The notes under the pieces were generated by a model, which did no database searches, was not told the DNA's origin, and saw nothing but the letters and a program-made list of their open reading frames with translations. Positions 1 through 64,000 of a stretch of DNA of 64,000 nt are shown piece by piece. Every line of letters starts with the position of its first letter. Position 1 is the first letter of the stretch. The DNA lies in assembly GCF_018326005.1 (NCBI RefSeq), contig NZ_AP021903.1, positions 801,001 to 865,000 on the forward strand, given 5' to 3'. Both the position numbers and the translations under genes were made by a program. Source of the stretch: Pseudomonas sp. Seg1 (GTDB taxonomy: Bacteria > Pseudomonadota > Gammaproteobacteria > Pseudomonadales > Pseudomonadaceae).

Positions 1-1
1 A

Positions 2-1027
2 CGCATTTTTAGTGGCCGTTCGGTGCCGCAGATCATCGAGCAAGTGCTCAGGGAGCATGGGATTGTCGGCGCTCAGCGACGCTTCGAGCTGCACGGCGAC
101 TACCCGGCCCGCACGTTCTGCACGCAATACCGTGAATCGGATCTGCAACTGCTGCAGCGTCTGTGTGCGCAGGCGCGGATTCACTATTTCTTCGAGCACG
201 GGCGCGACCGGCATTGCCTGGTGTTCGGCGACGATCAGGCGCAGTTGCCATTGGCAGGCGCTGCGCTGTATCAGGACGTAGATGACGGCCATCGCGTCGC
301 CCCCACCGTGCATCACTGGCAATTTGAAGAAATTTTGCAGGCGGATTCGCGGCAGGCGCAACGAGCCGAAGGGCGCAGCGATCTGACCACGTTGCGCAGC
401 GGTCACTGGCTGCGATTGGTCGGCCATCCTTTCGCCGAGTGCAATCGTCAGTGGTTGTTGACCCGTATTGAACATTGCGCTGATCCGTCCCTCGATCTGC
501 CTTATGCCAACCGGCTGTTTGCCGCTGCGCAGCTGTCGCCGGCGGCGGTTGCGGCAGCGTCACGGCTGCGCATGCATAGCCTGCAACGGGCCTGGGTGGT
601 GACGGTCGACGAACCGCAGCCCGACCGTTTGCGGCCGGTGGCGGTGCAATTCGACTGGCTCTATCAGGGCGAGGGTGCGGCGCCAAGTCACTGTTGGCTG
701 CCGCTCGCGCCGTCCTTGGCCGAGGCGCCGTTGGCGGCACTGGGTGATGGGGTCGAGGTGGTGGTGAGCTTCTTTGAAGGTGACCCGGATCAGCCGATGA
801 TCAGCGGCGTCTTGCAACCGCCGATGGCCGTCGCGCAGATCACCGATGATCCTCCGTTGCCGCTGCCGGACAAATTGGTGAGTGAAGGGTTGCAGCAGTT
901 GCTGGCGTCTGGCGAACCGTTGTTGCTGTTGTGCCTGATCCCGGGCGGCGGCAGTTTCAGCCACTGCGCAGAGGCCGTGTGCAGTTGTCGGTTGATGGCT
1001 TCGCTTGAACAGAGCGGCGCAACATGA
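2..1027 (+). CDS. VgrG/Pvc8-family T6SS spike protein, 5' end outside the window
   Basis: C-terminal ~341 residues of a VgrG-like protein, the trimeric spike of type VI secretion. The frame is open to the left edge, so the true start is outside; the GTG at 23 is internal. The first ~180 residues are the gp27-like base domain (YRESDLQLLQRLCAQ, HYFFEHG). Residues ~200-280 are the gp5-like OB fold, recognisable by CWLPLAPS and FEGDPDQPMISGVLQ. After the OB fold only ~50 residues remain, ending in a Cys-containing tail, so the beta-helical needle of normal VgrGs is absent. The stop overlaps the start of the DUF4123 gene by ATGA, indicating translational coupling. Family assignment is firm; whether it still forms a working spike is unknown. 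Confidence 0.85.
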   Translation, partial: RIFSGRSVPQIIEQVLREHGIVGAQRRFELHGDYPARTFCTQYRESDLQLLQRLCAQARIHYFFEHGRDRHCLVFGDDQAQLPLAGAALYQDVDDGHRVAPTVHHWQFEEILQADSRQAQRAEGRSDLTTLRSGHWLRLVGHPFAECNRQWLLTRIEHCADPSLDLPYANRLFAAAQLSPAAVAAASRLRMHSLQRAWVVTVDEPQPDRLRPVAVQFDWLYQGEGAAPSHCWLPLAPSLAEAPLAALGDGVEVVVSFFEGDPDQPMISGVLQPPMAVAQITDDPPLPLPDKLVSEGLQQLLASGEPLLLLCLIPGGGSFSHCAEAVCSCRLMASLEQSGAT

Positions 1028-1818
1028 GCGGCGCGGCGCTTGAGCCTAAGGCGCAATGGCTGCTGCTCGACAGCCCGGATGCTGCGCGGGCGCTGACGGT
1101 GTTACGCCAGGCGTTTCCCGGAATACGGCGCTTCTGGCTGTTCGAGGGGACCGAATTCGAGCCGGTCAGCGAACATGGCCCGGTATTGGTCGACCTGTGC
1201 GACAGCTCCGCGTTGTCAGCCTTGTGTCACAGCGATCCGGACACCTGGCGTGGGCTGTTGCTCAGCAGCAACGCGCCTGCGCAGGTGTTGCTGAGTCACT
1301 TGCAGCGCATGCTCACGGTCTCGTTCGGATTGAATCATCGGGCCTTGCTCAGCTACTACAACCGCCAGACCGCGAGCTATTTTTTCGACGCCTGCGATGC
1401 CGGCGAATTGAGCCGCTGGCTCGGGCCGATCCGCCAGTTGCGCTGGTTCGGCGGCACCTGGGCCGACCGTGCAATCGGCAGTCAGGGCTGGCAGCAGTTG
1501 CGCAATCCCGGACTGGTGGTCGAACCCCTGAACATCGAAGAAAGCCTCACCCGGCGTCAACGCGAACATCTGCAAACGTGCCTGCTGGAACAGCACATCT
1601 GGCGGTGGTGCCAATCGCTGGGAACCGACTACATAACGATGGCCTCCCATGTTCAACAGGGGCTGGCGCTGGGCTTCAGCGACCGCACCGTGCTCGATGG
1701 CTGGTTGTGGCTACGCTTGCTGCATCCGCGTGCCGTATTGGTGCCGCCACCCGAGGGCTTGACCCAGCAGGAGCGGCTTGAGCATGTGCGGCGCCAATGG
1801 CGCGATGGTCCGGTTTGA
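1024..1818 (+). CDS. DUF4123 T6SS effector adaptor (Tap/TEC family)
   Basis: 264-aa cytoplasmic protein of the DUF4123 family, which loads effectors onto VgrG. Family hallmarks are the N-terminal WLLLDSPDAARAL strand-helix, the central WRGLLLSSNAPAQVLLSHLQRML block and a Tyr/Phe-rich RALLSYYNRQTASYFFDACD segment. It starts inside the stop of the vgrG-like gene (ATGA). In typical loci the next gene is the effector; here it is a lipoprotein esterase with its own export signal, so the cargo is not obvious. The C-terminal ~90 residues are variable in this family and probably bind the specific cargo (inference). Confidence 0.9.
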   Translation: MSGAALEPKAQWLLLDSPDAARALTVLRQAFPGIRRFWLFEGTEFEPVSEHGPVLVDLCDSSALSALCHSDPDTWRGLLLSSNAPAQVLLSHLQRMLTVSFGLNHRALLSYYNRQTASYFFDACDAGELSRWLGPIRQLRWFGGTWADRAIGSQGWQQLRNPGLVVEPLNIEESLTRRQREHLQTCLLEQHIWRWCQSLGTDYITMASHVQQGLALGFSDRTVLDGWLWLRLLHPRAVLVPPPEGLTQQERLEHVRRQWRDGPV

Positions 1819-1835
1819 CATGAGGTTTGGCGCCT

Positions 1836-2711
1836 ATGAGAGCTTTTTTTCGGCAAAGGTTTAGCGCGTTGATCGGCGCTGTTGTGCTATTGGCGCTGAG
1901 CGCCTGTTCGCCGGTGAAACTGCTCAATGCCTTGACCCCGGACAGCACGTTCGAGAAAACCGCCGGCATTGCTTATGGCGACGATCCTCGGCAGAAACTC
2001 GATGTGTACGTGCCACGTCGGGCGCTGGCGGATGCGCCGGTGGTGGTGTTTTTCTACGGTGGCAGCTGGAACAGCGGTGCGCGCGAAGACTACGGCTTTG
2101 TCGGCGAGGCGCTGGCGTCTCGCGGCATCGTCGCGGTCGTGGCGGATTATCGGTTGTTTCCGCAGGTGCGTTATCCCCTGTTTCTTGAGGATGGCGCGCG
2201 AGCGGTGGCCTGGACCCGGGCGCACATTGGCGAGTTTTCCGGCAATCCGCAGCGCTTGTATCTGATGGGGCACAGTTCGGGTGGCTACAACGCGGCGATG
2301 CTGGCGCTCGATGGCAGCTTGCTCGGTGCGGTGGGCATGTCACCGAAGGATCTCAGCGGCTGGATCGGCCTGGCCGGGCCCTACGATTTTCTGCCAATCA
2401 AGAATCCCGAGGTGCGTCCGGTGTTTTTCTGGCCGGACTCACCGCCGCAATCGCAGCCAATCAATCATGTCAGTCGCGGCGCACCACCCGCCCTGCTGAT
2501 CGCGGCGAGCAAGGATGACCTGGTCAACCCGACACGCAACACCGGCGGTCTGGCGCGCAAACTGCGCGAAGCCGGGGTGCCGGTGCAGGATCTGTACTAT
2601 TCTCGGCCCAGTCACATCACCTTGGTCGCGACGCTGTCGCGACCGTTGCGGCGACTGGCACCGGTGCTCGATCAAGTGGTCGGGTTCATCGAACACACGC
2701 CGACTCAGTGA
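1836..2711 (+). CDS. Alpha/beta-hydrolase (carboxylesterase-like) lipoprotein
   Basis: 291-aa predicted lipoprotein esterase. Residues 1-24 are a lipoprotein signal with lipobox LSAC. The alpha/beta-hydrolase fold follows, with the oxyanion motif FFYGGSW (~70), nucleophile elbow GHSSGG (~145), a probable acid in KDDLVNP and a catalytic His in SRPSHITL near the C-terminus. The ATG at 1836 is preferred over an in-frame TTG at 1827 because TGAGG lies 10 nt upstream and the signal peptide then starts properly. It lies 17 bp after the DUF4123 gene on the same strand. Its 3' end overlaps the convergent MATE gene by 7 bp. Substrate unknown. Confidence 0.85.
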   Translation: MRAFFRQRFSALIGAVVLLALSACSPVKLLNALTPDSTFEKTAGIAYGDDPRQKLDVYVPRRALADAPVVVFFYGGSWNSGAREDYGFVGEALASRGIVAVVADYRLFPQVRYPLFLEDGARAVAWTRAHIGEFSGNPQRLYLMGHSSGGYNAAMLALDGSLLGAVGMSPKDLSGWIGLAGPYDFLPIKNPEVRPVFFWPDSPPQSQPINHVSRGAPPALLIAASKDDLVNPTRNTGGLARKLREAGVPVQDLYYSRPSHITLVATLSRPLRRLAPVLDQVVGFIEHTPTQ

Positions 2712-4054
2712 GCGACGCCGTTGAACCAGCCGTCGTTGCGCTTGAGCCACCAGGCTTGCGCACCGAGGGTCAGGCTGCGCAGCACCATGAACAGCAGAAA
2801 CGTTATCCACAGACCATGATTGCCCAGACCTTGTAGCAGCCATGCGAACGGCACGAGAAAAACCACGGTCATGAGCATGCCGTTGCGCATTTCCCGGGCA
2901 CGGGTGGCGCCGATGAACAAGCCATCGAGTAAATAGCTCCAGACCGCAATCAATGGCAGCACGGCGAGGTACGGCAGATAAATGAACGCGGTGTCGCGCA
3001 CGCTTTGGATATCGGTCTGCATTTCGATGAACAAGTGCCCGGCCAGCAGGAACAACAGGGCAAAACCGAGGCTGGCGATCAGCGACCAGCCTCCGGCAAC
3101 CACTAGCGAGCGACGCAAGGCGAGGCGATCACGAGCGCCGATGGCGTGGCCGCACAATGCCTCGACCGCGTGGGCCAGACCGTCCAGCGCATGGGCCGTC
3201 AACAGCAAACCGTTGAGCAACAGGGCGTTGGCGGCGACTGTTGCGTCGCCGAGTCGCGCGCCTTGCACCGTGATCAGGAAAAATACCGATTGCAGCGCCA
3301 GGCTGCGAATGAAAATGTCGCGATTGACCGCCAGCAGTGGACGCCAGCTCTGCCACAGCTTGAGTGCGGCCCAGACGATGTGCCCGGGATAGGCGCGCAG
3401 CGCCTTGCGCGTCAGCAACAGGCCGAGCAGGGCACCGCACCACTCGGCAATCACCGAGGCCCGGGCCGAACCGACCACGCCCCAGTCCAGCCCGATGACG
3501 AACCACAGATTGAGGGCGATGTTGATCAGATTTGTGGTCAGCAGAATCGCCAGCGGCGCCCGGGCGTTCTGGGTGCCGAGGAACCAGCCGACCAGTGCAT
3601 AACTGGCCAGCGCTGCCGGCAGGCCAAACAGCCGGGTGTGGAAGAAGTCGCGAGTGAGTTGATCAAGCTCCGCCGACGGCTGCATGAAGTGCAGCGCGAC
3701 ACCGCTCAGTGGTACGCCCAGGATGCCTAGGACCAGTGCCAGCCCCATCGCCAGCAACAACCCCTGCAAGAGGATCTGCCGCAACGCTGCACCGTCGCTG
3801 CGCCCGGCGGCCTGAGCCGCGAAGCCGGTAGTGCCCATGCGCAGAAAACCCATGGCCCAGGCGAGAAAGGTGTACAGGCTGGCGCCAACTGCCACCGCGC
3901 CGAGTTGATGGGCGTGCGGCAAATGGCCGATGACGGTGCTGTCGACCAGCGCCACCAGCGGCACGGAAATATTGGAGAGGATCATCGGCGCGGCAAGCGC
4001 CCAGACCTTGCGATGGGTCGGGCGGTCGCGCCAGTCGGCAATCAGGTTGGACAT
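2705..4054 (-). CDS. MATE-family multidrug efflux transporter (DinF-like)
   Basis: 449-aa integral inner-membrane exporter with about 12 hydrophobic segments in two related halves, as in the MATE family, which moves drugs or oxidised metabolites out using Na+ or H+ gradients. The N-terminus (HRKVWALAAPMILSNISVPLVALVDSTVIGHL) and the later LGTQNARAPL loop are typical of the DinF subgroup. The gene is monocistronic, converges on the esterase gene, and has a REP pair upstream. Substrate cannot be read from the sequence. Confidence 0.92.
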   Translation of the reverse strand: MSNLIADWRDRPTHRKVWALAAPMILSNISVPLVALVDSTVIGHLPHAHQLGAVAVGASLYTFLAWAMGFLRMGTTGFAAQAAGRSDGAALRQILLQGLLLAMGLALVLGILGVPLSGVALHFMQPSAELDQLTRDFFHTRLFGLPAALASYALVGWFLGTQNARAPLAILLTTNLINIALNLWFVIGLDWGVVGSARASVIAEWCGALLGLLLTRKALRAYPGHIVWAALKLWQSWRPLLAVNRDIFIRSLALQSVFFLITVQGARLGDATVAANALLLNGLLLTAHALDGLAHAVEALCGHAIGARDRLALRRSLVVAGGWSLIASLGFALLFLLAGHLFIEMQTDIQSVRDTAFIYLPYLAVLPLIAVWSYLLDGLFIGATRAREMRNGMLMTVVFLVPFAWLLQGLGNHGLWITFLLFMVLRSLTLGAQAWWLKRNDGWFNGVAH

Positions 4055-4100
4055 GCGGGCTCCTTGGGGGAGCGGGATTGTAGCGATTCATGCGATCCAA

Positions 4101-4190
4101 TGTGGGAGCGAGCCTGCTCGCGAAGGCGATGTGTACGTCGGCGTAGATCTCGGGGGTGCCGGCCATTCGCGAGCAGGCTCGCTCCCACAG
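4101..4190. repeat. REP inverted pair (GAGCCTGCTCGCGA type)
   Basis: Left arm at 4101 reads tgtgggagcgagcctgctcg; the right arm, ending at 4190, is its reverse complement, separated by ~35 bp. Typical P. fluorescens REP doublet, between the MATE gene and a small membrane protein gene. Confidence 0.9.
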
Positions 4191-4203
4191 GGGGGCGGTG
4201 GTG

Positions 4204-4497
4204 TTAATGAATAATCCAGCTCAGCAACCACAACCCCAGCAGCAACCAGATAATCCCGGCAATGATCGACGCATTCATGAACGCGCGAATCGCCGACCAC
4301 AGCAGCATCAACCCGACGATCAGCGCGATGATGCTGATGATCGACGTGTCCATCCCCAGCGTCTTGGCCAGCCCGTCGACAAAGTTGCCACCGGCATTGC
4401 TCAGAATGTTGAACAGGCCACTGAGGCCATCAACGATAAAGCGGATGACCGAGCCGAGCGCCTGGCCGAGCCATTCGAAAAAGCTTTCTACCTGCAT
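4204..4497 (-). CDS. Small conserved membrane protein
   Basis: 97-aa hydrophobic protein starting MQVESFFEWLGQALGS. The start at 4497 is preferred to longer in-frame options because AGGA lies ~8 nt upstream and the upstream frame runs into a REP element. It has an amphipathic N-terminal half and two closely spaced membrane segments (~55-72 and ~77-95). It is a standalone gene bracketed by two REP pairs. I recognise it only as a conserved Pseudomonas hypothetical; function unknown. Confidence 0.75.
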   Translation of the reverse strand: MQVESFFEWLGQALGSVIRFIVDGLSGLFNILSNAGGNFVDGLAKTLGMDTSIISIIALIVGLMLLWSAIRAFMNASIIAGIIWLLLGLWLLSWIIH

Positions 4498-4582
4498 GTG
4501 TGCATCCTGATGAAAGAGCTGAGCCTTGGGCCACAACGCAGGTGGCCGAGTTCCCTGCATGATAGTGGGTTTACTCAATCTC

Positions 4583-4671
4583 TGTGGGAGCGAGCCTGCT
4601 CGCGAAGGCGTTGTGTCAGTGACATCAATGGTTGATGACACAGCGCATTCGCGAGCAGGCTCGCTCCCACA
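4583..4671. repeat. REP inverted pair (GAGCCTGCTCGCGA type)
   Basis: Same arms as the pair at 4101, facing each other around a spacer that itself contains tgtcatcaacc-like dyads. Lies between the small membrane protein and the mazG-like gene. Confidence 0.9.
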
Positions 4672-4739
4672 TTAGATCACCTGCGCTGCTTGCCTTTGGT
4701 GGACATCCCCCCGAAGCTATACGCCTTCAGGAGAGCCCG

Positions 4740-5042
4740 ATGAACCTTGTTGAACTGACCGAACGCCTGCACGCCATTCGCGACCGCAATGACTGGCGGC
4801 AATTTCACAGCCCGAAAAACCTCGCCATGGCCGCCAGCGTCGAAATGTCTGAGCTGGTGGAGATCTTCCAATGGCTGACGGAAGACCAGTCGCGCCAGTT
4901 GCCGGCGGACAAACTCGCCCACGCCGGGCAGGAAGTCGGCGACATCGTCCTGTATCTGTTGCTGCTGTGCAGCGAGTTGGGGCTGGACATGAATGAAGTG
5001 GTGCGCAGCAAGCTCGCTGACAGCGAACGGCGGTTCAGCTGA
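4740..5042 (+). CDS. MazG-like nucleotide pyrophosphohydrolase
   Basis: 100-aa all-alpha NTP pyrophosphohydrolase of the MazG/dCTPase type, a house-cleaning enzyme hydrolysing (d)NTPs to NMP and PPi. Metal-binding signatures are visible as EMSELVEIFQW (ExxE, ~33-43) and EVGDIVLYLLLL (ExxD, ~63-74). The start is fixed by AGGAGA at 4729-4734, 6 nt upstream. The stop overlaps the cmoM start by one base (TGATG), so the two are translationally coupled. Single-domain length is normal for this subfamily; exact substrate not deducible. Confidence 0.9.
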   Translation: MNLVELTERLHAIRDRNDWRQFHSPKNLAMAASVEMSELVEIFQWLTEDQSRQLPADKLAHAGQEVGDIVLYLLLLCSELGLDMNEVVRSKLADSERRFS

Positions 5043-5791
5043 TGAGCGACCGGCATTTCGATCAGTTGGCGACCCGCTTCGCCGAAAAAATCTACGGCGG
5101 CGCCAAAGGCGCGATTCGCCTCGCGGTGTTGCAGGCTGACCTCGCCGAAGCGCTGCCGGATCGTCCGTTGCGTGTTCTCGACATCGGCGGTGGTCTGGGC
5201 CACATGTCGCTGTGGCTGGCCGAACGCGGGCATGACGTGACCTTTACCGAGCCGGCCGAGCCGATGCTCGAAGGCGCCCGCCAGCGCTTCGCCGAGGCGG
5301 GGCAGACCGCGACGTTCATTCAGGCGCCGTGGCAGGAACTCCTCGGGCAGCTCACCGAACCGTATGACCTGGTGATCTGCCATGCGGTGCTGGAATGGCT
5401 GGCCGAACCCCACGCGATCCTGCCGGTGTTGCACCAACTGACCAAGCCCGGTGGCTGGTTGTCGCTGGCGTTCTACAACCGCGATGCGCTGATTTATCGA
5501 AATCTGCTCAAGGGCCATTTCAAGAAGATGCGCAAGAACGACATGGCCGGCGAAAAGCAGAGCCTGACTCCGCAGCAACCTCTCGATCCGAGGGAACTGG
5601 CAACGCAACTCGACGGCCTGTGGCAGGTCGAAAGCCAGAGCGGGATACGGGTTTTCCACGACTACATGCCGGTGGAATTCCAGGCCCGCGCCGAACTCGT
5701 GGATTTGCTCGAGATGGAGCTCGCTCACCGTCGTCACCCAGGCTTCGCCGGGCTTGGGCGTTACTTGCACTGGATCTGCCGGCCGATCTGA
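5042..5791 (+). CDS. cmoM: tRNA 5-carboxymethoxyuridine methyltransferase CmoM
   Basis: 249-aa class I SAM methyltransferase that methylates 5-carboxymethoxyuridine (cmo5U) at the wobble position of certain tRNAs to mcmo5U. It matches E. coli CmoM along its length: N-terminal DRHFDQLATRFAEKIYG, SAM motif VLDIGGGLGHMS (~43-54), ICHAVLEWLAEP (~112-123), LSLAFYNRDAL (~140) and the C-terminal RVFHDYMP and LGRYLHWICRP blocks. Translated from within the mazG-like stop codon. The P. fluorescens copy is fused to no other domain. Confidence 0.93.
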   Translation: MSDRHFDQLATRFAEKIYGGAKGAIRLAVLQADLAEALPDRPLRVLDIGGGLGHMSLWLAERGHDVTFTEPAEPMLEGARQRFAEAGQTATFIQAPWQELLGQLTEPYDLVICHAVLEWLAEPHAILPVLHQLTKPGGWLSLAFYNRDALIYRNLLKGHFKKMRKNDMAGEKQSLTPQQPLDPRELATQLDGLWQVESQSGIRVFHDYMPVEFQARAELVDLLEMELAHRRHPGFAGLGRYLHWICRPI

Positions 5792-5803
5792 TCGGAGCGC
5801 GAA

Positions 5804-6412
5804 ATGAAAGCACAAGCGGGGTTATTGCTGATCTGTCTGGGGTTGGCCGCGTGCCAGGGCAGCAACCCCTACGTCGCGCAGTCGCGGCCCCTGCCGCCAG
5901 CGCCACCGCAAGCGTCCAACACCTTTGATCGCAGCGCTTACCCGGCGCCACCGCGCGATTATGGGCGTTACCGCAGTTGGGCCTGGCTCAACGGGCAGTT
6001 GCCGCCGGGCACGGCCTGGGCGGATTCGGCGCAAGTGGCCGAAGCGGTGAGCAATGCGCTGGATCAACGCGGCTTGCGTCCTCTGCACGACAATCGCCCG
6101 GCAGACCTGTTCGTCACAGCCAACCTGCGTCTGGAAACCCGCTTGCGTCAGGTCCAGGACGATTACGGCTACGGCGGGTACGGCGGCTATGATCGTTACG
6201 GTCGCGGTTACGGCATGTACAACAGCGTGCCGATCGTGCGCACATATCAGGAGCAGGTTGTGGTGGTGCGGGTCGATCTGTTCGACGCCGGCACCGGGCA
6301 ACCGGTGTGGAGCGCCAGTGCCGAAACCGCGAACAAGGGCAGCCAGATCGATCGCACCGATGCAATTCGCGAGGCTGTCGAAAAGGCCATGTCGGCGTAT
6401 CCTCCCAGTTAG
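5804..6412 (+). CDS. DUF4136 lipoprotein (first of a tandem pair)
   Basis: 202-aa lipoprotein with signal [17 protein letters not shown] (lipobox LAAC). The DUF4136 domain follows the pattern [17 protein letters not shown] ... ALDQRGLRP ... ADLFVTANL, and residues ~115-140 are a Gly/Tyr-rich insert ([17 protein letters not shown]). It ends [17 protein letters not shown] precedes the ATG. It is 12 bp after cmoM and 54 bp before a paralogue sharing the same core and the ...YPP C-terminus. Role unknown; outer-membrane location inferred. Confidence 0.88.
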
Positions 6413-6432
6413 CTTCCGGCAGTCGGGAAGCT
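6411..6432 (+). other. Short hairpin between the DUF4136 genes
   Basis: agcttcc / ggaagct form a 7-bp stem with an 8-nt loop immediately after the first DUF4136 stop. There is no T-tract, so it is more likely an mRNA-processing or stability element than a full terminator. Confidence 0.4.
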
Positions 6433-6466
6433 CCTGCAGGTTCATGTCTTCAAGTGGAGAACAACC

Positions 6467-7024
6467 ATGTTCCGCCGTCTCGCTTTACTGGCCATGGCCG
6501 CGCTGCTCAGTGCCTGCGCCGCCAACCAGGTCAACCATGACTTTGATGCCAGCCGCGACTTTGCCGCCTATCGCAGCTGGAGCTGGAAAGACCCCGCTCT
6601 GCAATATCGCCCCGACGATCCACGGATCAAGAGCGACCTGACCGAACAGCGCATCCGCCAGGCCGTCAGCGATCAACTCGATCAGCGTGGCTTGCGCCCT
6701 GCCGCCGCGGGCGGCAAAGGTGATTTGAGCGTGCAGACCTACCTGATCGTCGAGGATCGTCAGCAGCAAGTGACGACCAACTACGGCGGCGGTTGGGGTG
6801 GCCCGTGGAACGGCTACTGGGGCGCGCCGATGTACAACGAAACGCGCAACATCACCTACAAGGTCGCGACAATCCAGATCGACCTGCTCGACGGCAAGGA
6901 CGGCAAACTGGTGTGGCGCGGCAGCGATGAGCAGATGCTGGCCAGCAAGCCGAATCCGGAGGATCGCAGCAATGCCATTCGCGAGACAGTCGCCCGCATC
7001 CTCTCCAACTACCCACCGCGTTAA
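6467..7024 (+). CDS. DUF4136 lipoprotein (second of a tandem pair)
   Basis: 185-aa paralogue of the preceding gene: signal MFRRLALLAMAALLSAC (lipobox LSAC), then [28 protein letters not shown], a Gly/Trp-rich loop (YGGGWGGPWNGYWG, ~105-118) and a VWRGS-containing C-terminal strand ending SNYPPR. TGGAGA lies 7 nt before the ATG. The pair probably arose by duplication. Function unknown; a soluble periplasmic or outer-membrane anchored domain is inferred from the lipobox. Confidence 0.88.
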   Translation: MFRRLALLAMAALLSACAANQVNHDFDASRDFAAYRSWSWKDPALQYRPDDPRIKSDLTEQRIRQAVSDQLDQRGLRPAAAGGKGDLSVQTYLIVEDRQQQVTTNYGGGWGGPWNGYWGAPMYNETRNITYKVATIQIDLLDGKDGKLVWRGSDEQMLASKPNPEDRSNAIRETVARILSNYPPR

Positions 7025-7049
7025 CTGCCCTTAACATCAACTCGAACCC

Positions 7050-7139
7050 TGTGGGAGCGGGCTTGCCCGCGATGACGGCGGCACATCCAGCACTGATGTG
7101 TCTGACCCACCGTTATCGCGGGCAAGCCCGCTCCCACAG
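7050..7139. repeat. REP inverted pair (GGGCTTGCCCGC type)
   Basis: tgtgggagcgggcttgcccg at 7050 and its complement ending at 7139. It separates the DUF4136 pair from the tad locus. Confidence 0.9.
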
Positions 7140-7274
7140 GTTCTTTGGTTGCCCAAAGTCAGCATTCCATTGCCAAGGGACTGGCTTGTTGCCAGCAGTC
7201 TTATCCAGCGCCGTCTACACTCAAATCCACCAATGGAGGTAGCGCTCGGCAGTGCGCCGGCAAAGGAGTGCGCG

Positions 7275-9263
7275 ATGTCGCCTCGTTCGCAATTCAACGG
7301 CCCGGCCCGGCAGCGCGGGGCGATCGGTCTGATGGCGGCGCTGACCCTGGGCCTGGCCTTGGTGTGCATGGTCCTGGTGGTCGACAGCGGCCGTTTGTAC
7401 ATGGAGCAACGCCGTTTGCAGCGGGTGGTCGACGTTGCCGCGCTGGAGGCGGTATCGCGCGGTGGCGATTGCCTGTCAGGTGCCAGCGCCAACGCTTACG
7501 CTACCGCCAGTGCGGCGCGCAACAGTTTCACCGTGGGCCAGGGGGCGACCCTTGTCGTGACCTGCGGTACCGTGCAAACCGGTGCCAACAACCTGCGCGC
7601 CTTCGCCGCCGATGCCAGCAAGAAAGAAGCCATCAGCGTGGTCGCCACCCGGGTCGTGCCCAGCAGTGTGGCTGCGGCGCTGTACGGGTTGTTTTCGCCG
7701 GGCAGCGTTTCGCCCACCACTCGCCTGGGCGCCACCGCCGTCGGCGCCTCCTCGATTCTGCCCCCGCAGGCGCAATTGACCATCGGCACCACGCTGGCCA
7801 CCGTCGATGCGAGCAAGTCGGCGCTCCTCAACTCGGTATGGGGGGGCATGCTCGGTGGCAGCCTCAACCTCAGCGTTGCTGGCTGGCAGGGGCTGCTGGA
7901 CGCCAATATCAACCTGCTCAGTTACCTCAATCAACTGGCGCTCGATGTCAATGTCGATGCTGGCAACTACACCCAACTGTTGAGCAAGAACATCCAGATC
8001 GGCCAACTGATCGACACCGCCATCACCGTGCTGACCAAGGGTGGCACCACCACCAGTGTCGCGGTCAACGGCCTGCTCGGGTTGAAGGCCGTGGTCGGCA
8101 GCACTGAAGTGGCGCTGGGCAAATTGCTACAGTTGCAGACCGGTGCCACGTCTGCCGCGCTCAATGCCAATCTGCAAGTGTTCCAGCTGCTTGAGGCCGT
8201 CGTGCAGGTGGCCAACAGTCAGAACGCGCTGAGCGCGACGGTGCCGTTGAGCATTCCGGGGCTGGTCAATGGCTCGGTCAAAGTCAAAGTCATTCAGCCG
8301 CCGCAATTGTCGGCCGTGGGCAACCCGATGCTGGCCAAGGCCGACCCCATGGGTGCCAACCGGATTTACGTGAAAACCGCGCAGGTGCGCACGTTGATCT
8401 CGCTGAACCTGCCGGTGCTGTCCGGCGTCGCCGGGCTGGCCAGCGCCATCGTCAGTACGCCGCTGGTGGGCGGATTGACGGATACACTGAACAACCTGTT
8501 GCACCTGAACATTGCCGGTACGCTGAACTCGTTGTTTTGCACGCTCGGTGGCACCTGTCAGCGCACGGACCTGAAGATTCTGTCGACGTCGAGCATCGAC
8601 ATTCTCCTGGAAGCTTCGGCCGCCGACAGCCATGTAACCGATTACAACTGCTTGAGCGATGCGACCAAAAGCCTGACCACCCAGACCAACTCCTCACTGG
8701 TCAAACTCAAGGTCGGCAAGATCGACGCGACCAATGCGTTTTCATCCTCGGCAGACGTCACGGTGCAGCCGCTGGCGTTGATCGATGTCGGCGTCATCAC
8801 CTGCACCATTCCACTGCTGGGCCTGGGCTCGGCCACTTGCGATCCCAACTCGCGCAAGCCGTTTTACGGTGGCGGTCTCGGCGTGATGGTGGACACCTCG
8901 GTGGCCAGTACCCAGAACATCCACACCTACAACCAGCCACCGGAAATCAAGCAACCGCCGCTGAACTACAGCTTCGGTACACAAGGCGTGGTCAATAGCC
9001 TGAAAGGCACGTTGAGCGGGGTTCAGGTGCAAGCCTACAAACCCACCGGTTCGAGCCTGCTGGGCGGTTTGCTCACCACCACTGCGGATGTCCTGGCTGG
9101 CGTCAACAACACGCTGGGCGTGGTCATCGACAACTTGCTCAGCCCGGTGCTTGACCCGATTCTCGACAGTTTGCTCGCCAACCTCGGCATCACCCTGAAC
9201 AAGGTCGATGTCGGCGCCAACCTCAGTTGTCGACCGCCCGGCCAGCCGACCCTGGTGATTTAA
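7275..9263 (+). CDS. tadG: TadG-like Flp pilus assembly protein / large minor pseudopilin
   Basis: 662-aa protein with a single N-terminal membrane helix (GLMAALTLGLALVCMVLVVDSGRLYMEQRRLQRVVDVAAL, ~20-60), the TadG/TadE-type N-domain that anchors minor pseudopilins. A long Ser/Thr/Leu-rich extracytoplasmic region follows, with four or more Cys (CLS, CGT, FCTLGGTC, DYNC, CTIP, SCRPP). The start at 7275 is chosen because AAAGGAG lies 6 nt upstream; the longer open frame runs back through a REP pair. I see no vWA MIDAS motif. It is convergent with pprA, overlapping by 4 bp. Tad role is inferred from position and N-domain. Confidence 0.8.
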   Translation: MSPRSQFNGPARQRGAIGLMAALTLGLALVCMVLVVDSGRLYMEQRRLQRVVDVAALEAVSRGGDCLSGASANAYATASAARNSFTVGQGATLVVTCGTVQTGANNLRAFAADASKKEAISVVATRVVPSSVAAALYGLFSPGSVSPTTRLGATAVGASSILPPQAQLTIGTTLATVDASKSALLNSVWGGMLGGSLNLSVAGWQGLLDANINLLSYLNQLALDVNVDAGNYTQLLSKNIQIGQLIDTAITVLTKGGTTTSVAVNGLLGLKAVVGSTEVALGKLLQLQTGATSAALNANLQVFQLLEAVVQVANSQNALSATVPLSIPGLVNGSVKVKVIQPPQLSAVGNPMLAKADPMGANRIYVKTAQVRTLISLNLPVLSGVAGLASAIVSTPLVGGLTDTLNNLLHLNIAGTLNSLFCTLGGTCQRTDLKILSTSSIDILLEASAADSHVTDYNCLSDATKSLTTQTNSSLVKLKVGKIDATNAFSSSADVTVQPLALIDVGVITCTIPLLGLGSATCDPNSRKPFYGGGLGVMVDTSVASTQNIHTYNQPPEIKQPPLNYSFGTQGVVNSLKGTLSGVQVQAYKPTGSSLLGGLLTTTADVLAGVNNTLGVVIDNLLSPVLDPILDSLLANLGITLNKVDVGANLSCRPPGQPTLVI

Positions 9264-11995
9264 TCGTTGAGCGCGATCGGCAGCTCGATACAGAACTGAG
9301 CACCTTCGTCGCCATTGCGCACACTCAGGCGTCCGCCCATGTTGTCGATGATGCCGTAACTCACCGACAAGCCCAGACCGGTGCCGACGCCGACCGGTTT
9401 GGTGGTGAAGAACGGCTCGAAAATGCGCTCCAGCAGACGCGGATCAATGCCGCCGCCGTTGTCCTCGACCCACAACCGCACCACGTGCTCATCGCACTCG
9501 GCACGCACGGCGATCCACGGTTGGAAGTCGCGATCCGCCTCGCGCTTGCCGAGCAAGGCATCGCGCGCATTGACCATCAGATTGATCAGCACTTGTTCGA
9601 GTTGATCGACATAGCCGCGCACCTGAACCTGAAACTCCGCCTCGTTGACCCGCAGCTCGACACCTTTGCCACGCAGCCCTTCCGCTAACAGCGACAGCGT
9701 GCCTTCAATGGCATCGAGGGGGTTGAACGGATGCTGTTCGATTTCCGAGCGGCGGCCGAACACGCGCATGTGATCCACCACCCGTGCCGCCCGTTGCACT
9801 TGCGCGTCGATGCGATTGAGCTTGTCGGTCAAATAGTCGATCTGCACATCGCCGTTGCCCAGACGCTTGAGCACATTGACGATGGCCATGCGCATCACGT
9901 TCAGCGGCTGGTTGATTTCGTGGGCGAGACCGGTGGCCATTTCGCCGAGGGTGGCCATTTTTGCGCTTTGCGTCAGCTGCTGCTGGGAGCGCCGCACCTC
10001 GGTGTTGTCGCGTCCCACCGCTTGCACCTCGATCAGGCGACCTTGCTCATCAAACACTCCACGATCCGACCAGACCCACCACGCGTGCTCGCGACCGGGC
10101 AGGCGCAAATTGATTTCGGCGCTGCTCACCGGCTGTTCCGGGGTCAATTGCGCCAGGCGCTGGATGAAGGCTTCGCGCTGTTCGTCGGACATCCAGCCGC
10201 CCAGATTCACGCCGGGCAATTGCTCGGGCAGGCATTCCAGATACGTCGCCAACGGCCGGTTGCCGAAGGTCAGTGTCAGGTCCGGGCGGTAGCGGCAAAT
10301 CATCGCCGGCGAGTCTTCCACCAGAATCCGGTAACGCTCTTCGCTGGCCTTGACCTGTTCGGCGGCGAGGGTCGCTTCGGTGACGTCCAGCCACAATCCC
10401 ACCGCTTCTACGGGCAGGCCGAGATCGTCACGCAGCAGCTTGGCTTCGTCGAGCAGCCAGTGCGCATTGCCCTGACGGTCGAGCACGCGATAGCGCGTGC
10501 TCACCGAACCTTCGCGCAGCAACTGGCGTGTGCGTTCGAAATAGCGCGGGCGGTCTTCGGGATGGACGTGTTCGACCAGCCGCCCGTTGTCGCAATCAGC
10601 GAGATTCCAGCCGAGCAACGGTTGCAGACTGGCGCTGAAAAACGTCGGTTGCAGCGCGCCTTCGACATAGCGCTGCACATAGATCACGGCAGGGGCACTG
10701 GCGATCAGATTGTCCAGCCGCGCGTGGGCGGCGGCAGCCTGTTGCTGCTGATTCTTGATGTCGCTGATGTCGAGCATGAAGCCCACCAAGCGGCGCTCGG
10801 CACCGATGCCCAGCGAGCGACCCTGCAAGCGATACCACAATGGCAACGGCTGATCGCTGGATTGCAGGCGCACACACAATTCCAGTGGCGTGCCTTCGTC
10901 CTGCAAGGCTTGCAGATGGCTGCGCAGCTCATCGCGGTCGGCGGGATGCACCTGAGTGAACCAGTCCTGAATCGGTAGCCGCTCGGTTGGCAAACCCAGG
11001 CTGGCGGCCAGCGCCGGGGCCAGTTGGACTTCGGCGCTGTCGCTGCTGACCTCCCACCAACCGGTGCCGAGCAGCGCTTGCAGCACGTCAAGGCGTTCCA
11101 GTTGCTGGTGATGGCGATGCTCGCGCAGGCGCTCCAGTAACGGCGCGGCCACGGCAGCGGCCAACAGCAGCCAGTCGTGATCGTTCAGATCCGGTGCCTG
11201 TTGCTGTGCGTTATAACTGGCGCAGAGCAACCACGCCGCGACGCCCTGCGCGTCGCGGTAGGGCACGGCGAAACCTGCGTGCGGGCCGAACAGCGCGCTC
11301 AGGCGCGGTTGTTCGCTGGCCAGCAAACGTTGCGGCAAGGCGCCGTTGAGACTGTCGAGGCCAGTGCCCAGACGCTGCTGATCACGCCATATCTGCGGTG
11401 CCTGCAACGCGGCGTAATGCTGGTGAACCTGCCAGCCCTGGCCTTGCTCATCGAGCAGTGCCACCGCCAGACAAGGGATGTGCAAATGCTGACTCAGGCG
11501 TTGGAGCTGTTCGCCCAGTACCTCGGGCAAGCGGGCGAGGCTGCCCAGGCGCAACTGATCGCGAACCTGCGTGGCCAACAACTGGCATTGCTCGCGACTG
11601 CGGGTCTGCCGCCGTTCGCCGAGCAGGTCGCCGATGTCGAGCAATTGCAGCAACCAGCCGTCACCTTGCGCCTGCACCCAGCCGCGTAAATGCAGCGGCG
11701 GACCGGCGAGGCTGAAAAAATCCAGGTCGAGCAACTGACCTTGCCAGTCGGCGGGCCTGCCCTCCAGCGCGAGGCTGCTGTGCGGCAACACATACTCCAG
11801 CAACGGCGCGGGATGGCTGGTGGACATCCGCTGCGCGAGTACATGGCGCAGCGGCCCGCTCAGATGAAGGACCTGGCCATCGCCATCCAGATGCAGTTGC
11901 AGGCCGACGCTCGGCACCACAGGGTTGTCCAGCGGCTGGACCGCTTCGGGGTGTCGATTGAGCAGGCGACCGAACAGCTTGTCACCGGAACTCAA
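9260..11995 (-). CDS. pprA: Sensor histidine kinase PprA
   Basis: ~911-aa soluble sensor kinase of the PprA-PprB system that controls Flp/Tad pilus genes in P. aeruginosa. Order: GAF-like region (~150-290), PAS (~305-412, [12 protein letters not shown]), PAS (~424-540, [12 protein letters not shown]), PAS (~552-668), HisKA with phosphorylated His ~692 in [11 protein letters not shown], then ATPase boxes [19 protein letters not shown] and GTGLGLSV. No membrane segment. The likely start is TTG at 11995, overlapping the tadF-like stop (TTGA); no ATG exists for the next ~55 codons, so a rare start coupled to tadF is inferred. The length is close to that of the P. aeruginosa protein. Confidence 0.85.
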
Positions 11996-12432
11996 AATTG
12001 CAGGCTCGACGAGGCGCGTAGCGTCGCGGGCAGGCGCGGTACCGAACCGATGCCCGGCAACACCAGAAACGGCAGTGCCTGATTCAATTTGCTGGTGGGA
12101 TAGTTGATGGTCACGGTCAGCACGCCGCCGGTATAGGTGATGGTGCTGTCCGAGGCGGCGTTGAAGTTCAAGGCGCCAGGCAGCCATGCCAATTGCCGGG
12201 TCAGCTCGGTTCTGGCAGTGGCCGTGACGGCGGCGGGGTAATTGGCGGTGGCCGGATCAAGTGCCACGCTGCGGCGCACGGCTTCGGCCGTCGATTCATT
12301 GAACGACTGCATCAGCAACAGCGGCAGGCTGTAGCTGACCAAGCCATAAAACACGGCAAAAAAGACGATGAACACCAAGGCGAATTCGATGGCGACAGCG
12401 CCTTTTTGCTTGCGGGGGAGGCCGGATTTCAT
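11992..12432 (-). CDS. tadF: TadF/TadE-like minor pseudopilin
   Basis: 146-aa protein with the TadE/TadF N-domain: short basic leader (MKSGLPRKQKG), then AVAIEFALVFIVFFAVFYGLVSYSLPLLLMQSF, with the Glu characteristic of type IVb pseudopilins (G-AVAIE). Such proteins are processed by the prepilin peptidase, encoded divergently 75 bp away (fppA), and take part in pilus assembly. The ATG at 12432 is preferred over a GTG at 12456. Its stop overlaps the proposed TTG start of pprA. Confidence 0.85.
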   Translation of the reverse strand: MKSGLPRKQKGAVAIEFALVFIVFFAVFYGLVSYSLPLLLMQSFNESTAEAVRRSVALDPATANYPAAVTATARTELTRQLAWLPGALNFNAASDSTITYTGGVLTVTINYPTSKLNQALPFLVLPGIGSVPRLPATLRASSSLQF

Positions 12433-12507
12433 GAGTGCGTCTACCCTGACAATCACTACGTAATATCAGCATAGAATCATTCGGCCAAAACGGACGTTTT
12501 TTACCGC

Positions 12508-12978
12508 ATGCACAGCTTTGTCCTACTGATCTGGCTGACACTTTGTGCGGCGCAGGATGCCCGCCAGCGGCATATCGGCAACGGCCTGACCCTGGGGGTG
12601 GGCGGGCTGGCGCTGGGATACTTGTTGCTCACCGGCCACACCTGGCTCGGCGCCGACATGGCGCAAGCAGGCTGGGCAGTGCTGCTGGCCGTGGTGCTTT
12701 CTGTTCCTGGTTATATCCTGAAACGTTTTGGCGCCGGCGATGTGAAATTAATGACAGCCTTGGCGCTTGCGACGGACGGTACGCTGCTGCTCGGCGCGTT
12801 CATCGGTGCAGCATTGTCCAGCGCCCTGTGGATCCTGCTGGTGCCAAAACTCTGGCTGCATATGAGTCAAGGGCTTAGAGAACGTCTTCGATATCTAGGG
12901 CCAGACAAGTCAAAAAAGCTGCCATTTGCACCGTTCGTGCTAATCGGAACAATCCTGACTTTGCTTTGGATCCATTAG
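12508..12978 (+). CDS. fppA: Type IVb prepilin peptidase FppA (TadV/CpaA family)
   Basis: 156-aa inner-membrane aspartic protease (A24A) that cleaves and methylates the Flp prepilin. Catalytic Asp residues are visible at D17 (AAQDARQRHIGN) and D78 in the GxGD motif (FGAGDVKLM). About four membrane segments; the short form lacking the N-terminal methylase domain of PilD is normal for FppA. No strong Shine-Dalgarno before the ATG. Shares a short 75-bp divergent promoter region with tadF. Confidence 0.92.
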   Translation: MHSFVLLIWLTLCAAQDARQRHIGNGLTLGVGGLALGYLLLTGHTWLGADMAQAGWAVLLAVVLSVPGYILKRFGAGDVKLMTALALATDGTLLLGAFIGAALSSALWILLVPKLWLHMSQGLRERLRYLGPDKSKKLPFAPFVLIGTILTLLWIH

Positions 12979-13102
12979 TCGCCGCATGCCACTACTGCTA
13001 TGTACATAGTCGGAAAGTGCGTCTACTTTCAAATCAACGTTGTACAGCTTCGCGCTGTCAGTACAGGAACGGTCAGCCTTTGGCCTGGGCATGGAGTGGC
13101 AA

Positions 13103-13876
13103 GTGAACAAGCTTACGTCTGCGGTAAAGGTGCTGGTGGTCGACGATCAGCCGCTGATTGTCGAGGAACTCTGCGAATTCATCGAAAGCAGCGGCTACCG
13201 TTGCGTGCCTTGCGAATCGAGCAAGCAGGCGATCGAACAATTCGTCGAAGACTCCGCCATCGGCCTGGTCCTGTGTGACCTGCATATGCCGGACATGGAC
13301 GGCATTCAACTGGTGCAGGAACTGCAACGGCTGGCGGGCAAGCATCGCGTGTTCGAAGCCATCATGCTCACCGGTCGCGCCGACAAACAGGACGTGATCA
13401 AAGCCTTGCGCGCCGGGATCGCCGACTACTACCAGAAACCGATTGATCTGGACGAACTGCTCGAAGGTCTGCAACGCCAGGAAGTGGCATTGCAGGAACG
13501 GCAGAAAACCCTGCAATTGGGCCATCTGAATCAGAAGCTGCAATACCTCTCCGAGTCGATCGACGATCTCTACCAGGACCTCGACAAAGTTCGCCGTGGC
13601 CCCGCGCCTGCAAGTGACGATACGTCGGCTGAGCTGGAAGGCGTGGAGATACCGGCGATTTTCAATCAGCTGTCGCCACGTCAGCTCGACGTCGCAAGGT
13701 TGGTGGGCAAGGGCCAGACCAACTATCAGATCGCCTGTGAATTGGGCATTACCGAGAACACGGTAAAGCTCTATGTCTCGCAAGTGCTGCGTCTGACGCA
13801 CATGCACAACCGCACCCAGTTGGCCCTGGCGTTGTCACCCGGCAACTCGGGACGGCAACGGGTGACCGCGCACTGA
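13103..13876 (+). CDS. pprB: Response regulator PprB
   Basis: 257-aa NarL-type response regulator, the partner of PprA and activator of Flp pilus genes in P. aeruginosa. Receiver domain ~8-125 with VLVVDDQP, phospho-Asp ~59 in LCDLHMPDMDG, Thr in MLTGRAD and Lys in YYQKPID. A predicted coiled segment (~130-180) leads to a LuxR-type HTH at the C-terminus (LSPRQLDVARLVGKGQTNYQIACELGIT). The GTG at 13103 has GGAG 6 nt upstream; an in-frame ATG at 13091 is the alternative start. Confidence 0.9.
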   Translation: MNKLTSAVKVLVVDDQPLIVEELCEFIESSGYRCVPCESSKQAIEQFVEDSAIGLVLCDLHMPDMDGIQLVQELQRLAGKHRVFEAIMLTGRADKQDVIKALRAGIADYYQKPIDLDELLEGLQRQEVALQERQKTLQLGHLNQKLQYLSESIDDLYQDLDKVRRGPAPASDDTSAELEGVEIPAIFNQLSPRQLDVARLVGKGQTNYQIACELGITENTVKLYVSQVLRLTHMHNRTQLALALSPGNSGRQRVTAH

Positions 13877-13904
13877 CTTCAACTGACCCCCGCACTCAAC
13901 GGGG

Positions 13905-14321
13905 TCACACCCCGCGAACGCTACTGACCTTGGGCTTGGGAAACAGGTTGTCGAGGGTTTCCAGCAAGCGCACGTGGTAGATCGGCTTACGGAACAGATC
14001 CAGCACCTGCAAGCGCAGCATGTCGCTGACGTCCTCCATGTCCGCATGCCCGGAGGTGACGATCACCGGCAGATGCTGGCGCGAGGTGTGCTCACGCAGG
14101 CGTTTGATCAGCGACATGCCGCTTTCTTCCGGCATGCGCAGATCGGTGATCACCAACGCGATATCGGGATGGCGGGTGAGGTGATGAAGGGCGAGTTTCA
14201 CCGACGTCGCGGTGTGACAGGTGAAGCCTTCGCCCTCCAGCAACTCCGCAAGCTCCAGCAGTGCGTCCTCCTCATCGTCGACGAGGAGCAACTGCTGGCG
14301 TGGAGTGTGTGAGGAGTTCAT
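13905..14321 (-). CDS. Stand-alone receiver-domain response regulator
   Basis: 138-aa protein consisting of one receiver domain: LLLVDDEEDA, phospho-Asp ~60 in VITDLRMPEESG, VIVTSGHAD and the switch Lys in FRKPIYH. It has no output domain, so it probably relays phosphate or acts by protein contact, plausibly with PprA (inference from position). AGGTG lies ~6 nt before the ATG at 14321. It is transcribed in the direction of, and 59 bp after, flp, and converges on pprB. Confidence 0.88.
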   Translation of the reverse strand: MNSSHTPRQQLLLVDDEEDALLELAELLEGEGFTCHTATSVKLALHHLTRHPDIALVITDLRMPEESGMSLIKRLREHTSRQHLPVIVTSGHADMEDVSDMLRLQVLDLFRKPIYHVRLLETLDNLFPKPKVSSVRGV

Positions 14322-14380
14322 AGGCAACACCTGCAATGGACTGAGTGCTGACGGTAGAACCCAATGGCTGCATTGACAAG

Positions 14381-14584
14381 TTATCCGCCGAGCGCGGTCT
14401 GGATCTGGGTCAGAATCGCGGTGACACGAGTGCCGATGCCCGAACCGAACGCGGCAATCACCAGCGCCACCAGACCGACCACCAACGCGTACTCGATGGC
14501 GGACGCGCCTTCAGTGTCTTTGGTCAGACCTTTGAAAAATGTGGTCGTGGATTTGATCTTTTGAACAATGAGGGAATACGACAT
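14381..14584 (-). CDS. flp: Flp type IVb pilin
   Basis: 67-aa major prepilin of the Flp pilus. The leader MSYSLIVQKIKSTTTFFKGLTKDTEG is cleaved after Gly26; the mature form starts ASAIEYALVVGLVALVIAAF with the diagnostic Glu-Tyr pair (+5/+6). AGGAGA lies 7 nt upstream of the ATG. It is divergent from rcpC across a 338-bp gap and is followed on its strand by the single-receiver gene. Confidence 0.95.
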   Translation of the reverse strand: MSYSLIVQKIKSTTTFFKGLTKDTEGASAIEYALVVGLVALVIAAFGSGIGTRVTAILTQIQTALGG

Positions 14585-14922
14585 GAGAATTCTCCTTGAG
14601 CACGCCAGGTGTTGCGCGTTCGCAACATGATTTCCCTGTGCCAGCATCAGCATTGTCGGCATTTCTCGAGCCTACAACTGTAAGAACGGATTAACCCTAA
14701 AGTAGTAGGGGGCCGATTCACGGCATAAAACGACATTTGGCGCTTCAGGCCTCTACTTTCGTTGGATATTTCCGCCTTCGTAATGGCGTTTTGTTCGGGC
14801 TGCGCTACCGTCAAATAGCGAAATAGTTACTTGTTCATAGCTGCCTGATTGCGAAGTTATCTCGTTGAACGTCACGGGTCACTGCAAGAGAGACAAAGCG
14901 CAGCGGGAAAGGGAGAGCCGTC
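14585..14922. promoter_or_regulatory. flp / rcpC divergent intergenic region
   Basis: 338 bp without a gene, which must hold promoters for flp (left) and the rcp-tad operon (right). It is AT-richer than its surroundings. Visible elements are a ccctaaagtagtaggg dyad around 14695-14710 and the heptamer CTACTTT on both strands (14699-14705 minus, 14753-14759 plus). The same heptamer lies upstream of pprB at 13023-13029. A PprB-binding role is speculative. Confidence 0.45.
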
Positions 14923-15870
14923 ATGAACAGTCGCGTCACCTTGGGTCTGGCCGGGTTGTTCCTGGCAGGCGCCATCATTGCCGGATATTGGGGGCTGACA
15001 TTGAGCCGGCCATCAGTGGCCGAACCGGTCGCTGCACCTGCCGTGGTGCCGGTCGTACCGCCCGCCGCCAAGGCCGAACCCGTGGAAGACCCCACACGCC
15101 AACCCGTCGTTGTGCTGCTGCGGGACATTGCACCCTTCGTGAAAATCACTGCGGCTGACATTGCCGTGGAAAAACTGCGCACTGCACCCGCCGGTAGTCT
15201 GGGCAACGTCGATCAAGTGATCGGCCGCACGCCGTGGCGGCCCTTGAGTGCCGGCAGCTGGTTGAATGAAGAGAGCTTCGAGCCGGGCAGCCAACTGGCA
15301 CGGATGATTCGCCCCGGTGAGCGCGCACTGGCCGTGGCGGTGGATGAGGTGATCAATGTCGGCGGGCAATTGGCGCCCGGCGATTACGTCGATGTGCTGC
15401 TGTTTCTGCGCAAGGACGAAAGCAATCCACAGGCCTCGGCGCAACTGGTGGTTCCGGCGGTGCGAGTGCTCGTGGTCGGCAGCCAGAGCGGCCTGACCAA
15501 CGACGGCCAGCCAAGCAGCCCCGCGCGCAGTGACGACGAACGATTGAAACAGGAACAGCAACGCATGGCCGCACGCAGCGTGGTGCTGGCCGTGCCTGAG
15601 CCGTTGCTCAACCGCTTGATGCTGGCCTCCGGCGCCGGGGTGTTGCGCTTGGCAGTGCGCAGCGCCGATGAGCAACAACTGGCGAAATACTGGGCTGGCG
15701 AAAACGATGTCGCCACCCGTCTCGACACGCCGCGCCGCGACCTGCTCGAGTTCAGCCAGTTGTCTCTGGCAGCACCGCCAAAACCACTCGCTGTGGCCGG
15801 ACAACCGACGGCGCGCAAACCCACCGTGGAAGTCATCCGCGGTGCCGAAAACGCTCAACCCACTCCCTGA
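14923..15870 (+). CDS. rcpC: Flp pilus assembly protein RcpC (CpaB family)
   Basis: 315-aa periplasmic protein with an N-terminal membrane anchor (GLAGLFLAGAIIAGYWGLTL), a Pro-rich linker and a SAF domain (~65-130, VVVLLRDIAPFVKITAADI), followed by a CpaB C-domain (GERALAVAVDEVINVGGQLAPGDYVDVLL). It is thought to help the RcpA secretin assemble. GGGAGAG precedes the ATG. First gene of the rcpC-rcpA-tadZABCD operon, 21 bp before rcpA. Confidence 0.93.
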   Translation: MNSRVTLGLAGLFLAGAIIAGYWGLTLSRPSVAEPVAAPAVVPVVPPAAKAEPVEDPTRQPVVVLLRDIAPFVKITAADIAVEKLRTAPAGSLGNVDQVIGRTPWRPLSAGSWLNEESFEPGSQLARMIRPGERALAVAVDEVINVGGQLAPGDYVDVLLFLRKDESNPQASAQLVVPAVRVLVVGSQSGLTNDGQPSSPARSDDERLKQEQQRMAARSVVLAVPEPLLNRLMLASGAGVLRLAVRSADEQQLAKYWAGENDVATRLDTPRRDLLEFSQLSLAAPPKPLAVAGQPTARKPTVEVIRGAENAQPTP

Positions 15871-15891
15871 TTCGAGCAAGGACGCCTTTAC

Positions 15892-17163
15892 ATGCGCACA
15901 CGCTTTACGCCCCTGTTCAACGGCTTGTTCCGCGCCTCGCTGCTGAGCGTCGCCTCGATCGGCACGGCCGTTGCCGCCGCGAGCAACTGCGCCGCCCTCG
16001 GTCCGTTGCCGGCGACACTGGAAGTCGGCGAAGGCCTGCAACAGGCGTTGCAATCGCCCGTGGCAATCACTCGGGTGGCGGTGGGCGATCCGAAAATTGC
16101 CGATGTGCGCGTGACCGGCGATCAGGGCATCCTGCTCACCGGCGTCGCGCCCGGCGCCACCACACTGATGATCTGGAGCGCGTGTGCCAGTGCCCCGCGC
16201 CAGAGCATGGTGTTCGTACAAGGCAAGGCGAGTGCGGCGATGAAGGCGGTCTCATTGCCGGCCTCCGACGACCCGAATCTGCCCTCGCAAGTGCAGACCG
16301 ACATTCGCTTCGTCGAAGTCAGCCGCACCAAACTCAAAGAGGCGGGCACCTCGATCTACGGCAAAGGCTCGAACAATTTCCTCTTCGGTGGACCGGGCAC
16401 GGTGCCCAACACCGGGGTCACGCCCGGCGTCGTGCCGCTGAACAATATCGACCCGCGCATCGCGGTGCCGAGCATCCCGCTGGCCAACGACATGTTCAAC
16501 ATCGTCTGGGGCGGCGGCAGCAGCAAATTCCTCGGCATCGTCAACGCACTGGAAGGCAGCGGATTCGCCTACACCCTGGCGCGCCCGAGTCTGGTGGCGT
16601 TGAGCGGGCAGAGCGCAAGTTTCCTCGCCGGCGGTGAAATCCCGATCCCGGTGCCCAGCGCCAACAGCAACAGTTACTCCATCGAATACAAGGAATTCGG
16701 CATCCGCCTGACCCTGACGCCGACGGTGGTCAGCAGTGACCGCATCGCCCTGAAAGTGGCACCCGAAGTCAGCGAGCTGGATTACAACAACGGCGTGACC
16801 ATCGGCGGCACCAAAGTGCCGGCCTTCACCATCCGCCGCACCGACACCAGCATCTCGCTGGCCGATGGCGAGAGTTTTGTGATCAGCGGTTTGATCAGCA
16901 CGCAAAACGCTTCACAGGTGAACAAGTTTCCCGGCTTGGGCGACATACCGGTGCTCGGCGCTTTTTTCCGTAACTCCTCGATCAACCGAGAGGAGCGCGA
17001 GCTGCTGATGATCGTCACCCCGCATCTGGTTCAACCGCTGGCCGTCAACGCACCGTTGCCTTCGCTGCCGGGTGAAAAACTGCGCAACTACGACCCCAAC
17101 TGGTATCGCCTGTACTTCCTCGAAAACGGCAACTTCGATAAACGCAGCGGGTTATCGCAATGA
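15892..17163 (+). CDS. rcpA: Outer-membrane secretin RcpA (CpaC family)
   Basis: 423-aa secretin forming the outer-membrane channel of the Flp pilus. Signal peptide (~1-30, ending AVAAAS), BON-like/N0 domain (~40-120, LPATLEVGEGLQQAL, GDPKIADVRVTG), then the secretin core (~185-400) with AGGEIPIPVP, GIRLTLTPTV, DGESFVISGL and VPVLGAFFRN-like motifs, ending ELLMIVTPHLVQPL. Its stop overlaps the tadZ start by ATGA. Confidence 0.95.
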   Translation: MRTRFTPLFNGLFRASLLSVASIGTAVAAASNCAALGPLPATLEVGEGLQQALQSPVAITRVAVGDPKIADVRVTGDQGILLTGVAPGATTLMIWSACASAPRQSMVFVQGKASAAMKAVSLPASDDPNLPSQVQTDIRFVEVSRTKLKEAGTSIYGKGSNNFLFGGPGTVPNTGVTPGVVPLNNIDPRIAVPSIPLANDMFNIVWGGGSSKFLGIVNALEGSGFAYTLARPSLVALSGQSASFLAGGEIPIPVPSANSNSYSIEYKEFGIRLTLTPTVVSSDRIALKVAPEVSELDYNNGVTIGGTKVPAFTIRRTDTSISLADGESFVISGLISTQNASQVNKFPGLGDIPVLGAFFRNSSINREERELLMIVTPHLVQPLAVNAPLPSLPGEKLRNYDPNWYRLYFLENGNFDKRSGLSQ

Positions 17164-18350
17164 GCCAGAGCCTCAGTCAGACCTTCCTCGCCATCACCCG
17201 CAACGACACCGATCTTGAGTGGTTGCAAGGTGCGCTGGCGCCGCTCGGGCAAGTGGTCAGCGCCGGGGGCGGCAGCCTTGACGAGTTGCTGGCGCTGGTT
17301 GACGTGACCTTTGCCAGCCTGGTCTTCGTCGGGCTTGATCGCGATCATCTGGTGGCCCAGAGCGCCCTGATCGAAGGCGTGCTGGAAGCCAAACCGATGC
17401 TCGCCATCGTCGCCCTCGGTGACGGCATGGACAATCAGTTGGTGCTCAACGCGATGCGTGCCGGGGCGCGGGATTTTGTCGCCTACGGTTCACGCTCCAG
17501 CGAAGTCGCCGGGCTGGTGCGGCGCCTGAGCAAACGCCTGCCAGCCGTGACGCCGAACGCCCAGCTCGGTGGCTTGACCGTGCTCTACGGCGTGCAAAGC
17601 AACGCCGACGGCGCGCTGCTCGCCAACCACATGGCGCTGGTGGTGCAGAAGAGCGGCCAGCAAACCCTGTTGCTGGATCTGGGTTTGCCGCGCGGCGACA
17701 GCCTGGCCTTGCTCGGGCTTGAGAGTTCGTTCCATTTTGGCGATGCGCTGCGCCACTTGCGGCGGCTCGATGCGACCCTGATCGACAGCGCCTTCACCAG
17801 TGCCGAGGCCGGCCTGCGCATTCTCGCCTACGCGCCTGGCGACGAACCGCTGGAGCGCACCAGCGCCGCCGAGTTGTACATGTTGCTCAGTGCCCTGCGC
17901 CAACACTTCCAGCACATCGTCGTCAACCTTACCGGCCAGCCCGACAGTGAGGCGCTGCGCACCTTCGTCAGCCATTGCGACAAGCTGTTGTGGTACACCG
18001 ACCAGAACGTGCTCGACTGTCGGCGCAACCTCGCCGTGCTCAATCTGTGGCGCGAAAAAGGCATGAAACTCGACCACGGTCGGCTGCTGGTGGATCGCTA
18101 CCTGCGCAACGTTGCGCCGGATTCCGAGACCCTCGGCAAGACTTTCGGCCTGGAGGTGATCGCGGTACTCGCGTTCAGCCCGGAGATCCGTCTCAACGCA
18201 AAAAACCAAGGCGTGACCCTGTTCGAACTGGCCCCGCGTGAGGCCATCAGCCAAAGCCTGCGCACCCTTGGCGAACGCTTGGCGAAACGCTCCGAAGGCC
18301 TGGCCAAACCCAAGGCCAACTGGTTCAACCGCTTGCGAGGCACCTCATGA
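17160..18350 (+). CDS. tadZ: Pilus localisation ATPase-like protein TadZ
   Basis: 396-aa CpaE/TadZ protein that places the Tad machine at the cell pole. N-terminal ~1-130 is an atypical receiver-like domain; ~135-390 is a ParA/MinD-like domain. The usual Walker A is degenerate: the strand LTVLYGVQSNADGALLANHMA carries no GK[ST], so ATP hydrolysis is doubtful; LLLDLGLPRGD and IVVNLTGQPD occupy the A' and B positions. Start and stop both overlap neighbours by ATGA (rcpA, tadA). Confidence 0.9.
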   Translation: MSQSLSQTFLAITRNDTDLEWLQGALAPLGQVVSAGGGSLDELLALVDVTFASLVFVGLDRDHLVAQSALIEGVLEAKPMLAIVALGDGMDNQLVLNAMRAGARDFVAYGSRSSEVAGLVRRLSKRLPAVTPNAQLGGLTVLYGVQSNADGALLANHMALVVQKSGQQTLLLDLGLPRGDSLALLGLESSFHFGDALRHLRRLDATLIDSAFTSAEAGLRILAYAPGDEPLERTSAAELYMLLSALRQHFQHIVVNLTGQPDSEALRTFVSHCDKLLWYTDQNVLDCRRNLAVLNLWREKGMKLDHGRLLVDRYLRNVAPDSETLGKTFGLEVIAVLAFSPEIRLNAKNQGVTLFELAPREAISQSLRTLGERLAKRSEGLAKPKANWFNRLRGTS

Positions 18351-19618
18351 ACGGCGAACAACTGTTCGGCGGGCCGCAGCGCCATGCCTCCGGCAACACT
18401 GATCACGATGGCCTGAAACTGGTGTTGCACCGCTACATCATCGACGCCATCGAAGAGTCCGGGAAAAACCTGCTGGAGGGCTCGCGGCAGGTGCTGTCGC
18501 AATTTGTCATCGACAAGGTCGCCGAATACATCGCGCGCCTGCACCTGGCGATTTCTCGTTATGAAATGGAGCGTCTGGCCGAAGAAATCGTCGATGAGCT
18601 GACCGGTTTCGGCCCGTTGGAAGTGCTGCTGCGCGACAACGCGGTGACCGAGATTCTGGTCAACGGCCCGCACCGGGTGTTCATCGAACGCGATGGCGTG
18701 CTGCATATGAGCGACTTGCGCTTTATCGATGCGCATCACGTCGAGCGGGTCATGCAACGCATTCTCGCGCCGCTGGGGCGGCGTCTCGACGAGTCGTCGC
18801 CGATGGTCGATGCGCGCCTGCCCGATGGCAGCCGGGTCAACGCGATCATCCCGCCGATTGCCCTCGACGGGCCGTGTCTGTCGATCCGGAAATTTCGCAA
18901 GGACATGCTCAAGAGCGCCGACCTGATGGCGATGCAAACCATCGATCAGGCGATCTACGACTTCATCGAGGAAGCCGTGGGCAAGCGCTGCAACATCCTC
19001 ATCAGCGGCGGCACCGGCACCGGCAAAACCACGTTGCTGAACATCCTCAGCCAGTTGATCAATCCCCACGAACGGCTTGTGACCATCGAAGACGTCGCCG
19101 AATTGCAGCTCGGCCATCCCCACGTCGTGCGTCTGGAAACCCGCCCGCCGAACGCCGAAGGTCACGGCGAGGTGAAGGCCAGTGACCTGATTCGCAACGC
19201 CCTGCGCATGCGCCCAGACCGGATCATCCTCGGCGAGATTCGTGGCGTCGAAGTGGTCGACGTACTCACCGCGATGAACACTGGCCACGACGGCTCGATG
19301 AGCACCGTGCACGCCAACAATGCCCAGGATGCCTTGCTGCGTCTGGAAACCCTGGTCGGCCTGACCGGGCGCACCATCGCCGAACGCACCTTGCGCCAGA
19401 TGATCTGCGCCGCGCTGGATGTGGTGATTCAACTGACGCGCATGCCCGACGGGCGCCGCTGCGTCAGCGAAGTGGTGGAGGTGGTCGGCGTGCGTGACGA
19501 CGTCTACGTCACCAACACCCTGTTTCGCCTTGATCGGCGCACTGGCTTCGGCTTCCTCCGCGAGGCGGTCAATCCGGCGGGCGACAAGTTGCGCCGCGAA
19601 CCGGCGCTCGCGCATTGA
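18347..19618 (+). CDS. tadA: Flp pilus secretion ATPase TadA
   Basis: 423-aa hexameric GspE/VirB11-type ATPase that powers pilus extension and retraction. Walker A GGTGTGKTT (~221-229), Asp box EDVAELQL, Walker B region RPDRIILGEIRG (~289-300) and His box HDGSMSTVHANN (~312-323) are all intact. Starts inside the tadZ stop (ATGA). Length is normal for the CpaF/TadA family. Confidence 0.97.
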   Translation: MNGEQLFGGPQRHASGNTDHDGLKLVLHRYIIDAIEESGKNLLEGSRQVLSQFVIDKVAEYIARLHLAISRYEMERLAEEIVDELTGFGPLEVLLRDNAVTEILVNGPHRVFIERDGVLHMSDLRFIDAHHVERVMQRILAPLGRRLDESSPMVDARLPDGSRVNAIIPPIALDGPCLSIRKFRKDMLKSADLMAMQTIDQAIYDFIEEAVGKRCNILISGGTGTGKTTLLNILSQLINPHERLVTIEDVAELQLGHPHVVRLETRPPNAEGHGEVKASDLIRNALRMRPDRIILGEIRGVEVVDVLTAMNTGHDGSMSTVHANNAQDALLRLETLVGLTGRTIAERTLRQMICAALDVVIQLTRMPDGRRCVSEVVEVVGVRDDVYVTNTLFRLDRRTGFGFLREAVNPAGDKLRREPALAH

Positions 19619-19628
19619 GGGCTACGGC

Positions 19629-20513
19629 ATGCTCAAACCGCTGTTGCTGATCGTGATTTGTCTGGCCTTGCTCGGGCTGTCGCTGCGGATGTTTTACACC
19701 GGCTGGCGTCAGGGCGGTGCCGAGCGGGTGCTTGATCGGCTTAATCAGGGGCAACCCCAACTGACCGCGGATTCGCCGCGCTGGGCCGGTCTTGAACGCG
19801 CCTTTTTGCGCGCCGGACTGGGCCGGCCGACCGAGCGCATCGGTGTCTGGCTGCTGCTCTGGGGTTTCGCGGTGCTCATCGGTTTTGCCTTGGCGGGGTG
19901 GATCGGTCTGCTGGTGCTGCTCGTGCTGCCACCGCTGGCATTGCGCGTGTATGTCAGTTGGCGCTACCAGCGCCGGTTGCGGCGCATGATCGAGCAACTG
20001 CCGCAATTGCTCGATCACACCGTGCGCAGTTTGAAGTCCGGGCGCACCCTCGCCGATGCGGTGCTGGGTGGCATCGAGGCCAGCGAATATCCGCTCAAAG
20101 ACGCCATGGGCCGGGTCCAGCGTAACGTGCAGTTGGGCGTGAGCCTGCCGGACGCCGCGTCGGATCTGGCCGAGCTGTACGAGCGTGATGAGTTTCGCCT
20201 GTTTGCCCTCGGTCTCAAGGTCAATCATCGCTACGGCGGCAACGCCAGCGAGTTGCTGGAAAACCTCATCAAGATGATCCGCGAGCGTGATCAGGCCTCC
20301 CGCCAATTACGCGCCATGACCGGTGAAACCCGCCTCACGGCCTGGGTGCTGGGTTTGTTGCCGATCATCATGGCCGGGTACTTCCTGATGGCCAATCCGA
20401 TTTATCTGGTCGCCATGTGGCACGACCCGTCCGGGCAGCGAATGCTGGCCACGGCGTTCGGCATGCAGGTGATCGGCAGTCTTCTACTCTGGCGGATGCT
20501 GCGCAGCCTATGA
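19629..20513 (+). CDS. tadB: Inner-membrane platform protein TadB
   Basis: 294-aa GspF-domain membrane protein of the Tad machine. Membrane segments lie near the N-terminus (LLLIVICLALLGLSLRMFY), at ~80-110 and at the C-terminus; the cytoplasmic T2SSF domain contains LPQLLDHTVRSLKSGRTLADAV and the Gly in GNASELLENLIKMIRERD. The ATG at 19629 follows TGAGGG and lies 10 bp after the tadA stop; the stop overlaps tadC by ATGA. Confidence 0.93.
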   Translation: MLKPLLLIVICLALLGLSLRMFYTGWRQGGAERVLDRLNQGQPQLTADSPRWAGLERAFLRAGLGRPTERIGVWLLLWGFAVLIGFALAGWIGLLVLLVLPPLALRVYVSWRYQRRLRRMIEQLPQLLDHTVRSLKSGRTLADAVLGGIEASEYPLKDAMGRVQRNVQLGVSLPDAASDLAELYERDEFRLFALGLKVNHRYGGNASELLENLIKMIRERDQASRQLRAMTGETRLTAWVLGLLPIIMAGYFLMANPIYLVAMWHDPSGQRMLATAFGMQVIGSLLLWRMLRSL

Positions 20514-21400
20514 CCACGCCCCTGATGATCAGCGCCGTGCTGTTGCTCGGCGCCGCGCTGTTGCTGCTGGTCAGCCTGTTGGAGCAGCGCCGCCGCACCC
20601 GGCAAGTCAGCCGTCGACTGGAGGGCGACCTGCTGCGGGAAAACCGTTTCGGCAATCTGCTGCAAGTGCTCGGCGACAGCAAGGTCGGCCAGCGCAGCGT
20701 CAAACTCGACAATGAAACCCAGGCCCTGCTCAACCGTCTGGGCTGGCGCAGCGCGCGCCAGCGTTCGTTGTTCGCTGCCTGCCAGATCGGCTCACCGTTA
20801 TTGCTGCTGGCGCTGACGGTGTTGCTGCAATCGGTGTTTTTCCCGGCCGTGGAAAAGCAGTGGATCGCGCCGTTGTTCGCCCTCGGCGTCGGCTATCTGT
20901 TGCCCAAGCGACTGCTGGTGATTGCGGTCGCCCGACGGCAGAAACAACTGGCGACCGAGATCGGTACATTCATTCCGCTGCTGCGCATCCTCTTCGAATC
21001 CGGCATGGCCGTGGAGCAGGCATTACGTGTCCTCAGCCATGAGGGTCAGGCTTTGCTGCCGGTGCTGACTCAGGAGCTGCGTCTGGTGCTGGCGCGTGTC
21101 GACTCGGGTCTTGAACTGGGCGAAGAACTGAACAAGGCCACGCAATTGCTGGCGGTGGATGAGTTCACCGACACCTGCGTGATCCTCCAGCAACTGCTGC
21201 ATCAGGGCGGCGGCGCAATGAAGTCGCTGCTGTCGCTCAAGCAATTGCTCGATGACCGACGCCTGACGCGTCTGCAGGAATACATCTCGAAGATGTCCGC
21301 GAAAATGTCCGTCGTGATGATGCTGTTTCTCTTCCCGGCGTTATTGATTGTCCTCGCCGGCCCGGGCTTCACTGCCCTGGCGAAAGCGTTGGGTGCATGA
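20510..21400 (+). CDS. tadC: Inner-membrane platform protein TadC
   Basis: 296-aa second GspF-domain protein, partner of TadB. Membrane helices at ~4-25, ~85-105, ~112-132 and ~275-295, with T2SSF motifs TEIGTFIPLLRILFESGMAVEQALRVL and EFTDTCVILQQLLHQGGGAMKSL. The start at 20510 overlaps the tadB stop. AGGAG immediately after its stop serves tadD, 10 bp downstream. Confidence 0.93.
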   Translation: MTTPLMISAVLLLGAALLLLVSLLEQRRRTRQVSRRLEGDLLRENRFGNLLQVLGDSKVGQRSVKLDNETQALLNRLGWRSARQRSLFAACQIGSPLLLLALTVLLQSVFFPAVEKQWIAPLFALGVGYLLPKRLLVIAVARRQKQLATEIGTFIPLLRILFESGMAVEQALRVLSHEGQALLPVLTQELRLVLARVDSGLELGEELNKATQLLAVDEFTDTCVILQQLLHQGGGAMKSLLSLKQLLDDRRLTRLQEYISKMSAKMSVVMMLFLFPALLIVLAGPGFTALAKALGA

Positions 21401-21410
21401 AGGAGTGGTG

Positions 21411-22112
21411 ATGAAAGCAATGATTGCAGGCTTGTGTTTGTTGATGCTCGGTGGCTGCGCCAATACCGGGCAGAACCCGTGGGAGGCGCTGACCAACAGC
21501 GCCAGTTGCGGCAAGTTGAGTTCCGATCAGCAGCTGTCGCTGAACCTGGCCGATGACATGGCCAATGACGGCAAGCTGCACGCCAGCCTGGCCAACCTGC
21601 AAAGCCTGCCGGACAACCTTGCCGATGTGCGTTTGCGCAAGGCCAAGGTCTATCGCCTGCTCGGGCGCAGCGAGGCCGAACCGCTGTATCGCAGCCTGCT
21701 CGGCACCTGCCTCGCCGCCGAGGCCGAGCATGGTCTGGGCCAACTCGCCGCGGCGAAATCCGACTACGGCCAGGCGCAGGCGCATCTGCAACGTGCCGCA
21801 CGGTTGGCGCCGACCGACGAAAAAATCCGCAATGACCTCGGTGTGGTGTACCTCAACCAGTTGCGCATCGAAGACGCACGTTTCGAATTCCTCACCGCCA
21901 TGGAGCTCAAGCAGAGCGATCAACTGGCGGCGCTGAATCTGGTCACGCTGTTGCTCTATCAGGACGACTGGACCCGCGCCGCCGAACTGGTCAGCCGTCT
22001 CGGTCTGAGCCCGGCGCAATTCAGTGAGGCCCAGAGCCGCGCGGAAAAACTCAAGTCGCCGAGTCGCGCCACCGTCGCTGTCACGGCGATGCTCAAGTCA
22101 GGAGAACTGTGA
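21411..22112 (+). CDS. tadD: TPR lipoprotein TadD
   Basis: 233-aa outer-membrane lipoprotein (signal MKAMIAGLCLLMLGGC, lipobox LGGC) with tetratricopeptide repeats at ~60-190 (AEAEHGLGQLAAAKSDYGQAQAHLQRAARLAPTDEKIRNDLGVVYL). TadD acts as the pilotin-like factor for the RcpA secretin. AGGAG at 21401-21405. The stop overlaps or abuts the DUF3613 gene. Confidence 0.92.
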   Translation: MKAMIAGLCLLMLGGCANTGQNPWEALTNSASCGKLSSDQQLSLNLADDMANDGKLHASLANLQSLPDNLADVRLRKAKVYRLLGRSEAEPLYRSLLGTCLAAEAEHGLGQLAAAKSDYGQAQAHLQRAARLAPTDEKIRNDLGVVYLNQLRIEDARFEFLTAMELKQSDQLAALNLVTLLLYQDDWTRAAELVSRLGLSPAQFSEAQSRAEKLKSPSRATVAVTAMLKSGEL

Positions 22113-22390
22113 TGAAAACCGCGATGTTTTGTCTGGGCTTGTTGGCACTGCCGCTGACCAGCCACGCCATCGACGCCGGCCCGGCCTCGGCCCAGCAACA
22201 GGAAACCGAAGGCTGGCTGCAACTGCAGGGCCGCAACAAAGTCGCCTCGCCGAAAGTGCAAACGGCCACGCCGACCGAGCGTGAACTGACCATGCAGCGT
22301 TGGCTGAAAAGCTATCAGCACGAGATCCCGCAGTTTTTCGATCAGGAGCAGGGCGGCAAGGTCGACAGTGGCTCGGGGGGCGGGGGCTGA
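22112..22390 (+). CDS. DUF3613 protein, end of the tad operon
   Basis: 92-aa secreted protein. Signal peptide ~1-20 (MKTAMFCLGLLALPLTSHA); the mature part has the DUF3613 core ETEGWLQLQGRNKVASP ... ERELTMQRWLKSYQHEIPQFF and a Gly-rich tail (GSGGGG). The ATG at 22112 follows AGGAGA; a GTG at 22109 is possible. Its place immediately after tadD suggests an accessory role in pilus assembly, not proven. Confidence 0.85.
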   Translation: MKTAMFCLGLLALPLTSHAIDAGPASAQQQETEGWLQLQGRNKVASPKVQTATPTERELTMQRWLKSYQHEIPQFFDQEQGGKVDSGSGGGG

Positions 22391-22422
22391 CAGTTTTTCA
22401 GCAGGTTTACCGCGTCATCGTT

Positions 22423-22448
22423 CATCGCTGGCAAGCCAGCTCCCACAG
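22423..22448. repeat. Single REP arm (CTGGCTTGCCAGC type)
   Basis: catcgctggcaagccagctc followed by ccacagg. It is unpaired and is immediately followed by four 53-bp repeats whose units end in degenerate copies of this arm. Confidence 0.75.
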
Positions 22449-22640
22449 GATTTGCATCAGTCTTGGGTTTGCACATGAACCTGGGGAGCCAGCTGCCAGG
22501 GGATTTGCATCAGATCTTGGATCTGCAAATGAACCTGGGGAGCCAGCTGCCATGGGATTTGCATCAGTCTTGGGTTTGCACATGAACCTGGGGAGCCAGT
22601 TGCCACAGGATTTGCATCAGTCTTGAATTTGCACACGACC
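22449..22640 (+). repeat. Four tandem ~53-bp repeats derived from a REP element
   Basis: Units start at 22449, 22502, 22556 and 22609 with gatttgcatcag; spacings are 53, 54 and 53 bp. Units 1-3 continue tttgcacatgaacctgggg then agccagctgcca; the last is partial and runs into a REP at 22642. The agccagctgcca part is a mutated copy of the REP arm just upstream. There are no unique spacers, so it is not CRISPR. An open frame through it encodes only a repetitive peptide and is not called. Confidence 0.85.
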
Positions 22641-22641
22641 C

Positions 22642-22671
22642 CTGTGGGAGCGGGCTTGCCCGCGATGAGGC
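22642..22671. repeat. Single REP arm (GGGCTTGCCCGC type)
   Basis: ctgtgggagcgggcttgccc followed by gcgatgaggc, closing the 53-bp repeat block. No inverted partner of the same type is nearby. Confidence 0.8.
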
Positions 22672-22689
22672 CCGCCCAGTCACCCCATC

Positions 22690-23023
22690 ATCAGTTGTTT
22701 AAATATGTGTGGATTTACCGGAACTGTCCCACAAGGTTTTCAGGTTGTCCGTCGGACGTGCGCTCACTAGTCTTGGGCGGTCGCTGACCTCTCAGCGATC
22801 GGGTGTGGAAACCTGAATTCTAAGTAGATGCACTGCATCAGCACCGTAATCGTTGCCGACGTCTTCGTTCGTCTGCAAACTGCGTCGCGGCGGCTGTGCG
22901 TGGGCAGACTTCGGTCTGGCCGGTTGCCTACTTATCGGTTTTCCACCCCGCGTACAGCTGCCACCTTTTTATCGTGTGGAAACGATCGGGAGGTGGCTCC
23001 AACAGCCAAGTAGGAGCTTTTTC
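22690..23023 (+). promoter_or_regulatory. Structured leader of the DUF6124 gene (candidate regulatory RNA)
   Basis: ~330 bp of strongly patterned DNA before the DUF6124 start. A 10-bp hairpin with a 4-nt loop lies at 22778-22801. The 10-mer GTGTGGAAAC occurs at 22803 and 22974, and an approximate complement (gttttccac) lies between them at 22938. CAGAC-TTCG-GTCTG at 22905-22918 is a UUCG tetraloop hairpin. The Shine-Dalgarno GGAG (23013-23016) can pair with gctcc at 22996-23000, followed by TTTTT at 23018-23022; alternatively ggag at 22989-22992 pairs with the same ctcc and frees it. Possible RNA switch; inference from sequence only. Confidence 0.5.
22828..23013 (+). CDS. Possible 61-aa upstream ORF in the DUF6124 leader
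   Basis: Open frame of 61 codons (start MHCISTVIVADVFVRLQ, end DREVAPTAK) lying wholly in the structured leader. Its TAG stop at 23011-23013 shares a base with the GGAG Shine-Dalgarno of the DUF6124 gene, an arrangement compatible with translational coupling. It has a weak ribosome-binding site, many Arg/Cys codons and no recognisable domain. It may simply be an open frame over structured RNA; recorded because of the stop/SD overlap. Confidence 0.25.
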   Translation: MHCISTVIVADVFVRLQTASRRLCVGRLRSGRLPTYRFSTPRTAATFLSCGNDREVAPTAK

Positions 23024-23386
23024 ATGGACAAACTGATTCCCGACCCACCCCTCGAAACCACCACCCCGCTCGAAGAAATCCTGCGCGCCGAGGACCAGGC
23101 CAGAAACCGCGAAGCCATCAAACGCGCCCTCGATTTCTACCTCTGCCCCAATCCCGTCAAACCCCGCCAACCCAGCACGATGTTCCTCGTCAACCCGAGT
23201 GTCGACACCGAAAGCCTGCTCGCGCACGCTTGCGAATCACTGGCCAGTGCCAGCGCGGCGACCAGCAACTTCGCCAATGAACTGAGCGGCACGCAGCGCA
23301 GCACGGTGTTGGGCATCCAGCAGGTTGTCATGCTCGCCGAACTGGCGGTGAACCGCGCGCTGGACCGGGTGGACCCACAGACCTGA
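23024..23386 (+). CDS. DUF6124 family protein
   Basis: 120-aa cytoplasmic protein of a Pseudomonas-restricted family. N-terminal Pro/acid-rich part (DPPLETTTPLEEIL), then the family core RALDFYLCPNPVKPRQPSTMFLVNPSVDTESLLAHACESLASASAA (split here by description only) and a C-terminal VVMLAELAVNRALDRVDP helix. The ATG at 23024 has AGGAG 7-8 nt upstream; the frame is open further left but that is the structured leader. Function unknown. It stands alone between repeats. Confidence 0.85.
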   Translation: MDKLIPDPPLETTTPLEEILRAEDQARNREAIKRALDFYLCPNPVKPRQPSTMFLVNPSVDTESLLAHACESLASASAATSNFANELSGTQRSTVLGIQQVVMLAELAVNRALDRVDPQT

Positions 23387-23728
23387 TCCGCAGGTTTACC
23401 GCGTTATCGTTCATCGCTGGCGAGCCAGCTCCCACAAGGTCATGCGCTGATTCAAGACTGATGGAAAACCTGTGGGAGCTGGCTTGCCAGCGATGAGGCC
23501 CTTTCAGCCATCCCCAAACTTGTTGCCTGTCCGTTCTGCGTCGGAGCCGCCGCAGTGGGCTATCGAAAAATTGACGCCATCACGTTGACATTTTAATGGT
23601 GTCGAAATGATGGCTCGTGTAGATTGCGCCGCGCCCGGATCAGATGAACTGGTGGGCCGGTAGGGATGCCAAAGTGAATGCGTGAACCCTGCTGAAACCG
23701 TATTTGCTGTTTTGGAAGGGAATCTCGC
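23387..23728. other. Intergenic region before the autotransporter
   Basis: 342 bp containing a REP pair (23412-23500) and, to the right, ~200 bp with an AT-richer stretch around 23565-23610 that probably holds the autotransporter promoter. No further gene seen. Confidence 0.5.
23412..23500. repeat. REP inverted pair (CTGGCTTGCCAGC type)
   Basis: catcgctggcgagccagctc at 23412 faces tgtgggagctggcttgccag ending near 23500. Confidence 0.9.
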
Positions 23729-26134
23729 GTGAACACTTCTTGCCTGCGCCGCTCGTTATTGGCGCTTTCCGTTGCTGCTGCCACTTTCAACGCCCCGACT
23801 GCGTTGGCCGCCACGCTCAATTACGATCTGAGTGGCGGGCCATTGGTCAGCGTCAGGAAAACGTATGACTTCCTCAATCTCGTCGGCTCGATAAACGTTG
23901 TGGAGACTTCGCCGTCGGCCATGACCAGCGCCGCGCAGTTTTCCGGATCGCGGGTCAATGTCGAGATGACCAACAAGGCTGCGATCGCCATTGATGGTGC
24001 CACCCACGGTGTCGGGATCGACATAAAGTCAGCGGGTATTTCCTGGGTCGGACTCGGTTCGAACCTCATTCACGAGGGCTCGATCACCGTCAATGGTCTG
24101 GCCGACAGTGGTGATTCGACCGGTATCGCGCTAAAGGACATGCCGATCACGCGTCACCTGCTCAACAGAGGCACTATCACCGTCACCGGCAATAACGCCA
24201 CAGGGATTTCGCTGATCGGCACGACCATCGGCGACGGTGTGAACAATGACCTCGGTGGCAACATCATCGTCAGTGGTAACAATGCCCGTGGCATTTACAT
24301 GGAAAACACCCGGCAATCAGCGTCGATCTACAACGTCAAGACGATCAAGGCCACCGGCAATGGCGCAGAAGGGCTGTCATTGAACGGCGCAGCGTTTGTG
24401 CCGAGGGCGAGTGACAGTACCGACAGCATTTTCAACATGGGCACCATTTCCGGCGAAAGCATTGGCATCCATGTGAGCAATCAGCCGGCCGCGCAAGGCT
24501 CGTTCAATATCACCCTCGGCGGGGGACTGGTCGAAGGCCGAACGGCTGCCATCCAGGTGGACGATGGGCGCAGTTATTTGTACTGGTGGGGCGGCGACAT
24601 CAAAGGCAATTTGCTCGGCCTGTCCGGGATGGCGGTCGATGGCGAAGTCGACTTCGATGGTTCGCTGATCAAGTCCGGTTACGTGGCCATTCAAAAGGCC
24701 ACGTTGAATCTGGTGCAGCCTCACACCACGATCATCGGCAATCTGGACATGGAAGACGCCGAATCGAATATCGCGATGTCGGTCGGCAATGACACCGATA
24801 TCAACCGGCCGATTCTGACGGTCAGCGGCACCACCGACATCGCACCGGGCGGACACCTGCAGTTGCAGGCGCGCTCCAGCGATTTCCGCACCGCCGCCGC
24901 CGGCAACCGATACACCTTGATCAGTTCGGGCAATCTCGTCGGTGGGGAAAACCTCGCCGTCGAGTCGACCTCCGCGCTGCTCTATGTAAAAAGCTATGGC
25001 GTCGAAGGCAACGACATCAAGGCATTGGTCAGCACCAAGTCGCAGGAAGTGGTGACGGAAAACACGCTTGATGCCGGTGGCAGCCACAACGCTGCAACGG
25101 CGGCAGGACATTTGACCAGCCTGATGTCACGCATCGACGAGCAGGATCCGGTGTTCCAGACCTTCGCCAATGCCAGCACCGATGCGCAACTGGCGCGTCT
25201 GTCCGAGTCCCTCAGCCCGGATGTCAGCCGAGGCGTGCTGCACGCCGCCACCAACAGCCAGACGCTGGTCTCCGGCGTGATCAACGAACGCTCCAGTCGT
25301 GCGCGCAACGCAATCGGCTCGCCGGAAAAAGGCGTGTGGCTGCAAGCCCTGAGCAGCGATGCCAATCAGGACGAGCGCCGCGGTGTGTCGGGTTATGACG
25401 CCGACAGCCACGGGATTGCCGTGGGTGCCGACGGCCAGTTGAACGCAGACACGACGCTGGGCCTGGCTTACAGCTACCTCGATACCGACGTGAAATCCGA
25501 CCTGGGCAGCAAGACCAAAGTCACCGGTCACGCGCTGACGGTCTACGGCAACTGGGTGCATGACAACTGGTTCGTCGACACCTCGTTGATGTACGGCTGG
25601 AACGACAACGAGTCCAAGCGCTACATCGCCGGCACCCGCGCCAAGGGTGATTACGACAGTGATGTGTTTGGCGTCAGTGCCCTGGCCGGTTACAGCCTGC
25701 GTCTGATGCCGGATGTCGTGCTGGAGCCGCAAGTCGGCGCACGTTACGCCAACGTGGGCATGGATGCGTATCGCGAGAAAGGCAGCGCCGCCTCGCTGAA
25801 TGTCGGCAGCCAGCGTTACGAAGTCGGTGAGTTGGGCATGGGCGCGCGTCTGGCTGCTGCGTTTGCAGTCGGCGCAGGCAGTCTTGAGCCTGAAGCGAAA
25901 CTGATGGCCTGGCACGACGTGATTGGCGACAAGGTTGCTACTCAATCTTCGTTTGTACAGGGCGGCGATTCGTTCACCAGCCGCGGCACCACGCCAGTGC
26001 GTGACAGCTATGAACTGGGCCTGGGCGCGAACTACCGGATGGGCGCGTGGAGTGTCGGCGGTGCCTACAACTACGTGACGGCCAGCGGATTTGATTCCGA
26101 TGGTTTCACGGCGAAGGTGCGTTACGCGTTCTGA
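23729..26134 (+). CDS. Type V autotransporter adhesin-like protein
   Basis: 801-aa autotransporter. Signal peptide ~1-28 (ends ALAATLNY). The passenger (~30-460) consists of short beta-helix-like repeats (GITVNGL, GTITVTGNNATGISL, GNIIVSGNNARGIYM) and the linker/autochaperone region follows. The outer-membrane beta-barrel (~530-801) starts near GVWLQALSSDANQDERRGVSGYDADSHGIAVGADGQ and ends KVRYAF, the terminal Phe needed for BAM insertion. GTG start with GGAAGGGA upstream. No enzymatic motif seen in the passenger; adhesin is an inference. Confidence 0.88.
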   Translation: MNTSCLRRSLLALSVAAATFNAPTALAATLNYDLSGGPLVSVRKTYDFLNLVGSINVVETSPSAMTSAAQFSGSRVNVEMTNKAAIAIDGATHGVGIDIKSAGISWVGLGSNLIHEGSITVNGLADSGDSTGIALKDMPITRHLLNRGTITVTGNNATGISLIGTTIGDGVNNDLGGNIIVSGNNARGIYMENTRQSASIYNVKTIKATGNGAEGLSLNGAAFVPRASDSTDSIFNMGTISGESIGIHVSNQPAAQGSFNITLGGGLVEGRTAAIQVDDGRSYLYWWGGDIKGNLLGLSGMAVDGEVDFDGSLIKSGYVAIQKATLNLVQPHTTIIGNLDMEDAESNIAMSVGNDTDINRPILTVSGTTDIAPGGHLQLQARSSDFRTAAAGNRYTLISSGNLVGGENLAVESTSALLYVKSYGVEGNDIKALVSTKSQEVVTENTLDAGGSHNAATAAGHLTSLMSRIDEQDPVFQTFANASTDAQLARLSESLSPDVSRGVLHAATNSQTLVSGVINERSSRARNAIGSPEKGVWLQALSSDANQDERRGVSGYDADSHGIAVGADGQLNADTTLGLAYSYLDTDVKSDLGSKTKVTGHALTVYGNWVHDNWFVDTSLMYGWNDNESKRYIAGTRAKGDYDSDVFGVSALAGYSLRLMPDVVLEPQVGARYANVGMDAYREKGSAASLNVGSQRYEVGELGMGARLAAAFAVGAGSLEPEAKLMAWHDVIGDKVATQSSFVQGGDSFTSRGTTPVRDSYELGLGANYRMGAWSVGGAYNYVTASGFDSDGFTAKVRYAF

Positions 26135-26160
26135 TCCATCAGATAACCGCGTGATCGTTC

Positions 26161-26229
26161 ATCGCTGGCAAGCCAGCTCCCACATTTGGAATACGTTCCA
26201 ACCTGTGGGAGCTGGCTTGCCAGCGATGG
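26161..26229. repeat. REP inverted pair (CTGGCTTGCCAGC type)
   Basis: Two facing arms with a short spacer (atttggaatacgttccaacc, itself a small dyad), between the convergent autotransporter and TpsB genes; probably serves as a bidirectional transcript end. Confidence 0.9.
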
Positions 26230-26263
26230 CGGTCTGTCAGCTCAACAGATTTATCTGACACCC

Positions 26264-27934
26264 CTACAGCTGATAACTGAAGCTGATGCTGTACCGCGTC
26301 CGCCGATTGAACGTGTCCAGCGCTTCATCCGACATCGCCTTCGCCGCTTCCAGCGCAATGTTGTAGTACTTGGCGTCGCCGAATCTCAAACCCACCGCCG
26401 CCGACGACAAGTTGTTGGCCTGCACCGGCAATTCATTGAACCAACTGCGCGAACGATCGAGCACCACGTACGGTTGCAGGATGCGCACCCAGTTGCCGTC
26501 GCGATTGAAACTGTAGTTGACCTCGTAAGCCACCCCCCAGCCCTTGTCGCCCGACGCCTGATCATCGGGATAACCGCGCCCGAAATTCTGCCCGCCGAAC
26601 ACTGCGCGTTCGCTGTCCGGGAGGGTGTCGTCGCTCCAGTACAACGCGGCCGACAGCACGCCTTGCCAGTTGTCGAAGAACTTGTCGCTCTGCACGCCGG
26701 ACAGGCGCACCCGGAAGAAGTCGAGGTCGATGGCGTTGTTGTTGGTCTTCGCGCCCATGCTGTCCAGGCCCTGGTACACGCCACCGCTGAGAATCCGCAA
26801 TTGCCGGGCATCGGCCTTGCGCCAATCGCTCTCGAAAGCGAGGGCGCGGATGTCGGTGCGTTCTTCGACGCTCAGCGGGTAACCGATGACGTTGTAGCGA
26901 GTCTTGTCATTGACCGCGTACAGCCGCGATCCGGCGGTCAGCAGTTCGTTGGAAGCCGCGATCAGGGGGAGGGTGAAGCCGATCGAATAACGGTCGTTCT
27001 CCCGATGCGGTTTGAGTTGCAGGCCATTGTCGAGCAGCACATTGGTGCCGGGGTCGGCACGGTAGCGGGAGGCGGAAAGGGCCAGTTGCGTACCTTCGCT
27101 ATCGAGGAACTGGCTGTAGTCGAGGCGGTAGTAATGTTCTTTGTCGTCACCCGGCGGAAACAGACCGCTGAGGCTCAATTGCTCGCCCATGGACGTCTGC
27201 GAATTGCTGCTCACGCCGAGTAAAGCTTGCGTGCCGTTGCGGTTGTCTTCAGTGGTGCTCAGCGTGCTGGTGAACGGTTTGCGGCTGGCTTGCGCGACCA
27301 GCGTTGTGGCGCCATCGGTGGTGCCCGGCGGCGGTACTTGTGCCTGGATCGTCACGCCGGGGATGCGCGTCATCAACGTGGTATAGCGCTCGAACGTCTT
27401 GCGGGTCAGCGGCCGCTCGGCCTGGATTTTCGCCGCCAGTTTGTCGAGCAGGCCTTTGACCCTGCCGACATCACCCTGCATCTGCACATCCCGCACGTAA
27501 CCTTCGACCAGTACGACGCGGGCGACGCCGTCGTCGAAGTTCTGTTGCGGTAAAAAGGCGTAGGACAGCAGGTAGCCGTCCTGCTGATAGCGCCGGGTGA
27601 TGTTGCGCGTCGCTTCGATCAGCTCGGCGAGGCTGGTTTCGTGGCCGATAAGTGGTTTGTAATTGTCGGCCAACTCGTTCAGCGGATAGATCGTGCCGCC
27701 CTCGATCTGCACGGTTTTGAGATTGACCTTGGTGCTCATCATCAACGGTTGCGCGGCAGTTGCGCCGGGGTCTGGCACCTGCAACGGCGCGGCAGCCGGG
27801 CGATAGGCGTCGGCCGGCAAATTCGGCACGGGCAGATTACGGATGGTTTCGTTGCTGTTGAGAAAGCTGGGGAGGGTGTCGGCGAGGGCGGCGGAACTGA
27901 GACTGAGGCACAGCAGGGATGCCATAACGCGCAT
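26264..27934 (-). CDS. ShlB/FhaC-family TpsB outer-membrane transporter
   Basis: 556-aa two-partner secretion pore. Signal peptide ~1-18, a Pro/Ala linker, POTRA domains (~75-150, VQIEGGTIYPLNELADNYKPLIG ... RRYQQDGYLLSYAFLP; second ~155-220), then a 16-strand barrel with the conserved FGGQNFGRGYP motif and terminal YSISFSYQL. The start at 27934 is preferred because GGAG lies 6 nt upstream; an ATG at 27946 is the alternative. It lies downstream of, and on the same strand as, the repeat lipoprotein gene; no canonical TpsA (TPS domain, NxNG) is in the window. Confidence 0.9.
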   Translation of the reverse strand: MRVMASLLCLSLSSAALADTLPSFLNSNETIRNLPVPNLPADAYRPAAAPLQVPDPGATAAQPLMMSTKVNLKTVQIEGGTIYPLNELADNYKPLIGHETSLAELIEATRNITRRYQQDGYLLSYAFLPQQNFDDGVARVVLVEGYVRDVQMQGDVGRVKGLLDKLAAKIQAERPLTRKTFERYTTLMTRIPGVTIQAQVPPPGTTDGATTLVAQASRKPFTSTLSTTEDNRNGTQALLGVSSNSQTSMGEQLSLSGLFPPGDDKEHYYRLDYSQFLDSEGTQLALSASRYRADPGTNVLLDNGLQLKPHRENDRYSIGFTLPLIAASNELLTAGSRLYAVNDKTRYNVIGYPLSVEERTDIRALAFESDWRKADARQLRILSGGVYQGLDSMGAKTNNNAIDLDFFRVRLSGVQSDKFFDNWQGVLSAALYWSDDTLPDSERAVFGGQNFGRGYPDDQASGDKGWGVAYEVNYSFNRDGNWVRILQPYVVLDRSRSWFNELPVQANNLSSAAVGLRFGDAKYYNIALEAAKAMSDEALDTFNRRTRYSISFSYQL

Positions 27935-27980
27935 AGGACACTCCATGGTCAGATCACAGCACAGGGCTGGGTTCTCCTAA

Positions 27981-28013
27981 GAAAAAAGCGGAAGACTCGT
28001 GGGAATCTTCCGC
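27981..28013 (-). terminator. Rho-independent terminator of the repeat-lipoprotein gene
   Basis: gcggaaga / tcttccgc, an 8-bp perfect stem (27988-28013) with a 10-nt loop. Read on the minus strand it is followed by TTTTTT (27987-27982). It lies between the lipoprotein gene and tpsB, so it may attenuate transcription into tpsB. Confidence 0.8.
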
Positions 28014-28067
28014 CCTCAACCAAGCGTAGGCGCTGTATGTGAGGCCGTCGAATCGGCCAGGTGCAAT

Positions 28068-29681
28068 TTAGCGTTTGTTGCCTCCCAGGGCGCCGGTCAG
28101 GCCACCGAGTACTCCGCCCAGACCGCCCGTGGTGCCGCCGCCGGTTGCGGTTCCGGTGCCGCCGTTGACCAGGCCGCCAACCGCTGCAACGGTACCACCG
28201 ACGTTGTTGACCAGACCTCCGACGGCTGTGGTAACCGGGTTGTTGGTGGCGGCAATCGCGCCACCCAGATTGCTGACCGCACCGCCGACTTGACCTGTGA
28301 GCGCGGCGACTGGCGAGCCGAGACCAGTAGCGGCGCCGACTTGCTGGGTCACGTTGGTGACGGCGCTGGTGACCGGATTCAGACCAGCACCGACGGTGGC
28401 GCCGACAGTGGCCAGTGGCGAAGTCGTTGCAGTAATCGGTGAGCCCGAACCGCCGAGCACGGTGTTCAGCGAAGCGACGGTGTTACCCAGTCCGCCTGCG
28501 GCAACACCACCGGCACTGACCACGCCGTTGGTATTGCCAGCGTTCAAGCCTGTGCCGACGTTAACCACGGCGCCGCCCACGGTTTGCAACAGACCCGTGC
28601 CGCCGAGGCCGCCACCCAGTCCACCGCCGATACCGCCACCAGTTCCTGAGCCGGTGCCGTTGGACACCAGCCCACCCGCCTTGCCAACCGCTGTGCCGAC
28701 GTTGCTCACGGCACCGCCGAGGGTGTTGGTCACGGCGTTGCCATTGCCAGCAGCGGTGACCTTGCCGCCCAAACCGTTCACGGTGCCGCCGACTTGCGAA
28801 ATCACGCCTTTGAGCGGATCACCGAGGCCGGTGGTAGCGCCGAGTTTGCCGGTGGTGCTTTCAACCATGGCGATCACCGGGACCAGGCTGGCGCCGACTT
28901 TATTGGTCAATTGGCTGGTTGGGCCATTGGTCAGCGTGGTGTCGAGGGTATCGCCGAGCATGGTGACTTTCTCGCCAACGCCGTCGAGCAATGGTGCCAC
29001 TTTGGTGACCACGCCGCCGACCACGGGAACGCTGCCGGTGGCGGTTGCCAGTTTGCCGCTGAGGTCGGACACGCCGTTGCCGACATCGGTAACAACTCCG
29101 CCGACCGAGGCCACGGTGGTGGTCAGGCCTTTAGGGTCGGTCGCCAGTTTGCCGACGCCATTGGCAATGCCATCGCCCAGCGTGCTGACGACGTTGCCGG
29201 CGGTGTTCGCCGCGCTCTGCACCACGCCACCGACCACTGGCACAGTGCTCAGGGAGTCGCCAATCTGACCGACGCCATCGCCGACGCCGCTGACGGTTTT
29301 GCCCACATCCTGCACCAGGGTGGTGGTTACCAGTGACGGAGTAGTTGGATTGGTCGGGTTGGTTGGATCAGTCGGGTTCGTTGGATTGGTTGGATCCGTC
29401 GGGTTGGTCGGATTGGTCGGATTAGTCGGGTTGGTTGGATTGGTGCCTCCCGTTCCGCCCGTACCGCCAGTGCCTGCAGTGCCGTCTGTGCCACCGGTAC
29501 CGCCAGTGCCACCGGTCCCACCCGTGCCGCCGGAGCCATCGGTTCCTGCGCTGCTAGCGGGAGAAGAACTCCCGGAACTGCTTTTATGGCCGCCACCGCC
29601 ACTGCTGCAACCGGTGAGGCCGAGGGAGAGAATCAATGCCAGAGCGATTGCTGATTTGCACCACACGTCTTGAGTTTTCAT
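28068..29681 (-). CDS. Repeat-rich (Gly-Gly-Thr / Asn-Pro-Thr) collagen-like lipoprotein
   Basis: 537-aa lipoprotein. Signal ending LSLGLTGC (lipobox LTGC). Residues ~25-65 are Ser/Gly-rich with GGT triplets; ~66-105 are NPT/DPT triplets; the rest is built from imperfect ~25-40-residue units rich in Val/Gly/Thr such as PVVGGVV, VGNGV and GGAVSNVGTAVG, with no Cys after the lipid site. It probably forms an extended or beta-rich surface structure. AAGGAA precedes the ATG at 29681. Placed upstream of tpsB on the same strand. Often auto-named collagen-like, but most triplets lack collagen's strict G-X-Y phase. Function unknown. Confidence 0.82.
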   Translation of the reverse strand: MKTQDVWCKSAIALALILSLGLTGCSSGGGGHKSSSGSSSPASSAGTDGSGGTGGTGGTGGTGGTDGTAGTGGTGGTGGTNPTNPTNPTNPTNPTDPTNPTNPTDPTNPTNPTTPSLVTTTLVQDVGKTVSGVGDGVGQIGDSLSTVPVVGGVVQSAANTAGNVVSTLGDGIANGVGKLATDPKGLTTTVASVGGVVTDVGNGVSDLSGKLATATGSVPVVGGVVTKVAPLLDGVGEKVTMLGDTLDTTLTNGPTSQLTNKVGASLVPVIAMVESTTGKLGATTGLGDPLKGVISQVGGTVNGLGGKVTAAGNGNAVTNTLGGAVSNVGTAVGKAGGLVSNGTGSGTGGGIGGGLGGGLGGTGLLQTVGGAVVNVGTGLNAGNTNGVVSAGGVAAGGLGNTVASLNTVLGGSGSPITATTSPLATVGATVGAGLNPVTSAVTNVTQQVGAATGLGSPVAALTGQVGGAVSNLGGAIAATNNPVTTAVGGLVNNVGGTVAAVGGLVNGGTGTATGGGTTGGLGGVLGGLTGALGGNKR

Positions 29682-29878
29682 GATCGAGATTCCTTGCACC
29701 TGTTACAACGTTCGTTGTCTTCGATGGCTCCCCGGTCTATCGCCGGTGATGCCTCCGTCCGTTGTGTCAATCTCAGTCCAAGGGCAGGTTCCAGGCCATT
29801 CTCAAGTTGGTATTAACGCCTTTATATATAAGGTGATGCGCAGCGCCTAAGGACTAATACCCAAGATATAGACGCGCA

Positions 29879-29904
29879 AAAAAAAGCCTTGAGAATCAAG
29901 GCCA
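29879..29904 (-). terminator. Terminator-like hairpin for the maoC-side operon
   Basis: gccttga / tcaaggc with a 3-nt loop; on the minus strand it is followed by a run of eight T residues. It lies downstream of the fabG-maoC transcription unit. Confidence 0.7.
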
Positions 29905-30018
29905 GGTGTTTGTCGAAGAGGTGGTCAAGGTGCGGAAAAACTTAAGTGATATATACACAATTTACAGGTCGGCCCCTATTTCCCGGGCGCTGAAAACCTT
30001 GTGGTGACAGGGAGCTTT

Positions 30019-30048
30019 TGTGGTGAGGGGATAAATCCCCTCACCACA
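30019..30048. other. 13-bp perfect inverted repeat
   Basis: tgtggtgagggga / tcccctcaccaca with a 4-nt loop. It has no T-tract on either strand, so it is not a canonical terminator; it may stabilise the 3' end of the maoC transcript or bind a protein. Confidence 0.65.
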
Positions 30049-30093
30049 GAGATTCCTTCACACAAATTCTGTTTTCATCACCCACTTCTGGAT

Positions 30094-30948
30094 TCAGGCA
30101 ATCGGCTGCCAATTGCCCACCATATGCTCCAGATCCCCCGCCCCCACCAGCCGCAATTCGCCACTGGATCCCGCTTCGCTGGCCAGCAACGTCACCTCAC
30201 TCGGCAATCGCACCGGTTTGCGAAAGTGCACCGCGATCTCCAGATTGGCCTTGGGTAAATGATCCGCCAGCGCCGCGAGTGTGCGGGCCTTGTTCCACAA
30301 GCCGTGGGCGATGGCCGTGGGAAAGCCGAACAACTTTGCGCTCGCCGCGCTCAGGTGGATCGGGTTGTAGTCTCCCGACACCTTGGCGTATTGCCGGCCA
30401 ATGTCTGCCGGCGCCTTCCAATGGGCCACTTCCGTCAGCGCTTGCGATGGCTGCCAATGCTGTTCGACGGCTTCACCGTCAAGTTTTACCCCGCGACAGA
30501 GCATCTGACTTTCGGCTTCCCACAACGGCCCGAGCTGATCATCCAGCGTGGTCAGCAGATCGAACGTCGCGCCCTTGGGATGCGCTTGCAGATTATTCAC
30601 GCGCACGCTGACTTGCGCGCGACTGATCGCGCCCATCGGCCGCAGCACGCGAATGCGGTTGCTCAAATGAATCAGGCCCAGCAGCGGAAACGGAAAGTCC
30701 TTCGCCGTGAGCAACTGCATCTGCAAGGCAAACGCGAGGATGTGTGGATAAGTCGGCGGCAGCAGACCGTCGTCGGTAAAACCGCAGACCTTGCGATAGT
30801 CCGCCAGGCGTTTGCCATCGACGTCGACCCAGCAGCGCAAGCCGCTGTCGGGCAGTTGCGTGCCAGTGATCTTGCGTCGCGTCGCCGCCCGCGCATATAG
30901 CCCGGTCAGGCTTGGTTCGCGGTCCAGTGTGTGCCATTCGATGCTCAT
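30094..30948 (-). CDS. MaoC-family (hot-dog) acyl dehydratase
   Basis: 284-aa double hot-dog protein. The C-terminal half has the MaoC hydratase motif (YAKVSGDYNPIHLSAASAKLFGFPTAIAHGLW), with catalytic Asp and His in D-Y-N-P-I-H. The N-terminal half is a degenerate hot-dog. It probably hydrates 2-enoyl-thioesters. Its ATG lies 2 bp after the fabG-like stop (TAGGCATG), so they are one operon; together with the divergent thiolase they could form a fatty-acid modification or degradation module. Substrate unknown. Confidence 0.88.
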   Translation of the reverse strand: MSIEWHTLDREPSLTGLYARAATRRKITGTQLPDSGLRCWVDVDGKRLADYRKVCGFTDDGLLPPTYPHILAFALQMQLLTAKDFPFPLLGLIHLSNRIRVLRPMGAISRAQVSVRVNNLQAHPKGATFDLLTTLDDQLGPLWEAESQMLCRGVKLDGEAVEQHWQPSQALTEVAHWKAPADIGRQYAKVSGDYNPIHLSAASAKLFGFPTAIAHGLWNKARTLAALADHLPKANLEIAVHFRKPVRLPSEVTLLASEAGSSGELRLVGAGDLEHMVGNWQPIA

Positions 30949-30950
30949 GC

Positions 30951-32303
30951 CTAAGCCCCCAGAACACTTTGTCCACAGACCCGCAGCGCCTGCCCGGTGA
31001 ACGCGCCGGTGCCCGGTTGCGCCAGCCAAGCCACGGCCTCGGCGACGTCTTGCGGCAAGCCGCCCTGGCCCAGCGAACTCATGCGTCGTCCGGCCTCACG
31101 CAGGCCGAAAGGAATGTGCGCGGTCATCTGCGTTTCGATAAATCCCGGCGCCACGGCGTTGATGCTGATGCCGCGTTCCAGCAGTGTCGGCGCCCACGCC
31201 TGGGCCAGGCCGATCAAGCCAGCCTTGCTCGCGGCGTAGTTGGTTTGCCCGCGATTACCGGCGATACCGCTGATCGAGGCGAGCAGGATCACCCGCGCGT
31301 TGTCTTTCAGCGTGCCGCTGTCGAGCAGGGCTTTGGTCAGCACTTGCGGCGCATTGAGGTTGACCGCCAGCACCGCGTCCCAGAATTCCGGAGTCATGTT
31401 GGCCAAGGTCTTGTCGCGAGTGATCCCGGCGTTGTGCACCAGAATGTCGAGGCCGTCCGGCAGTTGTTCGATCAGTTGCGTGGCAGCGTCCTCCGCGCAG
31501 ATGTCGAGGGTGATGCTGCGCCCGCCGAGGCGCGCGGCGAGGGCTTCAAGATCGGTCTTGGCCGGCGGCACGTCGAGCAGGATGACCTCGGCGCCATCGC
31601 GTGCCAGGGTCTCGGCAATCGAAGCGCCAATGCCGCGCGCTGCGCCGGTGACCAGCGCCTTGCGCCCGGCCAGTGGTCGCGTCCAGTCGGTGACCGGCGT
31701 CGCGCACGCGGTCAGGCGAATCACCTGTCCGGAAACGAAAGCACTTTTCGGCGAAAGGAAAAACCGCAGCGGGCCTTCCAGCTGATCTTCGGCACCGTCA
31801 CCGACATAAATCAATTGCAGCGTGCCACCGCTGCGCAACTCCTTGGCCAGCGAACGGGAGAACCCTTCCAGCGCCCGTTGTGCGCTGGCGGCGAACGGAT
31901 CGCTCAGGGTTTCCGGGGCGCGACCGAGGATCACCAGGTGGGCGTTGGATTCAAGATTTTTCATCAGCGGCTGGAAGAACTCGCGCAGCTGTTTGAGCTG
32001 ATCGGTCTGTTGCAGATCGCTGGCGTCGAACACCACAGCCTTGAGTTTCGGGCCAAGGCCGGGAATCCATTCGGTAGCGCTCGCCGGTTGCTCGCCGTAG
32101 CGGTAAATCCCCTCGGTCAAACGATTGGCGAAGGCGCTGACGCGCTCGGCCAGCGGCCCGCCGCCGATCAGCAGCGCACCCTCCACCGGCCGCAGGCGTC
32201 CGGCCTGCCAGCGCTCCAGTCGCACCGGCGACGGCAGGCCCAGAGCCCCGACCAGACGATGGCCGATGGACGAGTTGGCAAAGTCGATATAGCGGTCAGA
32301 CAT
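30951..32303 (-). CDS. FabG-like 3-oxoacyl-ACP/CoA reductase, long form
   Basis: 450-aa two-domain SDR. Residues ~1-205 are a Rossmann-like domain without the catalytic residues; ~210-450 are a complete FabG domain with the cofactor motif VTGAARGIGASIA, NAGITRD, Ser in ASISGIAG, and YxxxK in YAASKAG. Such high-molecular-weight FabG proteins (FabG4-type) reduce 3-oxoacyl thioesters. First gene of the fabG-maoC operon, divergent from a thiolase gene with a REP pair between. Confidence 0.9.
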   Translation of the reverse strand: MSDRYIDFANSSIGHRLVGALGLPSPVRLERWQAGRLRPVEGALLIGGGPLAERVSAFANRLTEGIYRYGEQPASATEWIPGLGPKLKAVVFDASDLQQTDQLKQLREFFQPLMKNLESNAHLVILGRAPETLSDPFAASAQRALEGFSRSLAKELRSGGTLQLIYVGDGAEDQLEGPLRFFLSPKSAFVSGQVIRLTACATPVTDWTRPLAGRKALVTGAARGIGASIAETLARDGAEVILLDVPPAKTDLEALAARLGGRSITLDICAEDAATQLIEQLPDGLDILVHNAGITRDKTLANMTPEFWDAVLAVNLNAPQVLTKALLDSGTLKDNARVILLASISGIAGNRGQTNYAASKAGLIGLAQAWAPTLLERGISINAVAPGFIETQMTAHIPFGLREAGRRMSSLGQGGLPQDVAEAVAWLAQPGTGAFTGQALRVCGQSVLGA

Positions 32304-32411
32304 GGAACGCTCTCCAAATGTTGGGGTTCAAAGTGTGGACTGCCAATGGCAAACAATCGTTCGATCCACGCAATAAGGCCTACGCTAGAACAGCAGAGTA
32401 GACCACTGACC

Positions 32412-32503
32412 CTGTGCGGGCTGGCTTGCCAGCGATGGCGGACTGTCTGCCACTGAAGGTGTTGGATGTGCCGGCCCCATCGCTGGCAAGCCAGCTCCCA
32501 CAG
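32412..32503. repeat. REP inverted pair (CTGGCTTGCCAGC type)
   Basis: Facing arms between fabG and the thiolase gene; the left arm is mutated (tgtgcgggctggcttgccag). Confidence 0.88.
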
Positions 32504-32542
32504 GGTTCTATGTGAACCTGGACATCTAAAAAGGAGCTTTTC

Positions 32543-33820
32543 ATGAGTCAGCTGCGCCGCGTCGCGATCATCGGCGGTAACCGTATCCCTTTCGCCCGTT
32601 CCAACGGACCGTACGCTACCGCCAGCAATCAGGCGATGCTCACCGCCGCCCTCGAAGGCCTGATCGAACGCTACAACCTGCACGGCCAGCGCATCGGCGA
32701 GGTCGTGGCGGGCGCGGTGCTTAAATTGTCACGGGATATGAACCTGACCCGCGAATGCGTACTTGGCTCGCGCCTGTCTCCGACCACCCCGGCCTATGAC
32801 ATCCAGCAAGCCTGCGGCACCGGCCTGGAAGCGGCGCTGCTGGTGGCGAACAAAATCGCCCTTGGCCAGATCGACAGTGGCATTGCTGGCGGCGTCGACA
32901 CTACCTCGGACGCGCCGATCAGCGTCAGCGAGGGTTTGCGCAAGATCCTCCTGCAAGCCAACCGCGCCAAGACCACCGGCGACAAACTCAAAACTTTCCT
33001 GCAACTGCGCCCCCAGCACCTGATCCCGGAATTCCCGCGCAATGGCGAAGCGCGCACCGGCCTGTCGATGGGCCAGCACTGTGAGCTGATGGCGCAGACC
33101 TGGCAGATTCCCCGCGAAGAGCAGGATCAACTGGCCCTGGAAAGCCATCACAAACTGGCCGCGTCCTACAGCGAAGGCTGGCACAACGATTTGATGACGC
33201 CGTTCCTCGGCCTGACCCGCGACAACAATCTGCGCCCGGACCTGACCCTGGAAAAACTCGCGTCGCTGAAACCGGCCTTCGAAAAAAGCGCAAAAGGTAC
33301 GCTGACGGCGGGCAACTCCACGCCGCTCACCGATGGCGCTTCGGTGGTGTTACTCGGCAGTGAGGAATGGGCGAAAGAGCGCGGCTTGCCGATTCTCGCT
33401 TACCTGCGCGACGGCGAAGCGGCGGCGGTGGATTTCGTCAATGGTGCCGAGGGCCTGCTGATGGCGCCGGTTTATGCAGTGCCACGGTTGCTGGCGCGTA
33501 ACGGGCTGACCTTGCAGGACTTCGACTACTACGAAATTCATGAGGCGTTCGCTGCGCAGGTTTTGTGCACGCTCAAGGCCTGGGACGATCCTGAATACTG
33601 CAAAACCCGTCTGGGGCTGGATGCGCCGTTGGGTTCGATCGACCGCAGCCGGCTTAATGTCAAAGGCAGTTCGCTGGCGGCGGGGCATCCGTTTGCCGCG
33701 ACGGGTGGGCGGATTGTTGCGAATCTGGCGAAGTTGCTGGATGCGGCGGGCAAGGGCCGGGGGCTGATTTCGATTTGCGCCGCGGGCGGCCAGGGCGTCA
33801 CTGCCATCATTGAAAGATAA
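32543..33820 (+). CDS. Acetyl-CoA C-acyltransferase (thiolase, FadI-like)
   Basis: 425-aa thiolase. The nucleophilic Cys is ~91 in QQACGTGLEA; the catalytic His lies in YYEIHEAFAAQ (~332), the GHP motif in AAGHPFAATGGR, and the second Cys in ISICAAGGQG near the C-terminus. It either cleaves 3-ketoacyl-CoA or condenses acetyl-CoA units. AAGGAG lies 9 nt before the ATG. Divergent from fabG-maoC, suggesting shared regulation in acyl-CoA metabolism. Confidence 0.93.
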   Translation: MSQLRRVAIIGGNRIPFARSNGPYATASNQAMLTAALEGLIERYNLHGQRIGEVVAGAVLKLSRDMNLTRECVLGSRLSPTTPAYDIQQACGTGLEAALLVANKIALGQIDSGIAGGVDTTSDAPISVSEGLRKILLQANRAKTTGDKLKTFLQLRPQHLIPEFPRNGEARTGLSMGQHCELMAQTWQIPREEQDQLALESHHKLAASYSEGWHNDLMTPFLGLTRDNNLRPDLTLEKLASLKPAFEKSAKGTLTAGNSTPLTDGASVVLLGSEEWAKERGLPILAYLRDGEAAAVDFVNGAEGLLMAPVYAVPRLLARNGLTLQDFDYYEIHEAFAAQVLCTLKAWDDPEYCKTRLGLDAPLGSIDRSRLNVKGSSLAAGHPFAATGGRIVANLAKLLDAAGKGRGLISICAAGGQGVTAIIER

Positions 33821-34161
33821 ATCGGATCCTGTGGGAGCGGGCTTGCCCGGGATGAGGCCATCAGATTCAATATTTTTATTGACTGGGATATCGCCATCGC
33901 TGGCAAGCCAGCTCTCACAGGTTTATGCGGGCATGTTCAAGGCCACTTACAGGCCAATGTCAGATTCTGTCGCAAATGCCCTCAACACCGATCAGCTACA
34001 TTCACCACCGCCTCGGCTATGATTCGCCGCGGTCAGATTTTCGGCACAGTGTGTGCATTCTCAAGGTTCACAGGTCGGCAACCCCTCCCCGAGACGCGAG
34101 GATTGCCGTATAACGAGTGACATTCGCGTGTTTGGTAATAAAGGACCCACAATAAAAGCTG
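33821..34161. other. Intergenic region before the RIO kinase
   Basis: 341 bp holding a mixed-type REP pair (33830-33919) and the kinase promoter region; around 34095-34150 is a moderately AT-rich segment (ttgccgtataacgagtgaca). No further gene seen. Confidence 0.5.
33830..33919. repeat. Mixed REP pair (GGGCTTGCCC left arm, CTGGCAAGCCAG right arm)
   Basis: The left arm is tgtgggagcgggcttgcccg; the right arm is catcgctggcaagccagctc. The arms belong to two different REP sub-families, so the inner cores do not pair, although the outer tgtgggag/ctctcaca ends do. Confidence 0.85.
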
Positions 34162-35058
34162 ATGAAGACTCCAAAACGCATTGAACCCCTGATCGAGGAC
34201 GGTCTGGTCGACGAAGTGCTGCGCCCACTGATGAGTGGTAAAGAAGCAGCTGTTTATGTGGTGCGCTGCGGCAATCAGTTACGTTGCGCAAAGGTCTACA
34301 AGGAGGCGAACAAACGTAGTTTCCGCCAGGCGGCCGAGTATCAGGAAGGCCGCAAGGTTCGCAACAGCCGACAGGCCCGAGCGATGGCCAAAGGCTCCAA
34401 GTTCGGTCGCAAAGAGACCGAGGATGCCTGGCAGAACGCCGAGGTGGCGGCGCTGTTTCGTCTGGCCGGTGCCGGTGTGCGCGTGCCGAAACCGTACGAC
34501 TTCCTCGATGGCGTATTGTTGATGGAACTGGTGGCCGACGAATTCGGCGACGCCGCGCCGCGTCTGAACGACGTGGTGCTGGAGCCGGATCAGGCCCGCG
34601 AGTATCACGCGTTCCTGATTTCGCAGATCGTGCTGATGTTGTGTACCGGTCTGGTGCACGGTGACCTCTCCGAGTTCAACGTGCTGCTGACACCGACCGG
34701 CCCGGTCATCATCGACCTGCCGCAAGCAGTCGATGCAGCGGGCAACAACCACGCGTTCAGCATGCTCGAGCGTGACGTTGGCAACATGGCCTCATACTTC
34801 GGCCGTTTTGCGCCGGAGCTGAAGACGACCAAGTACGCCAAGGAAATGTGGGCGTTGTACGAAGCCGGCACCTTGCATCCGAACAGTGTGCTGACCGGTG
34901 AGTTCGACGATCCGGAGGACCTGGCCGATGTCGGCGGGGTGCTGCGCGAGATCGAAGCGGCGCGGCTGGACGAAGAGCGCAAGCAGGCGATTCGTGCGGC
35001 AGATGACGAGCCCAAGGGCAAGTCGGACGAGCCACCGCCTCCGCCATGGATGCAGTGA
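34162..35058 (+). CDS. RIO1-like protein kinase (PA4780 family)
   Basis: 298-aa atypical Ser/Thr kinase of the RIO family. Visible motifs: degenerate P-loop GKEAAVYVV (~27-35), ATP-binding Lys in CAKVYK (~46), catalytic loop LVHGDLSEFNVLL (~165-177), and metal-binding IDLPQAV (~188), where most RIO proteins have DFPQ. A charged C-terminus ends in PPPPPWMQ. Biological substrate in bacteria is unknown. The gene is monocistronic with a clear terminator. Confidence 0.9.
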   Translation: MKTPKRIEPLIEDGLVDEVLRPLMSGKEAAVYVVRCGNQLRCAKVYKEANKRSFRQAAEYQEGRKVRNSRQARAMAKGSKFGRKETEDAWQNAEVAALFRLAGAGVRVPKPYDFLDGVLLMELVADEFGDAAPRLNDVVLEPDQAREYHAFLISQIVLMLCTGLVHGDLSEFNVLLTPTGPVIIDLPQAVDAAGNNHAFSMLERDVGNMASYFGRFAPELKTTKYAKEMWALYEAGTLHPNSVLTGEFDDPEDLADVGGVLREIEAARLDEERKQAIRAADDEPKGKSDEPPPPPWMQ

Positions 35059-35070
35059 TCGTGTAAAGAG

Positions 35071-35096
35071 AAACCCGGCTTCGGCCGGGTTTTTTT
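35071..35096 (+). terminator. Rho-independent terminator of the RIO-kinase gene
   Basis: aaacccggc-ttcg-gccgggttt, a 9-bp stem with a UUCG tetraloop followed by a T-run, 12 bp after the stop codon. Confidence 0.95.
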
Positions 35097-35131
35097 GTGC
35101 CCGCCATTTTCCAGACAGCACCCAAAAAACC

Positions 35132-35223
35132 TGTGGGAGCTGGCTTGCCAGCGAAGGGGCCTGTACAGCCAATACATGTCTTCAGGCAGAACCACCGCTA
35201 TCGCTGGCAAGCCAGCTCCCACA
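35132..35223. repeat. REP inverted pair (CTGGCTTGCCAGC type)
   Basis: Facing arms between the kinase terminator and the MFS gene. Confidence 0.9.
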
Positions 35224-35290
35224 GGGGATGGTGGTGTTCTTGAAATGCGTGTGGGAATCTTGTCTGCTTCCGCACACTCAAGGACTGAAT

Positions 35291-36499
35291 GTGACCACCC
35301 CCCGCAACGCCTCCCTGATCATCACCGCCCGACTGATCTCCGATTTCGGCGCTTTCCTCAACATGGTTGCGCTGGCCACGTACGTCTATCTGCTGAGCAA
35401 CAGCGCCATGAGCGTCGGCATTTTCCTCGCCAGTCGCGTCGGCGGCGGGATTTTCGCCAGTCTGATCGGCACGCGGTTCTATCGGCGCTGGAGCGGGCGT
35501 TTGCCGCTGATTGCATTCGATCTGCTGCGTGCCAGCGTGCTTGGTCTGTTGCTGATCGTGCCGGTCAGTCAGCAAGCGCTGCTGTTGCCGCTGATTGCCT
35601 TCGGGCTGGGCTTTGGCAACTCAATGTTCGCCATCGGTCTCAACAGCCAGTTGCCCAGGTTGATCGAACCGTCGCAGTTGCTGAAAACAAACGCGTGGAT
35701 TACTTCGGCCTCTTCGGCGGCGATGGTCGGCGGCAGTCTGGTCTCGGGGTTGCTGGTAGCGGGTTTTGGCTTCGAAACGGTGTTCACCCTGAACGCGCTG
35801 ACCTATTTGCTGGCGGCGCTGTTGATTGTGCCGCTGCGTTTCGACGCTCCGAACCATAAAGCAGAGCCCGAGCGCGGCGAATGGTCGGCCCTCAAGCAAG
35901 GCCTGCGCAGTGCGCCAGTGATTGCCGCCATGCTCGCCGTGACGATGGCCGACACCTTGGGCAGCGCCGCGCACAACGTCGGTTTTCCGATCATCTCGAA
36001 ACTGCTCTCGCCCGAGTCGGCGAGCACCACGTTGGGCCTGATGCTGGCGGTATGGGCCAGCGGCAAACTGCTCGGTGCACGGATCGCCAGCCGCCTGAAA
36101 GGCTCGGACAACATCCATCTCGAACGGCGGTTTTTCTTTGGCGTGGCGCTGATGTCCTGCGGTTTCATCCTGATGTTTCAGCAGCACAGTCTCTACGGAT
36201 TGCTGTTGTTTTCCTTGCCGGCCGGGCTGGGTGACGGCTTCTCAGAAGTCGGCCTGATGTCGCGGCTGCAACGCGAACCGGAACACCTGCGCCTGCCGAT
36301 TTTCAGTTTCCTGACGCTGCTGCAAATGACCGGATTCGGCGTCGGCATGTTGATCGCCGCGCCGTTCTACGAGTGGTGGACACCGGGGGCCGTGGTCATG
36401 CTGTTCCACGGCATTCCCCTCGGCACCTTGCTCACGGTGAAAGGGCTGGCGCTCAGGCGCGGGCGGGTTGTGCGCAGCAGCCCGACGCCAGTTCCTTGA
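35291..36499 (+). CDS. MFS transporter
   Basis: 402-aa major facilitator with ~12 membrane segments, starting at GTG 35291 (AAGGAC upstream; the nearby ATG is out of frame and followed by a stop). N-terminus TPRNASLIITARLISDFGAFLNMVALATYVYLL. Resembles the MFS_3/enterobactin-exporter group (RVGGGIFASLIGTRFYRRWSGRLPLI). Its last 47 bp overlap the convergent cueR gene. Substrate not predictable. Confidence 0.85.
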   Translation: MTTPRNASLIITARLISDFGAFLNMVALATYVYLLSNSAMSVGIFLASRVGGGIFASLIGTRFYRRWSGRLPLIAFDLLRASVLGLLLIVPVSQQALLLPLIAFGLGFGNSMFAIGLNSQLPRLIEPSQLLKTNAWITSASSAAMVGGSLVSGLLVAGFGFETVFTLNALTYLLAALLIVPLRFDAPNHKAEPERGEWSALKQGLRSAPVIAAMLAVTMADTLGSAAHNVGFPIISKLLSPESASTTLGLMLAVWASGKLLGARIASRLKGSDNIHLERRFFFGVALMSCGFILMFQQHSLYGLLLFSLPAGLGDGFSEVGLMSRLQREPEHLRLPIFSFLTLLQMTGFGVGMLIAAPFYEWWTPGAVVMLFHGIPLGTLLTVKGLALRRGRVVRSSPTPVP

Positions 36500-36866
36500 G
36501 GATCGGGCAATCAGGGCGATGGTCGCCCTGACAATGCTCGACCAGATCCTGCAAGGTGTCGCGTAGCTCGCCGAGTTCGCGGATCTTCTGGTTCAACTCG
36601 TCGATGTGCTGCCGCGCCAGCGCCTTCACATCGGCGCTGGCCCGCTGGCGATCCTGCCAGAGCGTCAGCAGTTTGCCGACTTCTTCGAGAGAAAAGCCGA
36701 GATCGCGCGAACGCTTTATAAAAGCCAGTGTGTGCAAGTCATCATCGCCGTAGACCCGATAACCGCTGTCGGTGCGATGGGCCGCTTTGAGCAAACCGAT
36801 CGACTCGTAGTAGCGGATCATTTTCGCGCTCAGACCACTGTGCCGGGCCGCTTGGCCGATGTTCAT
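36453..36866 (-). CDS. cueR: Cu(I)-responsive transcriptional activator CueR
   Basis: 137-aa MerR-family activator. N-terminal winged HTH ([26 protein letters not shown]), a long dimerisation helix, and a metal loop with Cys112 and Cys120 spaced as in E. coli CueR ([12 protein letters not shown]), plus a CC pair in the tail. Its ATG overlaps the copA stop (ATGA), so it is co-transcribed after copA and should be autoregulated via the copA operator at 39293. Overlaps the convergent MFS gene by 47 bp. Confidence 0.95.
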
Positions 36867-39256
36867 CGGTGCTCCTCCAGATCCTTGGGTTTCCAGGTTT
36901 TCAACAGTAGCGCATTGCTCACTACGCTGACGCTCGACAACGCCATCGCCGCGCCGGCCAGCACCGGGTTGAGGAAGCCGAACGCCGCCAGCGGAATGCC
37001 GATCAGGTTGTAGACGAAGGCCCAGAACAGATTCTGGCGAATCTTCGCGTAGGTCTTGCGGCTGATCTCCAGCGCCGCCGGCACCAGCCGTGGATCACCG
37101 CGCATCAGCGTGATGCCCGCTGCGTGCATGGCGACGTCGGTGCCGCCGCCCATGGCGATGCCGATGTCGGCGGCAGCGAGTGCCGGAGCATCGTTGATGC
37201 CGTCGCCGACCATGGCGACGACGCCGGTTTTCTTCAGTTCGGCGACGGTGGCGGCTTTGTCCGCCGGCAGAACTTCGGCATGAACGTTTTTAATGCCAAG
37301 GGCCTCGGCCACCACGCGCGCACTGCCGCGGTTGTCGCCGGTCAGTAAATGGCTGTGGATATCGCGTGCGGCGAGTTGTTGCACGGCTTGCAGTGCGCCC
37401 GGCTTCAAGGTGTCACCGAAGGCGAACAAACCCAGTACGCGCAGCTCGGGGCTTTGTTCGATCAGCCACGACAGGGTTCGGCCTTCGGCTTCCCAGGCCT
37501 TGGCGGATTCGCTGAGGTTGCCTGCACTCAATCCGCTTTCTTCCAGCATCCGCCGATTGCCAAGGGCCAGACGCCGACCGTCCAGCGTGCCAGCGATGCC
37601 ACGACCGGTCAGTGACTGGCTGTCGCTGATATCCGGCACCGGCAGATTTCGCTCGGCGGCCGCGTCCAGCACCGCTTTGGCCAGCGGATGCTCGCTGCCG
37701 CGTTGCAGGGCCCCGGCCAATTTCAGCAGCGTATTTTCATCGCCATTGACGGCACTCAAATGCGCGATGCGCGGGGTGCCGGAGGTCAACGTGCCGGTCT
37801 TGTCGAACACCACGCTGCTGACTTCATGGGCGCGTTCCAGTGCTTCGGCGTCCTTGATCAGAATGCCGTGCCGCGCCGCCACGCCAGTGCCGGCCATGAT
37901 CGCCGTCGGCGTGGCGAGACCGAGGGCGCAAGGGCAAGCGATCACCAGAACCGCAACGGCGTTGATCAACGCGGTTTCCAGCGGTGCGCCGTACAGCCAC
38001 CAACCGATCAGCGTTGCCAGGGCCAGGACCAGCACGGTCGGCACGAACACCTGGCTGACTTTATCCACCAGTTTCTGGATCGGTGCTTTCGCCGCTTGAG
38101 CGTCTTCGACCAGACGAATGATCCGCGCCAGCACGCTTTCCGCGCCGAGTGCGGTGGTGCGCACCAGCAAGCGACCTTCACCGTTGATCGCACCACCGGT
38201 GACTTTGTCCCCCGGTTGTTTCGGCACCGGCAGACTCTCGCCGCTGATCAAGGCTTCGTCGGCGTGGCTCTGGCCCTCCAGCACTTCACCGTCGACCGGG
38301 AAGCGCTCGCCGGGTTTGACCAGCACTTGATCGTCGAGGCGCAGGGCGCTGATGGCGACGTCCTGTTCGCGGCCGTCGATCACCTGAATTGCCCGTTCCG
38401 GCCGCAAGGCTTCAAGGGCGCGGATGGCACTGGCGGTCTGGCGTTTGGCGCGGCTTTCGAGGTATTTGCCGAGCAGCACCAGGGCAATCACCACCGCCGA
38501 CGCTTCGAAATACAGATGTGGCATGCGCCCGGCGGCAGTCGCCCACTCATAAAGACTCAAGCCATAACCGGCGCTGGTGCCGAGGGCGACAAGCAAGTCC
38601 ATGTTGCCGGCCCCGGCGCGCACGGCTTTCCACGCCGCCACGTAGAACCGTGCACCGAAGATGAATTGCACTGGCGTGGCGAGGGCGAATTGCGCCCAGG
38701 CGGGCAGCATCCAGTGAATGCCGAACGGTTGCAGCAACATCGGCAAGACTAGCGGCAGGGCGAGGGCGATCGCGCAGATCAAAGCCCAGCGCTCGTGCTT
38801 CAGGCGCTGTTGCTGGTTATCGGTGGGTGGGTTTTCGGCTTGCCAGACGCTGGCTGAATAACCGGCCTTGCTGACGGCATCGAGTAGGGTTTGCGCGTCG
38901 ATCTGGCCGAGCAGTTCGAGGTGCGCGCGTTCATTGGCGAGGTTGACGCTGACGCTTTTCACTCCGATGACTTTGTTCAGGGCGCGCTCGACACGACCCA
39001 CGCAGGAGGCGCAGGTCATGCCATCAATTTTCAATTCGAGGGTATGTTGCGGCACGCTGTAACCGGCGCGCTCAACGGCGTCCATCAGCGCCGGCAAGCT
39101 GTCGCCGGGCGCGTGCACGCGGGCCTGCTCGGTGGCGAGGTTGACGCTGACGGCACTGGCGCCGCTGACTTTGCTCAAGGCCCGCTCGACACGCCCGGCA
39201 CAACTGGCGCAGGTCATGCCGGCAATCGGCAGATCGAAAGTGATGGATTCGGACAT
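36863..39256 (-). CDS. copA: Cu(I)-exporting P1B-type ATPase CopA
   Basis: 797-aa inner-membrane copper pump. Two N-terminal HMA domains each carry GMTCASC; eight membrane segments include the CPC motif in [14 protein letters not shown]. The catalytic DKTGTLT, HP motif (SEHPLAKAV) and [10 protein letters not shown] are intact. It exports cytoplasmic Cu+ to the periplasm. First gene of copA-cueR, with a CueR operator 37 bp upstream of the start. Confidence 0.97.
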
Positions 39257-39292
39257 CGGTCACGCTCCCTGTAGAAGTTGCCTACAGGATCA

Positions 39293-39313
39293 ACCTTGCC
39301 ATGCGGGCAAGGT
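39293..39313 (-). promoter_or_regulatory. CueR operator in the copA promoter
   Basis: accttgcc-atgcg-ggcaaggt, a perfect 8-5-8 dyad. On the minus strand TTGACC overlaps it and a 19-bp spacer leads to gatcct as the -10, the over-long spacing typical of MerR-family activated promoters. Confidence 0.88.
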
Positions 39314-39345
39314 CAAGCGCCAATCTTTGAGGCACCATCAATCAA

Positions 39346-39373
39346 TGTGGGAGCGAGCAAGCCCGCTCCCACA
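39346..39373. repeat. Compact REP hairpin
   Basis: tgtgggagcg-agcaagcc-cgctcccaca: a single short palindrome rather than a doublet, as if the spacer of a REP pair had been deleted. Between copA and the 127-aa secreted protein gene; it may end the latter's transcript. Confidence 0.85.
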
Positions 39374-39384
39374 TGGGGATTTGC

Positions 39385-39768
39385 TTAGTAGCCGAGATCG
39401 GTGCGCTTCAAGTACATGCCTTCCTGGTTCATCGCGATTCGGAACTTCAGGATGTCGCCGGCATGCAGTTTGATCTCCTGCGAACCCGGCGCGAGCATGC
39501 CCGGGTTGCAGCCCGGCATTTGCCCCGGCAGCAGTTTAAGCCGTAGCGAGACATTGCCCGGCGGCAGATTGAATGAGGTGCTTTGCTCCTGAAACAGGCG
39601 CGCCGACAGTTGATCCTGAATGTAAACGCCGATCTCGCAGGACGTCGCTACTTCCAGGCGCTCGCGGGAAATGATCAGCACGCCATAATCCTCGCCGGCG
39701 GCTTGCACCTGAGGGATAGCGGCAAACAGGCCGAGGAAGCCAAACAGGCTGAAAGCTGACCAGCGCAT
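39385..39768 (-). CDS. Small secreted protein, copper-locus neighbour
   Basis: 127-aa protein with signal peptide ~1-23 (FAAIPQVQAAG). The mature part has three Cys-containing or Gly/Pro motifs (ATSCEIGVYI, PGQMPGCNPGMLAPGS) and a repeated strand-like pattern suggesting a small beta-sandwich. AGGAG precedes the ATG. It lies between copA and copZ, divergent from copZ. I do not recognise the family; a role in envelope copper handling is only contextual. Confidence 0.75.
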   Translation of the reverse strand: MRWSAFSLFGFLGLFAAIPQVQAAGEDYGVLIISRERLEVATSCEIGVYIQDQLSARLFQEQSTSFNLPPGNVSLRLKLLPGQMPGCNPGMLAPGSQEIKLHAGDILKFRIAMNQEGMYLKRTDLGY

Positions 39769-39858
39769 GGCTGAATCTCCTGAATTTATGTCATTGATGC
39801 ACGCAGCTTGGCCGAGCGCGGCGCCGATTGCCAGCCCGGCAGTTTATTCAAGAACTTG

Positions 39859-39879
39859 ACCTTGCCATCGTGGCAAGCT
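39859..39879 (+). promoter_or_regulatory. CueR operator in the copZ promoter
   Basis: accttgcc-atcgt-ggcaagct, matching the copA operator in 7 of 8 positions on the right arm. TTGACC (39856) is followed by a 19-bp spacer and gaaact (39881-39886) as the -10. It directs transcription toward copZ. Confidence 0.88.
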
Positions 39880-39918
39880 CGAAACTGCCGGCAACCTCAC
39901 TCAAAAGGAGTCATTTGC

Positions 39919-40116
39919 ATGCAAGTGTTCAATGTTGAAGGCATGACCTGCGGTCACTGTGTCAAAGCCATCACCAACGCCTTACAGGCCAAGGATCCGG
40001 CGGCCAGTGTGCGCGTCGATCTGGCGGCCAAGGAAGTCGGCGTCGAAAGTGCGCTGAGTGCTGAGCAGGTCATCGAAGTCATCAGCGAAGAAGGCTACGC
40101 AGTGAAACTGGCCTGA
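39919..40116 (+). CDS. copZ: Copper chaperone CopZ
   Basis: 65-aa single HMA domain, MQVFNVEGMTCGHCVKAI, with the Cu(I)-binding MTCGHC. It delivers Cu+ to CopA. Start fixed by AAAAGGAG at 39903-39910. Transcribed from its own CueR-type promoter, divergent from the 127-aa secreted protein gene. Confidence 0.95.
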   Translation: MQVFNVEGMTCGHCVKAITNALQAKDPAASVRVDLAAKEVGVESALSAEQVIEVISEEGYAVKLA

Positions 40117-40123
40117 TACAAAT

Positions 40124-40230
40124 CCCTGTGGCGAGGGAGTTTGCTCCTGCTGGACTGCGCAGCAGGCCCATTGTTTCTGGCCTGGATATAAATCGGGGCC
40201 GCTGCGCGCCCCAGCGGGAGCAAGTTGTGG
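40124..40230. repeat. Extragenic palindromic repeat, GAGGGAG...CTCC type
   Basis: ccctgtggcgagggagtttg with ctcctgctgg and gcgcagcaggcc, then a degenerate complement (cgctgcgcgccccagcggga). It belongs to another P. fluorescens repeat class, distinct from the other REPs in the window. Confidence 0.6.
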
Positions 40231-40328
40231 TTTGTCAGATTTTTAATTGTTAGCGAGCTATCGGAATGTTCAAGGCGTTCGGGCGCGGCTAGACTGTCGG
40301 GCTGCCGACTTGCCAACCTGGATGCCTG

Positions 40329-41525
40329 ATGAACTTCCGTACCATTCTGATTCTCGGTGCCTTGACTGCCTTCGGGCCGTTGGCCATCGACTTTTATCTG
40401 CCTGCCTTTCCGTCCATGGCGCTGGCGTTCGGCACCGACGAAAAACACGTGCAGATGACCCTGGCGGCGTATTTCCTCGGTTTGTCCATGGGGCAGCTGT
40501 TGTATGGCCCGGTCGCGGATCGCTTCGGGCGACGGATTCCTCTGCTCACCGGTCTGGCACTGTTCACGCTGGCCTCACTGGCCTGTGCCTATGCACCGAA
40601 CCTGGACTGGCTGATCGGCGCACGCTTCGTGCAAGCGCTGGGCGGCTGTGCGGGCATGGTGATTGCGCGGGCGGTGGTCAGTGACAAATGCGATGCGGTG
40701 GGTTCGGCGAAAGTCTTCTCGCAGTTGATGCTGGTGATGGGCCTGGCACCGATTCTGGCACCGATGCTCGGCGGGCTGCTGGTCAACACCACAGGCTGGC
40801 AGTCGATCTTTCTGGTGCTGACCGGTTTCAGTGCGTTGGCGGGGCTCGCCGTTGCACTTGGCTTGCCGGAAAGCATGCCAGCGCATATGCCACGCCAACC
40901 ATTGTCCGGCGCGTTGCGCCAATACGGGCGCTTGTTCAAGGATAAAGTCTTTCTTGGCCACGCCCTCACCGGCGGCATTGCCGTCGCCGGGATGTTTTCC
41001 TACATCGCCGGTTCACCTTTCGTCTTCATCAAACTCTATGGCGTGCCGGCCGAGCATTTCGGCTGGCTGTTCGGCACCAACGCGGCAGGTTTCATTCTGG
41101 TGGCGCAGGTCAATGCACGGCTGTTGGCCAAGCGCGGTCCGGCGTTTCTGCTGGCGCGTGCGGTGTGGGTGTATCTGTTGGCGGGGCTGACACTGCTGGC
41201 GGTCAGCGCGCTTCATACCGAAGCGTTGTGGCCGTTACTGATTCCGTTGTTCATCTGCATCGCCAGCCTCGGCTGCATCCTGCCCAACGCTGCGGCCTGC
41301 GCAATGAACGGCCAGGGGGCGCGGGCCGGCAGTGCGTCGGCGCTGATGGGCTGTCTGCAGTTCAGCGTGGCTTCCGGCGCTGCTTCGCTGGTGGGGATTC
41401 TGCACGACGGCAGCGCCATGCCGATGGCCATGGTCATCAGCCTGTGCGGTCTGCTGGTGGTATGCGTCGCGATGCTCACCCGGCGTTTGCAGAATGCCCG
41501 GGCGCTGGCGCAAGCGGCTGTCTGA
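40329..41525 (+). CDS. Bcr/CflA-family MFS multidrug exporter
   Basis: 398-aa DHA1-type exporter with 12 membrane segments. Signatures: FGPLAIDFYLPAFPSM (motif D1-like), the loop GPVADRFGRRIPLL (motif A), RFVQALGGCAGMVIARAVV (motif C-like region) and APMLGGLL. Typical Bcr/CflA length. Not linked to copper by sequence; the CueR regulon ends before it. Confidence 0.92.
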   Translation: MNFRTILILGALTAFGPLAIDFYLPAFPSMALAFGTDEKHVQMTLAAYFLGLSMGQLLYGPVADRFGRRIPLLTGLALFTLASLACAYAPNLDWLIGARFVQALGGCAGMVIARAVVSDKCDAVGSAKVFSQLMLVMGLAPILAPMLGGLLVNTTGWQSIFLVLTGFSALAGLAVALGLPESMPAHMPRQPLSGALRQYGRLFKDKVFLGHALTGGIAVAGMFSYIAGSPFVFIKLYGVPAEHFGWLFGTNAAGFILVAQVNARLLAKRGPAFLLARAVWVYLLAGLTLLAVSALHTEALWPLLIPLFICIASLGCILPNAAACAMNGQGARAGSASALMGCLQFSVASGAASLVGILHDGSAMPMAMVISLCGLLVVCVAMLTRRLQNARALAQAAV

Positions 41526-41531
41526 GCAGAC

Positions 41532-41705
41532 TCAGCCGGCGGCGCGCTGCTGGCTGCGGTCGGGAATCTGATGGGGCGCGCAAATTCGCGCTTCGAGGGT
41601 GCGAGTGAAGGCCAGGGCCTCGGCTTCACTGCGGAATGTCACGGCGTGTTGATCGAGTCGAACCTGCCATTGAGACTTTGCCACTTCTTTTATCAGGATC
41701 TTCAT
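41532..41705 (-). CDS. Small hypothetical protein (57 aa)
   Basis: Reading from 41705: MKILIKEVAKSQWQVRLDQH, then AVTFRSEAEALAFTRTLEAR and a C-terminus ending QQRAAG. A strong Shine-Dalgarno (GGGAGGTC, 5-6 nt) precedes the ATG, and codon use is that of real Pseudomonas genes. The pattern (positively charged strand, W-QVRLD, then an EAEALAF helix) resembles small DUF-type proteins found singly in Pseudomonas, possibly a KTSC/DUF2188-like fold. Convergent with the Bcr/CflA gene, 7 bp apart. Function unknown. Confidence 0.75.
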   Translation of the reverse strand: MKILIKEVAKSQWQVRLDQHAVTFRSEAEALAFTRTLEARICAPHQIPDRSQQRAAG

Positions 41706-41804
41706 TGCTGACCTCCCTTGCGTAAAAGATGTATCGCAGAGGCTTCGATTCTAGTCCTGAATACGATCGCAATTGTGACAAAGGTCAAGCATCTGACTGA
41801 CGGC

Positions 41805-41846
41805 AAAAAAACACCGCAGCCCGGGCAGGAACTGCCGCAGGCTGCG
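41805..41846 (-). terminator. Rho-independent terminator of the alcohol-dehydrogenase-like gene
   Basis: cgcagcc / ggctgcg 7-bp stem with a 18-nt partly paired loop; on the minus strand it is followed by gtg and seven T residues (41811-41805). Confidence 0.75.
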
Positions 41847-41858
41847 ATCTTTTGATCT

Positions 41859-42872
41859 TCAGAAACTTTCTAAAACAATTTTCCCTTTGGCTTTACCGCT
41901 TTCGAGCAATTCGTGCGCCCGGCGCAGGTTGGCGGCATTAATCGTGCCGAAATGCTCGCCGACCGTGGTCTTCAAGGTCCCGGCATCGATCAGCTCGGCC
42001 ACGCGGTTGAGCAGATGGTGCTGCTCGATCATGTCTGGCGTCTCGAACAGCGAACGGGTGTACATGAATTCCCAATGCAGCGACAGGCTCTTGCGCTTGA
42101 GCTTGCTCACGTCCAGTGACTTCGGATCGTCGATCAGCGCCAGTTTGCCTTGTGGCGCCAGGGCTTCGACCAGTTGATCCAAATGCTGATCGGTCTGGGT
42201 CAGGCTGGCGACGTGGGTTACGTTGGCGAGCCCCGCACGTTTCAGCTCTTCACTCAGCGGCTGACTGTGATCGATCACCAGATCCGCACCCAGTTCGCTG
42301 ACCCAGTCGCGAGTCTGCGCCCGGGAGGCTGTGCCGATCACCTTGAGACCGGTCAATTGTTTTGCCAATTGGGTGAGGATCGAGCCGACACCACCGGCTG
42401 CGCCGACGATCAGCAGGCTCTGACCTTCGTCGGTCTGGCCTTCGCGGATTTGCAGGCGTTCGAATAGTAGCTCCCACGCAGTGATCGCGGTCAGCGGCAG
42501 GGCGGCGGCTTCAGCGAAACCGAGGGACTTGGGCATATGGCCGACGATTCGCTCATCGACGACGTGCAGTTCGCTGTTGCCGCCAGCACGGGCGATGGAA
42601 CCTGCGTAAAAGACTTTATCCCCAGCCTTGAACAGCGTCACTTCGCTGCCGACGGCTTTGACCACACCGGCCACGTCCCAGCCCAGCACCTTCGCTGCGC
42701 CCGGTTCAGGCGCCACGTTCTGGCGCACCTTGGTGTCGACCGGATTGACCGAGATGGCTTTGACTTCCACCAGCAGATCGCGCGGGCCGGCGACCGGCTC
42801 CGGCAGTTCGATGTCTTGCAGGGAATCGGCGTCGCTGATGGGCAGGGAAGCGTAATAAGCAATGGCTTTCAT
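41859..42872 (-). CDS. Zinc-type alcohol dehydrogenase / quinone oxidoreductase family protein
   Basis: 337-codon MDR-superfamily NAD(P)H-dependent oxidoreductase. GroES-like N-domain with VNPVDTKVRQN and GWDVAGVV; Rossmann motif VGAAGGVGSILTQLAKQ (~165-180). The zinc-binding Cys/Glu ligands of true alcohol dehydrogenases are absent (NPVDTK), as in the zinc-free QOR subgroup. The start at 42872 is preferred to an upstream frame. Lies 32 bp after the monooxygenase gene; both are probably controlled by the divergent LysR protein. Confidence 0.9.
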   Translation of the reverse strand: MKAIAYYASLPISDADSLQDIELPEPVAGPRDLLVEVKAISVNPVDTKVRQNVAPEPGAAKVLGWDVAGVVKAVGSEVTLFKAGDKVFYAGSIARAGGNSELHVVDERIVGHMPKSLGFAEAAALPLTAITAWELLFERLQIREGQTDEGQSLLIVGAAGGVGSILTQLAKQLTGLKVIGTASRAQTRDWVSELGADLVIDHSQPLSEELKRAGLANVTHVASLTQTDQHLDQLVEALAPQGKLALIDDPKSLDVSKLKRKSLSLHWEFMYTRSLFETPDMIEQHHLLNRVAELIDAGTLKTTVGEHFGTINAANLRRAHELLESGKAKGKIVLESF

Positions 42873-42904
42873 GGTGGGCTCCGTACAAGTAAGGGAAGAA
42901 GGGC

Positions 42905-43198
42905 TCAGGCGATGCTGCCCAGACGTTTCAATTCGAAGTGTTCGATGCACTGCCCGGCAGTGGCCTGGAAGTTTTGAAAATGTGCGCTGGCGTTGTGCGC
43001 TTGCAGAATCGCTTCACTGGCCCAGTGTTCGATCACGTAGAAAACCCGTGGGTCGGCCAGGTCGCGGTGCAAGTCGTACTGACTGCAACCGTCCTCGGCA
43101 CGGCTCGGTTCAACCAGTGCGCGCAACGCGTGTTCGAGAGTGTCCTGTTGGCCGGGTTTGGCGATCAGGGTGGCAATGGCGGTGAATGGCTGGGACAT
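42905..43198 (-). CDS. Antibiotic biosynthesis monooxygenase (ABM/YgiN-like) domain protein
   Basis: 97-aa ferredoxin-like fold protein: FTAIATLIAKPGQQDTLEHALRALVEPSRAEDGCSQYDLHRD, then FYVIEHWASEAILQAHNASAHF. Such YgiN-type proteins dimerise and often act on quinones. GGAGCC precedes the ATG at 43198 by 7 nt. Operon with the downstream QOR-type oxidoreductase; a quinone or electrophile response is a reasonable inference. Confidence 0.9.
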   Translation of the reverse strand: MSQPFTAIATLIAKPGQQDTLEHALRALVEPSRAEDGCSQYDLHRDLADPRVFYVIEHWASEAILQAHNASAHFQNFQATAGQCIEHFELKRLGSIA

Positions 43199-43318
43199 GT
43201 TCGGCTCCACAGAAGCGGGATGAATTCGATGGAGCAGATGATTGGCTATTTCTCCCCGAGATAAAACCGGCTAAAAGAGCAGTCTCTTTCAATATTTTTT
43301 TGATAATCGAGGCTGTAA

Positions 43319-44248
43319 ATGCTGCGTTTCGATGACTTGCAGTTATTTGTCCGGGCGGCGGATCTGGGCAGCCTGTCGGCGGCGGCGCGGGTGATGGACA
43401 TGTCCGCTGCGGTGGCCAGTGCGGCGTTGAAACGCATAGAGCAGCAACTCGGCGCGCGTTTGCTGGCGCGTTCGACGCGCAGTCTGCGGCTGACCGCGGA
43501 AGGCGAAGGCTTCCTCGAATACGCCCGGGCGGCATTGAGTCAGCTGGACGAAGGCCGGCGCCTGCTGGCCAGTGGGCAGGATCAGGTCAGCGGGGTCTTG
43601 CAACTGTCGGCACCGTCGGATTTTGGCCGCAACCTGCTGTTGCCGTGGCTCGACGAGTTTCAGCGCGAGCACCCGAAGCTGACCGTGCGTCTGTTGCTCG
43701 GCGACCGCATTGCCGACCTGTTCCGCCAGCCGGTGGACATTGCCCTGCGCTATGGCGAGCCGGAAGACTCCAGCCTGATCGCCTTGCCCATCGCCCCGCA
43801 CAACCGCCGTGTGCTTTGCGCCTCGCCAGCCTATCTGGCGCGGCACGGTGAGCCGCGCCAGCTCGAACAACTGGCGCAGCACAATTGCCTGTTGTACATG
43901 CTCGGCAGCCGGGTTCATGACCACTGGAGCTTTCACGACGGCAAGCGCGAAGTCGGCTTGACGGTCAGTGGCGACCGCTTCAGCGATGATGCCGACGTGG
44001 TGCGGCTGTGGGCGCTGGCCGGGGCGGGAATCGCCTACAAATCCTGGCTCGACGTCGGCGCCGATGTGCTCGCCGGACGCCTCAAAGTGCTGTTGCCAGA
44101 GCTGCAATGTGAGCGCGCTCCGCTGAATCTGTTGTGCGCCCATCGCGCACAATTGAGTAAGCCGGTGAACCTGTTAAGGGAAATGCTCGCCAGCCGATGC
44201 GCTGATTTGAGTAGTCAATTTCCCGTTTTCCCAAAAGTTGATCATTAG
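43319..44248 (+). CDS. LysR-family transcriptional regulator
   Basis: 309-aa LTTR. N-terminal winged HTH (LQLFVRAADLGSLSAAARVMDMSAAVASAALKRIEQQLGARLL), then the substrate-binding domain (~90-295) with LQLSAPSDFGRNLLLPWLDEF typical of the CrgA-like group. GAGG lies 7 nt upstream. Divergent from the monooxygenase/oxidoreductase operon across a 120-bp AT-rich gap, the usual layout for a local LysR regulator. Confidence 0.92.
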   Translation: MLRFDDLQLFVRAADLGSLSAAARVMDMSAAVASAALKRIEQQLGARLLARSTRSLRLTAEGEGFLEYARAALSQLDEGRRLLASGQDQVSGVLQLSAPSDFGRNLLLPWLDEFQREHPKLTVRLLLGDRIADLFRQPVDIALRYGEPEDSSLIALPIAPHNRRVLCASPAYLARHGEPRQLEQLAQHNCLLYMLGSRVHDHWSFHDGKREVGLTVSGDRFSDDADVVRLWALAGAGIAYKSWLDVGADVLAGRLKVLLPELQCERAPLNLLCAHRAQLSKPVNLLREMLASRCADLSSQFPVFPKVDH

Positions 44249-44565
44249 TCGCAGGTAAATAGAGAAATTTCTGTCAGGAACAATCACCACCCGTGCAGGC
44301 TGCGAGGCGGGACGGAGCGTGCATCCCGCTTATACTAGCGCCCGCCTCATGCCAGTACCGAAACCCGGCCCGAACGCCGTCAATGCCGAGTTGCCCCTGT
44401 TTAATTGCGGGGTTCGCTGCGGTGGCGGGTTCTGCGCCGAAGCATGTTGCGTCAATGGCCTGCCTTGCCCCGGCTCAGGGCGTTTTTCGCGTCTTGGCCG
44501 CCGACCCATTACTGGTCAAGATGTCTCCGAGCAGTAGACGATACGATTCCACAGGGAGTGAATAC
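44249..44565. promoter_or_regulatory. Intergenic region and leader of the ArsR-type gene
   Basis: 317 bp. A good -10 hexamer, TATACT, lies at 44331-44336 with no clear -35. The transcript would start near 44343 and carry ~220 nt of leader containing a short Cys-rich reading frame (44349-44537). No REP is present. Confidence 0.5.
44349..44537 (+). CDS. Possible 62-aa Cys-rich leader ORF
   Basis: ATG 5-6 nt after the presumed transcription start of the arsR-type mRNA, so it would be near-leaderless. The predicted peptide starts MPVPKPGPNAVNAELPLFNC and then carries GVRCGGGFCAEACCVNGLPC: six Cys in ~21 residues. There is no Shine-Dalgarno, and the stop is 28 bp before the ArsR-type start. It may be a thiol- or metal-sensing leader peptide or just chance; recorded because of the Cys spacing and position. 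Confidence 0.25.
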   Translation: MPVPKPGPNAVNAELPLFNCGVRCGGGFCAEACCVNGLPCPGSGRFSRLGRRPITGQDVSEQ

Positions 44566-45297
44566 ATGGAACATGCACCTTGCATCAGCCAGATCGCCAC
44601 GTTGCTGGCCGACCCCAAGCGCAGCGCGATGATGTGGGCGTTGATGGATGGCTCGGCGCGGCAGACCGAGGAGCTTGCGCTACTGGCAGGGCTGTCGCCG
44701 TCATCGGCCAGTGCGCATCTGGCACGGCTGGCCACCGGCGGTCTGTTGAAGGTCGAAGTCCGTGGTCGCAAACGGTTTTTCCGCCTCTCGGCGCCGGAGG
44801 TGGGGGCCGCGATAGAAGCACTGGCCAGCGCCACCATCGCCAGTGCTCCGCGGGAAATCGCCGAGGTGTTCAAGCGCACCACCCCCATGGCCAAACCTCA
44901 GTCGGCGCCGTCGTCGCTGTTGCGTGCACGCTTTTGCGATGACCACCTGGGGGGCACGCTGGCCGCCGATCTGTATCAGCGACTGCTCGACGCCGGCTGG
45001 ATTGAACAGCTCGAACAGCGCGTAGTGGTGACCCACAAAGGTGCGAAGCAACTGGCCGGGCGCGGGGTGTTCATCCAGGCGCTGGCCCATCGCAACGTTC
45101 AAGTGGCCTGTGCATGCCCCGACTGGAGCGAGCGACGTCCGCACATGGGCGGCTCACTCGGCGCAGCGTTGTTGCAGTTATTCATGCAGTCCGGTTGGCT
45201 GACCCTGCCCAATGATTCACGAGCCCTGCAACTGACGGCCGCCGGCCAGCGCGAGCTGCATCGATTCGCCAAGGAAACCGAGCTGGAAATGGCGTAA
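44566..45297 (+). CDS. ArsR/SmtB-type winged-helix regulator
   Basis: 243-aa regulator with an N-terminal ArsR HTH (ISQIATLLADPKRSAMMWALMDGSARQTEELALLAGLSPSSASAHLARLATGGLL) and a long C-terminal extension containing VACACPDWSERRPHMGGSLGAALL. A possible ligand or metal site is the CACP motif. Start at 44566 has AGGGAGTG upstream. The stop lies inside a long hairpin (45289-45330). Probably regulates the adjacent MFS gene, 141 bp downstream on the same strand (inference). Confidence 0.9.
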   Translation: MEHAPCISQIATLLADPKRSAMMWALMDGSARQTEELALLAGLSPSSASAHLARLATGGLLKVEVRGRKRFFRLSAPEVGAAIEALASATIASAPREIAEVFKRTTPMAKPQSAPSSLLRARFCDDHLGGTLAADLYQRLLDAGWIEQLEQRVVVTHKGAKQLAGRGVFIQALAHRNVQVACACPDWSERRPHMGGSLGAALLQLFMQSGWLTLPNDSRALQLTAAGQRELHRFAKETELEMA

Positions 45298-45330
45298 CAG
45301 ACGCTGCGCAAGCGTCGCCTGTTACGCCAT
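45289..45330 (+). other. Long hairpin over the stop codon of the ArsR-type gene
   Basis: atggcgtaacag / ctgttacgccat: a 12-bp perfect stem, with an inner acgct/agcgt 5-bp stem in the loop. The TAA stop lies inside the 5' arm. No T-tract follows. It could pause RNA polymerase, control 3' stability, or be an operator for the adjacent MFS gene. Confidence 0.6.
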
Positions 45331-45438
45331 CAGTCCTGCTGGCGTCGTCTACGGTTGCGAACAGGTCGCATCCAGCACGAACGCCAAGGCACTATCGCGC
45401 ACACTCGATCCGGGGATATTTCGGATGGGGGAGGCGAT

Positions 45439-46821
45439 ATGGATACTCAAGGCTTCAGCGCGGCAGAACGCCTGGAACGACTGCCGATCAGCGGTTATCA
45501 CCGGATCATTTTCATCATCATCGCGCTGGCGTTTTTCTTCGACTCCATGGACCTGGCGATGATGACGTTCCTGCTCGGCTCGATCAAAGCCGAGTTCGGC
45601 CTGAGCAGCGCACAGGCAGGATTGCTCGCCAGTTCGAGCTTCTTCGGCATGGTGCTCGGTGCGTCGCTGTCCGGCATGCTCGCGGACCGCTTCGGGCGCA
45701 AACCGGTGTTTCAGTGGAGCATCGTCCTGTGGGGCGTGGCCAGTTACCTGTGCTCGACGGCGCAAACGGTCGAGGCGCTGACGCTGTTTCGAATTCTGCT
45801 GGGGATTGGCATGGGCATGGAGTTTCCCATTGCGCAGTCGATGCTCTCGGAGTTGATCCCGGCTCAGCGGCGTGGGCGTTATATCGCGTTGATGGATGGC
45901 TTCTGGCCGCTGGGTTTTGTTGCTGCCGGTGTGCTGTCGTACTTCCTGTTGCCGGTGATTGGCTGGCGCGACATCTTTCTGGTGTTGGCGGTGCCGGCGG
46001 TGTTCGTGTTGGCGATCCGTTTTTTCATCCCCGAATCACCGCGCTGGCTGGAACAGGCCGGGCGGCAGGAGGCGGCGGACAAGGTCCTCGACGGCATCGA
46101 ACAGCGCGTACGCGCATCGCTCGGCGCTACCATGTTGCCCGCGCCGGTGCGGTTGCCCCGCACCGTGACGCCACCGGGCCATTTCTTCTCGGCGCTCAAG
46201 CAGATCTGGTCGCCACAGTATCGCCAGCGCACAACGATGATCTGGAGCCTGTGGTTCTTTGCGTTGTTGGGTTTTTACGGGCTGACCTCGTGGTTGAGTG
46301 CATTGCTGCAACAGTCGGGCTTCGCCGTGACCCAGTCGGTGTATTACACGGTGCTGATTTCGCTGGGCGGGATTCCCGGATTTTTGATGGCGGCGTGGCT
46401 GGTCGAGCGTTGGGGGCGCAAACCGGTGTGCATCGTCACCTTGCTCGGTGGCGGGGTGATGGCGTTTCTCTACGGGCAGAGCGCGGTGTTCGGCGGCAAC
46501 GTTGCCCTGTTGATCGGCACGGGGCTGCTGATGCAGTTCTTCCTGTTCGGCATGTGGGCGGTGCTCTACACCTATACGCCAGAGTTGTATCCGACCTCGG
46601 CACGGGCGACGGGCTCGGGATTCGCCTCGGCGATCGGCCGTGTGGGTTCGCTGCTCGGGCCGTTGGTGACCGGGCTGGTGTTCCCGATTACCGGGCAGGG
46701 TGGGGTATTTGCGCTGGGGGCGCTGTGCTTTGCGATAGCGGCGGGGGTGGTGTGGCTGTTCGGGATGGAGACGCGGGGCAAGACGCTGGAAGAGCTGACT
46801 GAGCGCGAGATTTCCAGCTAA
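45439..46821 (+). CDS. MFS transporter, sugar/aromatic-acid porter type
   Basis: 460-aa 12-TM transporter. Motif A in GMLADRFGRKPVF and its second copy WLVERWGRKPVC, IPESPRWLEQAGRQEAADKVL as in the sugar-porter family, and PELYPTSARATGSGFASAIGRVG, typical of NiaP/aromatic-acid-type carriers. The start at 45439 follows GGGGGAGG. Downstream of the ArsR-type gene. Substrate unknown. Confidence 0.88.
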   Translation: MDTQGFSAAERLERLPISGYHRIIFIIIALAFFFDSMDLAMMTFLLGSIKAEFGLSSAQAGLLASSSFFGMVLGASLSGMLADRFGRKPVFQWSIVLWGVASYLCSTAQTVEALTLFRILLGIGMGMEFPIAQSMLSELIPAQRRGRYIALMDGFWPLGFVAAGVLSYFLLPVIGWRDIFLVLAVPAVFVLAIRFFIPESPRWLEQAGRQEAADKVLDGIEQRVRASLGATMLPAPVRLPRTVTPPGHFFSALKQIWSPQYRQRTTMIWSLWFFALLGFYGLTSWLSALLQQSGFAVTQSVYYTVLISLGGIPGFLMAAWLVERWGRKPVCIVTLLGGGVMAFLYGQSAVFGGNVALLIGTGLLMQFFLFGMWAVLYTYTPELYPTSARATGSGFASAIGRVGSLLGPLVTGLVFPITGQGGVFALGALCFAIAAGVVWLFGMETRGKTLEELTEREISS

Positions 46822-46831
46822 ACATAACTCC

Positions 46832-46921
46832 TGTGGGAACGGGCTTGCCCGCGATGGCGGACCGTCAATCAACATTGATGTTGGAACTGATGGCCTCATC
46901 GCGGGCAAGCCCGCTCCCACA
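46832..46921. repeat. REP inverted pair (GGGCTTGCCCGC type)
   Basis: tgtgggaacgggcttgcccg and its complement, between the convergent MFS and adenine deaminase genes. Confidence 0.9.
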
Positions 46922-46938
46922 GTTTTTCGTATTGCTCT

Positions 46939-47901
<963 letters not shown>

Positions 47902-47972
47902 TCATCAGGTGCAATGACGGCATTCTACAGATGCTCGCCGAAACAATTGGCAAAACCTGACCAAGCGATCCA

Positions 47973-48938
47973 TCACACTGCTTCCTGCTCACGACGATAA
48001 GCGTAGGTATCGGCGAAGCGCGACAGCAGGAACTCGGCGCAGGTGGTGGTCGGATATTTCGCCGGGTGCTGTGCGTCCTGACAACCGGGCAGGCATTCGA
48101 TGCGCGTGTCCGGGTGTGGCTCGGCGAAGAACGGCATCGAGTAGCGATCCACCCCGAGCGGGCTGATCACTCGGTGCGGTGTCGAGCGATAACGGTCGTT
48201 GCTCCAGCGCGCCATCATGTCGCCGAGGTTGACCACGAAGGTGCCGTCGATGGGGGGCGCGTCGATCCATTCGCCCCGCACATTCTTCACCTGCAAGCCC
48301 CCGGCGCGGTCTTGATACAGCAGGGTGATGCAGCCGTAATCGGTGTGCGCGCCGGCGCCTTGCTGCTCAGCGGAACTGGCGGTGTGGCGGGGCGGGTAGT
48401 GGATCATGCGCAGCACGCTGACCGGCTCATTGAAGCGGGTGTCGAAAAAATCGCGTTCGATGCCCAGCGCAAGGGTCATGGCGCGCAGCAGGGTTTGCGC
48501 GAGGGCCTGCATGTCAAGGTAATGCTGCTCCATCAGCGCCTCCCACCCCGTTTGCGCAGGATGACGGTTTGGTCCGCGCAGCGGTTTTTCTGCGAGCACC
48601 TCGGGATGGCTGGCCGGCAGGTGCAGGCCCATGTCGAAGGTTTCTTTGAGGTCGCTGGGTTTGCTCGGGTCGAGTTGCTCCGTGGCGATCGCGCCGTAGC
48701 CGCGGTGGTGGCGAGTCTGGGTGATGTCGATCTTGAGTTTGTCGGCGACGGGCAGGGCGAAGAAACGTTGCGCGTGATCCAGCAGATCGGCGATGCGCTG
48801 GGCGGAGATCGGATGGCCCTTGATGTAGAAGAAGCCCCATTCGCGGCAGGCGCGGTCGATTTGCTCGGCGACGGCGGGCCAGGCGTTTTGGTTGTCGGAG
48901 TAGAGCGGGCTGATGTCGATGATCGGAAGCTGATCCAT
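47973..48938 (-). CDS. 2-oxoglutarate/Fe(II)-dependent dioxygenase (isopenicillin N synthase-like)
   Basis: 321-aa non-haem iron oxygenase. DIOX_N domain (PIIDISPLYSDNQNAW ... RACREWGFFYIKGHPIS), then the 2OG-FeII core with the HxD in AHTDYGCITLLYQD (~196), distal His in RYRSTPHRVISP and the Arg-x-Ser of RYSMPFF that binds 2-oxoglutarate. Sits immediately upstream of the adenine deaminase gene in a purine-salvage context, as in P. aeruginosa (PA0147-PA0148). Substrate unproven; a purine or pyrimidine derivative is plausible. Confidence 0.9.
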   Translation of the reverse strand: MDQLPIIDISPLYSDNQNAWPAVAEQIDRACREWGFFYIKGHPISAQRIADLLDHAQRFFALPVADKLKIDITQTRHHRGYGAIATEQLDPSKPSDLKETFDMGLHLPASHPEVLAEKPLRGPNRHPAQTGWEALMEQHYLDMQALAQTLLRAMTLALGIERDFFDTRFNEPVSVLRMIHYPPRHTASSAEQQGAGAHTDYGCITLLYQDRAGGLQVKNVRGEWIDAPPIDGTFVVNLGDMMARWSNDRYRSTPHRVISPLGVDRYSMPFFAEPHPDTRIECLPGCQDAQHPAKYPTTTCAEFLLSRFADTYAYRREQEAV

Positions 48939-48983
48939 ACAATTGTCCTGAAGAAACGTTAACTTGAGAACACTGAAAAACCC

Positions 48984-49073
48984 TGTGGGAGCTGGCTTGC
49001 CAGCGATGAGGCCATCACATTCAACATCATTGTTGCCTGTCAGACCGTCATCGCTGGCAAGCCAGCTCCCACA
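48984..49073. repeat. REP inverted pair (CTGGCTTGCCAGC type)
   Basis: Facing arms between the dioxygenase and the BMP-protein gene. Confidence 0.9.
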
Positions 49074-49097
49074 GGGTCGGTGTTTTTTTCGAGGGGA

Positions 49098-50171
49098 TTA
49101 CTTCGGCATCTCGGCCTTCATGCCTTCCACGTAATAGTTCATCGACGCCAGTTCCGCATTGGTCGCGCTCACACCTGCGGGGATTTTCTCGACACCGCTC
49201 TGATCCTTGATCGGCCCGGTAAATGGCTGCAACGCGCCGCTCTTGATGTCGGCAATGATCTGCTCGGCCTCGGCTTTCACCGGTGCCGGTACCAGATCGC
49301 TGATCGGCAATTCAACTGTGCCTTCCTTCAGTCCGCCCCAGTAATCCTGAGGTTTCCAGGTGTGGTCGATCACGCTTTGCGTCGCCTGGATGTAATGCGG
49401 CGCCCAGTCGTTGACGATCGAGGTCAGCACCGCTTTCGGGCCGAAGTGCGCCATGTCCGAGGCGTAACCCACGGCGTATACGCCACGGCGTTCTGCTGCC
49501 TGAATCGGCGCCGGGCTGTCGGTGTGCTGGAATACCACGTCGACACCCTGATCGATCAGCGCATTCGCGGCATCGGCCTCTTTGCCCGGATCGAACCAGG
49601 AATTGACCCACACCACTTTGATCTCGGTGCCCGGGTTGTATTTGTTCAGGGCCAGTTGAATGGCGTTGATGTCGCGGATCACTTCCGGGATCGGGAACGA
49701 GGCGACGTAGCCGATCTTTTTGGTCTTGGTCATTTTCGCGGCGAGGAAGCCACCGACGTAGCGGCCCTCATACGTGCGCGCCAGATAGGTGCCGAGGTTC
49801 TTGTCCTGCTTGTAGCCGGTGGCGTGTTCGAAAGTCACCTTGGGAAACTGCTTGGCAACTTTCACGGTCGGGTTCATGTAGCCGAAAGAGGTGGTGAAGA
49901 TCAGGTCGTACTTGTCCTTGGCCATGTTGCGGATCACCCGCTCGGCGTCGGCGCCCTCGGCGACGTTTTCCACGTAGTTGGTGGTGATCTGATTGCCGAG
50001 TTTCTCCGCGAGTGCCTTGCGCCCCTGCTCATGCTGATACGTCCAGCCGTGGTCGCCGATCGGGCCGATATAGACGAAACCGACCTTCAGCGGATCGGCA
50101 GCGCTGGCGCTCAGGCTGATCCCCAGACCGATGGCGGCGCACAGCAGTTTGTGCAGCGGACGTATTTGCAT
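49098..50171 (-). CDS. BMP-family ABC substrate-binding protein (purine/nucleoside)
   Basis: 357-aa periplasmic binding protein. Signal peptide ~1-24 (ISLSASAAD), cleaved by signal peptidase I; no lipobox, unlike many BMP (Med/TmpC) proteins. Family motifs VGFVYIGPIGDHGWTYQHEQGRKAL and TTSFGYMNPTVKVAKQFPKVTFEHATGYK identify it. Start at 50171 with GGAG 7 nt upstream. The cognate permeases and ATPase are ~4.8 kb further right on the same strand (54935-58529), with unrelated genes between. Ligand probably a nucleobase or nucleoside (inference). Confidence 0.92.
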   Translation of the reverse strand: MQIRPLHKLLCAAIGLGISLSASAADPLKVGFVYIGPIGDHGWTYQHEQGRKALAEKLGNQITTNYVENVAEGADAERVIRNMAKDKYDLIFTTSFGYMNPTVKVAKQFPKVTFEHATGYKQDKNLGTYLARTYEGRYVGGFLAAKMTKTKKIGYVASFPIPEVIRDINAIQLALNKYNPGTEIKVVWVNSWFDPGKEADAANALIDQGVDVVFQHTDSPAPIQAAERRGVYAVGYASDMAHFGPKAVLTSIVNDWAPHYIQATQSVIDHTWKPQDYWGGLKEGTVELPISDLVPAPVKAEAEQIIADIKSGALQPFTGPIKDQSGVEKIPAGVSATNAELASMNYYVEGMKAEMPK

Positions 50172-50261
50172 GAATTGGAGCTCCATTTTGTTGTGTGTGC
50201 TCCGGGCCAATGCAAATTGCTGACCAACAGGACAACAAACCTTCCGCAACTGCGTAACGGC

Positions 50262-50327
50262 CATCGCGAGCAGGCTCACTCCTACATTTGGAACGCGTTC
50301 CCCTGTAGGAGTGAGCCTGCTCGCGAT
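50262..50327. repeat. REP inverted pair (GAGCCTGCTCGCGA type)
   Basis: catcgcgagcaggctcactc and its complement gtgagcctgctcgcgat with a 25-bp spacer (ctacatttggaacgcgttcc); a variant with agtgagc in place of gagcgagc. Lies in the divergent gap before the Ca2+/H+ antiporter. Confidence 0.9.
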
Positions 50328-50457
50328 AACGCCCTCAAGGCCAATAAAAGTGCACTTGGCAAAGTCTCGCTATCAGTTGGTGCGCTAAGGTGTAACGAAA
50401 CGTTAGCGCCGCCCCGCAGTCAGTAGCTCATTCGACTCTCTTGGCAAAAAGGCCGCC

Positions 50458-51549
50458 ATGTTCTCAATCCTCAAGCAAGAAAGCTTTCTGCTACTGGCGG
50501 TCATTGCCGCGTGCGTCGCCTATCCGCTGGAGCACTGGATGCTGCACAGCGGCCAGATCGTTGCGCTGATCTCTGGCCTGCTGCTGATCGCCTTCATCGT
50601 CGCCGCGTCGATGCGCGTCGCCCATCACGCCGAACTGCTCGCGGAAAAGGTCGGCGACCCCTACGGCACGATGATCCTGACCCTCGCCGCGGTGCTGGTG
50701 GAAGTGGTGATCCTGGCGATCATGATGAGCAACGAGGCATCGGCGACGCTGGTGCGCGACACGATCTATTCGGCGGTGATGCTCGACATCAACGGTATCC
50801 TCGGCCTCGCCGCACTGATGGGCGGGATCAAACATGGCGAACAGTCCTACAACGACGATTCGGCGCGCAGCTACAGCGTGATGATCCTCACCGCGATGGG
50901 CGTGTCGATGGTGGTGCCGGAGTTTATTCCCGAGGCGAACTGGAAGATTTATTCAGCGTTCACCATCGGTGCGATGGTGGTGCTTTATGCGTTATTCCTG
51001 CGCATGCAGGTCGGCCCGCACAGTTACTTTTTCAGTTACAGCTACCCGGACAAACGCCGCAAGAAAGAGCCGGTGGAGGAGGAACCGAAACCGCTCAGCC
51101 TGGGCTGGTCGATCGGCATTCTGGTGTTCGGTGTCGTGGTAATTGGCGCACTCGCCGAAGTGATGTCCAAAACCCTCGATCTGGGCCTGGAAGGCACGGG
51201 CGCACCGCCGGTGATTACGGCGATTCTGGTGGCGGCGATTTCCGCAGCGCCGGAGATTCTGACCGCATTGCGCGCGGCGCTGGCCAACCGCATGCAGTCG
51301 GTGGTCAACATTGCGATGGGGGCGTCACTGTCGACGGTGATTTTGACCGTGCCGGTGATGGAGGCGATGGCGCTGTATACCGGCCAGCCGTTTCAGATGG
51401 CGATGACGCCGGTGCAGACAGTGATGATCTTCATTACCTTGATCGTCAGCGCGATCAATCTGAACGACGGCGAGACCAATGCCATTGAAGGCATGACGCA
51501 TTTTGTGTTGTTTGCGACGTTCATCATGCTGTCGCTGCTGGGTCTCTGA
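50458..51549 (+). CDS. Ca2+:H+ antiporter (ChaA/CaCA family)
   Basis: 363-aa inner-membrane cation exchanger with ~11 membrane segments. The two acidic alpha-motifs are visible as AAVLVEVVILAIMM (~82-95) and AISAAPEILTALRAALANRMQ (~262-282), with an acidic loop (PVEEEPKPL, ~205-213) between. ChaA-type proteins extrude Ca2+, Na+ or K+. Unrelated to the flanking purine genes; divergent from the BMP-protein gene. Confidence 0.9.
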   Translation: MFSILKQESFLLLAVIAACVAYPLEHWMLHSGQIVALISGLLLIAFIVAASMRVAHHAELLAEKVGDPYGTMILTLAAVLVEVVILAIMMSNEASATLVRDTIYSAVMLDINGILGLAALMGGIKHGEQSYNDDSARSYSVMILTAMGVSMVVPEFIPEANWKIYSAFTIGAMVVLYALFLRMQVGPHSYFFSYSYPDKRRKKEPVEEEPKPLSLGWSIGILVFGVVVIGALAEVMSKTLDLGLEGTGAPPVITAILVAAISAAPEILTALRAALANRMQSVVNIAMGASLSTVILTVPVMEAMALYTGQPFQMAMTPVQTVMIFITLIVSAINLNDGETNAIEGMTHFVLFATFIMLSLLGL

Positions 51550-51558
51550 TAGCCACAT

Positions 51559-51667
51559 TGATCGTTCCCACGCTCCGCGTGGGAATGCCGCCATGGACGC
51601 TCTGCGTACGCTGCTGGGACGCGGAGCGTCCCGAGATGCATTCCCACGCAGAGCGTGGGAACGATCA
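51559..51667. repeat. Extragenic repeat, ACGCTCCGCGTGGGAA type
   Basis: tgatcgttcccacgctccgc followed by gtgggaatgc, and the complement (gcattcccacgcagagcgtg) ending with gatca at 51667. Another P. fluorescens repeat class, unrelated to the tgtgggag REPs; it also contains an inner ctgggacgcggagcgtcccg hairpin. Confidence 0.8.
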
Positions 51668-51682
51668 GATGGGGAGGGGGAA

Positions 51683-53041
51683 TCAGGTACCGGCGATCAA
51701 CTGGCGAGCCGCCTGGCTGTGATCGGCAATCAGGCCTTTGAGATCCAGTCCTTCAACCTGGCCATCAATCACCCGCCACTTGCCGCCAATCATCACCCGA
51801 TCCGCACGGTCCGCACCGCACAGCAGCAGCGCCGAAATCGGATCATGGCTACCCGAGAACCGCAGCTCATCGAGCTTGAACAGCGCCAGATCCGCCTGCT
51901 TGCCCACCGCCAGTTCACCGATGTCGGTACGGCCCAACAGACTCGCCGAGCCCTTGGTCGCCCAGCCGAGTACGCGCTCCGGGGTGATCTTCTCGGCGCC
52001 ATAACGCAGGCGCTGGATGTACAGGGCCTGACGCGCTTCAAGGATCATGTTCGAGGCATCGTTGGACGCCGAACCATCCACGCCCAGACCAAACAGGGCG
52101 CCAGCGTCGGTCAGATCGATGCTTGGGCAAATGCCGGAGGCCAGACGCATGTTCGAACTCGGGCAATGGCAGATACCGGTGCCGGCCTGGCCGAGGCGGG
52201 CGATTTCGTCCGGGTTGAAGTGGATGCCGTGAGCCAGCCAGGTGCGCGGGCCGAGCCAGCCGACACTGTCCAGATAATCGACGGTGCGCAGGCCGAAACG
52301 CTGCAGGCAGAAGTCTTCTTCGTCGAGGGTTTCAGCGAGGTGCGTATGCAGGCGCACGTCCAGTTTGTTCGCGAGTTCGGCGCTGGCCGACATGATTTCC
52401 GGGGTCACCGAGAACGGTGAGCATGGCGCCAGGGCGATCTGGATTTGCGCGCCATCGCCACGCTCGTGGTACTCGTGAATCAGGCGCTGACTGTCGTCGA
52501 GAATCACCTGACCTTCCTGCACGGTCTGCTGCGGTGGCAGGCCGCCGTCCTTCTCGCCGAGGCTCATCGAGCCACGAGTGAGCATGGCGCGCATACCCAG
52601 TTCGCGCACGGTTTCGACTTGCACGTCGATGGCGTTTTCCAGACCGTCCGGGAACAGGTAATGGTGGTCGGCGGCGGTTGTACAACCGGAGAGCAGCAAT
52701 TCAGCCAAAGCCACTTTAGTGGCGAGGGCAAGTTTCTCGGGTGTCAGGCGCGCCCACACCGGGTACAGGGTTTTCAGCCACGGGAACAACGGCTGATTGA
52801 CCACCGGCGCCCAAGCGCGAGTCAGGGTTTGATAGAAGTGATGGTGGGTGTTGATCAGGCCTGGCAGGATCACATGCTCACGGGCATCGAACACTTCATT
52901 GCACGGCGCGGACGGCTGTTGACCGGCAGCGAGCACTTCGACGATCACGCCGTCTTGCAGCACCAGACCGCCACGGGCATCAAGCGCGTTGGCCGTGAAA
53001 ATGGCGAGGGGATTTTTTAACCAGGTACGGGTCGCGGGCAT
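51683..53041 (-). CDS. 8-oxoguanine deaminase (PA0142-like)
   Basis: 452-aa amidohydrolase. Metal sites and fold markers: LPGLINTHHHFYQTLTRAW (~59-77), HTHLAETLDEEDFCL (~232), HGIHFNPDEI and the Asp in LGVDGSASNDASNM (~324-337). Its P. aeruginosa homologue PA0142 was shown to deaminate 8-oxoguanine to urate-related products (8-oxoguanine deaminase). It keeps PA0142's characteristic VVNQPLFPWLKTLYPVWARL region. Same strand as the purine ABC genes; regulated probably with them. Confidence 0.9.
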   Translation of the reverse strand: MPATRTWLKNPLAIFTANALDARGGLVLQDGVIVEVLAAGQQPSAPCNEVFDAREHVILPGLINTHHHFYQTLTRAWAPVVNQPLFPWLKTLYPVWARLTPEKLALATKVALAELLLSGCTTAADHHYLFPDGLENAIDVQVETVRELGMRAMLTRGSMSLGEKDGGLPPQQTVQEGQVILDDSQRLIHEYHERGDGAQIQIALAPCSPFSVTPEIMSASAELANKLDVRLHTHLAETLDEEDFCLQRFGLRTVDYLDSVGWLGPRTWLAHGIHFNPDEIARLGQAGTGICHCPSSNMRLASGICPSIDLTDAGALFGLGVDGSASNDASNMILEARQALYIQRLRYGAEKITPERVLGWATKGSASLLGRTDIGELAVGKQADLALFKLDELRFSGSHDPISALLLCGADRADRVMIGGKWRVIDGQVEGLDLKGLIADHSQAARQLIAGT

Positions 53042-53190
53042 TTGCCGGCTCCTCTGAAAGTTGGGTTCAGGGTTGCCAGCTCAGTGATGCCCTGTCTGCT
53101 GATCCAGGGTCGCCGCGAAGGACGAGGTGCGCAGTTTCAAACAAATTGTTGCATCGGGCAAGCCCCACCCGACCGGACAACTCATATCCC

Positions 53191-53280
53191 TGTGGGAGCT
53201 GGCTTGCCAGCGATGGCGTCGGATCAGCACCTTATATGGCCACTGACACTCCGTCATCGCGGGCAAGCCCGGCTCCCACA
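53191..53280. repeat. Mixed REP pair (CTGGCTTGCCAGC left arm, GGGCAAGCCCG right arm)
   Basis: The left arm (tgtgggagctggcttgccag) and the right arm (catcgcgggcaagcccggct) belong to different sub-families, as at 33830. Confidence 0.85.
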
Positions 53281-53293
53281 GGATTTGGGTTGT

Positions 53294-53980
53294 TTACCAG
53301 GGAATGGTCTCACCCTTGTAATTCACAAAGTGATGCCCGCCCTTGCCGGTAAACGCATTCACCTGATCAATCAAACCGCGCGTGCTGGTTTCGACATCAA
53401 TGTCGGCGCCTTCACCACCCATGTCGGTCTTCACCCAGCCCGGATGCAGCGACAGCACGGTGAGTTTCTGCTCGCCCAACTGGGTCACGAAACTGTTGGT
53501 CATCGAATTCAGTGCAGCCTTGCTTGCCTTGTACAACGCCAGTTCCGGCGCATCGGGCATGGTCACGCTACCGAGCACCGAACTCATGAACGCCAGCACG
53601 CCGCTGCCATCGCGGATCTGCCCGACAAAACGCTGGGCCAGATTGATCGGCGCCACGGCATTGGTGAAAAACAGTTGCCCGACTTCGGCCAGGGTCGCCC
53701 CGCCCGGTGTTTGTAGATCCGGACCTTTGACCCCGGCGTTGACGAACAGCAGGTCGAACGTTTGGCCCTTGAGTTGCTGACTCAGGGCGATGACCGCTTG
53801 CTGATCATCCATATCCAGCTTCTCGATGCGCACCTTGCCCAGCGCTTGCAGCGCCTCGGCCTTTTGCGGATTGCGCACGGTGGCCGTCACTTGCCAGCCG
53901 TCAGCCAGCAGGGTTTTCACCAGCCCGAGGCCCAAGCCACGGGAGGCGCCGATGATCAGTGCATTTTTTGCCTGGGACAT
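53294..53980 (-). CDS. Short-chain dehydrogenase/reductase (C-factor-like)
   Basis: 228-aa SDR. Cofactor motif LIIGASRGLGLGLVKTL (~8-24), NAGV, Ser in FMSSVLGSV and YxxxK in LYKASKAALNS (~150-160). Reaction unknown. Downstream of a MerR-type gene on the same strand (24 bp gap), so probably co-transcribed and regulated with it. Confidence 0.9.
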   Translation of the reverse strand: MSQAKNALIIGASRGLGLGLVKTLLADGWQVTATVRNPQKAEALQALGKVRIEKLDMDDQQAVIALSQQLKGQTFDLLFVNAGVKGPDLQTPGGATLAEVGQLFFTNAVAPINLAQRFVGQIRDGSGVLAFMSSVLGSVTMPDAPELALYKASKAALNSMTNSFVTQLGEQKLTVLSLHPGWVKTDMGGEGADIDVETSTRGLIDQVNAFTGKGGHHFVNYKGETIPW

Positions 53981-54004
53981 GATGGGTTCCTTGAAAGTTA
54001 CGGT

Positions 54005-54355
54005 TCACGGATTCAATGGACACGCCTGACCGAGCCGTAGTTGCAACTCCTGTCGGAGCGCGTCGAGTTCGCTCATGCGGGTTTCAATCAGTTGCAGTTT
54101 GTCGCGCAGCAACTGCGCCACGGCGTTTTCCGGATCGGGCGCTTTCCACAACGCGGCAACACTGTTGCCGATCTCGCTGAGGGTAAAGCCCAGCCGTTGC
54201 GCAGTCTTGATGTAGAGCACCAGTTGCACCATTTCCGGTGGATAGTCGCGATAACCGTTGGCGCTGCGTTGTGCCGCGATCAATCCGCGTTGCTCGTAGA
54301 AACGCAAAGTATCGCGGCTGACGGCGCTGGCCAGGGCTAATTCACCGATGCGCAT
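54005..54355 (-). CDS. MerR-family transcriptional regulator
   Basis: 116-aa regulator with an N-terminal MerR HTH (MRIGELALASAVSRDTLRFYEQRGLIAAQRSANGYRDYP), a dimerisation helix and a short tail ending QACPLNP. A single Cys near the C-terminus suggests a non-copper inducer, unlike CueR. The start at 54355 is preferred over a TTG at 54367. A strong dyad promoter lies just upstream (54381-54398) facing the divergent membrane-protein gene. Confidence 0.9.
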   Translation of the reverse strand: MRIGELALASAVSRDTLRFYEQRGLIAAQRSANGYRDYPPEMVQLVLYIKTAQRLGFTLSEIGNSVAALWKAPDPENAVAQLLRDKLQLIETRMSELDALRQELQLRLGQACPLNP

Positions 54356-54375
54356 GGGGGCTCTCAAAAGGTCTA

Positions 54376-54407
54376 TTGACCCTGGAGCATACTCCAGGCT
54401 TTACCGT
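54376..54407 (+). promoter_or_regulatory. MerR-type promoter/operator facing the membrane-protein gene
   Basis: TTGACC at 54376-54381, a 19-20-bp spacer containing the dyad cctggag-cata-ctccagg (54381-54398), then taccgt as the -10. The dyad within an over-long spacer is the classic MerR-activator layout and points to activation of the rightward gene by the adjacent MerR protein (inference). Confidence 0.75.
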
Positions 54408-54435
54408 GCTTGCTCCTCAAATTTCTGGAGCATGG

Positions 54436-54861
54436 ATGATGTGGACTTCAACGCAGTATCGAAACGTGGTGCGCGGCAGTGCCTGGTATGACCTGATCGT
54501 GACGGCGGCATTTGCCACGCCGTGGAGCTTTGCCGTTGTGCATGGTTTTTTGACCGCGCTGAATCTGCCGGGTGACTTGCCGGCATTCCAGCCTGTGCAT
54601 GTGCTGATGGCGAATCTGCTGGGCTCAGTGGTTTGCGTGTGGGCGGTGCTGCGGATTCGTGATCCGCAGGCGCTTTATGGACGTTATGACGCGGTGGCGC
54701 GGTTTCTGTTTGCGGCTTGGCAGGGCTATGCGCTGCTCCATGGCGCCAGTTCATTGTTGGTGATCTTCTTGTTCTTTGAGCTGGCGTGGGGCGTTGCTCA
54801 AGTGTTGCCTGTTCGGGCCCCATCGCTGGCAAGCCAGCTCCCACAGGGATCTCGGATGTGA
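54436..54861 (+). CDS. Small membrane protein with a REP-derived C-terminus
   Basis: 141-aa protein with about four membrane helices (YDLIVTAAFATPWSFAVVHGFLTAL; VHVLMANLLGSVVCVWAVLRI; FLFAAWQGYALLHGASSLLVIFLFFELAWGVAQ). Starts at tandem ATGs 54436/54439 with GGAG upstream. The last ~15 codons (SLASQLPQGSRM) are the first arm of a REP element, so the C-terminus was extended by a REP or the gene lost its original stop. Divergent from merR; function unknown. Confidence 0.78.
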   Translation: MMWTSTQYRNVVRGSAWYDLIVTAAFATPWSFAVVHGFLTALNLPGDLPAFQPVHVLMANLLGSVVCVWAVLRIRDPQALYGRYDAVARFLFAAWQGYALLHGASSLLVIFLFFELAWGVAQVLPVRAPSLASQLPQGSRM

Positions 54862-54919
54862 ATGAGATATCAGCCACACCACAAAAACCTGTGGGAGCTG
54901 GCTTGCCAGCGATGGGGCC
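54821..54919. repeat. REP inverted pair (CTGGCTTGCCAGC type), left arm inside a coding sequence
   Basis: Left arm catcgctggcaagccagctc lies within the 3' end of the membrane-protein gene; right arm tgtgggagctggcttgccag is intergenic, before the end of the ABC permease gene. Confidence 0.88.
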
Positions 54920-54934
54920 AGTGAGATCACCGCC

Positions 54935-55864
54935 CTAATGCCCTGATTGCCAAGGCTGCCCCAGCGACACCGGTGCATACAACCGAGTCCGAACCGCATC
55001 GCGTGACAACACCACCAACACCACAATCGTCGCCACATACGGCAGCATCGCCAACAGACTCGACGGAATCGCCAGCCCCAACCCCTGCGCCACCAGATGC
55101 AGGATGCTGGCGAGGCCGAACAGATACGCCCCGAGCAACAATCGCCACACCCGCCAACTGGCAAACACCACCAGTGCCAGCGCAATCCAGCCGCGCCCGG
55201 CGGTCATGTTTTCCGCCCACATCGGCGTATACGCCAGCGACAGATACGCCCCGGCCAACCCGGCCATCGCGCCGCCAAACAGCACCGCCAGTGTGCGCAC
55301 CGTCAATACCGGCAAGCCCATCGCACTGGCCGCATCCGGATTTTCACCAACCGCTTGAATGATCAACCCGACACGGCTTTTGATGATCACCCACGCCACC
55401 AGTGCAAACAGCGCAAACGACAGATACACCAGCAGATCCTGAGCGAACAGCATCCGCCCGATCAGCGGGATGTCGCTCAAATACGGAATCGCCAACGGTT
55501 CAAACCCGGCCAAGGGTTTACCGACCCACGCCGCGCCAACGAAGGTCGACAGCCCTACACCAAAAATCGTCAGCGCCAGCCCGGTCGCGACCTGATTGGC
55601 ATTGAACACCAGCGCCACCAAGGCAAACAGCGACGACAGCAACATCCCGGCAAGCATCGCCAGCAACACGCCAAGCCACAGGTTGCCGCTGTTCAGCGCC
55701 ACGATAAAACCGATCACCGCGCCAAACAGCATCATTCCTTCCTGCCCGAGGTTGAGCACGCCGCTCTTCTCGCAGATCAGTTCGCCCAGCGCCACCAGCA
55801 ACAGCGGCGTGCCGCAACGCACCATGGCGTAGAAAATATTGCTCAACAGATCGATATCCATCAC
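54935..55864 (-). CDS. Purine/nucleoside ABC transporter permease, second subunit (BMP-type)
   Basis: 309-aa membrane protein with ~8-9 membrane segments, of the BPD_transp_2 (YufQ/NupC-like) family: LVALGELICEKSGVLNLGQEGMMLFGAVIGF and VGENPDAASAMGLPVLTVRTLAVLFGGAMAGLAGAYLSL. Start overlaps the stop of the preceding permease gene by ATGA. With the ATPase and the BMP-type binding protein it makes a nucleoside-type ABC importer. Confidence 0.92.
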   Translation of the reverse strand: MMDIDLLSNIFYAMVRCGTPLLLVALGELICEKSGVLNLGQEGMMLFGAVIGFIVALNSGNLWLGVLLAMLAGMLLSSLFALVALVFNANQVATGLALTIFGVGLSTFVGAAWVGKPLAGFEPLAIPYLSDIPLIGRMLFAQDLLVYLSFALFALVAWVIIKSRVGLIIQAVGENPDAASAMGLPVLTVRTLAVLFGGAMAGLAGAYLSLAYTPMWAENMTAGRGWIALALVVFASWRVWRLLLGAYLFGLASILHLVAQGLGLAIPSSLLAMLPYVATIVVLVVLSRDAVRTRLYAPVSLGQPWQSGH

Positions 55865-56967
55865 AGCGCTCCGGCGGTTACGGCGGTGGTCGAAGTACGC
55901 CGTGTCCAGCGCAGGTTCAGGCGCGGCCGATAGAGGATCAGCACGTCACAGGCGAGCAGGAAAAACAGCATCATTCCCTGAAACAACTGGGTGATCGCTT
56001 GCGGCAGATTCAGACTCATCTGCGCGCTCTCGCCACCGATGTACAGCAGCGCCATCAACAGGCTCGAGAACAGAATCCCGAGCGGATTGAGTCGCCCGAG
56101 AAACGCCACGGTAATCGCCGCATAGCCATAACCCGGCGACACCTGCGGCACCAATTGGCCGATCGGTCCAGTCACTTCGCAGACACCCGCGAGCCCCGCC
56201 AAGCCGCCACTGATCAACAGCGCCAGCCAGATCAGGCGCTTCTCGCGAAAGCCGACAAACCCTGCCGCGCGCTTGTCCAGCCCGAGCACTTTGATCTGGA
56301 AACCGACAAAACTTTTCTGCAACAACACCCACACCGCAACCAGTGCAAGCAGGGCGAAATACACCCCGGCGTGCACGCGGCCATCCTCCAGCAACAACGG
56401 CAAACGGCTGGCGTCACCGAACATCGCCGATTCGGGAAAGTTGAACCCGGCCGGGTCTTTCAGCGGCCCATGCACGCAGAACAGCAGCAGGTTCAGCGCA
56501 ATGTAATTGAGCATGATGCTGGTGAGGATTTCGTTGGCGTTGAAGCGCGTGCGCAACCACGCCGTCAGCCCGGCCCACGCCGCACCGGCGAAGGTGCCGG
56601 TGAGCAGAATCAACACCAGCGCCCAACGGCTTTGCATGTCGATGATGTTCACCGCCAGGGCACTGCCGGCCAATGCGCCGAGGAGTAATTGACCTTCGGC
56701 GCCGATGTTCCAGATGCGCGCCTGATAGGCCACCGCCAGACCGAGCGCGCAGAGCAGAATCGGCAGGGCTTTGACCAGCAATTCCGAGACGCCATACACG
56801 TCGCTGACCGGCGCAATCAGCAAGGTGTACAAGGTTTGCAGCGGATCATGGCCGAGGGCGATGAACAGCAGCGAACCGCAACCGAGCGTCAGCGCCGCCG
56901 CCAGCAACGGCGAGCACCAGAGCATCAGGCGCGATTGCTGGCCACGGGGTTCGAGGGAAAGCAGCAT
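55861..56967 (-). CDS. Purine/nucleoside ABC transporter permease, first subunit
   Basis: 368-aa permease of the BPD_transp_2 (YufP-like) family. ~8 membrane helices, with LVKALPILLCALGLAVAYQARIWNIGAEGQLLLGALAGS and GYAAITVAFLGRLNPLGILFSSLLMALLYIG. Lies 14 bp after the ATPase gene; its stop overlaps the second permease's start. Forms the heterodimeric channel with the second permease. Confidence 0.92.
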   Translation of the reverse strand: MLLSLEPRGQQSRLMLWCSPLLAAALTLGCGSLLFIALGHDPLQTLYTLLIAPVSDVYGVSELLVKALPILLCALGLAVAYQARIWNIGAEGQLLLGALAGSALAVNIIDMQSRWALVLILLTGTFAGAAWAGLTAWLRTRFNANEILTSIMLNYIALNLLLFCVHGPLKDPAGFNFPESAMFGDASRLPLLLEDGRVHAGVYFALLALVAVWVLLQKSFVGFQIKVLGLDKRAAGFVGFREKRLIWLALLISGGLAGLAGVCEVTGPIGQLVPQVSPGYGYAAITVAFLGRLNPLGILFSSLLMALLYIGGESAQMSLNLPQAITQLFQGMMLFFLLACDVLILYRPRLNLRWTRRTSTTAVTAGAL

Positions 56968-56981
56968 GGTTGAAAGCTCCG

Positions 56982-58529
56982 TTAAACCGTGGCGTGTTTT
57001 TGCGCGACGTCAAACTGACCGGCCATCCAGCCGCCAACGTCGCTCAATAAGGTGTCTGTGGTGTTTTGCAGTGCCGACAGCCTGCCGCCGCACAACGCGC
57101 CGAGGCGGTCGCTGATCTGGAACAGTTCGTCGAGGTCTTCCGAAATCACCAGAATCGCCGCGCCGGCATCGCGCAGCGCGATCAGTGCGCGGTGGATCGT
57201 GGCGGCGGCGCCGACGTCAACGCCCCAGGTCGGGTGCGCAGCGATCAGCAGTTGCGGTTGCTGAAGGATTTCCCGGCCGAGGATGAACTTCTGCAGGTTG
57301 CCGCCGGACAGACTGCGCGCGGCGGCTTGGGGGCCCGGGGTTTTCACGCCGAAGCGCTGAATGATTGTTTCGGCGAGGGCTTCGACTTTGCCGCGCTCGA
57401 TCAAGCCATTGCTGACCAGTCCTTGCTGGAAAGCGGTAAGCAGGGCGTTGTCCGCCAGACTCAATTCCGGTACCGCGCCGTGCCCCAGTCGCTCGGCGGG
57501 TACGAATGCCAGACCGAGTTTGCGTCGCGCATCGGGGCGTAAATCACCGACGTTTTTTTCGCCGAATCGAATGGTCGCAGCCTCGGCACGGGGCAGGGTT
57601 TGTTCGCCACTGAGCAGCGCGAGCAATTCATCCTGACCATTACCAGCGACCCCGGCGATGCCGACGATTTCACCGCTGCGTACTTGCAAGTCGACAGCCG
57701 TCAGCGAGCAGCCGAATGGGTCGGGGTTGTGCCAACTCAAGCCACTGACCTGCAAAAACGCCGCGCCACCGCCGACCTTCGGATAGTCGCCAATCAGCGC
57801 CGCCGCTTCGCCGACCATCAACTGCGCCAACTGTTGATCCGAGCACTCGGCCGGCGCGCAATGCCCGGCCACGCGCCCACCGCGCAATACCGTGGCGCTA
57901 TGGCACAAGGCGCGCACCTCAGCGAGTTTGTGGCTGATAAACAGAATGCTGCAGCCCTCGGCGGCGAGACGGCGCAAGGTAACGAACAACTCGTCGGCTT
58001 CCTGTGGCGTCAGCACCGAAGTGGGTTCATCGAGGATCAGCAGGCGGATGTCCTGCATCAGGCAACGAATGATTTCCACCCGTTGCCGCTCGCCGATCGA
58101 CAGGCTGTGGACAAGTCGCTCAGGTTCCAGAGCCATGCCGTAGCGGCGCGAGACTTCACGAATTTTCGGTTCCAGCTGCTTCGGCGTTCCGGCCTTGGCG
58201 CCCATCGCGAGCGCAATGTTTTGCGCAACGCTGAGCGTTTCGAACAGTGAAAAATGCTGGAACACCATACCGATGCCCAACTGCCGTGCCTGCGCCGGAT
58301 TGCGGATAGTCACCCGTTGGCCCTGCCAGAGCATCTCCCCCGCATCGGCCTGGGTGACGCCGTAGATGATCTTCATCAGCGTGCTTTTGCCCGCGCCGTT
58401 CTCGCCGAGCAGGGCGTGGATTTCCCCGGGTGCGATGCTCAGGTCGATGGCGTCATTGGCCAGGCAACCGGGGTAGCGTTTGCTGATATGGCGCAGTTGC
58501 AGGCGCGGGGTTGAATCGGCGATGGGCAT
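56982..58529 (-). CDS. Double ABC ATPase of the purine/nucleoside transporter (BMP-type)
   Basis: 515-aa protein with two fused ABC domains. First domain (~10-230): Walker A GENGAGKST, signature LSIGERQRVEI and Walker B ILDEPTSVL. Second domain (~260-500): degenerate Walker A GVAGNGQDE, signature LSGGNLQKFIL and LIAAHPTWGVDVG, the usual asymmetry of the RbsA/YufO type. The start at 58529 follows a weak GAGCC. First gene of the ATPase-permease-permease operon. Drives uptake with the BMP-type binding protein encoded at 49098. Confidence 0.93.
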   Translation of the reverse strand: MPIADSTPRLQLRHISKRYPGCLANDAIDLSIAPGEIHALLGENGAGKSTLMKIIYGVTQADAGEMLWQGQRVTIRNPAQARQLGIGMVFQHFSLFETLSVAQNIALAMGAKAGTPKQLEPKIREVSRRYGMALEPERLVHSLSIGERQRVEIIRCLMQDIRLLILDEPTSVLTPQEADELFVTLRRLAAEGCSILFISHKLAEVRALCHSATVLRGGRVAGHCAPAECSDQQLAQLMVGEAAALIGDYPKVGGGAAFLQVSGLSWHNPDPFGCSLTAVDLQVRSGEIVGIAGVAGNGQDELLALLSGEQTLPRAEAATIRFGEKNVGDLRPDARRKLGLAFVPAERLGHGAVPELSLADNALLTAFQQGLVSNGLIERGKVEALAETIIQRFGVKTPGPQAAARSLSGGNLQKFILGREILQQPQLLIAAHPTWGVDVGAAATIHRALIALRDAGAAILVISEDLDELFQISDRLGALCGGRLSALQNTTDTLLSDVGGWMAGQFDVAQKHATV

Positions 58530-59080
58530 GGCAGGCTCGACTGGCTTGGAGTTATGCCTGTGGATAAAGCAATTTCCTGGCCATTGAGTCAGGAACCTGT
58601 GCAGTGCCTGCTCGCAAGGGCTGAACACAGAGCTTCGCAGCCGGAATCGAGCTGATTCATGGCACCAATTCGGCGCAAAGCCATTGAGCAGGCTCCAGTT
58701 TTGCCCGTCGGCCATTGATCAAAAAACGAACAAACCGGTGGGGCCTATGCAATACCTGCGACTGCGCCAGCCATGAACGGGTTATCCACAGGTTGTTCCA
58801 CAGTTATTGTGCGCAAGCGGAAAACCCGGGCATAAGCACTGGGGTGCTTTCTTCTAATGGTGATAAACACGGCTAACTGGTTGTTTTTGCGTGGGATTTG
58901 CATTTCGTCTGGCGAATTGAGCGAAAAGTGAGCAATGCCCGCAAACCCGCGTGACAGAAGGGTTACAGCGGAATGTACTCAGGTTATCCACAGTCGGGTG
59001 CACAGCAGATGTGGGCAACTCGGTGGAATAAGGGATATGGGCTGTGCCCTAAAAGATCGCAGCCTTCTTTTTATCTTGCT
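58530..59080. other. 551-bp intergenic region with three DnaA boxes
   Basis: No gene seen. Perfect DnaA boxes TTATCCACA at 58559-58567 (minus strand), 58782-58790 and 58984-58992 (plus strand). There is also a weak hairpin with a T-rich tail at 58834-58849 (agcac-tggg-gtgct) and an AT-richer stretch ~58855-58920. The right part must hold the ATPase operon promoter (transcribed left) and the 3' end region of yigZ. It lacks REP elements. Confidence 0.75.
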
Positions 59081-59662
59081 TCACCGCTGCAAGAGAATCC
59101 GCCCACGGCTGAGATCGGCCAATTGGCTCTGCAACAAATCAATCTGCGCTTCGCCCACCGCCAACTGCAACTCCACGCCATTGGCGGTGAAATTTTCTTC
59201 CACCACCAACCCGCCGAGATCCGCCACGCGCAATTTCACCAGCGCCAATTCGGCAAACGCGCAGGCACAACGCAGTGGCACACGGCTGATCAACTCGACT
59301 TTCGCCGCCGTTTGCAGGCACTTGTTCGCGCCACCGCCGTAGGCCCGAGCCAATCCGCCGGTGCCCAGTTGAATGCCGCCATACCAGCGAATCACCAGCA
59401 CCGCGACCTGATCGCAATCCTGCGCTTCAATCGCAGCCAGTATCGGTCGCCCGGCCGTGCCGCCGGGTTCACCGTCATCATTGCTGCGATATTGATCGCC
59501 GAGTTTCCACGCCCAGCAATTGTGCGAGGCGTTCAAGTCGCTGTGTTGCTCGAAGAACGCCTGCGCATCGGCGGGGCTGCCAATCGGCGTGGCGTAGGTG
59601 ATAAAGCGGCTTTTGCGAATCTCTTCGCGGTACTCGCAAAAACCGCTGAGGGTGAAAGGCAT
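59081..59662 (-). CDS. yigZ: YigZ/IMPACT family protein
   Basis: 193-aa two-domain protein. N-terminal UPF0029/Impact domain (EIRKSRFITYATPI ... NCWAWKLGD ... DDGEPGGTAGRPIL) with the signature VIRWYGGIQLGTGGLARAYGGG; C-terminal DUF1949 domain. Linked to translation regulation in eukaryotes, unknown in bacteria. Starts 7 bp after the TetR gene's stop; co-transcribed with it. Confidence 0.95.
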   Translation of the reverse strand: MPFTLSGFCEYREEIRKSRFITYATPIGSPADAQAFFEQHSDLNASHNCWAWKLGDQYRSNDDGEPGGTAGRPILAAIEAQDCDQVAVLVIRWYGGIQLGTGGLARAYGGGANKCLQTAAKVELISRVPLRCACAFAELALVKLRVADLGGLVVEENFTANGVELQLAVGEAQIDLLQSQLADLSRGRILLQR

Positions 59663-59669
59663 AAACGTC

Positions 59670-60320
59670 TTAAATAGAAGGGGTGAGGCCGCAGCCTTTG
59701 AGAATGATGCGGATCAGGTTGTTGCCGGCGTCTTCCATGTCCTGCTTGGTCAACTTGCTGCGCCCGCTGACGCGGCAGATCTGCGTGGCGAAGTCGGCGT
59801 AATGCTGGGTGCTGCCCCACAACAGGAAGATCAGGTGCACCGGATCGACCGGGTCCATTTTGCCCGCATCGATCCACGCCTGAAACACCGCCGCGCGGCC
59901 CTGGAACCAGGTGCGGTAGTCCTGATTGAAATATTCGCTCAGGCATTCGCCACCGCTGATCACTTCCATCGCGAAGATGCGCGAGGCTTGCGGCTGACGG
60001 CGGGAGAATTCCATTTTTGCGCGGATGTAGCGGGTCAGCGCTTCGGCCGGATCGTCCTCGGCGGTGAGGGTGTTGAAGGTGCTGTCCCACAGCTCGATGA
60101 TGTTGCTCAGCACCGCGACGTACAAACCCAGCTTGTTGGTGAAGTAGTAATGCAGGTTCGCCTTGGGCAACCCGGCATTCTGGGCGATGGTGTTCATGCT
60201 GGTGCCTTTGTACCCGTGACGGGCGAACTCGTCTTCGGCGGCTTTGAGGATGGTCTCTTCGTTCTTCTGACGAATGCGGCTGGCGGGCTTGCCGCCGTGA
60301 GCGGGGACTTCAAAGGTCAT
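59670..60320 (-). CDS. TetR-family regulator, RutR-like
   Basis: 216-aa repressor. N-terminal HTH (ETILKAAEDEFARHGYKGTSMNTIAQNAGLPKANLHYYFTNKLGLYVAVL). The C-terminal ligand domain matches E. coli RutR (YcdC): KMEFSRRQPQASRIFAMEV and VDPVHLIFLLWGSTQHYADFA. RutR senses uracil and thymine; since this gene is 88 bp after the purine permease gene and near purine catabolic genes, a purine or pyrimidine effector is plausible. No rutABCDEFG genes are in the window. Confidence 0.88.
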   Translation of the reverse strand: MTFEVPAHGGKPASRIRQKNEETILKAAEDEFARHGYKGTSMNTIAQNAGLPKANLHYYFTNKLGLYVAVLSNIIELWDSTFNTLTAEDDPAEALTRYIRAKMEFSRRQPQASRIFAMEVISGGECLSEYFNQDYRTWFQGRAAVFQAWIDAGKMDPVDPVHLIFLLWGSTQHYADFATQICRVSGRSKLTKQDMEDAGNNLIRIILKGCGLTPSI

Positions 60321-60408
60321 AGGCACTTCCGGGTTTGTCTGTGGGTGCAACCAATTGCGTTGATAGCGCACCCACAGGCATCCGACAAGCCCTGAAGCGA
60401 TAAAACCG

Positions 60409-61797
60409 TTACGCCTGTTCGATCTTGTTCAGTGGTGCATGTACTTCGGCAGACCCGGTTTTGGCCTCCGGCAACAACAGACAAAGGATGATTGCGGTCA
60501 GCCCGCCGCTGGTAATCGCTGAATCGAACAGGTTCTGCACAAGCTTTGGCAGCAAGTGCAAGAGGTTCGGTTGCGCGGCGATGCCCAAGCCGACGCCGAA
60601 CGACGTGGCGATGATCAGCATGCTGCGCCGATCCAGTGGCGACTGCGCGAGGATGCGTACGCCGGCAGCAGCGACGGCGCCGAACATCACCAATGTCGCG
60701 CCGCCGAGCACCGGTTTCGGAATCTGTTGCAACACCGCGCCGATCATCGGGAACAGTCCAAGGCAAAACAGGATCGCGCCGATGTACAACCCGACGTAGC
60801 GGCTGGCAACGCCGGTCAACTGGATCACGCCGTTGTTCTGCGCAAAGGTTGTGTTGGGAAAGGCGCTGAAGGTCGCGGCGATCATGCAGCTCACGCCATC
60901 ACCGAGCACCCCGCCACGCAGGCGACTTATATAAGAAGGGCCGCTGATCGGTTGCCGGGCGAGCATGCAGTTGGCGGTGAGGTCGCCGACGGTTTCGATG
61001 GTGCTGATCAGATAAATCAGCGCGACGGGCAGGAAAGCCGTCCAGTCGAAGCTGAATCCGAACTTGAATGGTGTAGGAAGGCTTACCAGCGGCAAGTCGG
61101 GCAATGGCTGCGGCACCAGTTTGCCACTGAACCACGCCGCCAGGCTGCCGAGCACCAAACCGATGATGATTGCTGACAAGCGCACCCATGGCGTGTTCGA
61201 GCGGTTGAGCAGAATGATCGTCAGCAACACAAATACACCCAGCGCCAGATTGCCCGGCGCGCCGAAGTCCGGCGCATTGAAACCGCCGCCCAGATCGGTG
61301 ATGCCGACCTTGATCAGACTGATGCCGATCAGCGTGATGACAATCCCGGTCACCAGTGGGGTAACCACCCGGCGCAACTGGCCAATGAAACGACTGAGGA
61401 CGATCTGCACGAGCGCGCCGAAAAAGCACACGCCGAAGATCATCGCCAGAATGTCCTCCGGGCTACCGCCACGCTGCTTGACCAGAAACCCCGCCGACAG
61501 CACCGCACCGAGGAAGGCAAAACTGGTGCCTTGTAAACAGATCATCCCGGCGCCAATGCCGAACGGCCTACGCGCCTGAATAAACGTGCCGACGCCCGAA
61601 ACCATCAAGGCCATGCTGATCAGGTAGGGCAGGTGTGCGGTCAAACCGAGCGCCGAGCCGATCACCAGGGGCGGGGTGATGATGCCGACAAAACTGGCGA
61701 GCACGTGTTGCAGCGCCGCGAGGATCGCGGCGAGCGGTTTGGGGCGATCGTTGAGGCCGTAGATCAAATCGCTGGACGGTGCGGAATCTGGCTGCAT
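60409..61797 (-). CDS. NCS2-family purine (xanthine/uric acid) permease
   Basis: 462-aa nucleobase:cation symporter-2 protein with ~12-14 membrane segments. The family signature is QNNGVIQLTG (~325-334, the Q-N-x-G-x(3)-T motif); other marks are TPLVTGIVITLIGISLIKVG, IETVGDLTAN and ACMI-like residues near the substrate site. XanQ/UacT-like carriers import xanthine, urate or related purines with H+. Upstream of the RutR-like gene; functionally consistent with the purine island. Confidence 0.92.
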   Translation of the reverse strand: MQPDSAPSSDLIYGLNDRPKPLAAILAALQHVLASFVGIITPPLVIGSALGLTAHLPYLISMALMVSGVGTFIQARRPFGIGAGMICLQGTSFAFLGAVLSAGFLVKQRGGSPEDILAMIFGVCFFGALVQIVLSRFIGQLRRVVTPLVTGIVITLIGISLIKVGITDLGGGFNAPDFGAPGNLALGVFVLLTIILLNRSNTPWVRLSAIIIGLVLGSLAAWFSGKLVPQPLPDLPLVSLPTPFKFGFSFDWTAFLPVALIYLISTIETVGDLTANCMLARQPISGPSYISRLRGGVLGDGVSCMIAATFSAFPNTTFAQNNGVIQLTGVASRYVGLYIGAILFCLGLFPMIGAVLQQIPKPVLGGATLVMFGAVAAAGVRILAQSPLDRRSMLIIATSFGVGLGIAAQPNLLHLLPKLVQNLFDSAITSGGLTAIILCLLLPEAKTGSAEVHAPLNKIEQA

Positions 61798-61918
61798 GGG
61801 CTTGGGCTTCTTGTTGATGGATCGAGATTGATCCTGCTTTGCAAAAAGCTGTCCACTTGCTCAGGTTATTGTCTGAGCGTCCCGCCAGAGCCCAATATGG
61901 CTGGGCCTTTGAAGATTT

Positions 61919-62839
61919 TCACCGCGTCGCCGCCAGACTCTCCAGAAAGCTTTCAAGCACCAAATGTGGGCGGCGACCCTTGCGCGTGACCGATGCGAGG
62001 CTCAGATCATAAAAACGCGTGTTCGCCTTCAGCGCACGCAAGCGCCCCTGCTGCACCCAAAGGCTGGCGTAGTGATCCGGCAAATAACCGATATAACGCC
62101 CAGTCAGAATCAGAAACGCCATGCCCTCACGGTCCGAGGCACTGGCGGTGCAATTGAGCGCCTGGTAATGCGCCTGAATATCCGCCGGCAAACGAAACGT
62201 CGGGGCAATCGCGTCCTGACTGTTAAGGCGCTCGTCATCGAGTTGCTTGTCATCGACATAAAACAGCGGATGCCCGACCGCGCAATACAGCAGTGAGCGC
62301 TCGCTATACAGCGGCTGATATTCCAGCCCCGACAATGCGCTGGCCTGCGGCACCACACCAACATGCAAGCGACCATCAAGCACACCTTGTTCGACTTCGT
62401 TGGGCGCGATCATGCGGATCTGAATCTGCACATCCGGCCCGCGCTCCTTCAACTGGGCGAGGGCGTGGGTGATGCGCATGTGCGGCAGCGTGACCAGATT
62501 ATCGGTCAGGCCGATGATCAACTCGCCACGCAAATGCTGGTGCAGGCCATTGACCTCGGTGCGAAAGCTTTCCAGCGCACTTAATAGCTGCAACGCCGAT
62601 TGATAAACCTCGCGGCCTTCTTCGGTCAACGAAAAACCGGCGCGACCACGCTGACACAAACGCAATCCGAGTCGTTGCTCGAGATCGCTCATCTGCTGGC
62701 TGATCGCCGAACGACCGATGCCGAGCACGGTTTCCGCCGCCGAAAACCCGCCGCATTCCACCACACTGCGAAAAATCCGCAGCAGGCGGATATCAAAGTC
62801 ACTGACCTGGGCCAGCGGATCGGGGCGGCGGCTGCTCAT
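61919..62839 (-). CDS. bauR: LysR-family regulator BauR (beta-alanine catabolism)
   Basis: 306-aa LTTR. HTH at ~18-77 (FDIRLLRIFRSVVECGGFSAAETVLGIGRSAISQQMSDLEQRLGLRLCQR). The ligand domain (~105-300) is followed by a short tail. It is divergent from bauA with a dyad operator between them; in P. aeruginosa bauR (PA0133) activates bauABCD for beta-alanine use. Assignment rests on gene order and family. Confidence 0.85.
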   Translation of the reverse strand: MSSRRPDPLAQVSDFDIRLLRIFRSVVECGGFSAAETVLGIGRSAISQQMSDLEQRLGLRLCQRGRAGFSLTEEGREVYQSALQLLSALESFRTEVNGLHQHLRGELIIGLTDNLVTLPHMRITHALAQLKERGPDVQIQIRMIAPNEVEQGVLDGRLHVGVVPQASALSGLEYQPLYSERSLLYCAVGHPLFYVDDKQLDDERLNSQDAIAPTFRLPADIQAHYQALNCTASASDREGMAFLILTGRYIGYLPDHYASLWVQQGRLRALKANTRFYDLSLASVTRKGRRPHLVLESFLESLAATR

Positions 62840-62865
62840 GTTTTTATTCTCAATGTTTAGCAGGG

Positions 62866-62884
62866 TTCTAACTGAAGGTTAGAA
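62866..62884. promoter_or_regulatory. Probable BauR operator in the bauR-bauA gap
   Basis: ttctaac-tgaag-gttagaa, a perfect 7-5-7 dyad with T-N11-A character, 94 bp before the bauA start and 27 bp from the bauR start; the position suits an activator of bauA that also represses itself. Confidence 0.7.
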
Positions 62885-62977
62885 GAGTTGAATTTCACCG
62901 ACTTTATCGCCGTGGCAATTTAGCTGCAACAACGCTTTCCATCTCCCTGAAGCTTATGCCCTGCGAGGTTTTGCCCG

Positions 62978-64000
62978 ATGAACATGCCTGAAAACGCACA
63001 GTCGCCACTGGCCAGCCAACTGAAGCTGGACGCGCACTGGATGCCGTACACCGCCAACCGCAACTTTCAGCGCGACCCGCGTCTGATCGTTGGCGCGGAA
63101 GGCAGCTGGCTGATCGACGACAAGGGCCGCAAGGTGTACGACTCGCTGTCGGGTCTGTGGACCTGCGGCGCCGGGCACACCCGCAAGGAAATTCAGGAAG
63201 CGGTATCGAAACAACTCGGCACGCTGGATTACTCGCCGGGCTTCCAGTACGGCCATCCGCTGTCGTTCCAACTGGCGGAGAAAATCACTGACCTGACCCC
63301 GGGCAACCTGAACCATGTGTTCTTCACCGATTCCGGTTCCGAGTGCGCCGACACCGCGGTGAAAATGGTGCGTGCCTACTGGCGCCTGAAAGGTCAGGCG
63401 ACCAAAACCAAAATGATCGGCCGCGCCCGTGGCTACCACGGCGTGAACATCGCCGGCACCAGCCTCGGCGGCGTCAACGGCAACCGCAAGCTGTTTGGTC
63501 AGGCGATGATGGATGTCGATCACCTGCCGCACACCTTGCTGGCGAGCAATGCGTTCTCTCGTGGCATGCCGGAGCAGGGCGGTATCGCCCTGGCCGATGA
63601 GTTGCTGAAGCTGATCGAACTGCACGACGCGTCGAACATCGCGGCGGTGTTCGTTGAACCAATGGCCGGCTCCGCTGGCGTTCTGGTTCCGCCACAGGGT
63701 TACCTGAAACGTCTGCGCGAGATCTGCGATCAGCACAACATCCTGCTGGTGTTCGACGAAGTGATCACCGGTTTCGGCCGTACCGGTTCGATGTTCGGCG
63801 CCGACAGTTTCGGTGTGACCCCGGACCTGATGTGCATCGCCAAGCAAGTCACCAACGGCGCGATCCCGATGGGCGCAGTGATTGCCAGCTCTGAGATCTA
63901 CCAGACTTTCATGAATCAGCCGACCCCGGAATACGCTGTGGAATTCCCCCACGGTTACACCTACTCGGCACACCCGGTGGCATGCGCCGCTGGCCTGGCG
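62978..64000 (+). CDS. bauA: Beta-alanine:pyruvate aminotransferase BauA, 3' end outside the window
   Basis: First 341 codons of a class III PLP aminotransferase (full length normally ~448 aa) converting beta-alanine and pyruvate to malonate semialdehyde and alanine. Visible: WMPYTANRNFQRDPR, SGLWTCGAGH, the GSECADTAVKMVRAYW cofactor region, YHGVNIAGTSLGG, VFVEPMAGSAGV, FDEVITGFGR and the PLP-lysine in CIAKQVTNGAIPMG. The frame is open to the last base. GAGG lies upstream of the ATG at 62978; a second ATG at 62984 is possible. Adjacent to bauR. Confidence 0.92.
   Translation, partial: MNMPENAQSPLASQLKLDAHWMPYTANRNFQRDPRLIVGAEGSWLIDDKGRKVYDSLSGLWTCGAGHTRKEIQEAVSKQLGTLDYSPGFQYGHPLSFQLAEKITDLTPGNLNHVFFTDSGSECADTAVKMVRAYWRLKGQATKTKMIGRARGYHGVNIAGTSLGGVNGNRKLFGQAMMDVDHLPHTLLASNAFSRGMPEQGGIALADELLKLIELHDASNIAAVFVEPMAGSAGVLVPPQGYLKRLREICDQHNILLVFDEVITGFGRTGSMFGADSFGVTPDLMCIAKQVTNGAIPMGAVIASSEIYQTFMNQPTPEYAVEFPHGYTYSAHPVACAAGLA

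Follow-up and report, generated by a model that had tools for sequence, protein, structure and literature searches.

We found the structured leader upstream of a DUF6124 gene, in the 64-kb stretch of Pseudomonas DNA analysed here (the window), to be a C4 antisense unit, an established RNA class. The DUF6124 gene very probably silences itself by means of this unit (probability of about 0.86). Sequence comparison shows the class, layout and pairing of the unit and the specificity of that pairing. What was not expected is that C4 has expanded across the chromosomes of the genus into many self-matched pairs; no description of this was found in the literature searched, most subscription journals lying outside it.

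C4 layout of the DUF6124 leader

The window was scanned with Rfam release 15 at gathering thresholds, and only two matches were obtained, both within the DUF6124 leader. Positions 22883–22968 matched C4 antisense RNA (RF01695; 69.3 bits against a cut-off of 45) and positions 22767–22819 matched c4-a1b1, the upstream target of C4 (RF03163; 51.2 bits against a cut-off of 46.7). A preliminary description of this DNA, made from the sequence alone, was right in reporting a structured and regulatory leader and wrong in holding that no described RNA class covered it, as these two families do.

All features of the unit lie on the plus strand. The reported 10-bp hairpin at 22778–22801 was present with 9–10 bp and is the first stem of a1b1, and the CAGAC-TTCG-GTCTG hairpin at 22905–22918 is the P2 hairpin of C4 with its TTCG tetraloop, as placed by the Rfam alignment and the fold. 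The 10-mer GTGTGGAAAC, noted before at 22803 and 22974, occurs at both places as b1 (22803–22812) and b2 (22974–22983), and the approximate complement noted near 22938 is b' (TTTTCCAC, 22939–22946) at the end of P3 and in the junction. The P3 hairpin loop contains a' (CCTACTTA, 22927–22934), which is complementary both to a1 (TAAGTAG, 22821–22827) and to a2 (AAGTAGG, 23008–23014), the latter overlapping the Shine-Dalgarno sequence of the DUF6124 gene (23024–23386, 120 aa; PF19619, 87.9 bits against a cut-off of 27). Both targets that characterise a C4 unit were thus found, a1b1 by an RF03163 score over its cut-off and a2b2 at the ribosome-binding site by the two segments above and by family-wide permutations (see below). 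Segments a' and b' of C4 have complements both in a1/b1 and in a2/b2, which makes these pairings mutually exclusive; the preliminary description was right that the leader has mutually exclusive pairings.

The predicted mature C4 RNA extends from 22889 to 22965, from a GGC to an ACC past the stem, with its processing proposed after P1/P7. GG[CT] was found at the predicted mature 5' end in all 38 C4 copies of the source genome, and past the C4 stem ACC was found in 34 of them and TCC in the other four. An RCC motif is read by RNase P, and ACC is such a motif (PMC12710915). The predicted length from GG to ACC is 77 nt, equal to the figure of about 77 nt given for the C4 of P1/P7 (PMC5320573), and we infer by this analogy that RNase P would process the leader to a 77-nt C4 RNA.

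Other elements that had been proposed around the ribosome-binding site fared less well. The stem sequestering the Shine-Dalgarno sequence (GCTCC, 22996–23000, with GGAGC, 23013–23017) can form here as a possible hairpin over 22996–23017 and is partly conserved in the paralogs, with at least 5 bp in 11 of 37 leaders against a mean of 1.5 and a maximum of 5 in shuffled upstream sequence; it was absent when the whole leader was folded to minimum energy. The TTTTT following GGAGC is present here and, by eye, in L132 and L133, and it is not general, being found in 0 of 36 other target leaders of the source genome. The alternative stem with ggag at 22989–22992 found little support in relatives and was set aside, GGAG occurring there in 2 of the 29 other rows of alignment A6 (L145 and L147, by eye). 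We also considered the C4 stem with a T-run as an intrinsic terminator and rejected it, as five T residues were found here, in L128 and in L144, and in none of the 37 other C4 copies of the source genome. By eye, REP-like repeats (GCTGGC..GCCAGCTCCCAC) were seen on both sides of the cassette at 22420–22660 and 23390–23495.

C4 copies, promoters and pairing codes

The source genome (6.63 Mb, a single contig) gave at least 38 C4 matches, all over the cut-off, with 150 of 1777 first-look candidates scored, and 34 c4-a1b1 matches, 17 of which were over the cut-off. The C4s were located at 35 dispersed places with a median spacing of 132 kb. DUF6124 gave 37 matches (36 over the cut-off), 31 of which were within 600 bases of a C4 when lower coordinates were compared. 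Among 37 proteins downstream of C4, defined by the first suitable ATG, 30 were DUF6124, one was DUF3077 and one was Bro-N; C4s preceded DUF6124 genes in 31 cases, one of these genes being frameshifted. The 38th C4 (c3470875) had no assigned gene start and was excluded from the target tests. BLAST matches were obtained for 36 copies; in 22 of these the median left homology end was 149–240 nt before C4, and right ends clustered near the stop codon, which suggests a compact cassette of ~650–700 bp as the unit.

Several individual loci deserve mention. A C4-linked DUF6124 copy at G000 C1:2420831-2421321 appears frameshifted, and its a'/a2 match is weak too. The DUF6124 gene at G000 C1:6408469-6408887 (L116, 470–921) has an a1b1 hairpin of 49.6 bits and no C4 up to E = 1; its b site fits the b' of two C4s, one 15 kb away at 6423976 and one at 4281094, the latter with the best overall score, so this gene may be a trans target. 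Another C4-less DUF6124 gene (G000 C1:4205112-4205515, L117) is directly upstream of the PrrF sRNA (RF00444, 158 bits). At G000 C1:6336052-6336714 (L120), a C4 precedes a Bro-N antirepressor-like gene, the neighbours of which are apparently housekeeping xerC-, amtB/glnK- and comM-like ORFs by eye, with no evident prophage.

Two promoter elements were shared among the loci. The conserved class B element CCCACAAGGTTTTCAGGTTGTCCGTCGGACG (22728–22758 in the window) had seven genome copies at up to three mismatches, all upstream of a C4 on the same strand with lower coordinates 153–210 bases apart, and the other element, TACGCCAGAATCCGCCGGCTTGTGCG, was found at 20 genome places at up to three mismatches, each ahead of a C4 and on the C4 strand. 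Taken together, the lower coordinates of both elements were 135–212 bases from C4, and reversed-pattern controls for each gave no match in the genome. A putative sigma70-like promoter at 22745–22773 consists of a −35 TTGTCC (22745–22750) and a −10 TAGTCT (22768–22773) separated by 17 bp. The pattern TTGnnn-16/18-TAnnnT was found ahead of a1b1 in 28 of the 38 C4 loci, with no match in the other 10, against 9 of 412 background flank windows. Inverted repeats that are possible operators occur near this promoter at 22722–22757, where GTCCGTCGGAC adjoins the −35; sister loci such as c5390951 carry an AACCTT-N5-AAGGTT inverted repeat, one arm of which is altered in the window.

The leaders of the other DUF6124 genes were compared for covariation, which was evaluated by permutation and pair counts, not by R-scape, and the outcome was positive. 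Pairing windows in 37 loci were fixed by distance and not by fit, and 20,000 permutations were run; the scores are ungapped complementarities and not measured affinities. The a'/a2 score had a mean of 21.1 for cognate and 13.1 for other targets (z = 16.5), and the corresponding b'/b2 means were 18.7 and 13.3 (z = 13.3); b'/b1 and a'/a1 gave z of 13.2 and 5.8, respectively, each of the four being matched in 0 of 20,000 permutations. In the wrong-region controls, z was 0.1 when a' was scored on the b2 region and −1.9 when b' was scored on the a2 region, and a reverse-complemented a' gave z = 0.2. A reversed a' was not flat (z = 4.2, 3 of 20,000), and base composition therefore contributes somewhat to the a' scores.

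With a and b combined (z = 20.1), the own target was uniquely best for 30 of the 37 C4s and the own C4 for 33 of the 37 targets, and 28 of the 37 pairs were uniquely best in both directions. Only 1 of the 1332 non-cognate pairs reached the cognate median and 17 reached the lower quartile. For the window's a' alone, the cognate target ranked second and the cognate C4 fourth among 37, and both were first when b' was added. In the 33 source-genome loci where b1 was placed by Rfam, including that of the window, 0.84 of the b1–b' cells were paired (0 of 5000 row shuffles), where the best other register gave 0.76.

The result was reproduced in 60 C4 loci from 60 other Pseudomonas genomes, one per genome and biased to high scores in being drawn from the best-scoring of the genus C4 matches, where z was 20.6 for a'/a2 and 11.2 for b'/b2 (0 of 5000 each), with controls at 2.2 for a' against the b2 region (83 of 5000) and −2.5 for the other. 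Among the window's leader and its close relatives, 30 in all, a', a1 and a2 varied in concert by eye, as did b', b1 and b2. The a'/a1/a2 sets included CTACTTA/TAAGTAG/AAGTAGG, CTGCTAA/TTAGCAG/AAGCAGG and CTATGAC/GTCATAG/GTCATAGG, and the b types GTGGAAA/TTTCCAC and GTGAGAA/TTCTCAC were swapped jointly at b1, b' and b2. The window gene and most of its chromosomal paralogs are predicted to use their own pairing codes. The earlier reading of a structured leader predicted to control DUF6124 translation at the ribosome-binding site was right, and the structure exceeds chance by the two Rfam scores over cut-off and by the b1–b' covariation.

Distribution and downstream proteins

C4 was found in 138 of 149 Pseudomonas genomes (137 over the cut-off) and DUF6124 in 118 (117 over the cut-off); in this survey up to 27 candidates were scored per genome, and many genomes reached this limit. 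DUF6124 was present in 0 of 11 C4-less genomes against 118 of 138 C4-bearing genomes (Fisher p = 6e-9, with kinship ignored). Among 274 genomes of the class, 18 including the source genome had C4, with one to six copies in the other 17, and DUF6124 was found in none of the 274 other than the source genome. DUF6124 was found in 1 of 50,697 phage records and in 0 of 72,556 plasmids. The leader DNA of the window matched two phage records, and that of the Bro-N type C4 matched 32 of the 50,697, 31 of which are named Pseudomonas phage.

The genes behind the 60 genus loci were chosen by a script, some choices of which look wrong, and after five shorter ones were dropped gave 55 ORFs of at least 40 aa, comprising 13 DUF6124, 9 DUF3077 and 6 Bro-N. 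About 18 of the 55 form by eye one family of 52–57 aa. This conserved family is found behind many of the best-scoring genus C4s (L057, L058, L072, L075 and others), including those of G008 and G030, which have a single C4 match; the L057 and L056 proteins had no Pfam match.

The AlphaFold model of DUF6124 (mean pLDDT 80) has a helix at the N terminus and, at the C terminus, a hairpin of helices predicted with confidence. It had no fold match at E ≤ 0.001 in the PDB or among viral models, and the sequence had no PDB match at E ≤ 0.1. No paper in the literature searched names DUF6124. The DUF3077 model was poor (pLDDT 62), and the hhalign comparison of the two families (probability 56%, E 1e-4) is only suggestive of a relation; the 89–110 aa group showed no relation. 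No match was obtained in PADLOC (five proteins) or NCBIfam (six proteins). Thirteen PHROGs were matched, each by a single one of the 37 members, which we took to be the Bro-N protein. A phage origin of DUF6124 was rejected, given the single phage record, the lack of plasmid records and the lack of a PHROG match for the window protein.

Proposed mechanism and comparison with known systems

By analogy with the C4 of phages P1/P7, RNase P most likely frees a 77-nt C4 RNA that blocks DUF6124 translation. A single RNA comprising a1b1, C4 and the DUF6124 mRNA would start at the promoter just upstream, and the 77-nt C4 RNA, kept together by a 16-bp stem, would be excised from it by RNase P. The P3 loop a' and the junction b' would then bind a2/b2 at the ribosome-binding site of DUF6124, turning translation off, and the upstream a1b1 would compete for a'/b'. 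Since a C4 cut from its own leader would block the ribosome-binding site of that leader, the gene would silence itself. The transcription start, the processing and the translational block are all inferred steps.

The presence of a1b1 and a2b2 on one RNA, both complementary to a'/b', would also suit an attenuator-like switch in cis, in which a C4 that is never released leaves the gene on when bound to a1b1 and turns it off when bound to a2b2, and a1 fits where the a2 match is imperfect in 7 of the 30 relatives by eye (L134, L136, L138, L139, L144, L145 and L147). We consider this quite unlikely, given that the RNase P-like ends are kept (GG[CT] in 38/38 and ACC in 34/38 copies), that the C4 of P1 is called trans-acting (PMC8546580) and that the C4-like RNAs of Acinetobacter baumannii look processed and abundant (PMC5320573).

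A type I toxin-antitoxin-like pair, with C4 as the RNA antitoxin and DUF6124 as a growth inhibitor, is compatible with C4 silencing and concerns the role of the protein. We give this reading little credence, as the protein of 120 aa has a predicted helical hairpin, C4 is on the same strand as DUF6124, PADLOC gave no match and the family is nearly absent from phage records and absent from plasmids, even though an antisense RNA adjoins a small-protein gene in many dispersed copies, each with its own specificity. A prophage remnant without a present role would accord with the first description of C4 in phages P1/P7 and with the 32 phage records carrying Bro-N type leader DNA; it is highly improbable in view of the 35 dispersed sites, the same scarcity of DUF6124 in phages and plasmids, the 28 of 37 pairs still best for each other and the promoter elements shared among the loci. 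The preliminary description was wrong in naming a riboswitch, thermosensor or attenuator as the kind of element. A riboswitch or thermosensor is hardly credible, since Rfam, which covers described families, gave C4 and a1b1 and no riboswitch or thermometer family up to E = 1 and the covariation tracks antisense against target segments, with the partly conserved Shine-Dalgarno hairpin (11/37 leaders) in favour of a riboswitch or thermosensor.

In C4 silencing as proposed here, an RNA described for phage immunity as a rule precedes the genes of a large chromosomal family, which was found in no other genus sampled, and within one cell 28 of the 37 pairs of antisense and target are predicted to prefer each other only. 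These loci are a natural test bed for specificity among paralogous antisense RNAs, and orthogonal regulators of translation might be drawn from them. They also open a first way to the study of DUF6124 and DUF3077, the function of which, if they are silent by default, would be visible only without C4. A wider proposal, tentative and on balance unlikely, is a Pseudomonas private-key regulon, namely dozens of self-silenced cassettes of C4 and a small protein (DUF6124, DUF3077, Bro-N and others) with common promoter elements and largely orthogonal codes. It might persist as an infection sensor, in which a phage or satellite RNA titrating or mimicking one C4 would free only the protein under that C4, or through the silencing of incoming C4-controlled phage genes by the C4 set.

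In type I toxin-antitoxin systems, an antisense RNA represses the translation of a small toxic protein that is usually membrane-active. The predicted repression of small-protein translation by an antisense RNA is alike here, whereas C4 is a same-strand RNA cut from the leader and the protein is larger (120 aa). The closest likeness is to the C4 of P1, which is known for a second target, RNase P ends and a length of 77 nt. The Rfam comparison (RF01695, RF03163) gave the same secondary structure and upstream a1b1 as in P1/P7, and the a'/b' pairing with a target at the ribosome-binding site, the RNase P-like ends and the 77 nt are likewise shared (PMC5320573, PMC12197685). In contrast to P1/P7, where C4 sits ahead of icd/ant and at immI controls the phage antirepressor ant, the gene here is DUF6124, without a PHROG match, and the loci are chromosomal, with at least 38 copies in the source genome that have separate pairing codes and shared promoter elements; a Bro-N antirepressor-like C4 version is present elsewhere in the source genome. 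We named the variable loop a' after PMC5320573, according to which, in P1/P7, it is b' that covers the ribosome-binding site, with a' bound farther upstream, and four differing bases in this region prevent cross-reaction of the P1 and P7 C4 RNAs. In the present leader the two roles are exchanged, the variable P3 loop facing the Shine-Dalgarno sequence and the junction pairing upstream of it, which points to a difference either in labels or in geometry.

Weinberg et al. 2010 (PMC2864571) predicted C4 and c4-a1b1 motifs in Proteobacteria and phages, the portion of that paper covered here making no mention of DUF6124, copy number or matched codes, and C4 has been predicted in Pseudomonadales (PMC5320573). 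The nearest precedent for the expansion is A. baumannii, the Group 1 C4-like sRNAs of which are likewise many per genome, with a variable a' loop and processing inferred from RNA-seq (PMC5320573). In the portion of PMC5320573 covered, their cognate target gene is unnamed, whereas here each of the 37 C4s analysed, out of 38, precedes a gene with a target site.
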